The notes below the pieces were generated by a model. That model had not been told where the DNA came from. It saw only the letters and a program-made list of their open reading frames with translations, and searched no databases. A stretch of 64,000 nt of DNA from positions 1,674,001 to 1,738,000 of the forward strand of contig JAFFJZ010000040.1 in assembly GCA_018340375.1 (NCBI GenBank), read 5' to 3'. This document shows, in pieces, positions 1 to 64,000 of the stretch. Position 1 is the first letter of the stretch; each line of letters starts with the position of its first letter. Made by a program: the position numbers and the translations under genes. The stretch comes from Gonatopus flavifemur. Lineage: Eukaryota; Arthropoda; Insecta; Hymenoptera; Dryinidae.

Positions 1-134
1 TGCTTCCTACAAATGTTCAGAATGAAATTCGTCGTTCTTCTTTTGTAGAACTATTTGAATTATTCTTTTCTTCAGAACTGAAAGAAGTTATTGTTGATGC
101 TACTCGCGAAAATGGATATCATCTTACAGTTGTA

Positions 135-386
135 CACTGAAAAAAAAATTTATTCCAGTCAAATAAATATTTATTTGTCCTGTACCAAAGAAATATTTAT
201 TAGAATTAACAAAATATTCTTTGGGACCAAAATAATTTATTGGAATCAAACAAACGAATAAAACCATCTATTTAATTCAAATAAATTATTTTGTTCCCGA
301 AGAATATTTTGTTAATTCTAATAAATATTTCTTTGGTACAGGACAAATAAATATTTATTTGACTGGAATAAATTTTTTTTTCAGTG
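135..386. mobile_element. MITE with CACTGA ends and TA duplication
   Basis: A 252-bp fold-back element begins CACTGAAAAAAAAATTTATT and ends with the inverse, ...TTTTTTTTCAGTG. It is flanked by TA on both sides (133-134, 387-388). The two halves pair over about 100 bp. It interrupts the piggyBac relic, so it is younger than that copy. TA duplication suggests mobilisation by a Tc1/mariner/pogo-type transposase (inference). Confidence 0.8.
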
Positions 387-909
387 TAGAGCTAGATATT
401 TTTGTTGGGATAATAATTAAATCTATGTTCAATGGCAGAAAATCCCAAAATAATTATTGGTCTACACATCCACTCCTATGTTGTGAACCCGTAGCTGCTG
501 CTATGTCGAGAAATAAATATTTGACTATCAAATCAAAAATCAAAATGTCCAAGCATGATGATGCTAATCCAAATGATAGAGCTTGGGGTGTTCGAAAGCC
601 ATTACAGATTTTCAGAAAAAATTTACGGAGGTTTGGTTATTTTCCAACAGCTCTATCTATCGATGGAATGATGATCAAGTTCTACGGTCGAACGATTTCG
701 AAGCAGTACATACAAAATAAACCTGACCGTTTCGGGATCAAAATGTGGGCTTAATGTACGGCGAATAGATTCTTTTTGGACTGCGATATCTACTGTGGAA
801 AAAGAACGAATATTTATGCTTCAAACGCGAAACCAAAACTTGGTCAGTGCGCTTTAGGTAATCGAGTAGTTCTTTAGATGGTTCAAAATTTGCTTTTGAC
901 AATTACGCC

Positions 910-1165
910 CAGGGTACCCAAGGCACAATAGGAACTTGAAATGCGAATTACAGCGCCACCAGGGATATCCCCGCGAACTAACGTTCACGCATACAACCAT
1001 AATTATCTATATGTCCACACTAATGATGTGTGGGTGAATCATGATTGATATTAGTGTGTGTACATATGAAGCTTATGATTGTATGCATGAACGTTAATTC
1101 GTGGGGATATCCCTGGTGGCGCTGTAATTCGCATTTCAAGTTCCTATTGTGCCTTGGGTACCCTG
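910..1165. mobile_element. hAT-type MITE with 8-bp duplication
   Basis: Inverted termini CAGGGTACCCAAGGC / GCCTTGGGTACCCTG flank a 256-bp non-coding fold-back. An exact 8-bp target duplication ATTACGCC lies at 902-909 and 1166-1173. CAGGG ends plus an 8-bp duplication are diagnostic of the hAT superfamily. It is inserted inside the piggyBac relic. Confidence 0.85.
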
Positions 1166-1530
1166 ATTACGCCAAGAAAACTGAATCAATACCATCTTAC
1201 ATTTGATAACTTCTTTACTTCCCCAGATTTATTGGTACACTTGAAAAATATAGGATGACGAGCTACAGGAACTGTGAGATCAAATCGAGTTGAAACAGAG
1301 AATGAAATTGATAAAAAATCTCAAAGAGGAATTTTAGTTTCGAAATATGATCGAAACAGTGGTTTGAATCACATAACTGTTATGGACTCGAAATCCGTTC
1401 CGATTCTCTCAACTATTGCTGGGATAAGACCTTTCGGAACTATGAAACGATATTCAAAGGAGCAAAAAAATGAAGTAACCTTACCGTTTCCTAGAGCATC
1501 GGTTCTGATTGAGAAACTGGGTTTCGTTCA

Positions 1531-2229
1531 TCTGTTTTTGTATATGGTCTTCACGCTTCTTGTCCCTACGTTTCCTTCAGCCCTATCCGACTCTCCCACT
1601 CTCAGTGTTTTTTACTGTCACCAATGGAACTAATCCGTGATGTGGTGCTACTTATCCTTGTAGGAAGCACAAAATATACCTGTTGATTGAAGATGTGAAT
1701 TTACAATATGTCAATTTTTGGGAAATTTGAATTACACACATAATTAAATTCGATTTAGTTTTGTGGATTAATGCAATTTTTAAGAAAACCGAAGAATAAG
1801 TGATGAGTGAGTTATGTACTGATTCTAAAACAAACGTCCACAACCACTATCGAAATTGAACTTGAAAAGGAAGAAAATGATATCCTCATCAATTTAAAAA
1901 TTGTTGCGATGAAGGTATAGATTTCTCCACTTAATTGTGACTTACTATTATGATACGTATTAAATTTATCATTATTGTACGATGAATATTATAGCTGTTT
2001 TCGTTACATCCAAATAACAATGACAATTTAAGACATAACTCTGGAATATAAATAGTAAAGTCGGGAAGAATAAACAGTTTTTCAAATTGGAATCAACATT
2101 TATTTTCAAATCGTGCGATTGTATTGATGTAACAATATCTTTACTTACTTTGAATGAGTAATTACAAATGATTTCATATTCAAAATTAAAACAATAACAA
2201 ACATTTTCCTCTCTTTGTATATATATAAA
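1531..2229. other. No gene seen
   Basis: AT-rich sequence between the piggyBac relic and the next transposase relic. I see no open frame with family features, no RNA gene and no clear inverted repeat. Confidence 0.5.
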
Positions 2230-3338
2230 TATATTCTTGGTTATGTTTTATACAATTCTGAAAGTTTTTCTTATGTTGGTTTTCTTTCAAATTATTGGTA
2301 TCACAAATGTTTGCGTGCTGAAACATATGCATTCTAATGAAAGTGTGCACAATTGTTGATATCATATCAACTTTATGCTCTTCGCAAGGAAATTTTAGAA
2401 TGTTTCGAGAACAAATATCTGTAATTATGTCCTCAGCAAGAAATTTCGAATTCGCATTTTGACAGAATATTTCTTCTCAATATTCAATCAGATCTTAAAA
2501 ACCTTTAGTGGGATGATTAAATATAGATACTTTTGAATCAATTAAAGTTCTCAATATGTTAGGAACATGGACTTCTGATTCTGGGATTTTCAAAGCATCA
2601 CAACATTTCAAACATTCTGTTGACTTCAATATACGACTGCATATATACTCAGTTGTAAAGTAAGACAAACAATGTTTCATATCTGGAATGTCCGGTAACA
2701 GTGCCGTCTTTGAGCATAGGCGAGGTAGGCTCGGGCCTAGGGCCCCAGGCTGATACGGGCCCCCAACTCTTTGGACTACCATTTTTTTTTTAATTTTACA
2801 AAAAAAGGAATTCTTTGAAAGGTAAAATAATAAAAGAAGTAAAAAATGATACGAATTTTTTCTATTCACAAATAATTTTATTTCTTACTTTTTTTAAGAG
2901 AAAAGTCAGTTATCACTGCTTCAACATCAATACAATCCAGTACATTAGATTCAATAAACATTAATGACAAACTATTTAATCTCTGTTCTGTCATTGTACT
3001 GCGAAGGTCATTCAATAAAAATTTCCGAAAAAGAAATTTATATATATATATAAGCAAAAAGATTTCGTTACATGGGCCCCCAAGCATTTCGGGCCTAGGC
3101 CCCCTTGACTATCAAAGACGGCCCTGTCCGGTAAACCATAATCGTAATCATGATCACACAAAAAGTTTTCAATTTGCCAATACTCTGCCTTAACTATTGC
3201 ATGGATTTGATTTCTTAAGACTTCCTTGCTGTTAAGCTTCTTGCACTTATTATAAATTTCTCTAATATTATCAAGTTTTAAAAGTGGTTTGGCACTAGTA
3301 TCAGTTCCTTGGCAATTCCCGAATCGTGGAGGTTTCAA
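2230..3338 (-). pseudogene. THAP9/P-element-like transposase fragment
   Basis: On the minus strand, 3338-3135 reads into SKEVLRNQIHAIVKAEYW and ends CDHDYDYGLPD. After a hAT insertion (2699-3126) the frame resumes with DMKHCLSYFTTEYICSRIL and ECLKCCDALKIPESEVHVP. A further segment to about 2230 (HKVDMISTIVHTFIRMHMF) continues the same protein after stops. The YICSRIL...CLKCC pattern resembles the C-terminal part of P-element/THAP9-like transposases (YxAGYxxRK...CxxC). N-terminal THAP and catalytic parts are not visible. Dead because of the insertion and stop codons. The family call is tentative. Confidence 0.5.
2699..3126 (-). mobile_element. Internally deleted hAT element with transposase C-terminus
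   Basis: Ends CAGTGCCGTCTTTGA / TCAAAGACGGCCCTG, 428 bp, flanked by an exact 8-bp duplication TCCGGTAA (2691-2698, 3127-3134). Inside, minus strand 3087-2878 encodes LRSTMTEQRLNSLSLMFIES and then AVITDFSLKKSKK, the typical hAT C-terminal dimerisation segment of ZMYM-like hATs. The N-terminal and catalytic parts are deleted, so it is non-autonomous. Confidence 0.85.
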
Positions 3339-3499
3339 TACATGGAATAGGGAAAGGAGTCGATAAATCTGGAGGAACTTTAGGTGTACTTAGGTGGTCG
3401 TTGCTACCTCCTGCTTCTCTCACCGAACCAAAAAACCGCTAAATGGAGTGATAAAAGAAAACGATAAATTTTCGAGGTAATTCATAAATGTTTTTTCAA

Positions 3500-3910
3500 C
3501 ATGATTCTTCCCTACGAAAAATTCACATAAAAAACATGAAAATCTTATCCGTTTACTATGCGTTCTTTTCATCGTAACAATAATGGTAATTTACAATAAA
3601 CACTAACGAAGATGTTCGGAATTACGGATATCTGCAATCAAATTCGTATCAAAACGATAAATTGTGCATAGAATCTAATGAAAGCAATCTCATTCGCACT
3701 CAATGTAAATCGTGAGAATAATTAAGAAGATACAAATGAATTAGAATAAATACGGATAAAAACTGTTTTTGTTAGATTCTGTACGTAATTGATGGTTTCG
3801 ATACGTATTTGATTGCAAATATTCGTAATTCCAAACGTATTTGTTGTAAATTACGATGAAAAGAATGCATAGTGAACGGATAAGATTTTGAAGCGTTATT
3901 TGATGTGGGT
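3500..3910. mobile_element. Fold-back MITE truncating a mariner
   Basis: Arms about 3543-3670 and 3778-3897 are imperfect inverted copies (shared landmarks TTATCCGTT, CTTTTCATCGTAA, TGCAATCAAAT). The mariner reading frame stops resembling mariner exactly where this repeat begins, near 3905. No clear target duplication found. Confidence 0.6.
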
Positions 3911-4695
3911 TTTTTGCAGAGATTCTTGACCGGCTCACCTACATGAGGCCGCGCGTTGTCATGGAATAGTTTTACTGGACGTTTTCCTTTGCCAGAAAAT
4001 GGACGTTTCTTCTCAATTTCTTGATTCACTTGCATCAATTGATGACAATAGCGATCGGCAAAAACTGTTTGACCAGGTTTGAGAAGTTCATAATACAGTA
4101 CGCCTTTCATATCCCACCATATGCACAGCATGACTCTGTTACAATGAACATTACGCTTTCGCGTGGATGTTGTCCCCTCACCGAGGGCAACCCGATGATA
4201 TTTGCGTTTCAGATTATCCAAATTAATCCACTTTTCATCACCGCTCACAATTTTCCACAACAAAGACTTCCTATGTTGCTTGTTGTAAAGACTCACACAA
4301 ATGTTAAGACGACTGTTTTTATTTTCTTGAGTCAAAAAGTGTGGTACCCACTTTGTTCCTTTCCGAATCTTACCCATTGCTTTTAAAAGATATGAAACAG
4401 TTTGTTGAGTTACTCCAAGCTGTTCCGAAAATTGTTTCTCCGTCCGACAAGAGTTTTTATCCAGCAACGCTTGCAGTTCCTGATCATCCACCATTACAGG
4501 AGACCCGGTGCGTCCACGGTCACTAACGTTGAAATCACCCTTTTTGAATCGCTTATACCAATACTCACATGTACTTTCAGATACAATGTTGTCTCCAAGA
4601 ACAGAACATATCGATTCACACGCTTTCCTAACACTTTTTCCTTGATTGAATTCATAGCGAATGCAGTGTCTAATAAATAGCTTATCGGTCTGCAT
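3905..4695 (-). pseudogene. Mariner transposase, 3' truncated
   Basis: Open from ATG at 4695 (minus). It has an N-terminal helix-turn-helix half with SVRKACESICSVLGD and a second HTH with GVTQQTVSYLLKAMGK. Catalytic Asp 1 lies in SGDEKWI and Asp 2 in FHDNARPHV. The expected third Asp block (YSPDxxPSD) is missing because a fold-back repeat replaces the sequence after VKNL. The frame stays open to 3772 but the last ~45 residues are not transposase. Similar to the mauritiana-type mariners (LCIWWDMKGVLYYELL). Inactive by truncation. Confidence 0.85.
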
Positions 4696-4858
4696 GTTTA
4701 ATTCACAGAATTTTTAGGTTGTGTTGATGACTCCTTTACGTTTCGATACTGTAACGTTTAAGCATGCCTTATAGGTTGCTCCGAATTAATGATGAGAGAC
4801 AATTTAATAACGAGAATATTTATTACGAATAAATATCTATTAGAGTAATACGTCGCGA

Positions 4859-5185
4859 TGTTGAGATACTAAGATATATAATTGACACATTCAAATTTCG
4901 CGCACGTGAAGTGTGTTACTTATTCGATGATTTAAGAACGGCCTTTCGCCTATATTGCGTGATAAGGATGCGCGTATTAATTATTGTAAAAGGGAACGGA
5001 TAGTTTTCCGTCTCTCGCGGTTATACTTCCATATTGTATCGAAGCACGTGATGTACACTGTTCCTTCCGAGATTATCCTTTTTGATTCTTGTGTAAACCT
5101 TTTATATTATTATTGGAATTATATATAGAGTTATACCTAAAATGTTTGCTTCCTTATTCCCAGAAAAATAACTTGTCCTTCGACA
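4859..5185 (+). repeat. Left LTR of Copia element
   Basis: Starts TGTTGAGATACTAAG, ends CTTCGACA. It contains the uninterrupted sequence AATTATATATAGAGTT, the pre-insertion version of the site hit in the right LTR. Confidence 0.93.
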
Positions 5186-5204
5186 GGTTATGGACCCAGG
5201 AGCC
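5186..5204 (+). other. Primer binding site
   Basis: GGTTATGGACCCAGGAGCC directly abuts the left LTR. It resembles the initiator tRNA-Met internal fragment (GGTTATGGGCCCAG) used by Copia elements. Confidence 0.75.
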
Positions 5205-5289
5205 TAGTAAAATTGTAATAGAACACGTGCGTAAAATCAAAGTAAAAGTGATTTCTATTTGAAGGAGTGTAAAATCTAATCAAGTAAAA

Positions 5290-6218
5290 ATGGAGAACGA
5301 AGCCGGCGAAGAACTCATCATTCAGATAGAAAAACTGAAAAATAGTGAAAATTTCTTGATTTGGAAATTTCAAATACTCATATGGTCTAAATCTCAAGAT
5401 TTATTTGAGATAGTGAACGGAAATAAGAAATTTGCAGCATGTGAAACGGAATTATCGAAAAAGGAATGGTCGAACAAGGATGCTCGCGCGCAGAAGATTA
5501 TCATTACGTCGATTGAAAGACAACCAATGTCTCACTTATTAACATGCAGCACGTCTCATGAAATGTATACCACAATTTGCACAATATATGAGAGAAACAC
5601 CGAACAGAAATGTGAGTTGCTTCAAGATTTTTTAACTACAAATATCAAAAAGATGTAGATATTGCGCCTCAAATTAGTATTCTACAAAATATAGCGTATC
5701 GATTGAAAGAATTGAAAAAAGAAACAGACGATATAATGATAATTTCGAAAATTTTAAGCATCTTACCAGATACGTTTAGACATTTTGCAAGCGCATGGGA
5801 ATCCACAAGTGATGATGAAAAAACTTTAACGCATTTAATCGCAAGATTGATAGCTGAAGAAAACAGATCGAAATCATCTGATGAAAATGAAAACGTAGCT
5901 TTTAAATCTGTACATAGAAGAAATAATTTTCCATCTAAGTTAGGAATGAATAAACCACTTTTTCAACAAAGTAAAATAAAATGCTTCAAATGCAATGGAA
6001 CTGGCCATATAGCAAAATATTGCAACAAAAAATTTACAAATACATCTGACACGAAATGTAAAATTTGCAAGGAAACTAATCATAACGAGGACTGTTTTTT
6101 AGAAGAAATAATTCCAATCAACAAATTCGAGGAGATGAAGAAATCTCCTTTTATGCATCAAATAATAGCAATAATAATAGCACATATGCGTCAAATGTAT
6201 CTAGCGTTTGGTTACTAG
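5290..6218 (+). pseudogene. Copia gag (with zinc knuckle)
   Basis: ATG at 5290 opens a UBN2-type gag (IEKLKNSENFLIWKFQILI, close to the Copia gag start). The frame shifts in an A-run near 5650; the continuation (RLKELKKETDD, then SILPDTFRHFASAWEST) runs to 6218. It carries a CCHC zinc knuckle CFKCNGTGHIAKYC and a second Cys/His cluster CKICKETNHNEDC. A further shift around 6155-6170 separates gag from the protease/pol frame. The packaging function is therefore broken. Confidence 0.88.
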
Positions 6219-9166
6219 ATTCAGGATCTTCGTCACACATGACGCATGAAATAAATCTATTCACGGAAATTAATTGGAAAGATTCGGAGATACAAGTGGC
6301 CAAAAAGACTGAATCCATGACAGCTAAGGGCGTAGGTATCGTAGAATTAGAAAATTGTATTCTAAAAAACGTTTTATATGTTCCAGAGCTCACTACGAAT
6401 TTGATTTCGGTCAAAGCAATTACGGAAAATAATGGTCAAGTATTTTTTTCAAAGAATAAAGCTGAAATACATATAGATGGAGAAATACTGACAGCAGAAT
6501 GTAATGACCAGAGACTTTGGCAAATCGAATTCATTGGAAAATTGCAAGAAACAGTTTGCGTTGCTGAAAACATTGAAAGTGCTCTTGATTGGCATTATAA
6601 GCTTGGACATACGGGACCGACTAGTATGAAAAAATTGATCAAAATAACAGAAAGAATGAAAATAACGGACGCAGAAATTGACACCTCGTTAAATAGCTGT
6701 GAAATATGTATGAAAGCTAAACAAACCAAATTGCCTTTCAACGAAGAGAGAAAGAGAGCCTCAAGACCTCTTGAAATCATTCATACGGACCTGTGTGGAC
6801 CAATAGAACCCAGCACTTGGGATAACAAACAATACTTCTTGAGTTTCCTAGATGATTATACTCATTTCACTATTATTTACCTTCTAAACGCTAAAAATGG
6901 AGTAGCAGCTACAACAAAAGAATATATTAATATGGTTGAAGGCAAATGGAATTTGAAAGTACATAAACTACGGTCAGATAATGGACGTGAATATCTCAAT
7001 GAAACCCTAAAAAAGTGGTGTAAGATTGAAGGTATACTTCTGGATACTACAATTTCGTACACTCCTCAACAAAACGGCCGATTCGGAAGGCTGAATAGGA
7101 CGATCATTGAAAAAACAAGAGCTCTTCTGTTGGGTTCAAATCTCAATAAAAACATGTGGGGAGAAGCAGCACGTACGGCAACGTATATACTGAAAGGGAG
7201 CCCTACAAATACATTGGAAGTAACTACAATAGAGAAATGGACGTCGAAACCACCAGAGCTGTCAAACTTGAGAATATTTGGTTGCACAGTGTATGCCAAG
7301 ACTCTTGGTTACCCGAAGAACTTGGATGACACAAGCAAAAAGTACATTTCCGTAGGATACGCGCCGAATGGTTTCAGACTTTTCGATACGATACGGAAAA
7401 GGATAATAATATCCAGAGATGTCCAATTTGTGACGCACAGTTTTTCTGAGAATGAGGTTAAAACGGATGAAAATAACCTAGACGAAACAGGTGATGAAAA
7501 GGAGGGAGGAAGATCCGCAGGAATTCAAGAAGAAAGTACTAGTGAAGAATATTTCACTGACGGAGTTACAGATGCAGAAGAAACGATGATAGAGAATCAA
7601 GAGGAACAACAACCTAGAAGAGAAAGAAGAGAAATAAAATTACCAAGTAAATATAAAGATTACGTTTTACTCACCTACGAAGAAGCTACGACTGGAGAAG
7701 AAAAATTAGAATGGCAGAAAGCTATTTGAGAGGAGAAAGACTCTTTGAAGAAAAATAATGTATGGAAGTTGGTAGATAAAAATAAAGCTGGAAATAAAAA
7801 GATATTGAGTAGCAGATGGATTTTCAAACAAAAAGACGACGGGAAATACAGGGGAAGATTAGTGATAAAACAATGTCAACAGAAGGAAGGGATCGACTTT
7901 CAAGAAACTTACAGCCCGGTAATAAACATGAGTTCCCTTAGAATGATGCTGGCTTTGGCAGCGAACAGAGGAGATAAGTTCGTCAAATTCGATGTGAAGA
8001 CCGCGTTCTTATATGGAGATTTGAACGAAAGTATATTCATGAAGATTCCGGAGGGATATGAAGAAAACGAAAATAACATTTGTAAACTCCAAAAGGCCAT
8101 GTACGGACTCAAACAAGCCTCACTTAGCTGGAACTAGTGTCTAACGGATCATCTACGACAACAAAATCTAAAACCTACTCAAGTGGAACCATGTGTATAC
8201 GTAAATGCCAAAAAATCTTTAATTTTGGCCATATACGTCGATGATGGGATAATTGTTGGGCGAAATTCCGATGAAATTGAAAAAATAAGACATGGTTTGA
8301 GTACACTTTTTCAAATAACTGTTTGTGCTAATGTTGATGTTCTTTTAGGTTTTCAATTCTCACATAATGAACACGATTTAGAGATGAAACAATCCAATTA
8401 CGCAAATAGGATCCTTCAAAGGTTTGGGATGGAAAATGCGAAGGCGACAACCACACCAATCATGCCAGTGGAAGGAAGTTCCAATGGTGGAAATGAAACA
8501 TATCCATACAGGGAATGTGGGGGAAGCATTCTGTATCTGGCGAATAAAACTCGTCCAGACATCTCTTATGCCGTGGGCTATACTAGTAGATTTTTGGATA
8601 CGTATAAAACTTACGATGTTGTTAATTTGAAGAGAATTTTGAGATATATCAAAGGAACTTCGGATCTAGGTATAAAGTATGAAAAATCGAAAAACGAAAG
8701 TTCAAATCATTTTATTTGTTATTCAGATTCTGACTATGCAGGCGACACTGTATCAAGAAAAAGCACAACTGGCTACGTAATTTTTTATATGGGTGGTCCC
8801 ATCAGTTGGTGCTCTAAAAGACAACCTATTGTTGCACTGTCTAGTACAGAATCGGAATTTATAGCCGCAGCAGATTGTTGTGAAGAAATGATATATTTGA
8901 AAAATTTATTAGAAGCTCTTACTTTTGAAAAAATCAAAATGACTTTGAATATAGATAATCAAAGCACGATACAAATAATTAAAAACGGGATAAGTAATAA
9001 AAGAAGCGAGCATATAGATGTGAGGTCCCATTTTTCACATGAAAAGTACAAAGAAGGTTTTTTTGATTTGAAATATTGTCCTACTGATGAACAGTTAGCG
9101 AATATTTTGACTAAGCCGCTAAATACTTACAAGTTCAATAAGTTGAGAGATTCTTTATTATGTTGA
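6171..9166 (+). pseudogene. Copia pol: protease, integrase, RT, RNase H
   Basis: One frame read from about 6171. The protease site is VWLLDSGSSSHM. The integrase zinc motif is H-x4-H (HYKLGH) with CEICMKAK. Integrase D residues lie in HTDLCGP and RSDNGREY. At the position of the catalytic Glu (normally NGxAERLNRT) the sequence reads NGRFGRLNRT, so Glu is replaced by Gly. The RT carries FVKFDVKTAFLYGDL and YVDD. RNase H carries ALSSTESEFIAAAD. In-frame stops occur at 7727-7729 (TGA) and 8135-8137 (TAG). Dead. Confidence 0.93.
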
Positions 9167-10053
9167 ATTCTTTTTGTATTTTTGAATGTTGTCAATTAGG
9201 AGAGTCTGTTGAGATACTAAGATATATAATTGACACATTCAAATTTCGCGCACATGAAGTGTGTTACTTATTCGATGATTTAAGAACGGCTTTTTGCCTA
9301 TATTGCGTGATAAGGATGCGCGTATTAATTATTGTAAAAGGGAACGAATAGTTTTTCGTCTCTCGCGGTTATACTTCCATATTGTATCGAAGCACGTGAT
9401 GTACACTGTTCCTTCCGAGATTATCCTTTTTGATTCTTGTGTAAATCTTTTATATTATCATTGAAATTATATACAGGGTGATCCATTTGAAGTGATATAG
9501 TCAAATATCTCGGAAACTAGTGGAGATGGAAAAAAATGTTCCAGATGAAAAGTTTAGGGTTCCAAGGGGGAAGTATAATGCTGACCTCGATAAAATCCCT
9601 CAGAGGTCATTTTGAAGGTCATTTAGGGGTCAAGATGGTTTTTTTGAACGGGACCTCCATTTTTTTATCATGGAATGGGAAAGCTGGTTTCAAACCCTTC
9701 ACGAAACACTGGTCATGGACCCCTTTCCGCCCATTGGGGTGCAAGGTACGGACCGTCGAAGTTATTGATGAACTACTCTTAGCGCTACCCAGGAACAACG
9801 ACGGGGACGTGGTAATTCTCTGTTTCCTCCGGAGTGCTTGATTATTGTGAGTCCCCTTGCCCTTGCCATTTTTGTATCCGTTCGAATGTGCATCCTAATC
9901 GACGGTATGTGGTATGGTCAATACTTCCAATGTTTCCAGCAACCTTTCAACAATTTTTGAGAGTCGATACTCATTTATAACCCTCATTGAATCAAATGGA
10001 ATAATTTATTCGATTCGAAACGCAATAATCGTAATAAATCGTACACATTACTG

Positions 10054-10223
10054 CCAACCATAATAAGCAGAGACTCGGTGTTCCCGTTCGTTTATGTTTA
10101 CGTTTTTTTTCCAATGACATTAACTCTGATCTGCATTGAAATCAGTCCCGATCTTCGGAGAAAAGCGATGAACAAGAATACATAAACAAACAGAAACACC
10201 GAATTTCTGTTTATTATGGTTGG
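10054..10223. repeat. Inverted repeat upstream of transposase
   Basis: CCAACCATAATAA (10054-10066) pairs with TTATTATGGTTGG (10211-10223), and inside them CGGTGTT...GTTTATGT pairs with ACATAAACAAACAGAAACACCG split over two blocks. It could be a nested fold-back or a regulatory hairpin. Confidence 0.5.
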
Positions 10224-10357
10224 TTATGTGGATGATTACGGAAATACGTGATCATTTAAACACTGGTTCTAAACTGAGACCATCACAATCGTTCTTCTCC
10301 TTCGCATATTCAATCATCTATATTTATCAATTCATTCCATTCGATTCAATCGAAGAA

Positions 10358-11408
10358 ATGAATCACTATCCACCCTCTGAAATTATTGATATGATGCTTG
10401 TGCTTGGCTCAAGTCACAATAATTACAACGAAGTCGCAAGAGTTTGCCGGGATCGGTATCCCGTTCGCCCCATCGCACACCCCACGACCATCCATCGACC
10501 CGAATTGAGGGCACGACGAGGAGTATTGCAGCGAGATCTAAGATATCGCCGGTACGATGAGAATGATATCCGTGCACTCACCATATTGGGACTTGGACCC
10601 TCATATTAGTAGCAGATCGTTGGCACGAATAACTGGTATACCCCAGACTACTGTGTTGAGAATCTTGAAGCATGTCAAATATCGACCATACCACATTACG
10701 TTAACTCAAGCTCTCACTCCACACGATATGAGACTTCGAATTAGATTCTGCAACTGGGCACGAGCAAGGCTGGTTGACGATCCTCAATTCTTCGACTATG
10801 TAATGTTCTCCGACGAAGCATCTTTTCAGAGCATTGGGCATTTGAATAGACACAACTCTCATCACTGGTCAGATGTTAATCCGCATTGGTATCGGGCAAT
10901 CGACAACCAACATCGTTGAAGCGTAAATGTGTGGTGCGGGATCGTCAATGGCTATTTAGTCGGTCCACATTCTTTCAACGGCACTTTGAACGGCCCCATG
11001 TTTCTGGAATTCATGGCGGATAATTTACCAGGCTTGTTTGAGGATCTGGATTTACAAACAAGGCAGAGGATGTGGGTCCAGCTAGATGGAGCGCCACCCC
11101 ATTACACATTGATCGTGAGAAAATACCTTGATCATCATTTCCCGGGGAGGTGGATTGGACGAGGTGGGCTGGTTGCGTGGCCTCCACGCTCACCCGACTT
11201 GACATCTCCCGACTTTTTCTTGTGGGGATTTCTGAAAGACGAAGTATTCAAGGCCCAACCAACAACGAGGGAGGACATGATCGATCGCATCCGCACTGTT
11301 TGTGCCAACATACCGCGATCAGTGTTTCTGAAGACGGTTACAAATTTTCGGCGGAGACTGGGATTATGTATCCAGGCAGAGGGGGGTAATTTCGAGCAAT
11401 TATTGTAA
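10358..11408 (+). pseudogene. DD41D transposase, one frameshift and one stop
   Basis: From ATG 10358 (MNHYPPSEIIDMMLVLGSS) the frame runs to a 1-nt slip near 10585-10600 and then continues with DPHISSRSLARITGIPQTTV (helix-turn-helix) and YVMFSDEASF (catalytic Asp 1). A TGA at 10917-10919 replaces the usual Trp before SVNVWCGIV. It goes on with VQLDGAPPHY (Asp 2) and PPRSPDLTSPDFFLWG (Asp 3). I count 41 residues between the second and third Asp, the spacing of the DD41D group (rosa/Visitor type). Otherwise complete to the usual C-terminus at 11408. Confidence 0.85.
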
Positions 11409-11426
11409 CAGCATCAAGCACCCCTC

Positions 11427-11500
11427 ATGTGAGAGGCAAGGGGACTCACAATAATCAAGCACCCCACATGTGAGAGGCAAGGGGACTCACAATAATCAAG
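11427..11500. repeat. 41-bp direct duplication in right TIR
   Basis: ATGTGAGAGGCAAGGGGACT is repeated with period 41 (11427 and 11468). The second copy is inside the right TIR and the first lies just inward. Confidence 0.8.
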
Positions 11501-11922
11501 CACTCCGGAGGAAACAGAGAATTACCACGTCCCCGTCGTTGTTCCTGGGTAGCGCTAAGAGTAGTTCATCAATAACTTCGACGGTCCATACCTTGCACCC
11601 CAACGGGCGGAAAGGGGTCCATGAGCAGTGTTTCGTAAAGAGTTTGAAACCAGCTTTCCCATTCCATGATAAAAAAATGGGAGTCCCGTTTAAAAAAACC
11701 ATCTTGACCTAAATGACCTTCCAAATTACCTCTGAGTGATTTTTCAAGGTCAGCGCCACACTTCCCCCTTGGAACCCTAAACTTTTCATCTGGAACATTT
11801 TTCTCCATCTCCACTAGTTTCCGAGATATTTGACTATATCACTTCAAATGGACCACCCTGTATAGAGTTATACCTAAAATGTTTGCTTCCTTATTTCAAG
11901 AAAAATAACCTGCCCCTCAATA

Positions 11923-12249
11923 CGCGAATGTGTTTCTTCGAAACATACCAATGTGTCCGAACGGTGCGAAGGCCCGAGGATGCCCGAGGATTCCTTAAGT
12001 TCTGTTACCGCGGTCAAACGCGTTTCCGTAAGAGACCGTTATCCCCACTCTGCGGGGTGTATCTCTCTCTCCCTCGCATCCGTAGCGAAGCCTACAATAC
12101 TACAACATATCAAGCGCCATCTATCATAAGTGAGGGGGACCTTTGAATGAATTTAGAATAGCATGATACAAAATCGAAGTGTTCTAAAACTTATTTGTCC
12201 ACCTAATACCATATGACTAACACCTCGTGAATTGAATATTTTCAAAATT
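11923..12249. other. Target region right of Copia; no gene seen
   Basis: Begins with the CGCGA target duplication. Moderately GC-rich for the window (AAGGCCCGAGGATGCCCGAG). No reading frame with recognisable features. Confidence 0.5.
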
Positions 12250-12770
12250 TCATGACATTCAGATGATACAGCCATAGGGAAGGCGTGCTTCCAAAATATT
12301 GTCAAATAACGCGGGTTGCAAAAAAAATTTTTCCACAGTTTGCAATCGATTAGGATGAAACTCGTATAGGATCATTATCGGATCATAACTAGAACGTTGT
12401 ATAAGTTTCATCGCAATCGAATAATAGAAAGCGAAGATATGCGCGATCGCAAAATCACGACTTCGAATAACATTTTTTCTTGCCCCTCCCGTTCTTCTGT
12501 AAGAATCAGGTTGAAATTTATATAGGACCATTATCAACGCTACATGTAACCGTGGTCAAAATATGACGATCGAATAATAGGAACGGAAAATATCCCCGGT
12601 CGCAAAATGTGCACATACACCTACAGACGGACAGACACAGAACCAAAATCGTTCCCCGAGCTGGGAGAAACATTTTGATGTAAAAGATTTTCGTCTTGGA
12701 GACAAAACAATTGTCGGTTCCCGAAAACAATCACAAAGTTTCCCTCTAACGAGGAAGCAAAATGATCCAT
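12250..12770 (-). repeat. Dispersed repeat, copy 1
   Basis: Matches in reverse orientation the repeat at about 58090-59220. Shared landmarks are a GCTTCCTCGTTAGAGGGAA-like end, a gcaaacgcgtatatc-like block, and AACTTCAACCTGATTC-type phrases. No coding potential recognised. Confidence 0.7.
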
Positions 12771-12883
12771 GCATGGTCAATATATAAACTATGTATAATT
12801 CATATACAATTCATACACGATACCATGTGAGATCCACATGTGAGTATATTATCCATATAAGAACAAAATATGACCCATGTCAA

Positions 12884-12960
12884 CATCATCATGAAGTAAT
12901 CAGTCTTACCACTAGTTCGATGAAATCCTCCAACCCTGTCTATTGTCGGCCAAACATACC
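12884..12960 (-). repeat. RTE-like non-LTR 3'-end fragment
   Basis: Reverse complement of the 3' tail also seen at 20960-21042 (ATAGACAGGGTTGGAGGATT ... GATTACTTCATGATGATG). A 5'-truncated scrap. Confidence 0.7.
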
Positions 12961-13616
12961 ATACATAAAGTATATCACCATATGCAACGACCCATATATG
13001 AAGTACATAACGCTATACATAAAAATTATGTAGAGAGCATATGGGTCATTCCACGTGGTTTTTACACTGAAATTTTAGAATTCAATGGGATAATTTTTTT
13101 TCGATTCTTGGTCAGAAAATATTCGATACGTATTTTTTCTTTTTGTTTTTCAAAGCTTTTTTTCGAAAATATGATTTTTTGAAAATCTAACGCACTTGAA
13201 ATCTCCTAATTTTCGAGCACTCATTACTCGAAATCTGTTTGTTGTATCAAAAATTTTCACAGACATGAAAGTTAGGATGTTTTCTCTAGTTTCCAATTCT
13301 TTGAGTTTCATAATCAGTATAATTAATGTTCATTAAGAATTTTCCAATTAAAGAACAAAAAGTGAAATTTCTCAATATAAGGTAGTTTTGATTTTGTTCA
13401 TATTTTCACACATTGATCTGTGAACAATAACGAAAATTTAGCAATTTTTTTTATGATGGCAAGTATTATAGTTCCCGAGTTATGAATTTTTTTGTGGCCG
13501 CGTTCGAGTCAGATACCGCGCGCGCGGAGCGATACCGTGCACCGTGTGTCGTGTGTCGTGCCGTGAAGCATCACATCTTCCATCCTTGAAACAAGGCTAG
13601 CTAAAAGTTAATTGTA

Positions 13617-13897
13617 CACTGAGAAAAATGAAATGTAAAAATCACCATGATTTCGTATATTTTTCACCCGTAAAATGATGTAAAATGAAGCCAGCCTTAC
13701 ACAGGTGAAAAATACTTTCTTTTACGGTAAACCTAACCTATTGATCTATTTTTCACCTCATCCTTTGGTTTTATTGAACAATCGAATGGTATTTGTTACC
13801 TCCGTTACTATGACAACCTCGAAAATAATGTATATTCTACCGTAAAGTGCATTACCTCATCAAAAGGTAATTTCCACAATGTTTATTTTTCTCAGTG
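13617..13897. mobile_element. CACTGAG MITE in left palindrome arm
   Basis: 281 bp, CACTGAGAAAAATGAAATG ... TTTATTTTTCTCAGTG, TA on both sides. Word TTTTCACC/GGTGAAAA recurs inside. Mirror copy at 14006-14286. Confidence 0.85.
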
Positions 13898-14005
13898 TAA
13901 GTTCTTATATATAATACGTTGGATGAATATCTACTTGTTTTCCTATAGTGGTGCGAACGAGCAATCACAATGAGTGTCACCTTTGCAGTACGAACCAAGA
14001 ACTTA

Positions 14006-14286
14006 CACTGAGAAAAATAAACATTGTGGAAATTACCTTTTGATGAGGTAATGCACTTTACGGTAGAATATACATTATTTTCGAGGTTGTCATAGTAACG
14101 GAGGTAACAAATACCATTCGATTGTTCAATAAAACCAAAGGATGAGGTGAAAAATAGATCAATAGGTTAGGTTTACCGTAAAAGAAAGTATTTTTCACCT
14201 GTGTAAGGCTGGCTTCATTTTTCATCATTTTACGGGTGAAAAATATACGAAATCATGGTGATTTTTACATTTCATTTTTCTCAGTG
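14006..14286. mobile_element. CACTGAG MITE in right palindrome arm
   Basis: Reverse complement of the copy at 13617-13897, same 281-bp length, TA on both sides. It must have been present before the arms duplicated, or have been spread by conversion. Confidence 0.85.
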
Positions 14287-14860
14287 TACAATTAACTTTT
14301 AGCTAGCCTTGTTTCAAGGATGGAAGACGTGATGCTTCACGGCACGACACACGGTGCACGGTATCGCTCCGCGCGCGCGGTATCTGACTCGAACGCGGCC
14401 ACAAAAAAATTCATAACTCGGGAACTATAATACTTGCCATCATAAAAAAAATTGCTAAATTTTCGTTATTGTTCACAGATCAATGTGTAAAAATATGAAC
14501 AAAATCAAAACTACCTTATATTGAGAAATTTCACTTTTTGTTCTTTAATTGGAAAATTCTTAATGAACATTAATTATACTGATTATGAAACTCAAAGAAT
14601 TGGAAACTAGAGAAAACATCCTAACTTTCATGTCTGTGAAAATTTTTGATACAACAAACAGATTTCGAGTAATGAGTGCTCGAAAATTAGGAGATTTCAA
14701 GTGCGTTAGATTTTCAAAAAATCATATTTTCGAAAAAAAGCTTTGAAAAACAAAAAGAAAAAATACGTATCGAATATTTTCTGACCAAGAATCGAAAAAA
14801 AATTATCCCATTGAATTCTAAAATTTCAGTGTAAAAACCACGTGGAATGACCCATATATG

Positions 14861-15214
14861 CATTTACTTTAATCATATATGTGGCATATATGTACCATAC
14901 ATGATTCGTTTTGACTACTACGGTATTTGATAATCAATATGGGTAGTCAGTGTTCATGAGTAGGATTGTCCAATTTTTGAAATATCTATTCTTTTTTAGA
15001 CAGAATATATCAATTTTGTATCGATGTTTGATGAGAATCGATAGGAATTAGGTATATTTTTCATAAAAACGAAACGATTCTGTGATAATTAGGGATTTTT
15101 TCATATTCTACGAGTTCAAAAATTTCCATAAAGATTCTGCATTATCAGACCAATATTTATTTTGAATATATTCAACAATTTGTCTGTGATATTCGAGCGA
15201 TAATTACCACTCAA
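14861..15214. other. Palindrome flank; no gene seen
   Basis: CATATATG words continue to about 14910 and mirror those at 12780-13036, so the palindrome may sit in an older CATATG-type repeat. The rest is featureless AT-rich DNA. Confidence 0.4.
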
Positions 15215-15850
15215 GGGGTATGGTCACTGTAGAAGCATCAATATAAGGAACATATCCATCATTCTTTTTGGTATAGAAAAATTATTTATTTCAAAAGTAA
15301 TGATATTATATGTTTAATACACATGTCAAAGTAACAAAAAAGTTACATGTGAAAGTTAAACGCGTTTTTCTCGAAATCACTTTTTAAATTGGTCTTAGAA
15401 ATCGCTTCAACAATTTTTGTCACATTGACTTCCAATTTTAACAGCATCTTTCTAATACAATTTCGGAAAGAAACGAAAAATGGTGGACGTTTGAAGTTGA
15501 AGATAGAATTTTCGATGCAAAATTTTCATACTGAAGTGCTCATAAAATAAAAAGTTTCTAATTAATCAGAAAATCTGTACGTGTTTCTCTGCGAAACTGT
15601 GGTAGAAGGAGGCTGTTGAAATTTGAAATCAATCGGGCTAAAATTCTTCAAACGATTTGTAACGCCAATTTATTAAGTGGTTTCAGGAGAAACGCGTTTA
15701 AAGTTCTTACGTATTTCTTTTTGGTTTGAAAAAAATGTTTGTTGTTATTGTGACATGTGCACTAAATATATAATATAATCACTAATTCTTGTATACCAAG
15801 AAAATGATGAATATGTACCTCACGTTGATGCTTTTACAGTGACCATCCCC
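15215..15850. mobile_element. MITE with GGGGTATGGTCACTG ends
   Basis: 636-bp fold-back. The left GGGGTATGGTCACTGTAGAA mirrors the right ...TTTTACAGTGACCATCCCC. Arms also share the blocks AACGCGTTT and CATATCCATCATT. Target duplication unclear. Ends resemble the TTAA-flanked composite at 20456. Confidence 0.7.
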
Positions 15851-15954
15851 AAGGAAGATTCAGAAACGAATTTTTTCCGGTATAAACACATTCATCGAAT
15901 GATCAGTTTCAGTCAACAAACTCCAATTGTATATTGCAGATGAACTAGCATCCA

Positions 15955-16213
15955 CACTCAGAGAAAAGAAGTTGCTGAAACAGCAAACCTCGAAAATTTG
16001 CTTTGCTGATATGGCAAAACTTGTTGCTGAATTAGCAAAAATTTGCTATTACAGCAAAAACCTTGCTCTTTTAACAAGCGCTTGCCATTCAGGAATCCGG
16101 AATTGTAAATATACAAACGGCTAGAAAATTTTGCTGAATTAGCAAATATCTTGCTAATTTAGCAAAACAAATTTTTCGGAATCGCTTCTTCAGCAAGAAT
16201 TTTTGTCTGCGTG
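15955..16213. mobile_element. MITE made of TTGCT/AGCAA words
   Basis: Ends CACTCAGAGAAAAG / GTCTGCGTG. The interior is an array of TTTGCT and AGCAAA in alternating orientation (TTGCTGAAACAGCAA, TTGCTGAATTAGCAA). Same word family as 19338-19707. Confidence 0.7.
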
Positions 16214-16662
16214 CATTATCGCTAGCCGGGCGTTGTTTACACATTTATATGGTCGAAAACTTTTGATATTTCTGGCTTACGAGGAAACACAAAACTTTAT
16301 GTGATGAATTTTCTTCCATTGTAAATGAAAAAGTGTAATAAAAAATCGCAACTTTTGATTAAAGAGAAACACATTTTCTCATTTTCCTTCTCAAATAAGA
16401 TCCGAAATTTTTTTCACTGATCCAAAAATGCAACAATGCGATTTCAAAATTGACTTTTGAGAAGGACATTCACGAACGACAAAAACGCATGCTTTAAACT
16501 TTCAGATAACGTTAATTATGTGGAAAGTTGAGGAAACAAAGTTGGCTGCCATTTTGATGAATGGGAAACCTTGCTGTTACGACTTTTAAATTTCAAAAAT
16601 GAAATTGTGATATGCTGTTTTATATTTGCACAAGGCTCAAATTTGTTTCCCAATAGAATAAT
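16214..16662. other. No gene seen
   Basis: AT-rich filler; no inverted repeat or open frame of note. Confidence 0.4.
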
Positions 16663-16858
16663 GAGGTAAGTGAGGGTAGTAAGGCCTAGCTAAGGAAGAT
16701 TTAAAATGAAATAAAAACTACTTATCGGTATCAACGATGCACCATCTCCTAATGTTAGTTGCCTACAAGTATAATCTTGAGACATCCATCATTTTGAATA
16801 GCATTTCCATTACTCAGGCCTCATTGGCCAATTGGCTCTATCACCCTCACCTACCTTA
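16663..16858. mobile_element. Short MITE with GAGGTAAGTGAGGGT ends
   Basis: About 20 bp of inverted ends (GAGGTAAGTGAGGGTAGTAA vs TAAGGTAGGTGAGGGTGATA) and a shared inner AGGCCT block. No duplication assigned. Confidence 0.5.
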
Positions 16859-16982
16859 TATGTCATTGATGGAGAACGTTTGCTATGATCAATCTGGTGG
16901 TAAAAAACGCTGACAGTAAAACGAGAAGATACTACAAGCACAGGGAGACACTTTGGTGCATTCACGGATAAAAATCCACCTT

Positions 16983-17234
16983 CACTGAGAGAAAGGTACC
17001 TAGTTGAGACAACTAAATGTTAGTTGCCGCAGCTAGATTTTTATTCACGCTAGCTAGACTCTAGTTGGGGTAAATAAAGGGCTAGCTGTCTGAAATATGG
17101 ATAAAATGGTTTATTCAATGGGAATAAAAAATACAGTTGCAACAAATAAAATTTACCGAGCACAACTAAATTTTTATTTACAGTTACTAAATTTCCTAGC
17201 TGTCGAATATTTGAATAGACTCATTCTTTCAGTG
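16983..17234. mobile_element. MITE made of CAACTA/TAGTTG words
   Basis: Ends CACTGAGAGAAAG / CTTTCAGTG. The interior repeats CTAGTTG, CAACTAA and GCTAGCT in both orientations. Flanks are not a clean TA pair. Confidence 0.6.
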
Positions 17235-17850
17235 TCCGACTTAATTTTCATCTGATGATGAATTTTGTTTTTAAACAATCGAAAACAGTTCCAGTTTAAT
17301 GTGACATTGTAAATTTCTTGTAACATTCAACTCATGTTAAAAACCATTTGAATTAATGTCTCAGTGTAACGGTTCAAAAATATCGTTGAATCATGTGCTA
17401 AATTCTATCAAGGATCAATGACAGCAATATATCCAATAATTCGCAGTTAAATTTTATACAATTTTTTTTTACACCGTACAGCAGTTTGTAATTGAAGCAT
17501 CTGTACATCACCACATGGTTCTGAAGTTTGAATTATTTATTGCAACGGAATTATAAACGAATAAGGAAACTCTCAACTGTTGAAGACTCTAAACCTTGCA
17601 GTGCATCTTTTAAACGATGTTCCCAGTTCCAAGGGATTAATCCGACAAGACAGACACCAATGATTTTTCAGATTTAATCGTTGCGTTCCTATAAACGATT
17701 CAAGGATCGTTGCGTTCCTATAAACGATTCAAGCTTCAAATCCCGATAAACACCGGTTATGAAATGAGAATTATCTAATGCATGGAAAAATATTTTTGGC
17801 TTTACCAACTAACTTTGACCTGTAATAATAATATATTAAATATCTTAGTA
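17235..17850. other. No gene; 28-bp tandem duplication
   Basis: Mostly featureless. ATCGTTGCGTTCCTATAAAC followed by GATTCAAG is present twice in tandem at about 17679-17735. Confidence 0.5.
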
Positions 17851-18207
17851 CAGTGTTCAGACAGAACTGGAATTCCGGGAAATTCGAGAAAACTCGGGGA
17901 AATGAAAATTGGACTCAAAACAACGGGAATTCTCAGAGAAATTATCAAAAATTCCCAAAAACCTGGAAATCTCAGGGAAATCATTAGAATTTTTTCAAAA
18001 TAAACATTTGTTCATTTATTCTATTTTTCATTCTCTACAACATATTTTCTTAATTTTTAATTGTGGAATCTTAGAAATTATACACTGAGGAAAAAATGTT
18101 TAGGGACACATTCATGATCCGACGATTTCTGGAAATTAGAATTTTACTCAGGGAAATCACAGGGAAAACTCAGGGAAATTGATTGAACAAAACTTGTCTG
18201 AACCCTG
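17851..18207. mobile_element. hAT-like MITE of GGGAAA words
   Basis: Inverted ends CAGTGTTCAGACA / TGTCTGAACCCTG, with TAGTA directly on both sides. The interior repeats CGGGAAATTC/CAGGGAAATC units. Only 5 bp of duplication is visible rather than 8. Confidence 0.6.
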
Positions 18208-19337
18208 TAGTACCTACAGGACAGCTAACTTCTTGGCAAAATTAGCCAATCTTTCGCTGATGAATCTGAAAATATTGCTACGGGAGCTAAAAAAATGACT
18301 GTCCTTCTCAAGGTTGATTGGTTTTTGCTATGCGGAGTGAATAAAATCTTCAACATTCAATGAAATATTCTCATACAAACCAATAGCTCATATCAAGTTC
18401 TATTAATTCCAATAAAACACATCTGTTCCATGGGTTAATCCTCGATTCGATCCCATAGATAACAGGTTTCGATTAGTTCTAATTCATTTTGAATCGCTAC
18501 ACTGTTAGAAAAATCTGCTTGACACTTCATAAGCATCACTTGGAGTCTGTTGCCTGGACTTTTCATCCTCAGTGCCGATGTTCGAAAGCCACGATGTTTT
18601 TTTATTTTTAAAAATATTTACTTTATATCTACATTTTGTCAAATCCAATAAATATTATATATAAAGACAAACATGTTTGCAAACATCACCCATTCCTGTT
18701 CCGCGAGCTGAAAACTCACAGCAATTATTTCATCGATTCTAATGATGTACATTTCGTATGAGACAAGTTTTGGTCTAAACGTTTATGATGCTTTTCTGAA
18801 AAATTGATTATAACGTCTACACTGCTGAACTTTTTTAAATTTGGCACGCAGTACATTTTTACTTTGCTGTCACGGCTTTCCATCACCAAAGCGATTGCAA
18901 CAAACGTTCTATATCAATAACATATATTACTCTAGCAATGAAACATTTGGGCTTTAGGCAAATACAACATATTTCAATTTTGATGGTCGCAACAACAAGG
19001 TTTTTCATAGTCATCAAAGTGACACCAAATTCTTTTCTATTAACTTTTGATATAATTATGTTACCTAGAAGTTTCAAGATTACACTTTTATCACATAAGC
19101 ATTTTCGAAAATGATATGTTGAAGACATCGTCATCAAGCGTTTCACCTCGCGTACGCTTGCAGCAGAATATTTCCGTCCTTTACACGGTGAGTAGTGTTT
19201 CGGTCTCGTCTTGTTGAGGTTTTCGTCGAGATTTTCCGTATCCTCAAGATTCTTGATCTTACAAGTATTGTCTCCGTCTCGGAGAATGATTGTTTGTCTC
19301 GTATTGTACACATAAAATTCCAATTCAGCGATAGACA
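18208..19337. other. No gene seen
   Basis: A minus-strand open frame of 161 codons overlaps 18883-19368 but runs into a MITE and has no recognisable features. I treat the region as intronic filler. Confidence 0.4.
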
Positions 19338-19707
19338 CACGGAAAGAAAAGATTTGCTGACGCAGCAAATCGAGGTATTATATATAGAATAGCAAAATTT
19401 TTTGCCGACCTAGCTAAAAATTTGCTATAACAGCAATCGTGTTAGCTACGACAGCAATTTTTTAGCTGTGGCAGCAAAAAATGTTTGCTCCGCCAGCAAA
19501 TTTTCAGTATTATATACAGAATAGCAAACAAATTTTGCTGGAATAGCAAACATTTTTTGCTGCCACAGCTAAAAATTCGCTGTCGCAGCTAACAAGATTG
19601 CTGGAACAGCAAATAGTTTGCTGTCACCGCAAAAAATTTGCTGCTCTGGCAAAAGGAACCCAGCAAAAGTAGATTTCGCTGCCACAGCGAATTCATTTTT
19701 CTCCGTG
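19338..19707. mobile_element. MITE made of TTGCT/AGCAA words, second copy
   Basis: Ends CACGGAAAGAAAAG / TTTTTCTCCGTG with CA on both sides. The interior is an array of TTTGCTG-N-CAGCAAA hairpins plus AGCTAA/TTAGCT variants. The phrase GTATTATATA(T/C)AGAATAGCA occurs twice. Confidence 0.8.
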
Positions 19708-20455
19708 CACTACAGAAATTGCTAATCCTCACAGTGGTCCATAAAGATACTACGTGGCATTGCACTTTGTAATACTTTAAATCACATAATCAGTGAATTA
19801 TATAGCTTATTCTACTGAAAACATATTAGAAACATGTGCTGCTATATTGAATAATGAACTCTACTATTTTCTAAAAGGGCACTTTTCTGCGTGTAGCTCT
19901 ATTTTATATTTCGATGGTCATAATGGAGCTAAGGTAACTACAAAATGGGGCCAGACTCAAATTCAGCTACATCTTTCTCTCAGTGCATGAACACACGCAC
20001 TTGTTTTCTCAATATTTCGCATGAGTTCTTTGCTGATGGGTAAACTGTATGCAATGACTGATCTCGGTGATTTTTTTGAATTATTTTCGATCTTTCTAAT
20101 CCTCATTGGGGACAGCTGTAGCGTGGAATAGTGACAAATCTAATGATTCTGAAAATTCATGTGGAATAGTGGATTTTCACCTATTTTCATGAACTTTAGA
20201 AACTTCGCGCGACCGGAATAGCATCAATACTTTTGATTGAGTTTTTTTCACATTCCCGGTCTTCTCGAATTGCAACTTTTCCGCGGTATAGCAACTTGCA
20301 AACAAAGTGAATTTGAATTTACCATCACTGTGAGAAATAACAATAAGACGATCAATCTTCGATATTTGCACTCCGAATTGTCGGTAAACTCACTACGAAT
20401 ATTCTTCAATCATCCTCTTTTGCTCTGAATTGATAGTCGTTTTTCTCAATATTAA
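19708..20455. other. No gene seen
   Basis: AT-rich; short open frames only, none with recognisable motifs. Confidence 0.4.
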
Positions 20456-20751
20456 GGGGTTACACCACAGTAGAAATTTCAAAAAATCAATTTTTTTATT
20501 GGGTTGAAAAGTCCTTTGAACCCTCTAAAATGAGAGACAAACCGTTTGATACCTGCCAGGAATCGTTTTCACTGAAATTTCAAGCTCTTTCTTTCGCCCC
20601 TTCCAACTGTTCCGAAACGATTAACTGCGGTAAATACACCTGCTTGTCGGGTACAACTTTATGTCTCATCATTCGATTTCTAACTTCTCTAATACACTAA
20701 TAGATGTTGTTAGAAACATTTTCAAGAATGTTGAAATTTTTTATTTCATCA

Positions 20752-21042
20752 GGTTCGAGAAGGTAAATGAAAAAAGAAGTCTCTTGAGACAGGTCGTGAA
20801 GAGAAGAAGTAATCTGATAGGACACACATTAAGGCATGATAGCTTATTGAAAACAATATTGGAAGGAAAAATGAATGGTAAAACTCGAAGAGGTAGACCT
20901 AGATTGAGTTACATGAAGCAAATTATACAAGACAAGGGTTGTCGTAGATATGCAGAAATTAAGCGGTTAGCAGATAATAGACAGGGTTGGAGGATTTCAT
21001 CAAACCAGTCATAAGACTGATTACTTCATGATGATGATGATC
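20752..21042 (+). pseudogene. RTE-like non-LTR retrotransposon 3' end
   Basis: The frame reads SNLIGHTLRHDSLLKTILEG, then KTRRGRPRLSYMKQI and RYAEIKRLADNRQGWR. This is the characteristic C-terminus of insect endonuclease-reverse transcriptase proteins (GHxLRH...GRPR...MKRLxxxRxxWR). It ends at a stop and a short ATGATGATGATG tail, as expected for an RTE-type 3' end. The RT and endonuclease domains are absent (5' truncation). Confidence 0.8.
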
Positions 21043-21330
21043 ACACGGAAAGAAATGGATTCTAAGGGATATAAGAAATATTATAAAGACAAGAATATTT
21101 TATACTAAGCATGAGGACAAGGATCTAGATTCTAACCACAAGTATACATTTATTATAAAGATGTTTACTTCGAGGTAATAAATGTATTTTTTACCCAGTA
21201 ATATACTATTTCATTGAAGGCAAGAAAAACGGTTAGTTCCTATTATAATATAGGATTCTCACAACTACTATCTCCGGATGCTTATAGTAAGGAAACAATA
21301 TTATGAAAAAAAAAAAAAAACAAATTACTT

Positions 21331-21396
21331 CGCCGGATGTGAACTCGGGCTCATAACGTCACAGTCGGTCACCTTGACCGCTCAGCTACCGACGCT
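21331..21396 (-). repeat. tRNA-derived SINE head or tRNA relic
   Basis: The minus strand has a box A (TAGCTGAGCGG) and a box B-like GAGTTCACATCC about 30 bp apart, followed by GGCGAAGTAA and a T-run. No foldable anticodon arm, so not a functional tRNA. Confidence 0.5.
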
Positions 21397-21746
21397 CGCT
21401 TGAGTACATAAGAATTGTAGCTGTACTTGAAGTACATCAGATCTTCAAACGATGTAAATTTCAAGAAACTTATGGTTCGCACTTGATTTTCGTTGAAAAG
21501 GGAGATTAAAATGATGATTGAAAGATGGTTATTCATCGTAACTATATATTTTGTTGGTCCTTACGATACTATTGATGGAATATCCATTTGATCACTGCAA
21601 GTAACCGAGATTCTTATGGATAAAATATGGATTCTAATGATAACTATATATTTTGTTGGTCAATATAATACTATTTTTAAAATCTGCATTTCATTACTGT
21701 AAATAACAGAGATTCTTGAGATTAAAATACAGATTTCAACGGTGAG

Positions 21747-21994
21747 CACTGTAAAAAAAATTTGTTGAATTCCAAACAAAAATGCTTGGAAATTTACAAA
21801 CTTGGTTTGGAAAAATAATTTCTGAACCTTTTTTGTAAATTGCGAAACAAAAGTTTGTGAATTTTCAAAAATCTTCGTGAAATCACAAAATTTTTTGAAT
21901 GTTTACAAACTTTTGTTTGGTAATTTACAAAAAAAGTTTGTGTAAAAAACTGCCAAACTTCTTTGGCAGTTTAGGAAGTATATGTTTTACAGTG
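21747..21994. mobile_element. MITE made of GTTTG/CAAAC words
   Basis: Ends CACTGTAAAAAAAATT / TTTTACAGTG, 248 bp, with AG on both sides. The interior repeats TTTACAAAC, GTTTGTAA and CAAACTT in both orientations. Confidence 0.65.
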
Positions 21995-22560
21995 AGTATA
22001 TTACTTTTATAATAAACATATTTTGACCGTAAGAATCTTGTATTTTAGGACTAAAGAAATAGTTAATGCCTCTAAGCATACAGATATTAACAGTTAGTAT
22101 CCACATTTCTGTAATACGGTCTGTATAATCCATTTCTCTCCGTGCAGGTTCGAAACACGAGTCAAAAATTTTAACACGTTTTTCTCGAAACCCGTTTTTT
22201 CAAATCGGCACGCAGCATAACTCAAACAATTTTCTATTTTTTCATTCCGAATTATTATCATATCTCTGAAACAACATTCCGCATAGAACTACGTAGCCGA
22301 TTTTCGATAAGTTAATTCTTCGATTTTTTAGGTACAAATAAGTGCACGTTTTTTAATAGTAAAATGAACTTTTTTTTCAAATGCTCGCCAATGTAAGAAA
22401 AATGAAATTGTCAAAATCCCCTACGTATTTAGTAATGTAGTTACTAATGTAGTTTGAGAAAAAACTTTTATTCCATTCTACATTAATTTTTGTTGCACTT
22501 CTACTGCATGCCCCGGAGCCCCTCCAAACAAAACCGTTTCGCAGAAACGGCTATTGAGCA

Positions 22561-24002
22561 CCCAAACAGACACGAAGATATCTTTTAGAATTCTAAAAGT
22601 ACAAGAAGTCTTGAAGAATTTTCTAAAAGATATCTTTTCGTATTCGAAAAGATGTCTTATGCAACATGAATAGATTTCTAAAAGATGTCTCGGAGACTTC
22701 TCCAAGATATCTTTAAGAAGAAATTAAGAAATCTAAAAGAGTTCTTCAAGATTTTTTAAAGATGTCTTGCAAAATTCATAAAAATGTCTTGGAAGAAGCT
22801 TGAATTTATTCACGAAAAAAAATTCTAACCTCTTCTTTTTCCTTCTCCCCCCTCCCATATTTGTATTTGTCGCTCTCGCACTCCTATGAAGTTGACTTTA
22901 TCTCAATCCTTGAGGTTGCGGGAATGGAACCCGTGCATTTTACGATGTACTTACGCTTCAGTGACCTGAGCTATAGAGACAGTTCGGTTTTGATGCTTAT
23001 GATTATCAATATAACACAGTGGAATCGTGTCAGTGGTGTACATTTTCAGAATAGAAGTGATCTTTTGAAAAAACTGTTATTATATAAACAAATGTCAGAT
23101 AAGTTGGTCGTGGATACCAAAGATTCTTCTTAAATTATTTCTATTCCAACGTTATTGAAGAATAACTTATTAATGAATATGAATGAGAATTTCTTTGAAT
23201 TTACTTGAAGGCTGTACATAAAATTGAGCGTAAAAAGTTCAGTAATTTGTAAAATATTTGTGTCTTGAAGATTCGTTAATTCCAGCGCGGGTATTAAAAG
23301 GTTACAAAATCGTAATTTTTGCAGAATTTAAAATCTCTTGGCATGTTTATAGATTTTTCAAGCTTTCGATTTGTGACCGAATTTATCACATGTGTGATTC
23401 GATTATAATTAAAGGCACATTCCGAGTGTTATTCATGTCAATTCATATGATCGGGTATTCATAACCTAAACCTGCTGACAATCTACACGGAGAAAAAGGT
23501 ATCTTAAAAAGTACCATAATTTATGGATTTTCTGCGCTGGTCTGACCGAGTCTGAATATTTACCTGAAAAAACCTCTAAAAGTACCATAATGTCTTGGAC
23601 TTTTATACGGAATGTACCATACTTATTTCAAAAAATCCAAGAAATTATGGTACTTTTAGAGATTTATGTAAGTGAATATTCCGACTCGGGTCAGACCAGC
23701 GCTGAAAATCCATAAATTATGGTATTTTTCAAGATATCTGTTTTCTCAGTGTATCTTCTTAAACATTTTTTGTTAAAGTCTTCCAGGAAAATATCTTTCA
23801 AACGCTTCTCAAAGATATCTTTAAGATATCTCGCATTGTCGTCTTGGAGATGTCTTGAATCGAGACATCTTTTAGAAATCTTTCATAAGATGTCTTTCCA
23901 ACACTTCTGAAAGATATCTTTACGAACTCTTCAAGAACGTTCTTGAAGATCTCTCAATTGAGTATTCTTTTAGATATCTTCAAGAACTGCGTGCTGTGTG
24001 GG
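22561..24002. mobile_element. CCCANACAG MITE with AGATATCTT words
   Basis: Ends CCCAAACAGACACG / CGTGCTGTGTGGG. Both sides are packed with AAGATATCTT, AGATGTCTT and TCTTGAAGA palindromic words; the middle holds unrelated DNA and a nested CACGGAG MITE. Confidence 0.65.
23486..23751. mobile_element. CACGGAG/CAGTG MITE with TA duplication
   Basis: Ends CACGGAGAAAAAGGTATCTT / AAGATATCTGTTTTCTCAGTG (split), TA on both sides, 266 bp. Long arms share TACCATAATTTATGGATTTT and GCTGGTCTGACC. Confidence 0.85.
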
Positions 24003-24163
24003 CAGCCATTTTGTAATATGTTTCATTAAACCAAATTTTTTTCAAAACTCCAAAACATGCTCAACAACATCCTTGAAAAGAATTGCCCTCTTACTTTTCC
24101 TTCCACTTAAAAAAAAGTCGCAAAACAACGTTAAATTTCTGCTCTCTACTGTGGTGTAACCCC

Positions 24164-25609
24164 TTAATGAACTCAATCTTTCCGTGTACAACAAGCCGCG
24201 GGGATAAAGAAAAGATATGTATCCAGGGCCGGCGGCACACTGGTTAAAAATTCAAACAAAGAGCAACATAGTGTACATAGTGCGGCTCCCTTTCCAAATT
24301 CTCTCATATTCAGAAATAATTCTTTTGCCGATATTAATGAAAAATTTTCAAAATAATTTGTTGGGTTTAATTCACGTTTTAAAACCATCATTGAGACACG
24401 TCCATATTTGACGTCTTCTGAACGATTTCTAAACCGTTGCCATGACGTCATTTTCTGGTTGAAAAACACGTAAACAGCACGACATTTTTACATTGAATCA
24501 ACGCAAGAATATTATTAATTCACAACGTGTAGTCATTCACTGTTTTTGACGTTTTTTGAACATGTGTGTGTTTTGTGAGAGGGTATGTATTTGTAAATAC
24601 GTTTTGCATAACTCCTCAAAACTATTCGATGCAGATTGATTCTGAACTGTTGTACTGCCAGGACAGTACTCGCTGTATATTTAATGTATGCTACTGGATT
24701 TTAAATTTAATGTAAATATTGTTCACAATTTTGTCCACAAATACAAGTGATATTGTTATGTGATCGTAGAGATGATTAATTACTATTCAGGTAGCAAAAC
24801 GCTTTATATCATATCAAAAACAAACATCCATCACACTGATGCATTAAACATCTTCATGTGTTGAGAAAATTGTTGAATCTTATATCATTAATTTACCTTG
24901 CATAATTAGGAATGAAATTTCATCTCTTGATACTGAGTTCAGTATTTTGTTGCGATTCATCCAATTAGTCGTTATAAAATTCCGAATTGACTTATTCAAC
25001 CCTCCAAGGACAAACGTAAATCACTCATACGTATTGTCCTGAGGCGACATTCACGTAACCCGAATGAGTATAGAATATCCATTGAACCTTCATTGCATAT
25101 TCCCACGTTCCCCAGAATATGTTTGACACGTTTTATGCTATGTGAGCAAGAATGTGGAACCAAAAATTTTTAAAACTAAAGTAACATTGTGGGCATTTAA
25201 AGCCCCATCAAACTTTCGTTCAATATAAATTTATCTGAAAATAACCTGAACTTGATCGATTGATTCTCTTGGTTCAAGTAAAAAAATTAGCGCAGGATTG
25301 TTCTAAAAAGTAAAATACACATGCGAGTACTGCATTTCGAACTATCTCAGACTACAGTGGACAAAATTTCTATGAAAATACCATTATTTTCAATTCAAAC
25401 GGGAAGAATCCTGGTAGTACAATGGAAAGCATGTTATAAAATATTTCAGGTATGGCAAAAAGTATAAAATCAATATACAAAATGCAAAAGATAATAATTT
25501 AGTTTGTTATAAACAAAATATTATAATTTAACGCAAGAAAGTGTAGCGAAACTTGCATAAAAACAATCGTTTACATTTTGTCTTAAACAACTAAATTTCC
25601 ACATTAATA
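24164..25609. other. No gene seen
   Basis: A minus-strand frame at 24469-24173 has no family features. The remainder is AT-rich intron-like sequence without clear repeats. Confidence 0.4.
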
Positions 25610-25839
25610 ACCGGTACTACCACCCTTATTCTTAACTACTTCAAATAGGCTTTTTCTCATACTATGAAGTAGTTTTCGCAACTTTGATTTCTGAATTTTA
25701 ACCCCATTCATATCTGATTGCTCTCCCTAGTTCCTTTATGTTGTTGGATTTTTACCCATTTTGATATACTACATGTGCCCATATTCGTTACAAGTTCTCT
25801 ATTGGGTTTAGTTCAAAAGAACGGGAGAGCCACTTTATA

Positions 25840-27437
25840 CACTGAGAAAAGTATTTATTTATAGTGAACAAGATTTGTTAATAGTTAACAAATCCTATAT
25901 TTGCTTATGGGGAAATAAATATTGAGTTGTTATCATCCAGCGTCATATTTGAGATCATTTGTTGTATCAAATCCATATTTGTTAACTATTAACAAACCGT
26001 GTTTTTGTGCGAAATTTCTGTTTAATAATTCTAAAACTTGGGAATGTACATCAAAACATTATTAGATTGCCTGAATGTGATATGAAGTTGAGAAAATTGT
26101 CGCATAATTTGCTTTGAATATTCGTGAAAATAAGTCAAATCAAACAAAATTGGAATAACACTCTGGAATTAATCAAATGAAATGATGAATTGTGCAGGAG
26201 AATATTATCACTGTTGGCAAAATATGTCTTAAATTTATTGATAATTATTATAAAATTTTTTACAGAATATTATTATCAGATTTAACAATGTATTTTATGA
26301 TGAAAATTGTCTATTAAATTCAATAACTGTTACGAATTTTTGCCAAAATACAAAAAAAATTCAGATTGGAAATTTGATTTATCACCAAATTTCTTCACGC
26401 TTCGTGAATTTTATGTTCCCCGAGATTCCTCTGGAGTGAGTTTATAATCATCAATGTAAGTCAAGCAATTGAAGCACACAGTTTTGGGACCTGACGGGGA
26501 ATCGAACCTGCTTTCCTACCTAACCTAACCTATTACGACCTAACGCTTCAACCACCTTAACTACATCACGATTGAAGAAACCGATTGAGAAATACGATGT
26601 GGTTTTAGATATTATATATGCTGACGTCATGACATCATACATGTAATAGGATTCTATCACGAAAAATTCATGAAAAAGTGAAATTTCATAAAAAAAAGTT
26701 GTAAATCCCAGAATATTATTGATTTTGAAATGCACTTATGAAATTTCATAAGAATTCTTATATTAAATTCAAGGAATTCTCTAACAGTGATTATAAAGTT
26801 GAACAAACTGAATGAAAAGTTATGGTGAAATATTTTAATAATTTTGTAGGAAAATTCAGCCTACAAGACTGTCTCTCATATTCTTTCACTCTCTCCCGAT
26901 TATAAATAATACATATATTTTTCGACCTAACGGTCATTGAACACACTCTAACAAGAAACTGAACTATATATTCTGCTGCAATATAGATCGAGAGTCGAAT
27001 CAAATTCAAGGTGTTCATGTCAAATCAAATTTCTTAATTATTAACAAATCTGTGTTTGAGAGGAAAGGAATCGTATACACATTGGGAAACTGAATTATTG
27101 TGTTGAAATTTAATTTGAAATTTGAGTCAATCAACCATTCTTTTCTTCATATTCTTAGTTTACTAGTATTTATCTAATGAAAATTTTGTACTTATCAAAC
27201 CGTCTATTTGTAAATTAGGAATCGTTTATTACTTGAGGGAAAAATAAAATCATTCACATGAAATAAATGGACTAAATGAACGATTTGTTTGTTCTGAATG
27301 TCACACAAAATCAATCGTATATTTGCCAACTATGATATTTATTGACAATTACCATATTTATTCATAATTAATGAATATTTTTGAACAGACGCCAAATAAA
27401 TATATTCATTTAATATAAGTAAACTCTTCTCTCAGTG
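25840..27437. mobile_element. CACTGAG MITE, 1.6 kb, inside Tc1 relic
   Basis: CACTGAGAAAAGTATTTATT / CTTCTCTCAGTG ends with TA on both sides. The Tc1 reading frame resumes across the insertion, supporting the ends. Near both ends are TTGTTAA / TTAACAA and AATAAATAT words. Holds a tRNA-like SINE at 26490-26570. Confidence 0.75.
26490..26570 (-). repeat. tRNA-derived SINE-like sequence
   Basis: The minus strand has a box A-like TAGTTAAGGTGG (26563-26552) and a good box B GGTTCGATTCC (26508-26498). AGGTTAGGTTAGGTAGGAA lies between them. Related to the + strand copy at 40500-40600. Confidence 0.55.
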
Positions 27438-28065
27438 TAAGAGATAAATTTTCTTACTCCAACTATCCTTCAGTCTCCTTAGCGTTATTCACCGCTCCGT
27501 TGTCTTATTGAAAAATAACATCATTACAATGATTTTCTTCAATATACCAAATTCAAATAATTTCCAAAAGTCCCATATACTTGTCTGCACTAACTTTGTC
27601 TGAAATTTTACAACTTGGCGTTTTAGAAATATAGCTAAACGCTGCCCATATCTTTGTAAGAGGTGGCTTCGTTACCATTTTTGTCCATTCAAATAATGTA
27701 TCCTTATGTAATATTTGCTGCACACGTCTTGTAGTTACAGACAGCTGTAGATCTCCTCTTATTTCAGCAGCAGTTATAATATCTTTTCATCCCTCCCAAA
27801 ATTTGAGTGTGCGTTTCATTAATTCAGTATTACCACCTATATATAATGGTTTTTGCCATATTTTTCGTGTAATTTTGAATACTGATGTATGCACGTGCTG
27901 GATCTATTTACTTTATTTGATATTTGCCAAAAAGATAATCCTGCGTCGTGATGAGCGACAATTTTTATATTTTCCTCCGAAGGCAAGATTTTTCCTCGCG
28001 GCATTTGAACATACACAAGAAACCATTCAATGTTAATGTATGAATATTGTATTTCAGTGGCCACA

Positions 28066-29573
28066 CTTATTCTTACTAAGATTTTGTCAACGTTGCTCGT
28101 ACGTATAATGAAGTATAACTGCGGAGTACTTACTGTTCTTATACGAATTTCGTCCTTGTCTAGGTTAGTATATCACTTTTTGTGTATGAAGCGTTGAGCG
28201 GTCAAGTTTGTTTACATTAATGTGTCGCAGGAATGATATGATGTGTGCCAGAAGGTTTTCTCACATTGGGTAACATATATTTACAAGATAGAGGATTTAA
28301 TCATAGTGTTCTTACAGAAATTCCCCCACTGTAGTTTGATTGGAGTAAAATTCATGAAGCAGAAAATCAGCAGAACTTTTACATCGGCAACTCCACCCTA
28401 CATTTTTTGTGCTTTTGAACAATAGAATATTAGAAAAAATAAAAGTTCATTCAAAATTCAGTAAAAGTTGACCGAGATTCTGGTCTAAAACGAAAGATCA
28501 TCGAAAGTTCCTCAGAAGTACCTCATTAGTCCGTTGAACATTCGTCAGAAGTGAGGATGCCCAATATTTAAAGTATTGATACTGTTATACAGAATATGTA
28601 TATGATGAATTTTCTTGAAATTTCGATTGAAACTTGGTACATATTTTATACAAAAGTATAGATATTATAAATATCGGGAATTCCTAGTCAAAAGTCATGA
28701 ATTTTCCTCGACGGTTCTCTTAAAGACCAACAGAACTCCCACGTCAACCCTTTCCGTACTTCCTATATACTTTTGAGGCATGGAATAACCGATGAAATGC
28801 ATTTGAAATTTCCTTCCCTCCTAAATATGGGAGATCAGGAAATTTGCACGAAACGTTCTCAAAGGGCATTCCATTCAAAGTGTTTGGTAAGCCCAATGCG
28901 ATTGGAATTCAGATTGGACTAAAACTACGAGGTCCCTCAAACTTGTTCATGTCTGGAAAAAAAACTATATTCTGTTGCAATATCTAAGCATCTAAGCAAT
29001 ATATGCATATTGTTCTAATAAATCCTCTTTCCCATAAAATTGTTCAAAATAAGGCTGAAATTTCCAATAAGCACTATTAATTTCTCAAGTCGTAAAGTTT
29101 TCGAGATTTGTATTTGAATGTAATTTATATACAATTCAATATAATTCTTGTATAATTGTATATAAATTATATTCAATTCCGAAAATGTTCCCTCTTGGAC
29201 GGGAAGTTTAGTTTTCAAACAGCAACTCTGATGAAATTCCTGTAAAAACCTCTAAAATTCTCAGAGAATTTTAGACAGTTTCATTGTTTTTCGGACATAT
29301 TGACAGATATTCAAAAGAGTTTCCAGCGAAGAAACGTTCTTCAGGTGTTTTCTGAAGTTCTCAAAGTTTGGAAAAATTCTGTAGGTTTTTCAGATTTAGA
29401 GGAATTTTTTTCATCAGGGAACGCTATGTGTTCTATAGTCTATCGAATGTTGCAAAACAAAAACTCCGGCTCCCATGTGAATCACTTGGACATTGCTAAA
29501 TAAAACAAGATAACGTTTTCATGCTCTATTTCCCCTATGCATATAAAAGTTTTAAATGTACAGGGTATGATTT
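28066..29573. other. No gene seen
   Basis: AT-rich. Short frames at 28243-28425 and 29300-29503 show no recognisable domain. A local inverted region near 29100-29170 is built of TATATACAATT words. Confidence 0.4.
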
Positions 29574-30126
29574 ATGCACGTAATGATTGTACACGAAAAA
29601 TAAAACCCAAAAGTATTTACACTGATAATTTTTTCTTTTTAATACCTCATATTCAACACATAAGCTTTGGTGTACGTAAAATTATTTGATAAGGAAATTG
29701 TACACTAAATATTTTTTATGCTTGAAAAAAAAAGTGATTCAGAAAAATCGTACACATGTTTTTATGCACGGACAAAAGATTTAATTAATTAGTGTATAAT
29801 GATTGTACACCTAATGAAATTCATGAGAAATTTTTTTAGTTTTATTGAATAATTACTATAAATTAGATTAGGAGTACAATAATTATACACTGATTAATTT
29901 TATTTTCTGATCGTGCATAAACAATATGTGTACAATTTTTGTTGATTACATTTTTAAAGCTTGTAAAATATTTCGTGTACAATTTCTATGTCAATCAATT
30001 AAACGTGCACAAATAATCTTTGCATAAAATATGTGTTAGACAAAAATTATTAGTGTAAATACTCCTGGGTTTTATTTTTCGTGTACAATTAATACGTGTA
30101 TGATTCTTACGTGCATAAATCATACC
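29574..30126. mobile_element. MITE made of GTACA words
   Basis: Ends GGTATGATTTATGCACGTAA / TTACGTGCATAAATCATACC (20-bp perfect inverted repeat). The interior repeats GATTGTACAC, GTGTACAAT, and TTTATGCAC in both orientations. 553 bp, no coding. Confidence 0.85.
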
Positions 30127-30601
30127 ATGTCTTCAAATGCAGTATTTTTTCCGTATAAAATGCTAGTTTTTTATTTGTTCTTGGGGCTTTAATCAGTCAA
30201 CTTATATTTCTGTCATATTTCTATACATTCCCTGTTCTAAACTTTCAGATTGTTTACATGAATATTCACAAGTGAAACAAGTGAGTCGCATGTGCCTTTA
30301 CATGAAGGTGGGAGATTCTCATGTGGTGACCCATGTGACCCACTTGATTTCCATACTACAACCTCTGCGAAACAACTGGAAACTTACAGTGTGGATATTC
30401 ACATGCGAAATAAACCCAGTATCAACCTCATATGCAACACTTCTCAAGTGGATTAATTGGGAATTTTCAATAGGGCTTAGAAACACATTTTTCAATGAAA
30501 AGTCTTCTTTTTAAACGTTCATTCAATTGTGAATATTACACCGTTATGAAAACAGTGACATTGGTACTTTCTTTTTAAATATTACGTACTGCTATCGCCT
30601 A
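30127..30601. other. No gene; CACATG word cluster
   Basis: 30240-30450 is rich in TCACATG/CATGTGA and CACTTG/CAAGTG words, possibly another word-array repeat, but no terminal repeat was found. Confidence 0.4.
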
Positions 30602-30832
30602 CACAGAGAAAAGTTTATATTAAAGATTATTAGACACAGTATCGTACCCGTGGGATATACTCGATTATGACGATAGGAACTATAACTTTGTATTTTCCTA
30701 TCACTCCGCATATTGAATTCAAGAAGAATTGTGGTAATCTGTCGCATACTCATGGTTCTTTCCGCCACAATAAAGTATATCCCACGGCTACGATATAAAT
30801 ATATTAATTTTTATTACAAAATTTTCTCTGTG
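30602..30832. mobile_element. CACAGAG MITE, copy 1
   Basis: 231 bp, CACAGAGAAAAGTTTATATT / AAAATTTTCTCTGTG, TA on both sides. Related copy at 33254-33483 (same length, same GGATATACT / AGTATATCCC blocks). Confidence 0.85.
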
Positions 30833-30922
30833 TAATGAATTGAAGTTCAATGAATCTGGATTCAACATAAATAGGTAACAAAATCAACATTGAAATGGGG
30901 TGACTTTGAATGATCGAAGAAG

Positions 30923-31471
30923 CCCAAGCGTGTATTACCTATAATGACAATGGGCCCCAGGCTGGGTCCATCCTCTTTAACCCAGTATTGGGGAATGACG
31001 ATGGGGCCCATGTTGGCTCAATCTTGGCCCTGTTGTGCTTTCCCATACAATTATAGTTGAAAAAAAATGGAGATAATGAATCTTAGTGCGGGCACATTTG
31101 GACCAGCGTTAGGCCAAGATTGGGGTGAATTTATATCCCGAGCATGTGTGTACAATCCTCAGCGTCTAAGAATTTTGGTCCCACTCTGGCCCAGTCTTGA
31201 GCCCATATTGGCAGGATGGGGCCCATGCTGGCCCGGGGTGGGCCCCATGGTATATACATGCTAGGGATTTTCCAATTTCAAAACAAACAGGAAGGGGGAG
31301 TATTGATTGCCTAGTCTGGGTTCATGCTGGGCCCGTGGTGTTACCAATTCTCGGGCAAAGCAATACGGCCAAGCTGGGAACGATGTTATCATCCCAGGGT
31401 TGGTCCCACGTTGGGTAGCATGGGCACCCACCCTGGGCATAGATGGGGCCCGCCGTCAATACACACTTGGG
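30923..31471. mobile_element. MITE made of GGGCCCA words
   Basis: Inverted ends CCCAAGCGTGTATTA / TCAATACACACTTGGG. The interior is a GC-rich array of TGGGCC/GGCCCA words (GATGGGGCCCATG, GGTGGGCCCCATGG), in contrast to the AT-rich surroundings. Short open frames here are artefacts of this composition. Confidence 0.7.
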
Positions 31472-31690
31472 AGTGATTTCTTTCCGTTAAAAGTGTTGAC
31501 GGATCCATGTGTACGAGACGCGAGGATACAAAAGGGTGGGAGTTAACGAATACTTAATACTTATGAATTTGAAATCAGATAAATACTAGCATTGCCTGAA
31601 GCTTCTCAAAACACACACGTCGTGTATGCGATGGATGATACAATTGAATTTTTGTTTGGTTCAGTTTTTGATTCTCTATCATTGTTTCAG

Positions 31691-31787
31691 ATGGGCAAAT
31701 TGGGCAGTAATCCTTTAGCTGGACTCGCGGCATTAGGTTTAGGAAGTTTGGCGACACCCGCGAACACTGGCGGACTCAATCCAGCAG
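31691..31787 (+). CDS. mub: Poly(rC)-binding protein-like exon (linker before KH3)
   Basis: A 97-bp internal exon with acceptor ...TCATTGTTTCAG before 31691 and donor CAG|GTAAGA at 31788. It encodes MGKLGSNPLAGLAALGLG followed by SLATPANTGGLNPA and ends with one base of the next codon (phase 1). That base joins exactly to the exon at 51238, which continues ALAALAGSQLRTSN. The low-complexity Ala/Gly/Leu linker precedes the third KH domain in insect mub/PCBP-type proteins. The Met at its start is probably internal, because a good pyrimidine tract and AG precede it. Earlier exons (KH1, KH2) are not in the window. The product is an RNA-binding hnRNP-E-like protein; the symbol is by family recognition. 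Confidence 0.8.
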
Positions 31788-32582
31788 GTAAGATTTCTTA
31801 TTCCACCCCAACCGTCATAATATGTTTATTCCTAAACATGAACTCAAAGTATTCGTTCATCAACATTTTGATACACATGTTGATTGATTTCAAAGAGATT
31901 GACTAGTTGATTTGAAACTCATCAGATAAAATCGAACAAATTGAATTCCTAGATATTGTTCATACTTCATAAAATATCCAGAAAACGCGTTTGGATAATT
32001 CCATCAAATAATTTTCGAATAAAACGGCTAGTAGATATAACTAACGTCTTGACTTGAGTATACCCTTCAACGAATTTCCCAAGAATTCACTGTCTGGTCA
32101 AGCAACTACATGTCAGTATCATGAATATTCTACGTTGAGATACAGAAACGTATGCAGTACAAGTATTGATAAACGATATCGATATTTTCTATACAATTTG
32201 TATATAATTTATATCAACATGTTATAAATCTCAGTATATAAACTCGACAAACTTTCTATGAAAAATATCAATATCATGAAATATTGTGCATCCCAAAGTA
32301 TGAGGGTATAATTATTGATTACTCAAATGTACAGAATCTTCACTTGGCTATAAGGTGAGGGTGAAAATGCACTCAATGTGATTTTAAATAGAATTTGTAT
32401 CAAGTTTGAATCGATATTTTATATGAATTTATAGACACATGATACAAGTTTTATATAAAATCACAATCAGTGCATTATCGACTCAGACTCACTTGGCGGT
32501 ACTAATATTGTCCATTTTGTATTTACTTTATGCTCTGATGCACATACCACTCAGATATCTTTTAAATACTTAGTATAGCCTA
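31788..32582. other. Intron start of the KH gene; no other gene
   Basis: Holds fragments with GATATCGATATTT words around 32155-32300 and 32390-32480 that recur at 33175, 34090 and 44180-44600, probably remnants of one MITE family. Confidence 0.5.
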
Positions 32583-32768
32583 CACTGAAAAAAAAACTAG
32601 GGAAGTTAACCACGCGGCGAGGTTGAATACAGCGAACCTCACCATGTGGTCGACTCAACTGAATATAGATTGAAATGAAGTCATATTCAATCATTTCAAT
32701 TGATATTCAGTTGATTAAACCACGCGGTAAGGTGCGCCGTGTGGTTGACTTCCCTAGTTTTTTTGGTG
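32583..32768. mobile_element. CACTGAA MITE, 186 bp
   Basis: Ends CACTGAAAAAAAAACTAGGG / CCCTAGTTTTTTTGGTG, TA on both sides. Arms share GAAGTTAACCACGCGG-like blocks; the interior repeats CAACTGAATAT. Confidence 0.8.
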
Positions 32769-33177
32769 TACTAAAAATTAGGTGCGTCTTTAGTGCTCAG
32801 AAAACCCTGGAAAAAGCGGGTCTCGCTTCAGAACAGCCATGGAATTCCATGCCTCAGAATCTGCAAATAAAACTTGTTTTTCGAAGATTACTCTCTGTAT
32901 TTTGATTGAGTTTATAGTAAAGTTGCTAACTTGAAATAAAATCACATTAATAGTTTACACATATGACTTTTACTTGCATAACTCTTATATAAATGATTGA
33001 AATTTCCAATTCCCTCTCCCCCTCCCCGGTCACTGACTAACCAGGGCTCGGGGGAAAAAAGTGTATTGACTCCCCTGCTAAAGATCCATCAAAAAGGATA
33101 GCAATCGACAGATTATTCTAATCGTTTTCTATGAAAATTCTGAATCGTGAATTTCCGGTATTGTATAATATAGAGGT

Positions 33178-33530
33178 GCACGATATTTTTCAGAAACTTT
33201 GTCAAAATTGTATCAAATTTTATAAAATATCTATGGGAACTTTATAAAAATTACATAGAGAAAAGTTTATGTTGAAGATTACTATATTTTTATGGTACTT
33301 GTGAGGTATACTTTATTATGAGGCTCAGAATTATATTTATTGTAAATTATAACATATTCATCTTCATCCTCACGAGAGAGTATGGTGAATGTTCGTATAC
33401 TTGTGGTTCATAGCGACATAATCAAATATATCCCAAAAGTACAATATAAATATGCCAATATCTGATATAAAATTTTTACTGTGTTTGTAAAAAATATCGA
33501 TATCGTGAAATATCGCGCAGCTTTAGTATG
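33178..33530. mobile_element. CGATATT MITE interrupted by CACAGAG MITE
   Basis: Left end GTGCACGATATTTTTCAG and right end GTGAAATATCGCGCAGC surround the MITE at 33254-33483. Related right ends occur at 32280 and 34130. Confidence 0.55.
33254..33483. mobile_element. CACAGAG MITE, copy 2
   Basis: CATAGAGAAAAGTTTATGTT / AAATTTTTACTGTG, 230 bp, preceded by TA. Diverged copy of 30602-30832. Confidence 0.75.
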
Positions 33531-34638
33531 GTGATCGAATTGCAGGAACTATATCATAATCTATGTCATGTTATAGTGAAATTTCTATAGGGGAGATGCC
33601 GGTAATTACTATTGGATTTTATTTGCTAGTTAGACATATTCACATCTCTCCACCTGAATTGACCAACCATAAATCCAACATTCTCATGACTGTAGATTTC
33701 AGCGGCCTGCTCCTGAGTCATGTGCACTCTCGTTGAATGATCACTGACCGGAGCATAATTATTATAAAAGCATATTTAATGTTCCGTGTTCATATATTTT
33801 GGTGAATAAAAATAGCTGATGATTTTACCGTGATGGAGGGAATTCCACATAGAAACCCAAATCCCAGTTGGAAAAATGATAATCAATGTAATTGAAATCC
33901 GATAATTATCATTTTTATATTGTTGTTTTTTTTATTTTTCTTTCTTATTCAAGTTGAGTTGAATATTTCTCGATTATGGTTAATCAAGTCGATGAGGCGA
34001 TTGATTGTGGTGATGGTCGATATTTTACGATGTAGATACTTTTTATAGGAATTTTATCGAGTTTATGTTGGATTTTATGAAACATTAATAAAAACTATAT
34101 TTAATTTAATACCAAATATCGATATCGTGAAATATCCCGCATCATTAACTGAGTGCAGTGAATATTTATACATATATCACTCAATTTTGCTGGGTACTTG
34201 TTATTAAACTACATCAAAGAAATTATCTTGATAGAACAGTCCTGTATTATCCTTCGCATATCAGGAAGTCGTGAGGAGGAATCGGATGAAAAAAGAAATT
34301 ACTTCGAAATAACAAAGGAAGAACAGAACAATTTTCGAGCCTGATATACAACATTTAACAGATTTGAATGTTTCTTGGTCGCCTCCGCATTGTTTTCAAG
34401 TTGTTTGCTCATATTATTCTGACGATTCTCATCTATAAAATAAAAAAACAACTTTGCACATTTACGGGAACATTTCGTTCGCGTAAAAACAAAATTTTGT
34501 CTCGATTTTGAAAAGTGGGATAATTGGTACGATAGAATTGATAAAAACTCCCAATTCCTCCATGGTGGGCTTGCACCAGATTAGATTTCACTCATATGGT
34601 CATCAAATATTCACTGATCTCACTATTTATTTTCAACG
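33531..34638. other. No gene seen
   Basis: AT-rich DNA up to the CAACG target duplication (34634-34638) of the Transib element. A CGATATCG-type MITE end lies near 34100-34145. Confidence 0.5.
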
Positions 34639-34714
34639 CACAGTGGGGCCAAATGCCAAAAAGCTGGACAAAATTATAAGGGGCTCTCAAATTCGCTTGC
34701 GACTTCGTACTCGG

Positions 34715-35265
34715 GAAGTTTATGGGGTCACTGATTACGAATCCGTTGTCAGAATTTCAAAATTCAAAATGGCGAATCCAATATGGCGGACGAAAATTGA
34801 AAAAATTATCAGATTCTTTTCAAATTGGGTACCCAGGGATTTTTGGGGTCGCTGATTACAAATCCGTTGTCTGCATTTCGAAATTCAAAATGGCGGATCC
34901 AATATGGTGAAATAAAATCGAGAAGATCATCGGATTTTCTTCAAACTCGGCATCCAGGAGTTTTTGGGGTCACCAATTACGAATCCGTTGTCAAAATTTT
35001 TAAATTCAGAATGGCGGATCCAATATGGTGGACAAAAATTAAGAAAATCATCGCATTTTCTTCAAACTCGGTACTCAGGGGTTTCTGTGGTCGCTGATTA
35101 CGAATCCACGGTCTGAAATTCAAAATTCAAAATAACGGATCCAATATAGCGGACGAAAATTGTAAAAATCATCGGATTCCCTTCAAACTCGGTACCCAGG
35201 GGTTTTCGGGATCGCTGATCACGAATCCGTTGTCAGAATTCCGAAATTCAGGATGGCGGATGCCA
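34715..35265. repeat. Transib left subterminal tandem repeats
   Basis: About five diverged units of ~120 bp carrying GATTACGAATCCGTTGTC, AATGGCGGATCCAATATGG and TTCAAACTCGGTACCCAGG. Each repeats the same order. Inverted counterparts lie at 38215-38640. Confidence 0.88.
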
Positions 35266-35507
35266 AAAATCAAAACTTCATTCATAACTTAATATTAAAC
35301 AAGAACTAAACGGCCCATTTTGTTGTTCCTATTATGATCATTATTATTATTATTTCCAACATTGAATCATTATTAATATAATTATCGAATGATATTAACA
35401 CACCAAATGTGTTAAATCGAAAGATATATACATTCACAAAATATACAATAATATAAAAAACTGAAATCGTAATGGTTTTTACTTTTGCCACACTTTTTTT
35501 ACTCAGA

Positions 35508-37512
35508 TTAGTCTTCTTCTCCACTCTCAGAGGAAGATAATGGGAAAGTTACGTTGTCTTTATCAAGTATATCCGGAGTTTTGATCAGGCTTAACACGTC
35601 TCTAGGGAGAAACTTTAGTTTTTTCTTGGGCAACTGTCTTTTACTCGATCACATTGGATCAGAACTCAAAAGGAACCATTTAAAAATGTCTTCATTCGTT
35701 TTTTCTCTACTGCATTTCCTGGAGTGATGCTCTCGGTACCTTTGGAGATGAATGTTGTTAAGATATTTGAATATAATTATGTATTCATCGACACCGTTAA
35801 AGCTTTTGATCTCAACATGACAAGCAAAATCAAGGAAAAACAAAAAGCAGCTGCACTTTGGGGTCATCAGTATCAAGTTTTGAATAAATCCTCTAATTCA
35901 TAAGTTTACTTGATTCTCAAAATTGTTTTCTAGTCTATGAATTCATGTTTCCAGAGGATGAACAATGTGGCTTATTAATAAAAAAAAGTATATGAATATT
36001 CATAATTCCCCGAATTCCTTACCAGAACAAAACAATCTTCGCGAACATATATTCTCGTGGTGACCATAAATATATAGTTTGCCTAGTAGTCAAAAACGTT
36101 TTGTGCAATGTATCAAACTGATTGCAGTACTTGAGAAGTCAAATTTTTCCCTTCAAAGTGTCGAGTCCACTGTGACAAATACAGACTATTATTAAGTGAT
36201 ATACATCATTTTCACCTTTTAAAATCTTTGTTACGAGCCTCTTGTGCTCCCTCAGTCAATTGGCCTATAGGTAGAAGAGCAGATGCAATGATTTCAGGTC
36301 CGTGGATCAAAAACTTGTGCATCGTAGGTGACATTGGGTACCACGGATATTTTGTCGCGTAATAGCGTGCCGTGTCTAAAGCGTAACTCCGAAACTTTTC
36401 AACGTCTATTTCATGCCCACTTGAAACGGTAGCTAATACTACATGAAGTCGTTGTATTAGGTTGACATCCACCCCTGTGATTTCGGCAGAAACTTCGGGT
36501 TGTGCGAAAAATCGCCTAGCGGTATTCCCATCATTTGAGTTCCCAAACCCTGGCTTAGGAACATCGACAATGAGGCCACATTTTTCTGTAAAACTTTTCT
36601 GTACAACCTTTTTTCGTTCTTCCACCAAAGCTTTATCTTGTTTTCGTGCTTGCCACTTCTGAATAGGTAGCTTATAAGACAAATGCAGGAGGCCCTCAAA
36701 AAATCGTATCCAGCCGTGTAGACAAGACAAACCAAACTGGAGGTTTTCGGTTTTGACCGGCCTGGATACTATATCATCAATTTTGTTGAATTCCTTAGAT
36801 GTTGCACCACCTATATAGCACTTCTGGGTATAGGTTGTCTCAGTTATGGCATTGCATACCTTCCCGTCCACCATAGAAAAAATCATCTCATGTTTCACTG
36901 AAACATGTTTTTCATCAGTTCTGAAAGAAGTAGCCCTCAGATTTTCTATTTCATTATCAACCCGTAGCTTCTCTGCAACCGAAACTTCAGTTGATTCTTT
37001 CACAAACTCTATTTTGATTGGCCTACAAAATCTGGTTGATGATGGCCTTGGATTCTGCCAAATTATTTTTGAATTGCAGTGTAGGCGGAGAGGCACAAGT
37101 GAAGTAATGAACACAGCGGAATCACTAGCTTCCGAACTTTGATATGCTTGTTTGTATGAGGAGTGGCCAGAGCTCCCATCAAACCCCCATTTGGAAATAA
37201 GTACCAGGTTTTGTAACTCTTCAGATAAAGTTGACAAAACCGAATTCTGTAGCTTTAAAATACGTGTAGCTGTGTGATCAAGAAGTGCTTGTAGTTGCAC
37301 AACAGCGCAGGTTTCTGAAATCATCTTTGGAATCTACAAACGTTGTAGAATTCGATAAAATTCGCTACAGAAACCCCATGTGTTTCTAAAAATTTTCCTA
37401 ATTTTCTTGGGTTGGATTCAACCCTCTTAAGCTAATTTTTTTTGCAGTCAACTGTTCAAATTAAACTACTAAGAAAATATAGGTTGTTGGAACACTCACC
37501 TATGGCAGCGGA
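35508..37512 (-). pseudogene. Transib/RAG1-like transposase, three exons
   Basis: Exon 1 ends at 37500 (donor GTGAGT; coding MDSAAI from a possible ATG at 37516-37514, upstream part not found). Exon 2 is 37314-36216, followed by intron 36215-35740 (GTGAAA...AAAG). Exon 3 starts at 35739 and reads YREHHSRKCSREKTNEDIF to a TGA at 35651-35649. Landmarks that align with RAG1 are WGFDGSSGHSSYKQ (first Asp), FSMVDGKVC (second Asp), MHKFLIHGPEI (zinc His pair) and EGAQEARNKDFKRYR (catalytic Glu). The zinc CxxC reads CYIG, so one Cys is lost. After the TGA the same frame continues for about 46 codons to TAA at 35508, suggesting a nonsense mutation in the tail. It belongs to the element bounded by CACAGTG ends. 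The splice joins are my inference from frame and consensus. Confidence 0.85.
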
Positions 37513-37589
37513 ATCCATCTCATTTGGAATTGTATGTTAACATTGAATGATTTTAAAAAACGAAAAATATTCACCAAGCTCCAAACTTG

Positions 37590-38020
37590 CACGCGGAAAA
37601 AAGTTTACGGTAACGATTACTAGCAAGAGTGAGAATTCGGTGACAGCTATTGCACAATTGTGATAAGCACCATTTGAAATCAGACCGATTACAACCAACT
37701 ATTTACGTTGCCATGGAAACGATAGGTTAACATAAGAACGATCACCAAATCGCGAGTCATGATTCAGTTCACGAAAAGAAAAGAGATATCAATACTTGAA
37801 TGACATTTATAAACATTTAGGAAAATGACGGTTACTTTAGGGAAAAAGAGCATCGCTGAAGAATGTTAGCAGTGAAGTTACCAAAAATTCGTAGTAATAA
37901 TACTAAATGTTGGTAGTTTTATTGTCATTTCCCATAGTGAATTCATCAACTCATAGTAAATTCACTACGAATATTCTCCAGCAATACTGTTTTTCTCTCA
38001 ATGGTCCATCATCTTCCTGA
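37590..38020. repeat. Possible MITE inside the Transib element
   Basis: Starts CACGCGGAAAAAAGTTTACG and ends ...CTGTTTTTCTCTCAATG. Repeats of TTACTANN/GTAGT words (TAGTAATAATACTA) occur. Ends match the CACGGA/CACTGA type only loosely. Confidence 0.35.
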
Positions 38021-38214
38021 ATTTCAATGATTTCTGGCTTTTGTGTACCCTAAGCCCGCGATGAGAAGAACAACGAATGGTAATCAATCTCATACAGTTT
38101 TCCTCGTGCGGCAAATGTACACTGGAAACGAAACACATACTAACGTTGAGATAAAATTCAAAGCGAATCTACTGAATTCTGAGTTTTGTGTCCACCATAT
38201 TAGATACGCTATCT

Positions 38215-38640
38215 TTGATTCTTGGAATTTGACAACCGATTCGTAATCAATGACCCCACAAAACCCTGGATACCGAGTTTGAAGGAAATCTGATGATTTT
38301 TTCAATTTTTCTCTGCCAAACTGGATCCGCCATTCTGAATTCCGGAATTCAGACACCGGATTCGGAATCAGCGACCTTAAAAACCTCAGGGTACCGAGTT
38401 TGAAGGCAATCCGATGATTTTTTCAATTTTCATCCGCCATATTGGATCCGCCATTCTGAATTCTGAAATTCAAACAACGGATTCGTAATCAGCGACCTCA
38501 GAAACCCCTGGGTAACGAATTTGAAGAGAATCCGATGATTTCTTTCCATTTTCGTCCGCCATATTGGATCCGCCATTCTGAATTCCGAAATGAAGACAAC
38601 GGATTCATAATCAGCGACCCCACAAACTTCTGCATATCAA
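38215..38640. repeat. Transib right subterminal tandem repeats
   Basis: Three to four ~120-bp units, the reverse complement of those at 34715-35265 (ATTGGATCCGCCATTCTGAA, GATTCGTAATCAGCGACC). They make the element ends inverted over several hundred bp. Confidence 0.88.
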
Positions 38641-39242
38641 GTTTCAGACGGATCTAAGGACTCCTCATCACTCCGTCTAATTTTTTGTGATTTCCTGCAC
38701 AAAAACATGGCGGAATTGCTTAGGGGCAGACATGGGCAGCCGTTTTTTTTTCTGATGTTTAGGTAAGAGTCCCATCTACCACCTCCAATAAGTTAAACGA
38801 CGTAATTTTGCGTAATTCTCTACTATTCCTTCAAAAACCAAACACATTTTCTCATTTATAGATATAGAAATTACATCCAATCATTGCTCTGTCAGTATTT
38901 TCCACTCATCAAATTGATATTCTCTTAATTTTTAGTGTATTCTACATAGTTTCAGTAATAGACTCCAATTTGAAAAAGTTAAATCGGTTCATTTTTCGAG
39001 ACACAGCGTCTATTTGAACATGCTTGTTATTTTACTGTCTTTCAATCACGCGGATTATACTTCAAGGAGGGTATTTTGCAACTGGTACACAAGGGCAGGG
39101 GGAGGGGATCAGATCTTCTTATATCAGAATTCCAATACTTGGGACATCACCTTACTTATCCCAAGGGTCAAATATCCCCAACTACAAACTTCATTTTTGG
39201 GGTTTTGGCCAGCTTTTTGGCATTTGGCCCCACTGTGCAACG

Positions 39243-39887
39243 CCTATGAGAATCGATTCTTTTTTGTACAGAATATATCAACATTTCATTTCATACAATA
39301 CAAATCTATAAAAGCTAAATGCTTTTCCTACAAAACAGCATCAATTCTGTACAAGAATCAGCATCATTACAACAAACCTCCACGATAATTCCCCTGATTA
39401 AAAATGTTTATTAAAGTAGCCTGATTTTTTCAGAATCGATTCTTTTTTATCAAAAATATATCTACTTCCTATCAATTTTCATACAACATCGATAAAAACT
39501 TAGTGCATTGTGTATAAAAAATAATCTCTTTGATTGATGCAATTTAATGCAGACTTTTCAACAGTAAATAACAATCCAAACCTATTGAAAATCAGTTTTT
39601 GAATGGTTGGAATGGGTTTCAATGATCGTTTACAATTGAAAAATCCGTACTGAATAATGAAGTTCAATGGATGTTTCTAACCAAAAGTAATTGTGATGTT
39701 TTCAGGGTGGTCACTCACCGGGAAAACCGGGAATTATCAGGGAATTTTTAATTTCCATAGCAATCTCATTTGAAACGCTATACTTTGATGATTTCTCTTA
39801 TTTGAGTAGAAAAAATCACCTCCGTGAACTCTTTAGTAGAAATCATTTTAGGCGGTCCTTCGCCCCTTACTTTCTAAATATCTAAGA
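39243..39887. other. No gene; hAT-like scrap
   Basis: A CAGGGTGGTCACTCACCGGG start near 39711 followed by GGGAATTATCAGGGAATTT resembles the hAT end scrap at 43565-43640. CGATTCTTTTTT phrases near 39251 and 39434 repeat directly. Confidence 0.45.
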
Positions 39888-40960
39888 GTAAGATTCCCAC
39901 TCCCAATTTGGGGGGGATTGTGCTTTCACTCTTTAAGAATGATAAAACCACTCTAATAGAGTGAATCTCTTTACTTTTTCAACTAGAGTGAAAAGTGTCA
40001 CTCGTAATTGAAGAGTGATTTATACTTCACCCGTTTGAAGATTGAAATACCACCTTTCTTAGAGTGAAATATCCAAATTTATTTATATTCAATCGACGCT
40101 TCAAAATTATTTAAAAACTCAACGTCTTTTGAGTGACGACGTGAGAAATATATAATTCAAATAAAAAAATTCGTTCTGTCCACACTGCGGGATGAATTAT
40201 TTACCGGAGGTGAGTACAATAATGTTATTGTAAAATTTTCCAAGCTCTTACAATATACATCTCGTATACACGTAATCCAACAGTATTGAGGTTAGAAAAT
40301 TACATAGGTTGAAAATTTTTCAAAGTCAAACTTAAATTCTACTCACTGGCATATTATTGATAAAATATTCAATATTTTACACATTTATTACTGATGTTAG
40401 ATTGATTCAAACAATCATTAGGTCTCATTTGGTCATTATTATCACATACTGGTCCATAGGAAATCGAACGAGGTTACAACTTTGTCGTTGGTCCAAACAA
40501 GTGTCGGTCTAGCTCAGGTCGGTTAGGCATGGGTTATGTAGGTCAAAATATAGGTAGGAAGGTTCTCTGGCGGTTCGATTCCCTCAAAAGTGGTGCATAA
40601 TTTCTCTCACTTTAATAAATGATTCATGAACATGCGAAGTTAAGAATGTAGTGAGATACACACAAATTCTTTTTTTTATCCTCTCTGCAAAAGTAATAAA
40701 AATTCGTAACAGATTTCACCTGAAAGACATATTACAAAATCACTCACATTTGGAGCGAGACTTTTCACTCTTAGATATTCGGTGAATATTGTCAGTCTGA
40801 TTCAGAGTTGATGAAATCACTCTTTCCAGAGTGGAAAATAACTCAAACATAGAGATATGTAATATCACTCTTCACAACAGTGAAGTTTCACTCTAATATG
40901 ACAGGCTCACTTCTGGCTGGCTAATGGAGTGATAGTTCACTCCAAAAAATTTGGAGAGTA
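39888..40960. mobile_element. MITE made of CACTCT/AGAGTG words
   Basis: Both flanks (39888-40060 and 40730-40960) are arrays of AGAGTGAAA / TTTCACTCT words (CCACTCTAATAGAGTG). Ends are ACTCCCAATTTGGG and CCAAAAAATTTGGAGAGT. The middle holds a tRNA-like SINE. Exact ends and duplication not resolved. Confidence 0.6.
40500..40600 (+). repeat. tRNA-derived SINE-like sequence
   Basis: Box A TAGCTCAGGTCGG (40510-40522) and box B GGTTCGATTCC (40572-40582), 50 bp apart, with TAGGTAGGAAGG between as in the copy at 26490-26570. No cloverleaf, so not a functional tRNA. Confidence 0.6.
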
Positions 40961-41043
40961 CCTGGCGCTATTGAAGGAGACTACACCAAAAAAAAAATGA
41001 ATTATGTTCATGCCTGTTAATGTCACCGGAGCCCCGATTACTA

Positions 41044-41727
41044 CACGGACAGAAAGAAATATTGGTCATCTCCTTATTGTAGAATCCTTCAGGATTTCAA
41101 TCTCAATCCAGATGAAACTTCGTCGATCCTGTTTCAAATACACACAGAAGAGGTCTCATGTAGATTCTGCATTAGTTGTTAATTTGACATGACTGCTCAC
41201 GTAAATGCAATTGAAGTAAAATCCACTTCAGAACAAATGTTATATGATACGCTAAGAGCAAAAGTAATACTCAAATTGTTGTCAAGCAAAAAGAGGACAG
41301 GATCTTTTATGAGCAAGAATGGAACGTTAAAAGTTCCGAGCAAAAACGATATACCTATAATTCAGAACAGAAGAGCGACCACAGAAATCTCCGGGCAAAA
41401 ATGAAACACTGAAAAGTTCGAGCAAAAACAAACCAGCGCATAAGTAGAGAATTGGGTTGTGCGTTGGTTCATTTTTGCTCGGAACTTTTAACGTTCTATT
41501 CTTGCTCATAAAAGTTCCTGTCCTGTTTTTGCTCGACAACAATTTGAGTGTCATTTCTGCTCTCAGCGTATCATATTTACTGAAGTAGATGGTAGTAGTG
41601 TTACTATTAAGTAACTATGATAACAATTTAAATCTAAAAGAACTGTGTAGTAGATTTTATATGTCATTCACATTGTAATTGTAACCTCACTTTCCATGTA
41701 ATTTTTACATGGACATTTTTGTCCGTG
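41044..41727. mobile_element. CACGGAC MITE with GAGCAAAAA palindrome
   Basis: Ends CACGGACAGAAAG / TTTTTGTCCGTG. Inside (41240-41580) is a long inverted repeat of ~150-bp arms sharing TGATACGCTAAGAGC-like sequence and GTTAAAAGTTCCGAGCAAAA. The word GAGCAAAAA recurs throughout. Confidence 0.8.
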
Positions 41728-41959
41728 CATATATCAAAACTCATGAAAATTGATGGAACTGAATCAAAACCCATAAGATCGGCCTGTACAGTTTTATTAG
41801 AATTTTACAATAAGGCCATACTGGAATTCATGTTCAATTTACCCAAAACTTGGTCAATTTAACAAGAACACTCTGGTGTTGGTAACAGATATTCTTCGTT
41901 GACCATGTCATAACTGGAGTTCTGGTAACATTAACAGTTCCCTTTTTTCCGTGCATATC

Positions 41960-42419
41960 CCGGGAAAACATGATTGGATCTGATCGAATCCAACCAAATT
42001 CAATCGGATCCACTTTATCCAATCAGATTTGGACAGATTCGATAGGACTTGGACTTAGTTCCACAAATATCCATCTATTGGTATGAATCAACTCCACTAA
42101 ATGTGGTCAGGTCTAGTCGGAAGCCAATAGATCAGATATTTGATCCAATCAGATCTGGTTAAATCTGATAGAATGTAGGTGCATTTCTACAAATACACTG
42201 AAAAAAAAATAGTTAAGCTCACTATACATGTAATTGGATATGGCGAGCGACTGTACGTACTTGAGTACAGAATATTCAGTGAACTTAACTGTATTTCATT
42301 GAGTCGTTCGACTATTCTGTTGACTGTTATCAAATCGGATTCAAGCAAAATACAGATTCGGTCTGATCCACCAATTTGAATCCGATTGGATCAGATCAGA
42401 TCCAATCAATCTTTCCCGG
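41960..42419. mobile_element. MITE made of GATCTGATC words
   Basis: Inverted ends CCGGGAAAACATGATTGG / CCAATCAATCTTTCCCGG-type. The interior repeats GGATCTGATC, CCAATCAGATC and GATTCGG words in both orientations. A CACTGAAAAAAAAATAG end at 42198 may mark a nested insertion. Confidence 0.65.
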
Positions 42420-42429
42420 AATGTGATCT

Positions 42430-43145
42430 GGAAAGAATATATGATAAACACATAATCAAGTTTTTATTTTTCGGCCAAAAAGCATAAACGATTTACTATT
42501 GGAAAACATGCTATGGCCACCATTTTTCACATTTTTGCGCGTATAGGTCCCAAATATGAAAAATGCAAACGATGAGATTTGCATAGAATTATTCTTCGGT
42601 CATCATGTAAAAATATGCGATAGATACATGATTAATCATTGATGACGACGAAAAAGCACAAATGATTCCCCACTCCAAATTACCGCACTGAGAAAAGAGG
42701 TTTGAGTAAATATTAAACAGTACGAATATTTAGCCAATCCAAATACAAATTTAGTTGAACCAAATGAATTTCATTTGCTACAGCTAAATTTTTTATATCC
42801 ATTGGATAAACTTTTTTTATCCATATTCCAGATGATTACAGTGAAAGAATGATCTGTACTGAGTATAAACAATTTATTTTTGTAAATACAATAACGCTAT
42901 TTGTGTTTGGATTTAACAATAATTATTCCCGTCATAAGAATAAAAATTATTACTGCGTACCTGTTTTATGCATGTATGATGTTGATGCTAAGTACCAATT
43001 TTTTTGTCATTATTCAATTAGAAAATATTATTTCTTGATAAAAATCGTGGAATCAAGTATTCCTTAAATCTAGTCTAGAACTCAAAAAAGGTATACTAGC
43101 ATACTAGAGTGGATTCAGATCATGGCGAACACCTTGCAAAAAAGG
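42430..43145. other. No gene seen
   Basis: Contains a CACTGAGAAAAGAGG end near 42686 without a clear partner. Otherwise AT-rich filler. Confidence 0.4.
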
Positions 43146-43149
43146 TTAA

Positions 43150-43539
43150 GGGAGTGCCTGGTTCGATTTTTTCCCTAGAAAACTACTAGATCGTTTCAAC
43201 CGTTTTACGTCGTTAATATTTAATCAATTGTATTGATCTTTAGATCAAAATATTCAGAATCAATCAGAGATCCCGGCTCTGGTCTCAAAATACTTGAAGA
43301 TGGGCTATGTTTTTTATAATATTAAAAAAACGAAATAGAGGTTTCTCATTGGCTAATAACGAAATTTCGTTGTAATTAATTATAATGACTTTGTTCAACA
43401 AACAGACCAGAGCCGGATTGTTTGATCGATTCTGAATCTTTTGATTTAAAGATCAATACAATTGATTGAATATTAACGACGTAAAACGGTTGAAACGATC
43501 TAGTAGTTTTCTAGGGAAAAAAACGAACTGGACACACCC
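43150..43539. mobile_element. TTAA-flanked palindromic MITE
   Basis: 390 bp; TTAA at 43146-43149 and 43540-43543; ends GGGAGTGCCTGG / CTGGACACACCC. Arms of ~135 bp share CTAGAAAACTACTAGATCGT and end in GGCTCTGGTCT. TTAA target suggests piggyBac mobilisation (inference). Confidence 0.85.
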
Positions 43540-43564
43540 TTAAGAACAAAAATAACAGGGAAAA

Positions 43565-43640
43565 ATGTATACATAGTTCTGGAAAACCTGGAATTATCAG
43601 GGAATTTCGACAGCCTTATTTTGTGGACACCTTGATTTCC
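43565..43640. repeat. hAT-like element end, scrap
   Basis: CTGGAAAACCTGGAATTATC followed by AGGGAATTTC and GTGGACACCTTG resembles a common hAT terminal region; the partner end is missing. Confidence 0.4.
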
Positions 43641-43647
43641 AATATAG

Positions 43648-43865
43648 CCCTAGAACGGGCACGTGAAAAATACAGGAAATTTCAAATGGCTGTAACTCAT
43701 TTGAAACTAAACGGATTTCAACTCACTATGGGCGGTTTTTGTTCGTCAGGATGCATACTTTGAAAATATTTGGGTGACAAACTACAGAGATAAAGAGAGG
43801 CTCAAATGCTGCGGTAGAAAAAAATGTCCTGGGGTCCTAAAAGACCCCACATGCCCGTTCTAGGG
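43648..43865. mobile_element. MITE with CCCTAGAACGGGCA ends
   Basis: CCCTAGAACGGGCACGTG pairs with CACATGCCCGTTCTAGGG; 218 bp, otherwise unstructured. Confidence 0.75.
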
Positions 43866-44931
43866 ATAATCATAGAATCCACACTTTTCTCCCAATTAAA
43901 CTGAAAACTGAGAAAAAGGCTTGCAAAACCATGCGTAATGGTCAATCGTGGAATTAGTGGAAAATGGTGATGTCGATACTTCTTCATAAAGAATATATCG
44001 AATTTCAATTGATATTTCATCTAAATGTGTGAAAAGCGGATACTTTTTTTATCAATGTAGGTTAACGGCACTCTGAATACGTACGGGTTTTCATAAATCT
44101 TTTCAAATATTTTCGGGATATCTAATTTATTTTGAAACAACTTTATTAGAGCTAGGTCTAAAATATACTCAATGTGATTTCATATGAAATTCTTATCAAG
44201 TTCTTATAAATTTGTATAAAATGTCGTTTGAAACTTGATACAAATTCTGTATAAAATCACATTAGTTCATTATCACCGCAGTCTTAAACCTCACAGTTCC
44301 CCTTAACTTTTGAAGTGTACACTAGATATTCTATAGGTATATCACTCAATCCCGTTTTTTCTTCAAATGTTGGATGGTCGATATTCAGAGTATTAATAGT
44401 TTTGTATAAAAACATACATCAAGTTTTGATCGATATTTTACAAAGACTCTTATAAACTATATTTCTTCAGTAGACATACGTATCGATATCGATACGTTTC
44501 TATAAAATATGTATCAAGTTTTTATCAACATTTTATCGAAAAGCTAAATATAACTTTCATAGAAACATCGGTGTCAATACGTATCGTCCATCTCTAGTTT
44601 TCAGTGTAGAAGAGTATCGATACTGCGAAGTGCGAATTCAATATTTGACAATATCAAGATTTTGTGCAGAAAAAATTATTTAGTCCTCATTGACATTTTA
44701 CAGAATTTGGTATAAACTAAAAATTTTTCCTACAAAAATAATAATACTTCAGAACATTGTTCATCTCTTCTATGTAAATTAGGGTTTTCTACGCTTGAAT
44801 AACACGAGTCCACACAGCTGAAAATTCTGTGTTATTGAACTTGATGTTCTATACAAAACGTGTTTGGAAGTACATGTCGAATTAACGAGTAGTGTTTCGG
44901 TTACGTTTCGACTCCTAACCAGTGATCCCAG
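43866..44931. other. No gene; CGATATT-type repeat fragments
   Basis: 44170-44610 holds several stretches of TATCAAGTTTTTATC, CGATATTTTA and TATAAAA, the family seen at 32155-32480. Confidence 0.5.
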
Positions 44932-45120
44932 AATGCGGGAGCTGGCGGCCCCCACCACGCGGTCGATGTGACACTAAAACTGTCTCACTGCGCGTCCGTA
45001 TGAGAAAGAAAGAAAGTCTAGAATATAGACTTTCTCCGTTCACACAGACACGCGCTGAAACAGTTTAGTGTCCCACCGACCGCGTGGTGGGGGCCGTCAG
45101 CTCCCGCATTCTGGGATCAC
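44932..45120. mobile_element. GC-rich MITE, 189 bp
   Basis: GTGATCCCAGAATGCGGGAG pairs with CTCCCGCATTCTGGGATCAC at the other end. The arms continue into GGCCCCCACCACGCGGTCG. CCA occurs on both sides. Strikingly GC-rich against its surroundings. Confidence 0.85.
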
Positions 45121-46136
45121 CCAATATAACATTTCATGCGCGCGAATTTCATCACATATTTGCGAGCTAGCTTGTGCGCGATATTTACTACACTGAGAGA
45201 AATGGATTGGTGAAATACAGCATTGATTTCCATATTATTCAGTAGAATTATCAATTGCTGAAATATTATTAATAGATCTTATGAGTTCATCCAAATTTAC
45301 CCAACTTATGCAAAATCTTAATAAAATGTTCAATAAATATTATCATACGTTCAGTTTTGTAATCATTACATATTCAAAAAGGATGTACAACGATATTTCT
45401 TATAAACTACAGTAAACACTCCATCAATTGATAGTCTTATGATGTGAGAAATAATAGTGTCACATAACTACGACTAATAACTGCATCAAAAAGTAAAATA
45501 TTTGAATACCTTGTAGCTTTCATTCCTACTTGTGAAATGATTTTCCCCAAATTACTGAGCAATGTTCAATATAAACATTATATACTCATGTAGCTTTGTT
45601 GTGCGTACCTCTATCGTATATAAATATGTATTGTCTACGACACGTATTTTGGAAACAGTAGTGAACTTTCTAGAACATTCTTGTTTTCATATTTTCCAGT
45701 GATTGGTTTGTAACCTTTTGAATAGATTACTGTCTAGTTCACTAAAATCTTCGCTCATCCCCACTACCACCTACTCTAGATCAACGCTTGTGCGTGCTTC
45801 TAATTCATTTCTCGTCGACTTGTGTTGAACTTTAAAAATATTTCCCTCTCATTCTCAGATGTTCATTTTGAACTGACAGCATATTCTTAATGTTTTAGTG
45901 TAGCATATAAATTTTTAGCATATTTTAGATGCAATCTATGTCAAAAGTAGAGGGTAGTCTTGATTTTAAAATTTGATTTTCTCGTTGAAATTTATTTTGC
46001 TTATAACTTGAAGACGAAGCCTCCCACAGTATTTCGCCAAAGGAAGATTTGCTTAGTTTTGCTTTAACAATCACGTACCGAAAGAATAGAGTTGGTTTAA
46101 CATCTTATTGAAACTTGAGCCAATTGTTTCATTATA
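45121..46136. other. No gene seen
   Basis: Contains a CACTGAGAGAAATGGATTGG end at 45191 preceded by TA. The only candidate partner is CTTCTCTCAGTG at 48889-48900, which would enclose the DD41D element, but the interiors do not match. Confidence 0.4.
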
Positions 46137-48167
46137 CAGGGTGGGGCATTTAAAGTGTCGCGGGCGTTTTTTCCAAAAATAAAGTAAGATACGAGAAAAT
46201 TTTTCGGACAAAAGTTGTAGGGTACCGAGGGGGACATCCGATGGTGGCCTTGGCTTTGACCTCAAATCTCATCTTCAAGGGCATTCTGAGATCAACTCTT
46301 GTTTTTTAAATAGCATCTCATATTTTTTACTGCAGATTTGGATTCTAGATCAAAAACCAAGAAACTTTTGTCCGAATCATTTTCCTGAAATCCGCAAAAA
46401 TGGCGCTCTAATCGATATTGTTCCATTTTGAATCTGACATTCGAATAACTCGAAAACGAAGGGTCTTGCAAAAGAATGTTTCGTACAAAAGTTGTCAATA
46501 CACAACACATTTCAATCGTCTACATTACCACCATTCAGAGCTCACGCAATGTAAACAAACGACGGGGTTCAGTGAAAATTCACGATTTTGAAAGTCAGTT
46601 TGTCAGTTACATTTGATTATTACTTGGTTTATGACAAATTAAAAATCATGGATATCCGATACACGGTTTCTGAAAAGATCAATATGATCTACATTTACGG
46701 TGAAGTGCATAAGAACCCCAGACAAGCATATGACTTGTATGCAGAACGATTTCCTGAAAGAACAACGCCATCCATTAGGTATTTTCAACGCATTACAAAA
46801 TTATGCTCAGAAACGGGAAGTGTTACAAGGGGAAAACGACATCGAATGAGAACTGTTAGCGGAGAAAATGCGGAAGTTAATGTACTAGCTGCAGTAGCCA
46901 ATAATCCACACGTGAGCTCTCGTGAAATTGAACTCCATTCGGGAATTTCTCGAAGAAGTGTTCTTCGAATTCTGAAACGTCACAAATTCCATCCGTATCA
47001 CATTTGTTTGCATCAAGACCTTCACGGTGATGATTTCGAAAATCGTGTACAGTTTTGTCGATGGAGTCTAGCGCAAATGCACAATAACAACTTCATCAAC
47101 ATATTATTTTCTGATGAGTCGACGTTCACCAATCATGGTCAAGTAAATCGACATAATATGCATTACTGGGCGACAGAAAATCCAAGATGGTTACGTCAAG
47201 TAGAGCATCAAAGACAATGGGCTGTGAATGTTTGGTGTGGTATTTTTCGATCTCGAGTAATTGGACCGTACTTCATTGCAGATACGCTAAATGGAGAGAA
47301 GTACAGACATTTCTTAGATCAAGTACTTCCAACATTACTTGAAGACATACCTATTCAGGAACGATTGAATATGTGGTATCAACACGATGGTTGTCCATCC
47401 CATTATGCAGTCACAGCTCGAGAAATATTGGACAGAGATTATCCTGGACGATGGATAGGACGTCGTGGACCAGTTCATTGGCCTGCCCGTTCTCCGGATC
47501 TTACTTCTCCAGATTTTTTTTATGGGGATACATAAAAGATACAGTTTATCAACAAGCACCGATTACACCTGAGAATATGCGTCAACGAATCATCAATGCA
47601 TGCGCGAGCATCAATGAAGATATTTTAGCACGAGTTCAGCAATCTTTTGTCAAACGTTTTGAAATGTGTATTGAAGTCGAAGGCCATCATTTTGAGCATC
47701 TACTGCATTAAAATTATCCAAGTGATGTAGACGATTGAAATGTGTTGTGTTTTGTCTGTTATACCCCATCACCTCCGTTTCAGTTCAAGGGGTCCCCCTT
47801 GGAATCAGACAACTTTTGTCCGAAACATTCTCCTCCAAGACCCTTCGTTTTCGAGTTATTCTAATGTCAGATTCAGTATGGAACAATATCGATTAGAGCG
47901 CCATCTTTGCGGATTTCAGGAAAATGGTTCAGACAAAAGTTTCTTGGTTTTTGACCTAGAATCCAAATCTGCAGTAAAAAATATGAGATGCTATTTAAAA
48001 AACAAGAGTTGATCTCAGAATGCCCTTGAAGATGAGATTTGAGGTCAAAGCCAAGGCCACCATCGGATGTCCCCCTCGATACCCTACAATTTTTGTCCGA
48101 AAAATTTTCTCGTATCTCATTTTATTTTTGGAAAAAACGCCCGCGACACTTTGAATGCCCCACCCTG
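46137..48167 (+). mobile_element. Second DD41D Tc1/mariner element, long TIRs
   Basis: 2031 bp; CAGGGTGGGGCATTTAAAGT / ACTTTGAATGCCCCACCCTG ends with TA on both sides. Inverted repeats run about 390 bp on the left and 440 bp on the right (to GTAGACGATTGAAATGTG), the right one carrying ~50 extra bp. Architecture matches the element at 9474-11860. Confidence 0.9.
46648..47711 (+). pseudogene. DD41D transposase with one frameshift
   Basis: The ATG at 46648 (MDIRYTVSEKINMIYIYGE) is chosen because the longer open frame starts on a non-ATG codon. It includes a helix-turn-helix (NNPHVSSREIELHSGISRRS), NILFSDESTF (Asp 1), YQHDGCPSHY (Asp 2) and PARSPDLTSPDFF (Asp 3). The 41-residue Asp 2-Asp 3 spacing is as in the 10.3-kb copy. 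A T-run at about 47513-47521 has one extra base, throwing the frame; the correct C-terminus (LWGYIKDTVYQQAPITPENM) lies in the next frame to 47711. No other lesion seen, so this was recently active or nearly intact. Confidence 0.88.
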
Positions 48168-49060
48168 TATATTACGCAATATTAGGTTAATTTAAAACCC
48201 ATACAACACAAAAATTCCACCTGTATTCATATAGAATTCTTCATGAATTCTCAGAATCCAAAGAGTATTGAATATGAATTCTCTCTGAACTGTATTGCTG
48301 TCTAGGGGTTTTTAGAACATGATTTGAAACACTGAAAAAATGCTGTACGGAGAGATATTTTAAATAAACTCACGCGTTTTTGCGTACATTATTCACAAAA
48401 AATTGATTTGAGTTCTAGCGCTTGTGTCACATCAATGCAATTATTATTATTCGTGTCAGGAGTTCGATCTTTTGAAATTGATATTCAATTACTGAATCCA
48501 TTAGAATTTCACCTTTCTTACTGCATGATATTGGTTGATCAAATATGCCGCAAAAATCAACAAGTAGACCATTATATTTCAATAAATATGGATCGAAATA
48601 TTTGACAGGCATAATGGTGAAATTTGACTAAACTATTCAGTAAGGATTCGTTCCACCGAATTTACATACTTCTTTACATTGTAAAGTGATGGACAGTATT
48701 TTATTGCGTAGCTTATACTCCAATGTATATAAAATAATTCTTTTTTCTCCTAATATCGCGTGGTATATTAGATATGGGATGATTATAATTGAGAAGAAAG
48801 GAACGTTTATCTAAAATCCCCATGTGTCACTCAATTATCATACTTTTCAATAACTATAATTGGAATTTTGGTAATGTTTATATAATCTCTTCTCTCAGTG
48901 CAAAGGGTTGATTATGCGCTTTTTTTTCGGCTGGGTTATAACGATCTTAAGTACACCATGGATATATCGTATAGTTTTAGTGGGATCATTCAAACCCTCT
49001 AATTCATCACGCAATTTCGATAGATGGTTACGTTGCTTCAAAGTGCGATCCTGAGATATT
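48168..49060. other. No gene seen
   Basis: GAATTC-word cluster near 48225-48290 (ATTCTTCATGAATTCTCAG); the rest is AT-rich. Confidence 0.4.
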
Positions 49061-49064
49061 TTAA

Positions 49065-49681
49065 CCTTCCGGCGGGCGCGCTGGTGTACAAAGTACACAG
49101 AAATCACTTTCTCACTGAAAATTCATCTGAAACGAAATACAACCGGCCTGAGAGTCAGATGTATTCCTCCGTTGTTGATCATTTCTTTGCCCAATGACAT
49201 TCGAATATTCCTGACAAAGTATGTTTCTGTCAAAAATGGAAAAGCCGAATGAGAATCGAAAGCGCGGCAGATGCAAGCTTTGTGACAACACAAGGACTAC
49301 ACAAAAATGTATCCAGTGCCGTAGATTCATGTGTGAGAAACATTCTTCAAACTCCGTAACTTGTCAGAAATGCTTGATTGAAACATCAGGTAATGATGTA
49401 TGATATCACATATCCGATGTCCCCTGATTGATAACATTTCATTTTGACATTCTTTTATTCCCCATGATGTATGTTATTTTACAATGTTTATACTCTGTTT
49501 TTTTCATTACTGCAAATTTAATATTGTCAATGAAGTTTTATATGTACCCAGACATCCTCTGTGTATCAGTATTCTACCATGAATGTTCTATTCGTGCCAT
49601 ATTTGTATCAATATTACCTTGTGTACTTTGTACACCAGCGCGCCCGCTCGCGTAAAAAAAAATCGCGCGCCCGCCGGAAGG
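49065..49681 (+). mobile_element. Mini-piggyBac retaining transposase C-terminus
   Basis: 617 bp; 17-bp perfect TIR CCTTCCGGCGGGCGCGC and a subterminal inverted TGGTGTACAAAGTACAC. TTAA lies on the left (49061-49064) and TTGA on the right (49682-49685). Inside, a frame ending at 49403 encodes the family's cysteine-rich domain. Internally deleted derivative. Confidence 0.88.
49236..49403 (+). pseudogene. piggyBac C-terminal cysteine-rich domain
   Basis: Reads MEKPNENRKRGRCKLCDN and later CIQCRRFMCEKHS and CQKCLIETS. The Cx2C...Cx2C...Cx4H...Cx2C order fits the zinc-binding C-terminal domain of piggyBac transposases, which binds the TIRs. The catalytic core is absent. Confidence 0.75.
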
Positions 49682-49741
49682 TTGATAGGACCACTATATA
49701 ATTATTCATTACGGAGGATCTCAATAGGTATGTTACGAGAT

Positions 49742-50311
49742 TCAAAAGAGACACAGATTCTTCTTTTTTCCGATGCGACGAATCACCAGATTGTTGTATG
49801 AGTCCGGACGTATTATGTTCAATAAATCAGTTACAGTGGTAGTATCAGAGGATGTATCAGATGAAGTTTCTTCAACGTCGAAGAGTAAAATGTTGAAAGA
49901 TCTACGATTCATTTCCTCCAACAAGTCTTCTTCATAAGAGGAATCAAAAGATGAAGGAGACCATGATTCCAAGGCAGATAATCTTGTGGAAAAATCAGCA
50001 ACACTGTCCGTATTTGAAGAAAGCTTCGATTCGAAACAACTAAGTTGAGTGGAGATTTTCGAAATCGCAGTATCAAAAATAATTTGAATTTCAGATAAGA
50101 GATCTGATTGGCTGCACGTATTGATGTCTTGGATTAAATCAACACCCACATCCGATGACGGTAGTTGTACCGGGTGTTTACAATTCAACAGTGAACCATT
50201 ACGCCATGGATGGCCACTTCTCGCTGGGCAGGATGACCCAGGATGTGATGACACATTATACGACCCACATGTCATAGGCTTGTCAACAATTTTACTGCCA
50301 CCTTTACACAC
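49742..50311 (-). pseudogene. Non-LTR retrotransposon ORF1-like fragment
   Basis: Minus-strand frame with a Ser-rich N-terminal part, then a heptad-like stretch (IFDTAISKISTQLSCFESKL, ADFSTRLSALES) and MNRRSFNILLFDVEE followed by VIRRIGKKK. This coiled coil plus RNA-recognition-like order resembles ORF1 proteins of some insect non-LTR elements. No reverse transcriptase follows. Family call weak. Confidence 0.4.
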
Positions 50312-50407
50312 TTTTTAGGCATGATGGGTGATATAATATCTAAATTGATAGTGTACAAGGAAAACCAATCCGAGTGAGAACCACTGTATAGATCACTCAC
50401 TCACGTA

Positions 50408-50607
50408 CACTGAGAAAAAGCAACGTGGTTACAGGAACTATGTTTGCATGGTCAAAGAATCACGGTTGTAGTGACGTGAAATCTGGTTATGATGACGAGA
50501 AAAACAAGATAAAATCACATGAATGTAGTTGTAGCAACTACATAAGATGGTCAAGGCAAAAATCAACGATGTGCTGTGGTTGTGCCGGCCAGATTTTTCT
50601 CTGAGTG
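50408..50607. mobile_element. CACTGAG MITE, 200 bp
   Basis: CACTGAGAAAAAGCAACGTGG / CTGAGTG ends (split), TA on both sides. The interior repeats GTTGTAGT, TAGTTGTAGC and GGTCAA words. Confidence 0.7.
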
Positions 50608-51237
50608 TACAATGTATATATAAGGCTCACGTGAAATGTTTATTTGTGAGATGAGAGAAACGTCAATACAATAATAAAAGATCAAAATGAAAATAAAGTA
50701 TACCAATAAGGTATATACGACGAAGGGAGAAAAATATGATGAAATAAACTATAAAAACGAGGGAAAAGATAGATTCCAGAACACAGGAGAATCAATGAAA
50801 ATTTACAAAAAAAACAGGGGGATGAGGATTAATCACGTTGAAACAAAAAACCGCTTCGAAAAACCCGATAGATCACAAAATATTAACAATTTATAGAGAG
50901 CAGCGACAACGCACGTCACGACGTATGATCAATTTTATTTTGTCCCTCGAACAGTTTTTGAAAAATAAGATGAAATATCTATACATTTGGTATATGAAAA
51001 GTCTATAAAATTATCTTCAATTCAATCCTTCAACCTTCTCCAGTTTCAAAGATTATGATTCCAATTGAAATTTCATATGATTTCCCCCTAATTCAATGGT
51101 TGATGGACAACCTTTGATTACCCGTGCAATGATTCCTCATCTTTTCAAAAACATAACATATTTCCGATAATTCATTGGTTTCATTTTAAAGTGAAAAAGA
51201 TTGTGACTAATTCGGTCATCTTGGTCTGATGTTTCAG
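50608..51237. other. Intron DNA before KH3 exon
   Basis: A 69-codon Lys-rich frame at 50687-50896 lacks family features. A TATATAAGG at about 50617 could be a TATA box but nothing else supports a promoter. A pyrimidine tract and TTTCAG lead into the exon. Confidence 0.4.
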
Positions 51238-51517
51238 CTTTAGCCGCATTAGCTGGTAGTCAATTACGCACTAGCAATACAAACAGACAACAACCAGCGG
51301 CGAATAATCAGACACACGAGATGACAGTACCAAACGAGCTTATCGGTTGCATTATCGGTAAAGGTGGTACGAAAATCGCTGAAATTCGTCAAATATCAGG
51401 TGCCATGATCAGGATCAGTAACTGTGAGGAAAGGGAGGGTGGTGCCACGGATCGCACCATCACCATAACAGGGAATCCAGAAGCTGTAGGACTGGCCCAA
51501 TATCTCATCAACATGAG
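51238..51517 (+). CDS. mub: Poly(rC)-binding protein exon with third KH domain
   Basis: 280-bp exon, acceptor GATGTTTCAG and donor ATGAG|GTGAGT. It reads on in phase from 31787: ALAALAGSQLRTSNTNRQQP, then the KH domain MTVPNELIGCIIGKGGTKIA with the GKGG loop. It continues with EIRQISGAMIRISNCEERE and ITGNPEAVGLAQYLINM, and ends with two bases of the next codon (phase 2). The IIGKGG...I..I...SGA..I.I pattern and the QYLIN end identify the third KH domain of the PCBP/hnRNP-E family, which binds C-rich single-stranded RNA and affects splicing, stability and translation. The next exon should start with a base completing AG_; it was not found convincingly. Confidence 0.92.
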
Positions 51518-51834
51518 GTGAGTTTCTAGTGAATGAGACAACTTTTGTCTTCATCGTCCATCCACTTACAAAAATAACACCGGTGAGAAAACTTTTCAAG
51601 CAAAACCCTGTTATTGAATTCAATAATCTTCAAATTTTACAAACTTTTTACACCTCTATACCTGTTCCTTGATTCATCAAAGATTCAGGTTTACTGTATA
51701 ATTTCCACACTCGTTCCAGCAACATTATTGTGTTAATCATTCTATACACATATTTATATGATATACTTATAGCCCTAATCTTTTTTACTTCTTTCTTTCT
51801 CATCTTTAAACGACACCACTACAAAACCATTCAG

Positions 51835-51871
51835 ACTCAAGGTTTATGTGTCGCCTCTTCGGTACAAATAT
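51835..51871 (+). CDS. mub: Possible 37-bp alternative exon of the KH gene
   Basis: A pyrimidine tract and CATTCAG at 51834 precede it, and AAATAT|GTGAGT follows. Joined to 51517 it gives R-LKVYVSPLRYKY in frame. 37 bp plus the two leftover bases makes exactly 13 codons, so inclusion changes the downstream phase. Read through without a donor it ends at TGA after VSENLLIQLTFSF, an alternative C-terminus. Inference only. Confidence 0.4.
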
Positions 51872-52458
51872 GTGAGTGAGAATTTATTGATTCAATTAAC
51901 TTTCTCTTTCTGATCACATGGAAAGAACGATTAGAACGAAGAATACGATTTTATGAAACAAGATCAACGACAAAGAAACAAATTTAGAATCTATCTCCGC
52001 TAAACATCTCTCATTTATATAATAATTATTATATTTATAATTGTATTATAATTGCTGTTGGATATAGCGACAATGAGCCGATCGATTATGATGTAATGAT
52101 TTGAAGTTGAAAATTCTTCATTCGTCGGAGCATTGTCCAAAATAAAATTTAATGTGACAAGAGTTGACATTATATCGATTAAATCATGATGAATAACAAT
52201 CCGTTCATCGTTACGAAAAATTTTAATCAATATTCTTATAATTGTATATTTCTCTATGCAACAGTGTTTCAATATTAATTCATGACAAATGTATTGCACG
52301 GAACCAAACAAATTTCTACGTGATCATATATATTCTTTTATCTTACAACAATAATACACTCATTCCGAACCCATGTGGACAAATTTTCTGAATTATATAT
52401 AATTTATATGAAATTTAAAATAGTGTTTTATATGATTTGTATATAATTATGTATAGAT
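51872..52458. other. No gene seen
   Basis: A 98-codon minus-strand frame (52311-52015) has no recognisable domain. The rest is AT-rich intron. Confidence 0.4.
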
Positions 52459-52567
52459 TGGGGCCTTCCGAAGTAACTGATCTAAGTGATCTGGATCACT
52501 TTTCAACCTTTTTGATTGGTTGAGAAGCTGATTTGATCACCTAGATCAGCTACTTCGGAAGGCTCCA
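52459..52567. mobile_element. Tiny MITE of GATC words
   Basis: TGGGGCCTTCCGAAGTA pairs with TACTTCGGAAGGCTCCA; 109 bp with TGATCT, TGATC and GGATCA inside. Confidence 0.7.
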
Positions 52568-52734
52568 TTATGTACAATTCTGAAAATGTTTCCAAATATT
52601 AAGATGACAAATGATGACTACTGCATCAAAAACTCACACTTTACATTAATTGTGACAATATTTTTATTTGAAATATTTATTTTATATAGAATTGTTTTTG
52701 TTGACCTGTGTTACCGTATATTCGCTAAATATGC

Positions 52735-52936
52735 TTGTGAAAAAAAAATTAGTTGAAATAACTATTCAACTTGTAAGCGCATATGGACCAATTCTTTTCG
52801 CGAGAATAACACATTTATTCATAGATCCAACCAATTAAAAATAATTTGCTGAAAAAATTAGTTGAGTCAACGGAAAAAATGGGTTCATATGAGCTTACAA
52901 GTTGAATAGTTTTTTCAACTAATTTTTTTTTCCTTG
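52735..52936. mobile_element. MITE of AGTTGAA/TTCAACT words
   Basis: Ends GTGAAAAAAAAATTAGTTG / CAACTAATTTTTTTTTCC. Arms share AACTATTCAACTTGTAAGC and CATATG. 200 bp, non-coding. Confidence 0.75.
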
Positions 52937-53295
52937 TGTGTTGAACATTCATAGAACATCCATAGTATATTCTAGTGCTTCTTGGGTAGAAATGGCAAGC
53001 GACATCATCATTGAACTTGAAAGGATAGTAGGCTACGTTGAGACAAGTATAGGTTGAGACAGTGGAAAGTATTCAAAAATGGTTGATGTGAAAATTCAGA
53101 ACAAATTTCTCACAAACTGTATTATCGTATTGTATCAAATCTTCATTATTTTTGGAATTTAAAATGAAAGTTACTTTTGCGGTAACCAAAGTAAAATCCA
53201 ACAGCTCCATTATCAGTAAATTTATCGGATTTTAGTTCCATACTTCCGTAATGAAATGAACACCATTTTTCACCTTATTGGATGTTGAAAAAAGA
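52937..53295. other. No gene seen
   Basis: AT-rich filler without repeats I can pair. Confidence 0.4.
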
Positions 53296-53576
53296 CCCTA
53301 GTAGAAATTTTGGATGGGAAAATACCAGGGCCTGACGAGGCATGCCTGATTTCCTATCAGGTTTCGTTACGGTTTTCCCTATTTCGCTCGATTTTATGGG
53401 AATCTCATCTGAACCCTATTGTATATCTGCGTTACAACCCTATTTGAATCCTATTAGGAAAATCACAAGCCCCTTGTAAGGGCCTCATAAGATCTTCCTT
53501 ATTCACGGTTTCCGGATTCTGATCTGATCATGACCTTATTAAAAATAAGCAATGCCTGATCAAATTTCTACTAGGG
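53296..53576. mobile_element. CCCTAGTAGAAATTT MITE
   Basis: CCCTAGTAGAAATTTTGG pairs with TCAAATTTCTACTAGGG; 281 bp; words CCTGAT/ATCAGG and CCTATT inside. Relatives with CCCTGGTAGAAAAATTT ends at 54234 and 55974. Confidence 0.8.
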
Positions 53577-54235
53577 GATTCGTAAACAAAAAATTTGAAT
53601 TCATACACGTAGGGGGACGAAAAGTTGATCTTCAATGTGCATGTGATGCGTCTATGTTGGGACAACCAATTATGTGTACCTTGAGACATATTTGGATGAG
53701 GCGTGCACGCATGATTTTTGTACGTAATCACTAGATATAGGGTTATATGTATTTGCATATGTGCATATGCAAAACGCATATAATTACTATTAGTGATGGG
53801 ACTCGAGTGGGATTTTTTTAATCGAGTAACTCGCATGAAAATATAAAGAACATCGAGTTTCACTCGAGTAATCATGCAACTCGAGTGGGAAATTGATAAG
53901 AGAAAATCAATTTGAATAGCATAACCACACAACGTGAGTTGATGAAAAATTGCAAATCAGGTGATCATGAAATAAGTTGCAAGTGTATTCATACAAAATT
54001 TAGGTAATAGATCATAATACCGAATCATTCTCGTTGTTTAAAACCCAGTAACTTATAATAACTTGTCATAAAACTACTGAGAAATTCTAGATTTTAACTA
54101 TTGAGAAAAATTCGGTCTGATGAGCATTCGGTATTGTTGTATACTATCCAAATTCATTTATACAATATATTGCACACAAGAACAAAATCAACATTTTCGA
54201 TATTCAACAAAAAATAAAGTTGAGTTTGATCACCC

Positions 54236-54545
54236 TGGTAGAAAAATTTCGGTGAATTTTATTGAATTTCATTGATTTTATTGAATTTTATTGAATTTCA
54301 TTGATTTTATTGAATTTTATTCACATTTTGGACATTAGCTTTTCATTGAAAATTAACAAAATTCAACAAAAGTTCGGTAAAATTCAATAATCATCCACAA
54401 AATTCAATAACTTTTATTGAAATTCGTTGACGTTCATGCGAGTGTGTGGATTTTTGTTGAATTTTATTGAAACCGTGTCCAAAACGAGAATAAAATTCAA
54501 CAAACATTTTTCAAAAGGATTTTTCAAAACAAAAAGGATTGATTG
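54236..54545. mobile_element. Partial MITE of TTGAATTTTATTGAA words
   Basis: Left end CCCTGGTAGAAAAATTTCGG. The interior alternates TTGAATTTTATTGAA and AAAATTCAACAAA. The matching right end is missing. Confidence 0.6.
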
Positions 54546-54560
54546 GGTGATTAGAGCATA

Positions 54561-55849
54561 CGAGGGTGGATTGATAAGTTTCCGGCCTGACCAAGAGATG
54601 GCGCCACTAGGCCTACCTTGAGGTGGCGTTCTATAGTACCATCCTTAGATAGCTTGTAGCTATAGTTTCAGTCCGATCGCCATGTTAGTTTAGTTTTGAG
54701 AGCACGCTGACCAAGACGCCTCTGTGTTTTTCGTAAAAATGGAAAAGCTGGAAAATCGTGCTGTCATCAAATACTTTTATTTGAAGGGGTTAACGCCGAA
54801 GGAAATTAAAGAAGAGATGGACTCAACACTGGGGACATCCTCCCCATCATATTCAACCGTTAAGCAGTGGGTTTCCGAGTTTAAAAAGGGTCGTGTGAGC
54901 ACCTCTGATGAGCCTCGCTCAGGACGCCCCATTGAGGTCACAACTCCAGATATGATCGAAAAATCCATCAAATAGTGCTGAAAGATCGCAGATTAAAAGT
55001 TCGTGAGATAGCTGAGACCTGTAAGATGTCATATGAACGTGTACAAAATATTTTGCACCAACATTTGTATATGGAAAAGCTCTGTGCAAGATGGGTGCCG
55101 CGTTTGCTAACAGTCGACCAAAAATTGATTCGAAAGAACATTTCTACCGCCAATTTGGCGTTGTATAAGCGTAATCCAAACGAATTTTTGCGTCGATTCG
55201 TAACCGTTGACGAAACTTGGGTCCACCACTACACTCCTGAAACCAAAGAACAGTCTAAACAGTGGATTGGACCAGGGAACCAACTCCAAAGAAGGCAAAA
55301 CAATTTTTCGGCGAACAAGGTTATGGCTACTGTTTTTTGGGATGCAAGAGGTATTATATACATTGATTACCTTGAAAAGGGTAAAACTATCACTGGTCAA
55401 TACTACGCAGACTTATTGCAACGTTTGAGCCACGAAGTGAAAATTAAACGACCTCATCTGGCGAAGAAAAAAATCTTGTTTCATCACGATAACGCACCAG
55501 CGCACACGTCAATCGTTACGATGGCTAAAATCAACGATCTGAAGTTTGAATTAATGCCGCACCCTCCCTACTCTCCAGACCTAGCCCCGAGTGACTATTA
55601 TCTGTTTCCTAACCTCAAGAAATGGCTTGGCGGTAAGAGATTTGCGGACAATGAAGAAGTAATCGAAGCTGTAAATGGGTATTTTGAGGAGCTTGACGAA
55701 TCAGTCTATAGAGATGGCATCACTAGACTAGAACACCGCTATGAAAAATGTATCAGCCTTGGAGGAGATTATGTTGAGAAATAAAAAAAAAAAATTCTTA
55801 AAAACGTTGTTTTTCTTGGTCAGGCCGGAAACTTATCAATCCACCCTCG
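54561..55849 (+). mobile_element. Mariner element, nearly intact
   Basis: 1289 bp, CGAGGGTGGATTGATAAGTT / AACTTATCAATCCACCCTCG ends (about 30-bp TIR, GGCCTGACCAAGA conserved), TA on both sides. An uninterrupted related target sequence at 63654-63924 confirms the TA duplication. Confidence 0.93.
54739..55784 (+). pseudogene. Mariner transposase, single frameshift
   Basis: The ATG at 54739 ([20 protein letters not shown]) is chosen over an upstream non-ATG extension. N-terminal HTH domains are present ([20 protein letters not shown]). A run of five A near 54962 appears one base short, giving an early stop at 54973-54975. The rest resumes in the next frame (LKDRRLKVREIAETCKMSYE). Catalytic residues are FVTVDETWVHH (Asp 1), FHHDNAPAHTS (Asp 2) and YSPDLAPSDYYLF (Asp 3), with D34D spacing. 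Length about 345 aa as usual. Only this one lesion is seen. Confidence 0.93.
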
Positions 55850-55973
55850 TATACTACTGGAGCGAGCATTGCCTATGATTTTAATACGAATGTTAACCAT
55901 GAGAAAGGAAGAATCGACTTTTAGGGAGTTTTCTCTCTTTTCATCCAATGAGATTTGAACAGAGATAGCACTG

Positions 55974-56038
55974 CCCTGGTGGGAAAATCTCACTGAAAAT
56001 CTCTGAAAATTTCAGTGAAATTTTTTCCACCAGGGTAC
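55974..56038. repeat. 65-bp CCCTGGTGG fold-back
   Basis: CCCTGGTGGGAAAATCTCAC pairs with the CACCAGGGT end. A minimal relative of the CCCTGGTAGAAA MITEs. Confidence 0.6.
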
Positions 56039-56068
56039 TTAAAAGTCAGATCTTTCATTCAATCTTCA

Positions 56069-56395
56069 TACCACAACAGAGCTGCCAGATGGGCAGAATT
56101 ATTGAGGGGAAGTGTACCTCCATTATTGTCCCATGTATATAAGTTACATAATTGTGTATAGGTTTCGTATAGATGTGAGATTATGCATATGAAAAATAGT
56201 GGGAACACTATTCCCCTCAATAATTCTACCCATCTGGCAGCTCTGTACCACAAGAGAACACGAAGTTACAAAGAACGTACAATAGAGGTGAATTGAACGG
56301 CTGGACATTTGATGGTCCAGTGGACGTTCCATGAACGTGAAAGTACGTACAATGGACCTAAATTTCACCTAAGAGGTCTGTGTTCTCTTGGGGTA
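56069..56395. mobile_element. ACCACAAGAGAACAC MITE
   Basis: Ends ACCACAAGAGAACAC / GTGTTCTCTTGGGGT with a shared AACGTACAAT/GTACGTACAATGG block. Its left end is split by the 169-bp hAT MITE. Confidence 0.65.
56077..56245. mobile_element. hAT MITE, 169 bp
   Basis: CAGAGCTGCCAGATGGGCAG / CTGGCAGCTCTG ends; exact 8-bp duplication TACCACAA (56069-56076, 56246-56253). Arms pair over ~40 bp. Confidence 0.9.
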
Positions 56396-56770
56396 TCAAC
56401 CTAACCACACTTCTTCGTAGCCTTTGATCGCTCCAATATTATATGATCTAAGATTGGGTGCATTTCTTTTTTTGTTATATATTTTCATATTCTAATATTT
56501 TATACATATAATATACACATGAATAATATCGTATAGATATTTTATAGATATATGAAATATTCCGTACTGTGTGGGTACCATGCGATTCGAATGAGTTTTT
56601 GGACTCGAGTAAGTTTTTGGATTCGAGTGAATTTTTGTACTCGAGTGAATTTTTGGACTCGAGTAACGAGTGAACTCGGCATTGAAGAATTTGACTCGAG
56701 TCCGACTCGAAACCATTTTACTCGAGTCACTCGAATGAACAACCACTCGAGTCCCATCACTAATTACTAT

Positions 56771-57311
56771 TTCTTCAAATTCCGCATATAATGATATTTT
56801 CCCAGTGATAACGCATATTTTACAATAAATTTTTCACGACTTTCCAAAAATTGACACATAAATATTGGTTTTTTAGCCAAACAACAGAATTTTTGAAGTC
56901 AGTTCTACCGTCGAATTTGTTTCCTATTGAATTCTCCATAGTTGTATTCTAAAAATTTTACTAATTGGAAACAGATAATTGTATTGTTGAGTTTTCATTT
57001 CTCAAAGAATATTGTGCAATTTGCAAAGATCTATTTGATTCATAAAAATTGGATTCAACATCTAAATAATAAAATGTTGACAAGACCTCTCAATAAGAAC
57101 GTTCAGTCTCGGAGAGTTTAGCAGTCTGAGTTCAAATGTCACTTCAGTATTCTTCAGTTATACCTGATTGAATATTTCGTTTTTTTCCATTATGTATATG
57201 GAATTTAATATGATTGGGATATTTAAATATTTAAAACAAAAATTTTCAATCAACTTCGAATATGAAGATGAATTCCTCATTGATAATTATAAATATGTAT
57301 ATTTAAAGATT
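56771..57311. other. No gene seen
   Basis: AT-rich filler following the nested hAT block. Confidence 0.4.
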
Positions 57312-57728
57312 TTAATATGAAACATTAAAAGCTGAAGTAATGGGATAAGCATTTTGTTCTTCTTCAGAATCGTTCTGAATTGCACTTGGGTAAGACTGAG
57401 ATTCTTGGAAGATGTGTTCAAGTGGGAAAGGATTTTCTGTATCAGGAATAACAGGGATGACTTCTGGAGCTGAGGCGAAAAATGGTGACTCTTCAGGTTC
57501 CTCTTTAACAAACATGTTTAACATGTGCATTTTTAATCGATTGTTTTGATGAAAAACTATTTTTTTAATCAACATGTATCGTCGGGTCACCGCAATAACA
57601 GAGAGAGTTTTCGTGTCTAAAGGCAAAAGAGAGAATTTTCCAATGTTTAAGGGATAAGAACCCAGACAGCACAAATGATCAGTTTGAATCCATGAAGACT
57701 CCTCAAACATTTTCTGCAAAGTCCCCAT
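57312..57728 (-). CDS. Unidentified ORF (possibly a transposon tail)
   Basis: 138-codon minus-strand frame with an acidic, Pro/Glu-rich C-terminal half (FVKEEPEESPFFASAPEVIP, SQSYPSAIQNDSEEEQNAY). The start overlaps the MITE beginning at 57661, so the true N-terminus is lost or the frame starts later (for example at MLIKKIVFHQNNRLKMHM). I do not recognise a family. It could be a decayed transposase or regulatory protein tail, or chance. Confidence 0.25.
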   Translation of the reverse strand: MGTLQKMFEESSWIQTDHLCCLGSYPLNIGKFSLLPLDTKTLSVIAVTRRYMLIKKIVFHQNNRLKMHMLNMFVKEEPEESPFFASAPEVIPVIPDTENPFPLEHIFQESQSYPSAIQNDSEEEQNAYPITSAFNVSY

Positions 57729-57934
57729 TATGCAATCAAAACTTCAAAATGAATACGTATAGAATTCCGGAAAAACTCTTCTTGACGTGGCGTTTTAAGT
57801 TCTTTCTAATCATTGAGTTGTTCATCAAGTTGAGTTGAGTATCAAGAATTCATTTTGCATTAAAAGTATTTATAATGAATGCATATTAATGAGCATAACG
57901 GAAGTTTTTTGCGGGGACTTTTGTGTTGAATGGG
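57661..57934. mobile_element. CCCAGACAGCACA MITE, copy A
   Basis: Left end CCCAGACAGCACAAATGATC; right end TTGTGTTGAATGGG. In reverse orientation it aligns with 60254-60537 (TGATGAACAACT, AATATGCAT, AGAAAGAA blocks). Confidence 0.7.
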
Positions 57935-58089
57935 AAAATACTCTCGATTGCACTGACCCGACGGTACATAAATGTATATAAATATCAAGACTTTACCTAT
58001 TTCGATCTTCTTAGTCCAAGTTAGCACTGCGTCAGCATTGATTTGTTCGTAACCTTTGACTTTTCGTAGAAGATCAAGTAAATCTTGAA

Positions 58090-59220
58090 CGTTTTGCTTC
58101 CTCGTTTAGAGGGAAGCTTTGTGATCGTTTCGAGGAGCCGAAACTTTTTTTGTCCCGAAATCAAAAATCTCCTAGACCAAAATGTTCCTCAGAATTCGGG
58201 GAACAATTTTGTTACCGTGTCTGTCTGTCGGTCTGTCTGTGTGGCTGTAGCCCCCCCTAAGTTTCGTACGCGCATATCTCCCGTTCTGCTTATCCGATCG
58301 TTTCGAAATTTTTATCACAGTTGTGGACTAGGGTGACAGTGGTCCCATATAACTTTCAACCTGATTCATTCAGAAGAATTGGGTGGATGAGAAGAACTGT
58401 GACAAAGAATGAACATTTTGCGTACGCGTGTATCTTTGCTTCCTATTGTCCGAATCCGATCAAACTTCAACCACGTTTTAGTCATGACCCGATAGTGGTC
58501 CCATATAAGTTTTATCCAAATCGGTTGAAAACTGTGGAAAATTTTTCTTTGGAATCTGTATTTTTTTCTTCAAGCATGCCTTCCCCATGTCCATATTATC
58601 CGAATGTCTTGGAACTCTGAGTATATTTGATTTATGAGATGTTAGTTTTCACCAGAGTCATGTGCGGTGTTGATAGTGGTTCCATATAAGTTTCAACCTC
58701 ATCGTTACAGAAGAACGGGAGGGGTGAGGAGAAATTTTTCGAAGAATCGTGATTTTGCGAACGCGTATATCTCCGCTTCCTATTATCCGATTGCAATCAA
58801 ACTTGAACCACGTTGTAGTCATGATCCGACAGTGGTCCCATATGAGTTTCATTCTAATCGATTGAAAACTGTGGAAAATTTTTGTTTCGCGATTCACATT
58901 ATTTGATAATACTTTGAAAGCATGCCTTCCCCATGTCGGTATCATCCAAATATCATGAAACTTGTAGTATAATCAGTTTACGGGGGGTTAGTTGTATGGT
59001 GTGAATTTCAAACAAATCGCAATTAAAGGAAGAAAGTGGTAAACACTGAGCTTCGAAACAAAATTTGGAAATTCCGTAAACATCGTTAACATGCGGATAA
59101 CTTCTGTTTCTATCATCCAATTGTCATGAAATTTCCACCACAACTTTATGCAGTGTTGATCGCAGTCCTATATAAATTTCAACCTGATTCTCTCAGAAAA
59201 ACGGGAGAGAGAAAGAAAAC
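58090..59220 (+). repeat. Dispersed repeat, copy 2 (about three internal units)
   Basis: Starts GCTTCCTCGTTTAGAGGGAA. It repeats roughly every 330-460 bp a block with GTGGTCCCATATAA, TTTCAACCTGATTC, GCGTATATCTCCGCTTCCTA and GAAAACTGTGGAAAATTTTT. Copy 1 is at 12250-12770 in the other orientation. Function unknown. Confidence 0.75.
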
Positions 59221-60253
59221 CTGTATTTTTTTTTTCAACACAAACGAGGAAGCCATGTGCCAATTGGCAGAGTTTTTTTTTTGTTATGAGATGAAAATTG
59301 GGTATCAGTTACAGCACTATCCACCAAACAATCTATATTGTCAATCGAATACACTTGGATATCTGTCTGAGTTGACATGTCTTTCATCTCTACTGGCCAT
59401 ATATTTTTCCAACACTTGTAAATTGTAGTGGAATTTACCTTATCCCATGCGGCAGCGATCCGAAGAATGACCTCATATAGATCTAATGTTTTTAAGAACT
59501 CAATCAAGTGAACACTTTTACTTTGAGCTTCGATAATTGCATTGACAAAATTTTTCTCGTAGTATAATTTGATTGATTGAATTATTCCTTGATCCATGGG
59601 CTGGATGAGAGACGTAACGTTTGGAGGAAAAAAATGTATTTCAATATCGTTTATCTTGATGCATTTATGTGCTCTACAATTATCCACTAAAAGTACAGCA
59701 GCCTTAGGAAAATTTTTGCCAGCGAGGAAAGCTTCAACTGCAGGAACAAAGAGGTCTTTGAACCATTCTTCAAATATTTCTAAATTCATCCATGCATTAT
59801 TTTGGCTGCGATACCATACGGGTGAATGATTTTTATTGACGTTTCGTAGGCAATGCGGATTTTTGGATTCACCAATCAAAATCAATGGCAATTTACAGGG
59901 CTCATCAGAATTACAACATGACGCTATAGTAATGCGCTCTAACTGTTTCTTTGGACCCGATACTTGTGTGTAATCCTTTGAAATCAACGTTCTTTTCCGG
60001 GTACTCTTATAGAGCAATCCAAATTCATCCATGTTGAAAATCTGCGCCTTTTCAAGCCTTTTCAAATGTACTAGTTCACTAGATTTGTCCTTATACGAAT
60101 TAGCAGCCACCTCATCAGCAGACAGTTTTTCGTCTGTTTTTGAAAAGGAAATACATTTGATAAGATTCAATGAGCTTTCATACCTGGCAATTTAATTCAC
60201 AAGGTTTCAAATTTCAATTGGATATTTTCCATTACATTTTGATTTCAACACAT

Positions 60254-60537
60254 CCCAGACAGCACAAGAATTCCCGCAGAGAGCTCCCGTTATGATAATC
60301 AATATTTATGCATCATAAATATTTGGAATTCAAACTGAACTCTTGATGAACAACTTAATTTTCAGAAAGAATTCATATCGAGATTCCATAATGAATTCTC
60401 CGGGCATTAAATACGTTGTCATTTGAAATTCTGTGAATTCATATTGAATTCAATATTGTTAGTCGCATAACGGGGACTATTCCAAAATTCTTTGAGAAGT
60501 CTTCATAAATTAAAATTGATCATTTGTGCTGGTTGGG
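60254..60537. mobile_element. CCCAGACAGCACA MITE, copy B (GAATTC words)
   Basis: CCCAGACAGCACAAGAATTC / TTTGTGCTGGTTGGG ends, 284 bp, rich in GAATTC and TGAATT words. Inserted in the Tigger relic. Confidence 0.75.
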
Positions 60538-60786
60538 ATGCAACTAATAAGTTCAAATTGATACAAATTGATACAAATTGATAGCTGCTCAAAATACATA
60601 TGCTGAGGATCAAATTATGTGAGATTCAAAGTTTTTTATTGCATCAATGTTTTTTACTGAGCTTCTTATTTACTCGAATGATGATGAGGTTTTCAAAAGT
60701 GAATAGCATTATTGAAACGGAAAATTTAACTTCTGTAATTAAGTAGAGTTGACATTTTTTTTATTTCTACTTTACGGGAGAGATAA

Positions 60787-61068
60787 CCCAGAAAGCACGC
60801 AATAATCCCAAATGGATTCTGGAAAAAGAACTCTTGAAGAGCTCTTTTAGAATACAAGGAGTTCTTTAAAAGTTCTGAGAAAAATTCGATTCGTCAGACA
60901 TTTGCGAGTTCTATTGGAATTCTATGAGGCGTCTTTGAGAATTCTAATGGCAAATGTCTGAAGAATCGAATTCTTTTCGGAACTCTTTAAGAACTCTTCG
61001 TATTCTAAAAGAGCTCTTCAAGAGTTATTTTTTCAGAATTCATTTGGGATTCTTGTGTGCTGTCTGGG
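60787..61068. mobile_element. CCCAGAAAGCACG MITE, copy C (AAGAACTCTT words)
   Basis: CCCAGAAAGCACGCAATAAT / TCTTGTGTGCTGTCTGGG; arms pair almost fully, with AAGAACTCTTGAAGAGCTCT words repeating. Inserted in the Tigger relic. Confidence 0.85.
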
Positions 61069-61867
61069 AAGGTAAATCGTAAGTCCACATTCATTTATTC
61101 ATCGAAAAATATACTGTTCAATAATATTGTACGTATAAGAATAAAAATGAACTAAAAAAACAAAAAAATCATTCTGCTCACCAGTTATTTTTAAATTTTT
61201 AATGTTCATTCGTTTTTTCCATTTTTCTATCCAGCCATGACGTCGTGAGTAGCTTTGAACTCTGTTGAACCACCAATCCTAGTGTTGATGATTAAAGCTT
61301 GCTAACACAACATTGGCCCAATAACTGGGAAACCTTTTAGTCGGCAATCACATAACCAATTAAATAGTTCAGTATCAAGTTCATCCGTTGTAGGTATTTT
61401 CTTCTTATTTTTTGTACGATTCTTCTCTGCAGCATTCTTTATAGTATCACTCTTATGTTTCCATTTACGGATGAGACAACTATTTAAATTATATTTTTCA
61501 CATATTTCTTGAGAGGTTAGGTTTTTTGATTCTTCTGAAATCTTTTGTTTATCCTCAAATGTGTATCGATTGCGTTTTTTGGCTGCAGGTTCTTTGACTG
61601 AACCACTGCTTCCTCTTTCATTTTTCCCATCACTGGCATCTGATTGAATTGTAGCACGCACGCGTTTACACTTTTTAATGGTGTCCGACATTATTATCGT
61701 GATAACGGAAACTATACATGTAAATTTGTATGTAACACAACAATTGTCTACTCGTGCCAGCTGAGAGTTAAAACAATTGACGCGCGGCCACTCAGGTGGC
61801 TAGCGCAAACGTTCTTATTGGGAGGTCGCAACCTAAAATGCGAGAGAGAAAAAAGAATACGGTGATT

Positions 61868-62427
61868 GAATGCCAATGTAGGCTTGGTGGGGGAACCCTG
61901 ATTCGCGAAAAAACTCCTCCCCTTTGGTGAGGAATTCGAATCTGACGTCGAAAAACGGATCCAACATGGCGGACGCGAACTCAGTCGTTTGGGCATTTAT
62001 GGACGGATTCTTATGATACATGGGTTTTAGGGGTTTTTGAGGGTGTTGAATTCGAATCTGGGGTCAAATCTCGAATTCAAGACAACGGATCCAAGATGGC
62101 GGACGTGAATTTAGTCAAACTCGCATTTGTGGACAGATTGATATGAAACATGGATCCTAGGAGTTTTGAAGGGTGAGGAATTCGAATCTGACGTCGACAA
62201 ACAAATTCCAGATGGCGCATCCAACATGGCGGACGTCAATCTAGTTAATTTTGCAGTCATGTACAGATTTATATGAAACATGGGTTCTAGGGGTTTTCGA
62301 GGGTGCTGAATTCGAATATGGGGTCAAATCCCGAATTCATGATAACGGACCCAAGATGACGGACGTGAATTTAGTCATTCTGGCTCTAATTAACAAAATT
62401 ATATTGTTATATGTAACACGGGTTCTA
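61868..62427. repeat. ~128-bp tandem repeat, four units
   Basis: Units carry CAACATGGCGGACGTCAAT-type blocks at about 61968, 62095, 62228 and 62352, plus GAAACATGGGTTCTAGGGGT. Similar in wording to the Transib subterminal repeats (ATGGCGGATCC). One unit is interrupted by the MITE at 62428-62892. Confidence 0.85.
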
Positions 62428-62892
62428 CACTGAGAGAAATTCTTCATTAAAAATTACTGGTTTTCCCATTAGACGGGGGATATACTTGACATACAGTTTG
62501 ATATACTTGGCATGAGATCAGAAATCAATGAGACAAAACAGTAATTTCTCATACTACGAAGTTTGAAAATTAAAACCAATGGGAATTCATGTTGAAAAAC
62601 AGCAATTTCTTATGACCCAATGTAGAAAACAAGAACTCTCAATTGGTGAGATTGATATAAATTGGAAACCATAACATTTTCAAGAATGTTCCGTGGCTTC
62701 GGGGAAAGAAGCAAGGATCGTGATCACAAACAATCATGTTCGACGCTGGTAACGATAAAAGTGTTTTTTCTCGGTTATTATAACGCTAGGAAAAATTACT
62801 GGTATTTCCCATCAGTTTGTAATCACATGTCAAGTATATCCCTCGCTTACTGACAAAAATCAGTAATTTTTAATGATACATTTCTCTCAGTG
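62428..62892. mobile_element. CACTGAGAGAAA MITE with proved TA target
   Basis: CACTGAGAGAAATTCTTCAT / ATGATACATTTCTCTCAGTG ends, TA on both sides. Neighbouring tandem units show the uninterrupted GGTTCTAGGGGTTTTC, confirming TA duplication. Words CAGTAATTTTTA, GGGATATACTTGA. Confidence 0.92.
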
Positions 62893-63653
62893 TAGGGATT
62901 TTCAAGGGTGCTGAATCAAAATCTGGGCTCAAATGTTGAAAGAAAATAATAATCTCGATTTTCCCGTGTAAGCTTCACTGCATCCGAAGACTCTTCAACA
63001 GCTGGTTGACGTTATGACAATCCGTCATGACCACGCCCTGACAATCCCGTGTTTCACCTGTCCAAAACTTGTTCTGGGGGCGCCGGCTGTGCCATCGTTA
63101 ACTCTGGCAGGGAATTTTCAATACATCCAATGAACATTTCTCACGTAAGCGTATGAAATTGCGTACGAGTTCGATGGAGTATCTGCGCATTGATTAATTC
63201 TTACGTTCATTCCAAATTTGCCGAAATGCCATCCAGCGCTCCTAGCGGATAGAGGAAATTTAATGGATATAAATCCAGTGGAAAATCATTGAAGTGTCAA
63301 GGGTCTGGTCATGACATAGTGAGGATCCAAAAGTGGAGGAAGTAGCTATTGAAACAAATGAAGCCTGAAAATATTCCGATTCATTCCTGAATTACGGCTA
63401 AATAACTCTTCCCTGCTGAAAACGTCTCATAAATTCTGATATTTAACTTTTATGAGATTTTGATGTGTATTTGTTTATGAGGTTATACTTATTTAAGAAA
63501 ATGAATGAGAATCATTATAAGAATGTATCAGAATTTATAAGGATCTCATAAGAGCTGTGAAATCTCATAATAAATGATAAAATAAACAACAATCTATCAG
63601 TTTTTGATGTGTATTTGTCCAAGAACTTATGAGCATTTTATGGCGATGGCTTG
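62893..63653. other. No gene; CTCATAA word cluster
   Basis: 63430-63640 is rich in CTCATAA/TTATGAG and GATGTGTATTTGT (twice). No terminal repeat resolved. Nothing coding. Confidence 0.4.
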
Positions 63654-63800
63654 GAGCATATACTACTGGAGCGAGCAAAGGCTACGGAGAAGTGTGGTTA
63701 GTTTGAATTCAAGATAGAATGAGAGTTCCGACTTTTAGGCAGCGCTATCTTTCTTTAAATCTCATTGGATTAAAAGAGAGACAACTGCCTAAAAGTCGGA

Positions 63801-63867
<67 letters not shown>

Positions 63868-63924
63868 AACCACACTTATTTCTATTGAAATCATAGGCAA
63901 TGCTCGATCCAGTAGTATATGCTC
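63654..63924. mobile_element. GAGCATATACTACTGG MITE (uninterrupted copy)
   Basis: GAGCATATACTACTGGAGCG / CCAGTAGTATATGCTC ends; arms share CCGACTTTTAGGCAG and CTCATTGGAT. Holds a (CT)n run. It is the empty-site relative of 54552-56450. Confidence 0.85.
63805..63862. repeat. (CT)n microsatellite
   Basis: About 29 perfect CT units inside the MITE. Confidence 0.95.
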
Positions 63925-64000
63925 TAAAGGAGACGGTACACGGAAAAAAAGATGATGTTGGATTTACAATGTTTCGTTCGATCACCATAGAAACATTAGG

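Follow-up and report, generated by a model that had tools for sequence, protein, structure and literature searches.

Transib TIRs start with a CAC-type heptamer, and they have been described with nonamer-like blocks at spacers of 20-22 bp (PMC8355894). According to PMC8289069, the consensus heptamer of the V(D)J recombination signal sequence (RSS) is CACAGTG and the target site duplications (TSDs) of Transib show a GC bias; the same paper gives the TIRs of HzTransib, a Transib of Helicoverpa zea, little or no nonamer likeness. The catalytic residues of HzTransib are D126, D225, and E436 (PMC6941560). RSS-like Transib ends are already published and are not new on their own. The family bears on whether the nonamer of the RSS, together with its reader, was inherited from Transib or had a later origin; the part with the NBD is missing from the solved Transib chain.

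The window analyzed in this study is a stretch of 64,000 nucleotides of the wasp Gonatopus flavifemur (contig JAFFJZ010000040.1, positions 1,674,001 to 1,738,000). It contains an element of 4,599 bp at 34639-39237. Judged from its sequence, this element is very probably an internally deleted, non-autonomous copy, mobilized in trans, of a young Transib family of about 580 copies.

Borders of the element

Both ends of the element start with the exact V(D)J consensus heptamer CACAGTG (34639-34645 on the left and, on the other strand, 39231-39237 on the right), in keeping with the CAC-type start of Transib TIRs. The TIRs are 35 bp long and agree at 34 of 35 positions, the sole mismatch being position 30; the left one (34639-34673, plus strand) was traced by TIR matches across the genome and the right one (39203-39237, minus strand) by right-end comparison. 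The border letters give a TSD of CAACG at 34634-34638 and 39238-39242, and the family TSDs are CGNCG-like. Among CACNNTG pairs of the window up to 12 kb apart with an exact 5-bp TSD, the pair 34639-39237 was alone in matching at 10 or more of the 16 TIR positions. The best TIR score in a Markov control of 20 sequences was 8/16.

The outer border was also examined in 32 right ends picked by sequence inside the element, independent of the TIR. A search with 401 bp from within the right end gave 641 candidates, of which 40 were scored; the outer end was taken for 32, leaving out the window copy and seven already-fetched copies. All 32 end at one common border with differing flanks. CACAGTG is exact in 29 and has one substitution in three, and one right end (L068) has an extra G behind it. 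Copies running beyond CACAGTG, which the sequence-only reading had named as evidence against its borders, were looked for and none was found. The structure reported by that reading, namely CACAGTG at both ends, a TIR of about 35 bp with one mismatch, a 22-bp spacer at each end (measured 22/22), and the CAACG duplication, is confirmed as real and not due to chance.

Copy number and age of the family

The genome search with the element ends that had been proposed from the sequence gave hundreds of matches. A 25-bp TIR query with up to three mismatches found 579 forward and 577 reverse matches in the genome of 636,049,841 bases (402 contigs), while the reversed control found 0 + 0. With two ends per element, these matches would amount to about 578 elements. 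The first 101 bp of the element have at least 40 genome matches, all 100% identical (40 scored of 1,026 candidates). Forty copies were studied at length, 20 selected by the identical 101 bp and 20 by exact TIR letters at both ends. Since these copies were picked for identity to the end or TIR of the window copy, their open state may not represent the family. Among 24 fetched elements with both ends, an exact TSD is present in 18 and absent from 6, and nine are 5,657-5,668 bp long. The Transib TSD has the form CGNCG. In 22 TSDs, including those of the window copy and three sister copies, C occurs 19 times at the first position and G 18 times at the second, followed by any base, C (18), and G (17), which is the 5-bp GC-biased duplication of Transib.

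Over the 2.4-kb gene region, divergence from the majority is 0.29-2.0% among 33 copies plus the window copy (window copy 0.73%). Taken with the TIR count, a divergence of 0.3-2% in the sampled copies indicates that the family is young and has roughly 580 members. Singleton coding changes comprise 193 nonsynonymous, 64 synonymous, and 7 stop changes, and shared changes comprise 45, 22, and 0, respectively; the expected split is 67.5/29.7/2.7%. The coding changes look neutral, which suggests that the sampled copies are decaying. No relative was found in viral contigs scanned with the TIR, the 121-bp repeat, and the protein, or in a genome contig collection scanned with the transposase protein.

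Comparison of the ends with the RSS

Because the family has several hundred copies, the RSS likeness of its ends can be tested on recently moved copies. At a spacer of 22 bp, the left end carries the A-rich block ACAAAATTA (34668-34676, plus strand), which matches the nonamer ACAAAAACC at 6/9 positions, and the right end carries CCAAAACCC (39200-39208, minus strand), which matches it at 7/9. In window stretches at spacers of 21-24, at least 6/9 is reached by chance in 6.4% and at least 7/9 in 1.3%, and both ends also match ACAAAAACC at 7/9 at spacer 10. The nonamer-like blocks seen by the sequence-only reading are present at the spacer it gave, but the match is weak. Both spacers are 22 bp, so there is no 12/23 asymmetry. 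Between the left and right ends, the spacer is identical at 22/22 positions and the block at 5/9. The expectation that the heptamer and A-rich block would be held tighter than the spacer therefore fails between the ends.

In the 32 right ends, substitutions number 8/224 in the heptamer, 4/704 in the spacer, 1/288 in the block, and 6/768 beyond it. Five of the eight heptamer substitutions come from the register slip in L068, without which the count is 3/217. These substitutions are too few for a ranking; conservation is not highest in the heptamer, and that of the spacer is not lower. Across 25 elements, the left end has A at position 30 and TTA at positions 36-38 (L047 deviates at 36), and the right end has C (T in L048) and CCC there. 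The heptamer count in these 25 elements is uninformative, since 21 of them are the window copy or belong to a set for which the exact 25-bp TIR was the selection criterion. Overall, the RSS interpretation is partly supported: the likeness is real in the heptamer, suggestive in the A-rich block, and absent in the 12/23 arrangement.

The segment lost from the window copy includes a domain with a predicted RAG1-NBD-like fold, and other family copies are predicted to encode this domain. In full-length members, a GRP motif and the NBD helices precede the DDBD and PreRNase H regions. Of 120 relatives, 60 have a stretch of at least 170 residues N-terminal to the core motif; a GR motif followed by a basic box is present in 43 of the 60. 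The transposase NBD might read the heptamer and the A-rich block as RAG1 does, with the 22-bp spacer left free. Such a bipartite end would agree with the predicted domain and with the positions at which block and nonamer match, C2 and A3-A6; the contact positions reported for RAG1 (PMC6941560) are among them. Several observations speak against it. The spacer is more alike between the ends than the block, the match is equalled at spacer 10, and the chance levels of 1-6% per end apply to ends that are not independent. The counterpart of RAG1 R393 in the family is L. The RAG1 NBD segment scored 1.1 bits (i-E 940) with the whole-protein profile, and the segment used in the follow-up comparison was picked because of that alignment. 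A Foldseek search with the predicted fold gave no match at E ≤0.001, and the little or no nonamer likeness published for HzTransib TIRs points the same way. A bipartite, RSS-like end is a tentative reading and, on balance, doubtful.

The transposase gene of the window copy

Exon 1 (36216-37324, minus strand), identified by homology, encodes the Transib catalytic core without its N-terminus. It is followed by a predicted intron of 476 nt (35740-36215, minus strand, GT..AG) and a predicted exon 2 (35649-35739, minus strand) up to a premature TGA (35649-35651), past which 46 further codons are open. Both features were placed by sequence-predicted splice sites, and the proteins of relatives continue across the intron. 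The ORF at 36215-37324 (minus strand) aligned with HzTransib at E 1.5e-98 over 369/370 residues and with the amphioxus RAG1-like protein at E 0.058. A profile built from the ORF and 22 relatives (23 sequences) reached RAG1 chains with E between 1e-9 and 2e-7; for the amphioxus protein, E was 7e-14. A Pfam search with the window ORF gave no family at E 1. The kinship with Transib and RAG1 first read from the sequence thus held in the protein and profile comparisons, in which a non-Transib grouping was not found. Membership of the window copy in the Transib superfamily is assigned on homology, ends, and TSD. The heptamer and the RAG1 kinship would also fit a RAG-like transposon (RAG1L-RAG2L) or a RAG1-like gene that had been domesticated. 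However, E is about 96 orders of magnitude lower for HzTransib than for the RAG1-like protein, and the family has hundreds of copies that bear TSDs and change near-neutrally, so that either origin is extremely improbable.

The HzTransib triad, transferred through alignments, falls on D49, D153, and E362 of the window ORF, all of which are present. The second zinc cysteine is replaced by glycine (C172G); it is C in 120/120 database relatives. In 33 family copies, a text pattern found C in 29, L049 reads CYMC, two copies were unmatched by the pattern, and L044 has G as in the window copy. The ORF deviates at 2/66 near-invariant columns, G172 included, and ranks 19 of 121 proteins, so the core alone is not visibly worse than that of many relatives. 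In exon 2, the TGA comes right after SSDPM. The anchor of exon 2 is present in 38 other copies and absent from two; 34 of the 38 have an open frame over 72 codons and four have stops, none of them at the place of this TGA. The window copy therefore keeps the DDE residues and lacks a whole transposase with DDE and zinc site, as it has C172G, no N-terminus, and an exon-2 stop. The intact borders beside a RAG1-like gene that had been read from the sequence are confirmed for the borders, but the gene is broken. An intact, self-sufficient copy would explain the borders, TSD, and catalytic triad; the missing N-terminus, the lost zinc cysteine, and a stop found at a place free of stops in all 38 other copies render it scarcely credible.

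Internal deletion and movement in trans

Compared with a member of 5,662 bp (L049), the window copy lacks 696 bp (L049 3049-3744) and 365 bp of the left array, which by count are three 121-bp units (5 vs 8). Alignment to L049 places the junction of the 696-bp deletion, which removed the NBD-like and following DNA-binding regions, at 37317-37319. An N-terminus profile of 64 relatives matches the window element only with its last 44 positions. L049 covers the entire protein, yet it has one stop in each exon. A stretch of 572 codons of exon 1 is stop-free in 25 of the 33 copies spanning the gene block; in two of these 25 (L048 and L040), insertions relative to L049 were skipped in translation. 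Exon 1 is open over 616 codons in three copies.

The 33-bp deletion junction occurs at four genome sites, and the control gave 0. The three sister copies were compared at their ends and junction; in the junction, they have one common base that differs from the window copy. The TSDs of the four copies are CAACG (window), TGTCG, CGACG, and CTACG, and the flanks of the sisters (40 bases on each side) are unlike each other and unlike those of the window copy. Each sister has one substitution in 29 TIR letters of one end, identical in C5 and C88. One deletion at four sites with four TSDs suggests that the NBD-less derivative was moved in trans by the transposase of other copies. To our knowledge, there is no other ready source of four different TSDs. 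Segmental duplication would account for one deletion common to four copies, and the four different 5-bp TSDs and unlike flanks leave it almost no probability. Since the transposase came in trans, the NBD-less copies are no test of the bipartite reading.

In the proposed mechanism, longer members of about 5.66 kb would encode a two-exon DDE transposase with an N-terminal NBD-like domain. This transposase would bind the 35-bp TIR starting with CACAGTG, excise the element, and reinsert it with a 5-bp CGNCG-type duplication. The chemistry is probably cut-and-paste, as published for HzTransib, with the heptamer as the putative cleavage signal. The window copy lost the N-terminus and kept its ends, which is consistent with its mobilization, along with its three sisters, by transposase made elsewhere.

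Subterminal repeat arrays

A left array of 121-bp repeats lies at 34718-35266 (plus strand; 4.5 units by TRF, 5 by unit scan), and a right array, inverted relative to the left, lies at 38176-38661 (minus strand); both were identified by repeat finding. In 25 elements, the left array has 3-8 units (8 in 17/25) and the right array 3-4. The left array starts 79 bp from the left end in 23/25; for the right array, the distance to its own end is 610 bp in most elements. Similarity among the units of the window element is 44-87%, a range that covers partial end units, whereas aligned family copies are 92-98% alike; this difference indicates that the arrays are older than the expansion and change by loss and gain of units. 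A literature search for Transib elements with subterminal or tandem repeats showed no such case among its listed matches, and these arrays seem unusual for Transib. It may be guessed that they are extra transposase sites.

A wider hypothesis can be put forward as speculation, and it is rather improbable as a whole. An NBD-bearing Transib would read the heptamer and a CAAAA block 22 bp off by contacts of the RAG1 kind, with the counterparts of R391 and R402 touching C2 and the A-tract. Reading of the nonamer would then predate both the 12/23 rule and the partnership with RAG2. The 121-bp arrays would be added transposase sites, as proposed for Galileo, and the mobile NBD-less derivatives would be passengers or repressors. 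The family offers a test bed for the question of inheritance, being young, with hundreds of insertions, exact CACAGTG, a predicted NBD-like domain, a main exon open in some copies, and domain-less derivatives that appear mobile.

Comparison with known systems

The V(D)J RSS/RAG1 system and ProtoRAG resemble the window element and its family in the consensus heptamer, an NBD-like predicted fold, and distant core homology. They differ in that the window element has 22/22 rather than 12/23 spacers and a weak nonamer, and no RAG2 partner was seen in the ORF lists that were read. Galileo, a Drosophila element of the P superfamily, also has tandem repeats of variable copy number in its inverted subterminal region, and these were proposed as secondary transposase sites (PMC3573991); its transposase belongs to another superfamily. 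The insect Transibs of Rhagoletis (P0006), Eupeodes (P0011), and Temnothorax (P0015) have cores 55-64% identical, and P0015 lacks the basic box with the GR motif.

HzTransib (PDB 6pqn and kin) is alike in the transposase core over 369 residues, with catalytic residues in register, and in a heptamer-like TIR and 5-bp TSD, the ends being compared by their description in PMC8289069 and PMC7204232. The solved HzTransib chain aligns only from model residue 175 and is therefore without a counterpart of the NBD-like part. The 121-bp subterminal arrays were observed in the Gonatopus family.

Second tandem array and its surroundings

A second tandem array, with a period of 130 bp, lies at 61954-62377 in the window. 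It is collinear with the 121-bp repeat that forms the subterminal arrays of the Transib element, with a local score of 76 against a best of 32 among 100 shuffles. A scan of the window for Transib-type ends found no such pair near this array. The array adjoins a pogo/Tigger-like gene, which in the Pfam scan matched DDE_1 at 59238-60191 and, weakly, an HTH domain at 61305-61799. The repeat family may be common to more than one superfamily. Within the array is a MITE-like element (62425-62895) with inverted ends of 40 bp, CTACACTGAGAGAAAT, and the array seems to resume after it, at 62893.

Other mobile sequences

Ten other long ORFs in the window were scanned against Pfam. The majority matched transposase or retrotransposon families (236-751, 3775-4713, 6086-7726, 46576-47532, 54936-55781 and 59238-60191), with the mariner, copia and piggyBac classes among them; two of the ten (18886-19377 and 49745-50314) matched none. 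Inside the Transib element, 37812-38002 is 71-81% like stretches at 20325-20453 and is possibly a nested MITE.

Elsewhere in the genome, one of the 32 Transib right ends read at the border (L070, G000:C370:1151907-1152027) abuts the end of another element with CGACG alone between them (CACTGTG-CGACG-CACAGTG), possibly a single duplication common to two elements.

Motifs of the repeat units

Repeat units of three arrays (34718-35266, 38176-38661 and 61954-62377) carry ATGGCGG motifs, some units having two, which are similar to YY1/Pho sites. These motifs also resemble the TR5 element of the RAG-like transposon ProtoRAG, GCCATCTTG, as given in PMC8289069.
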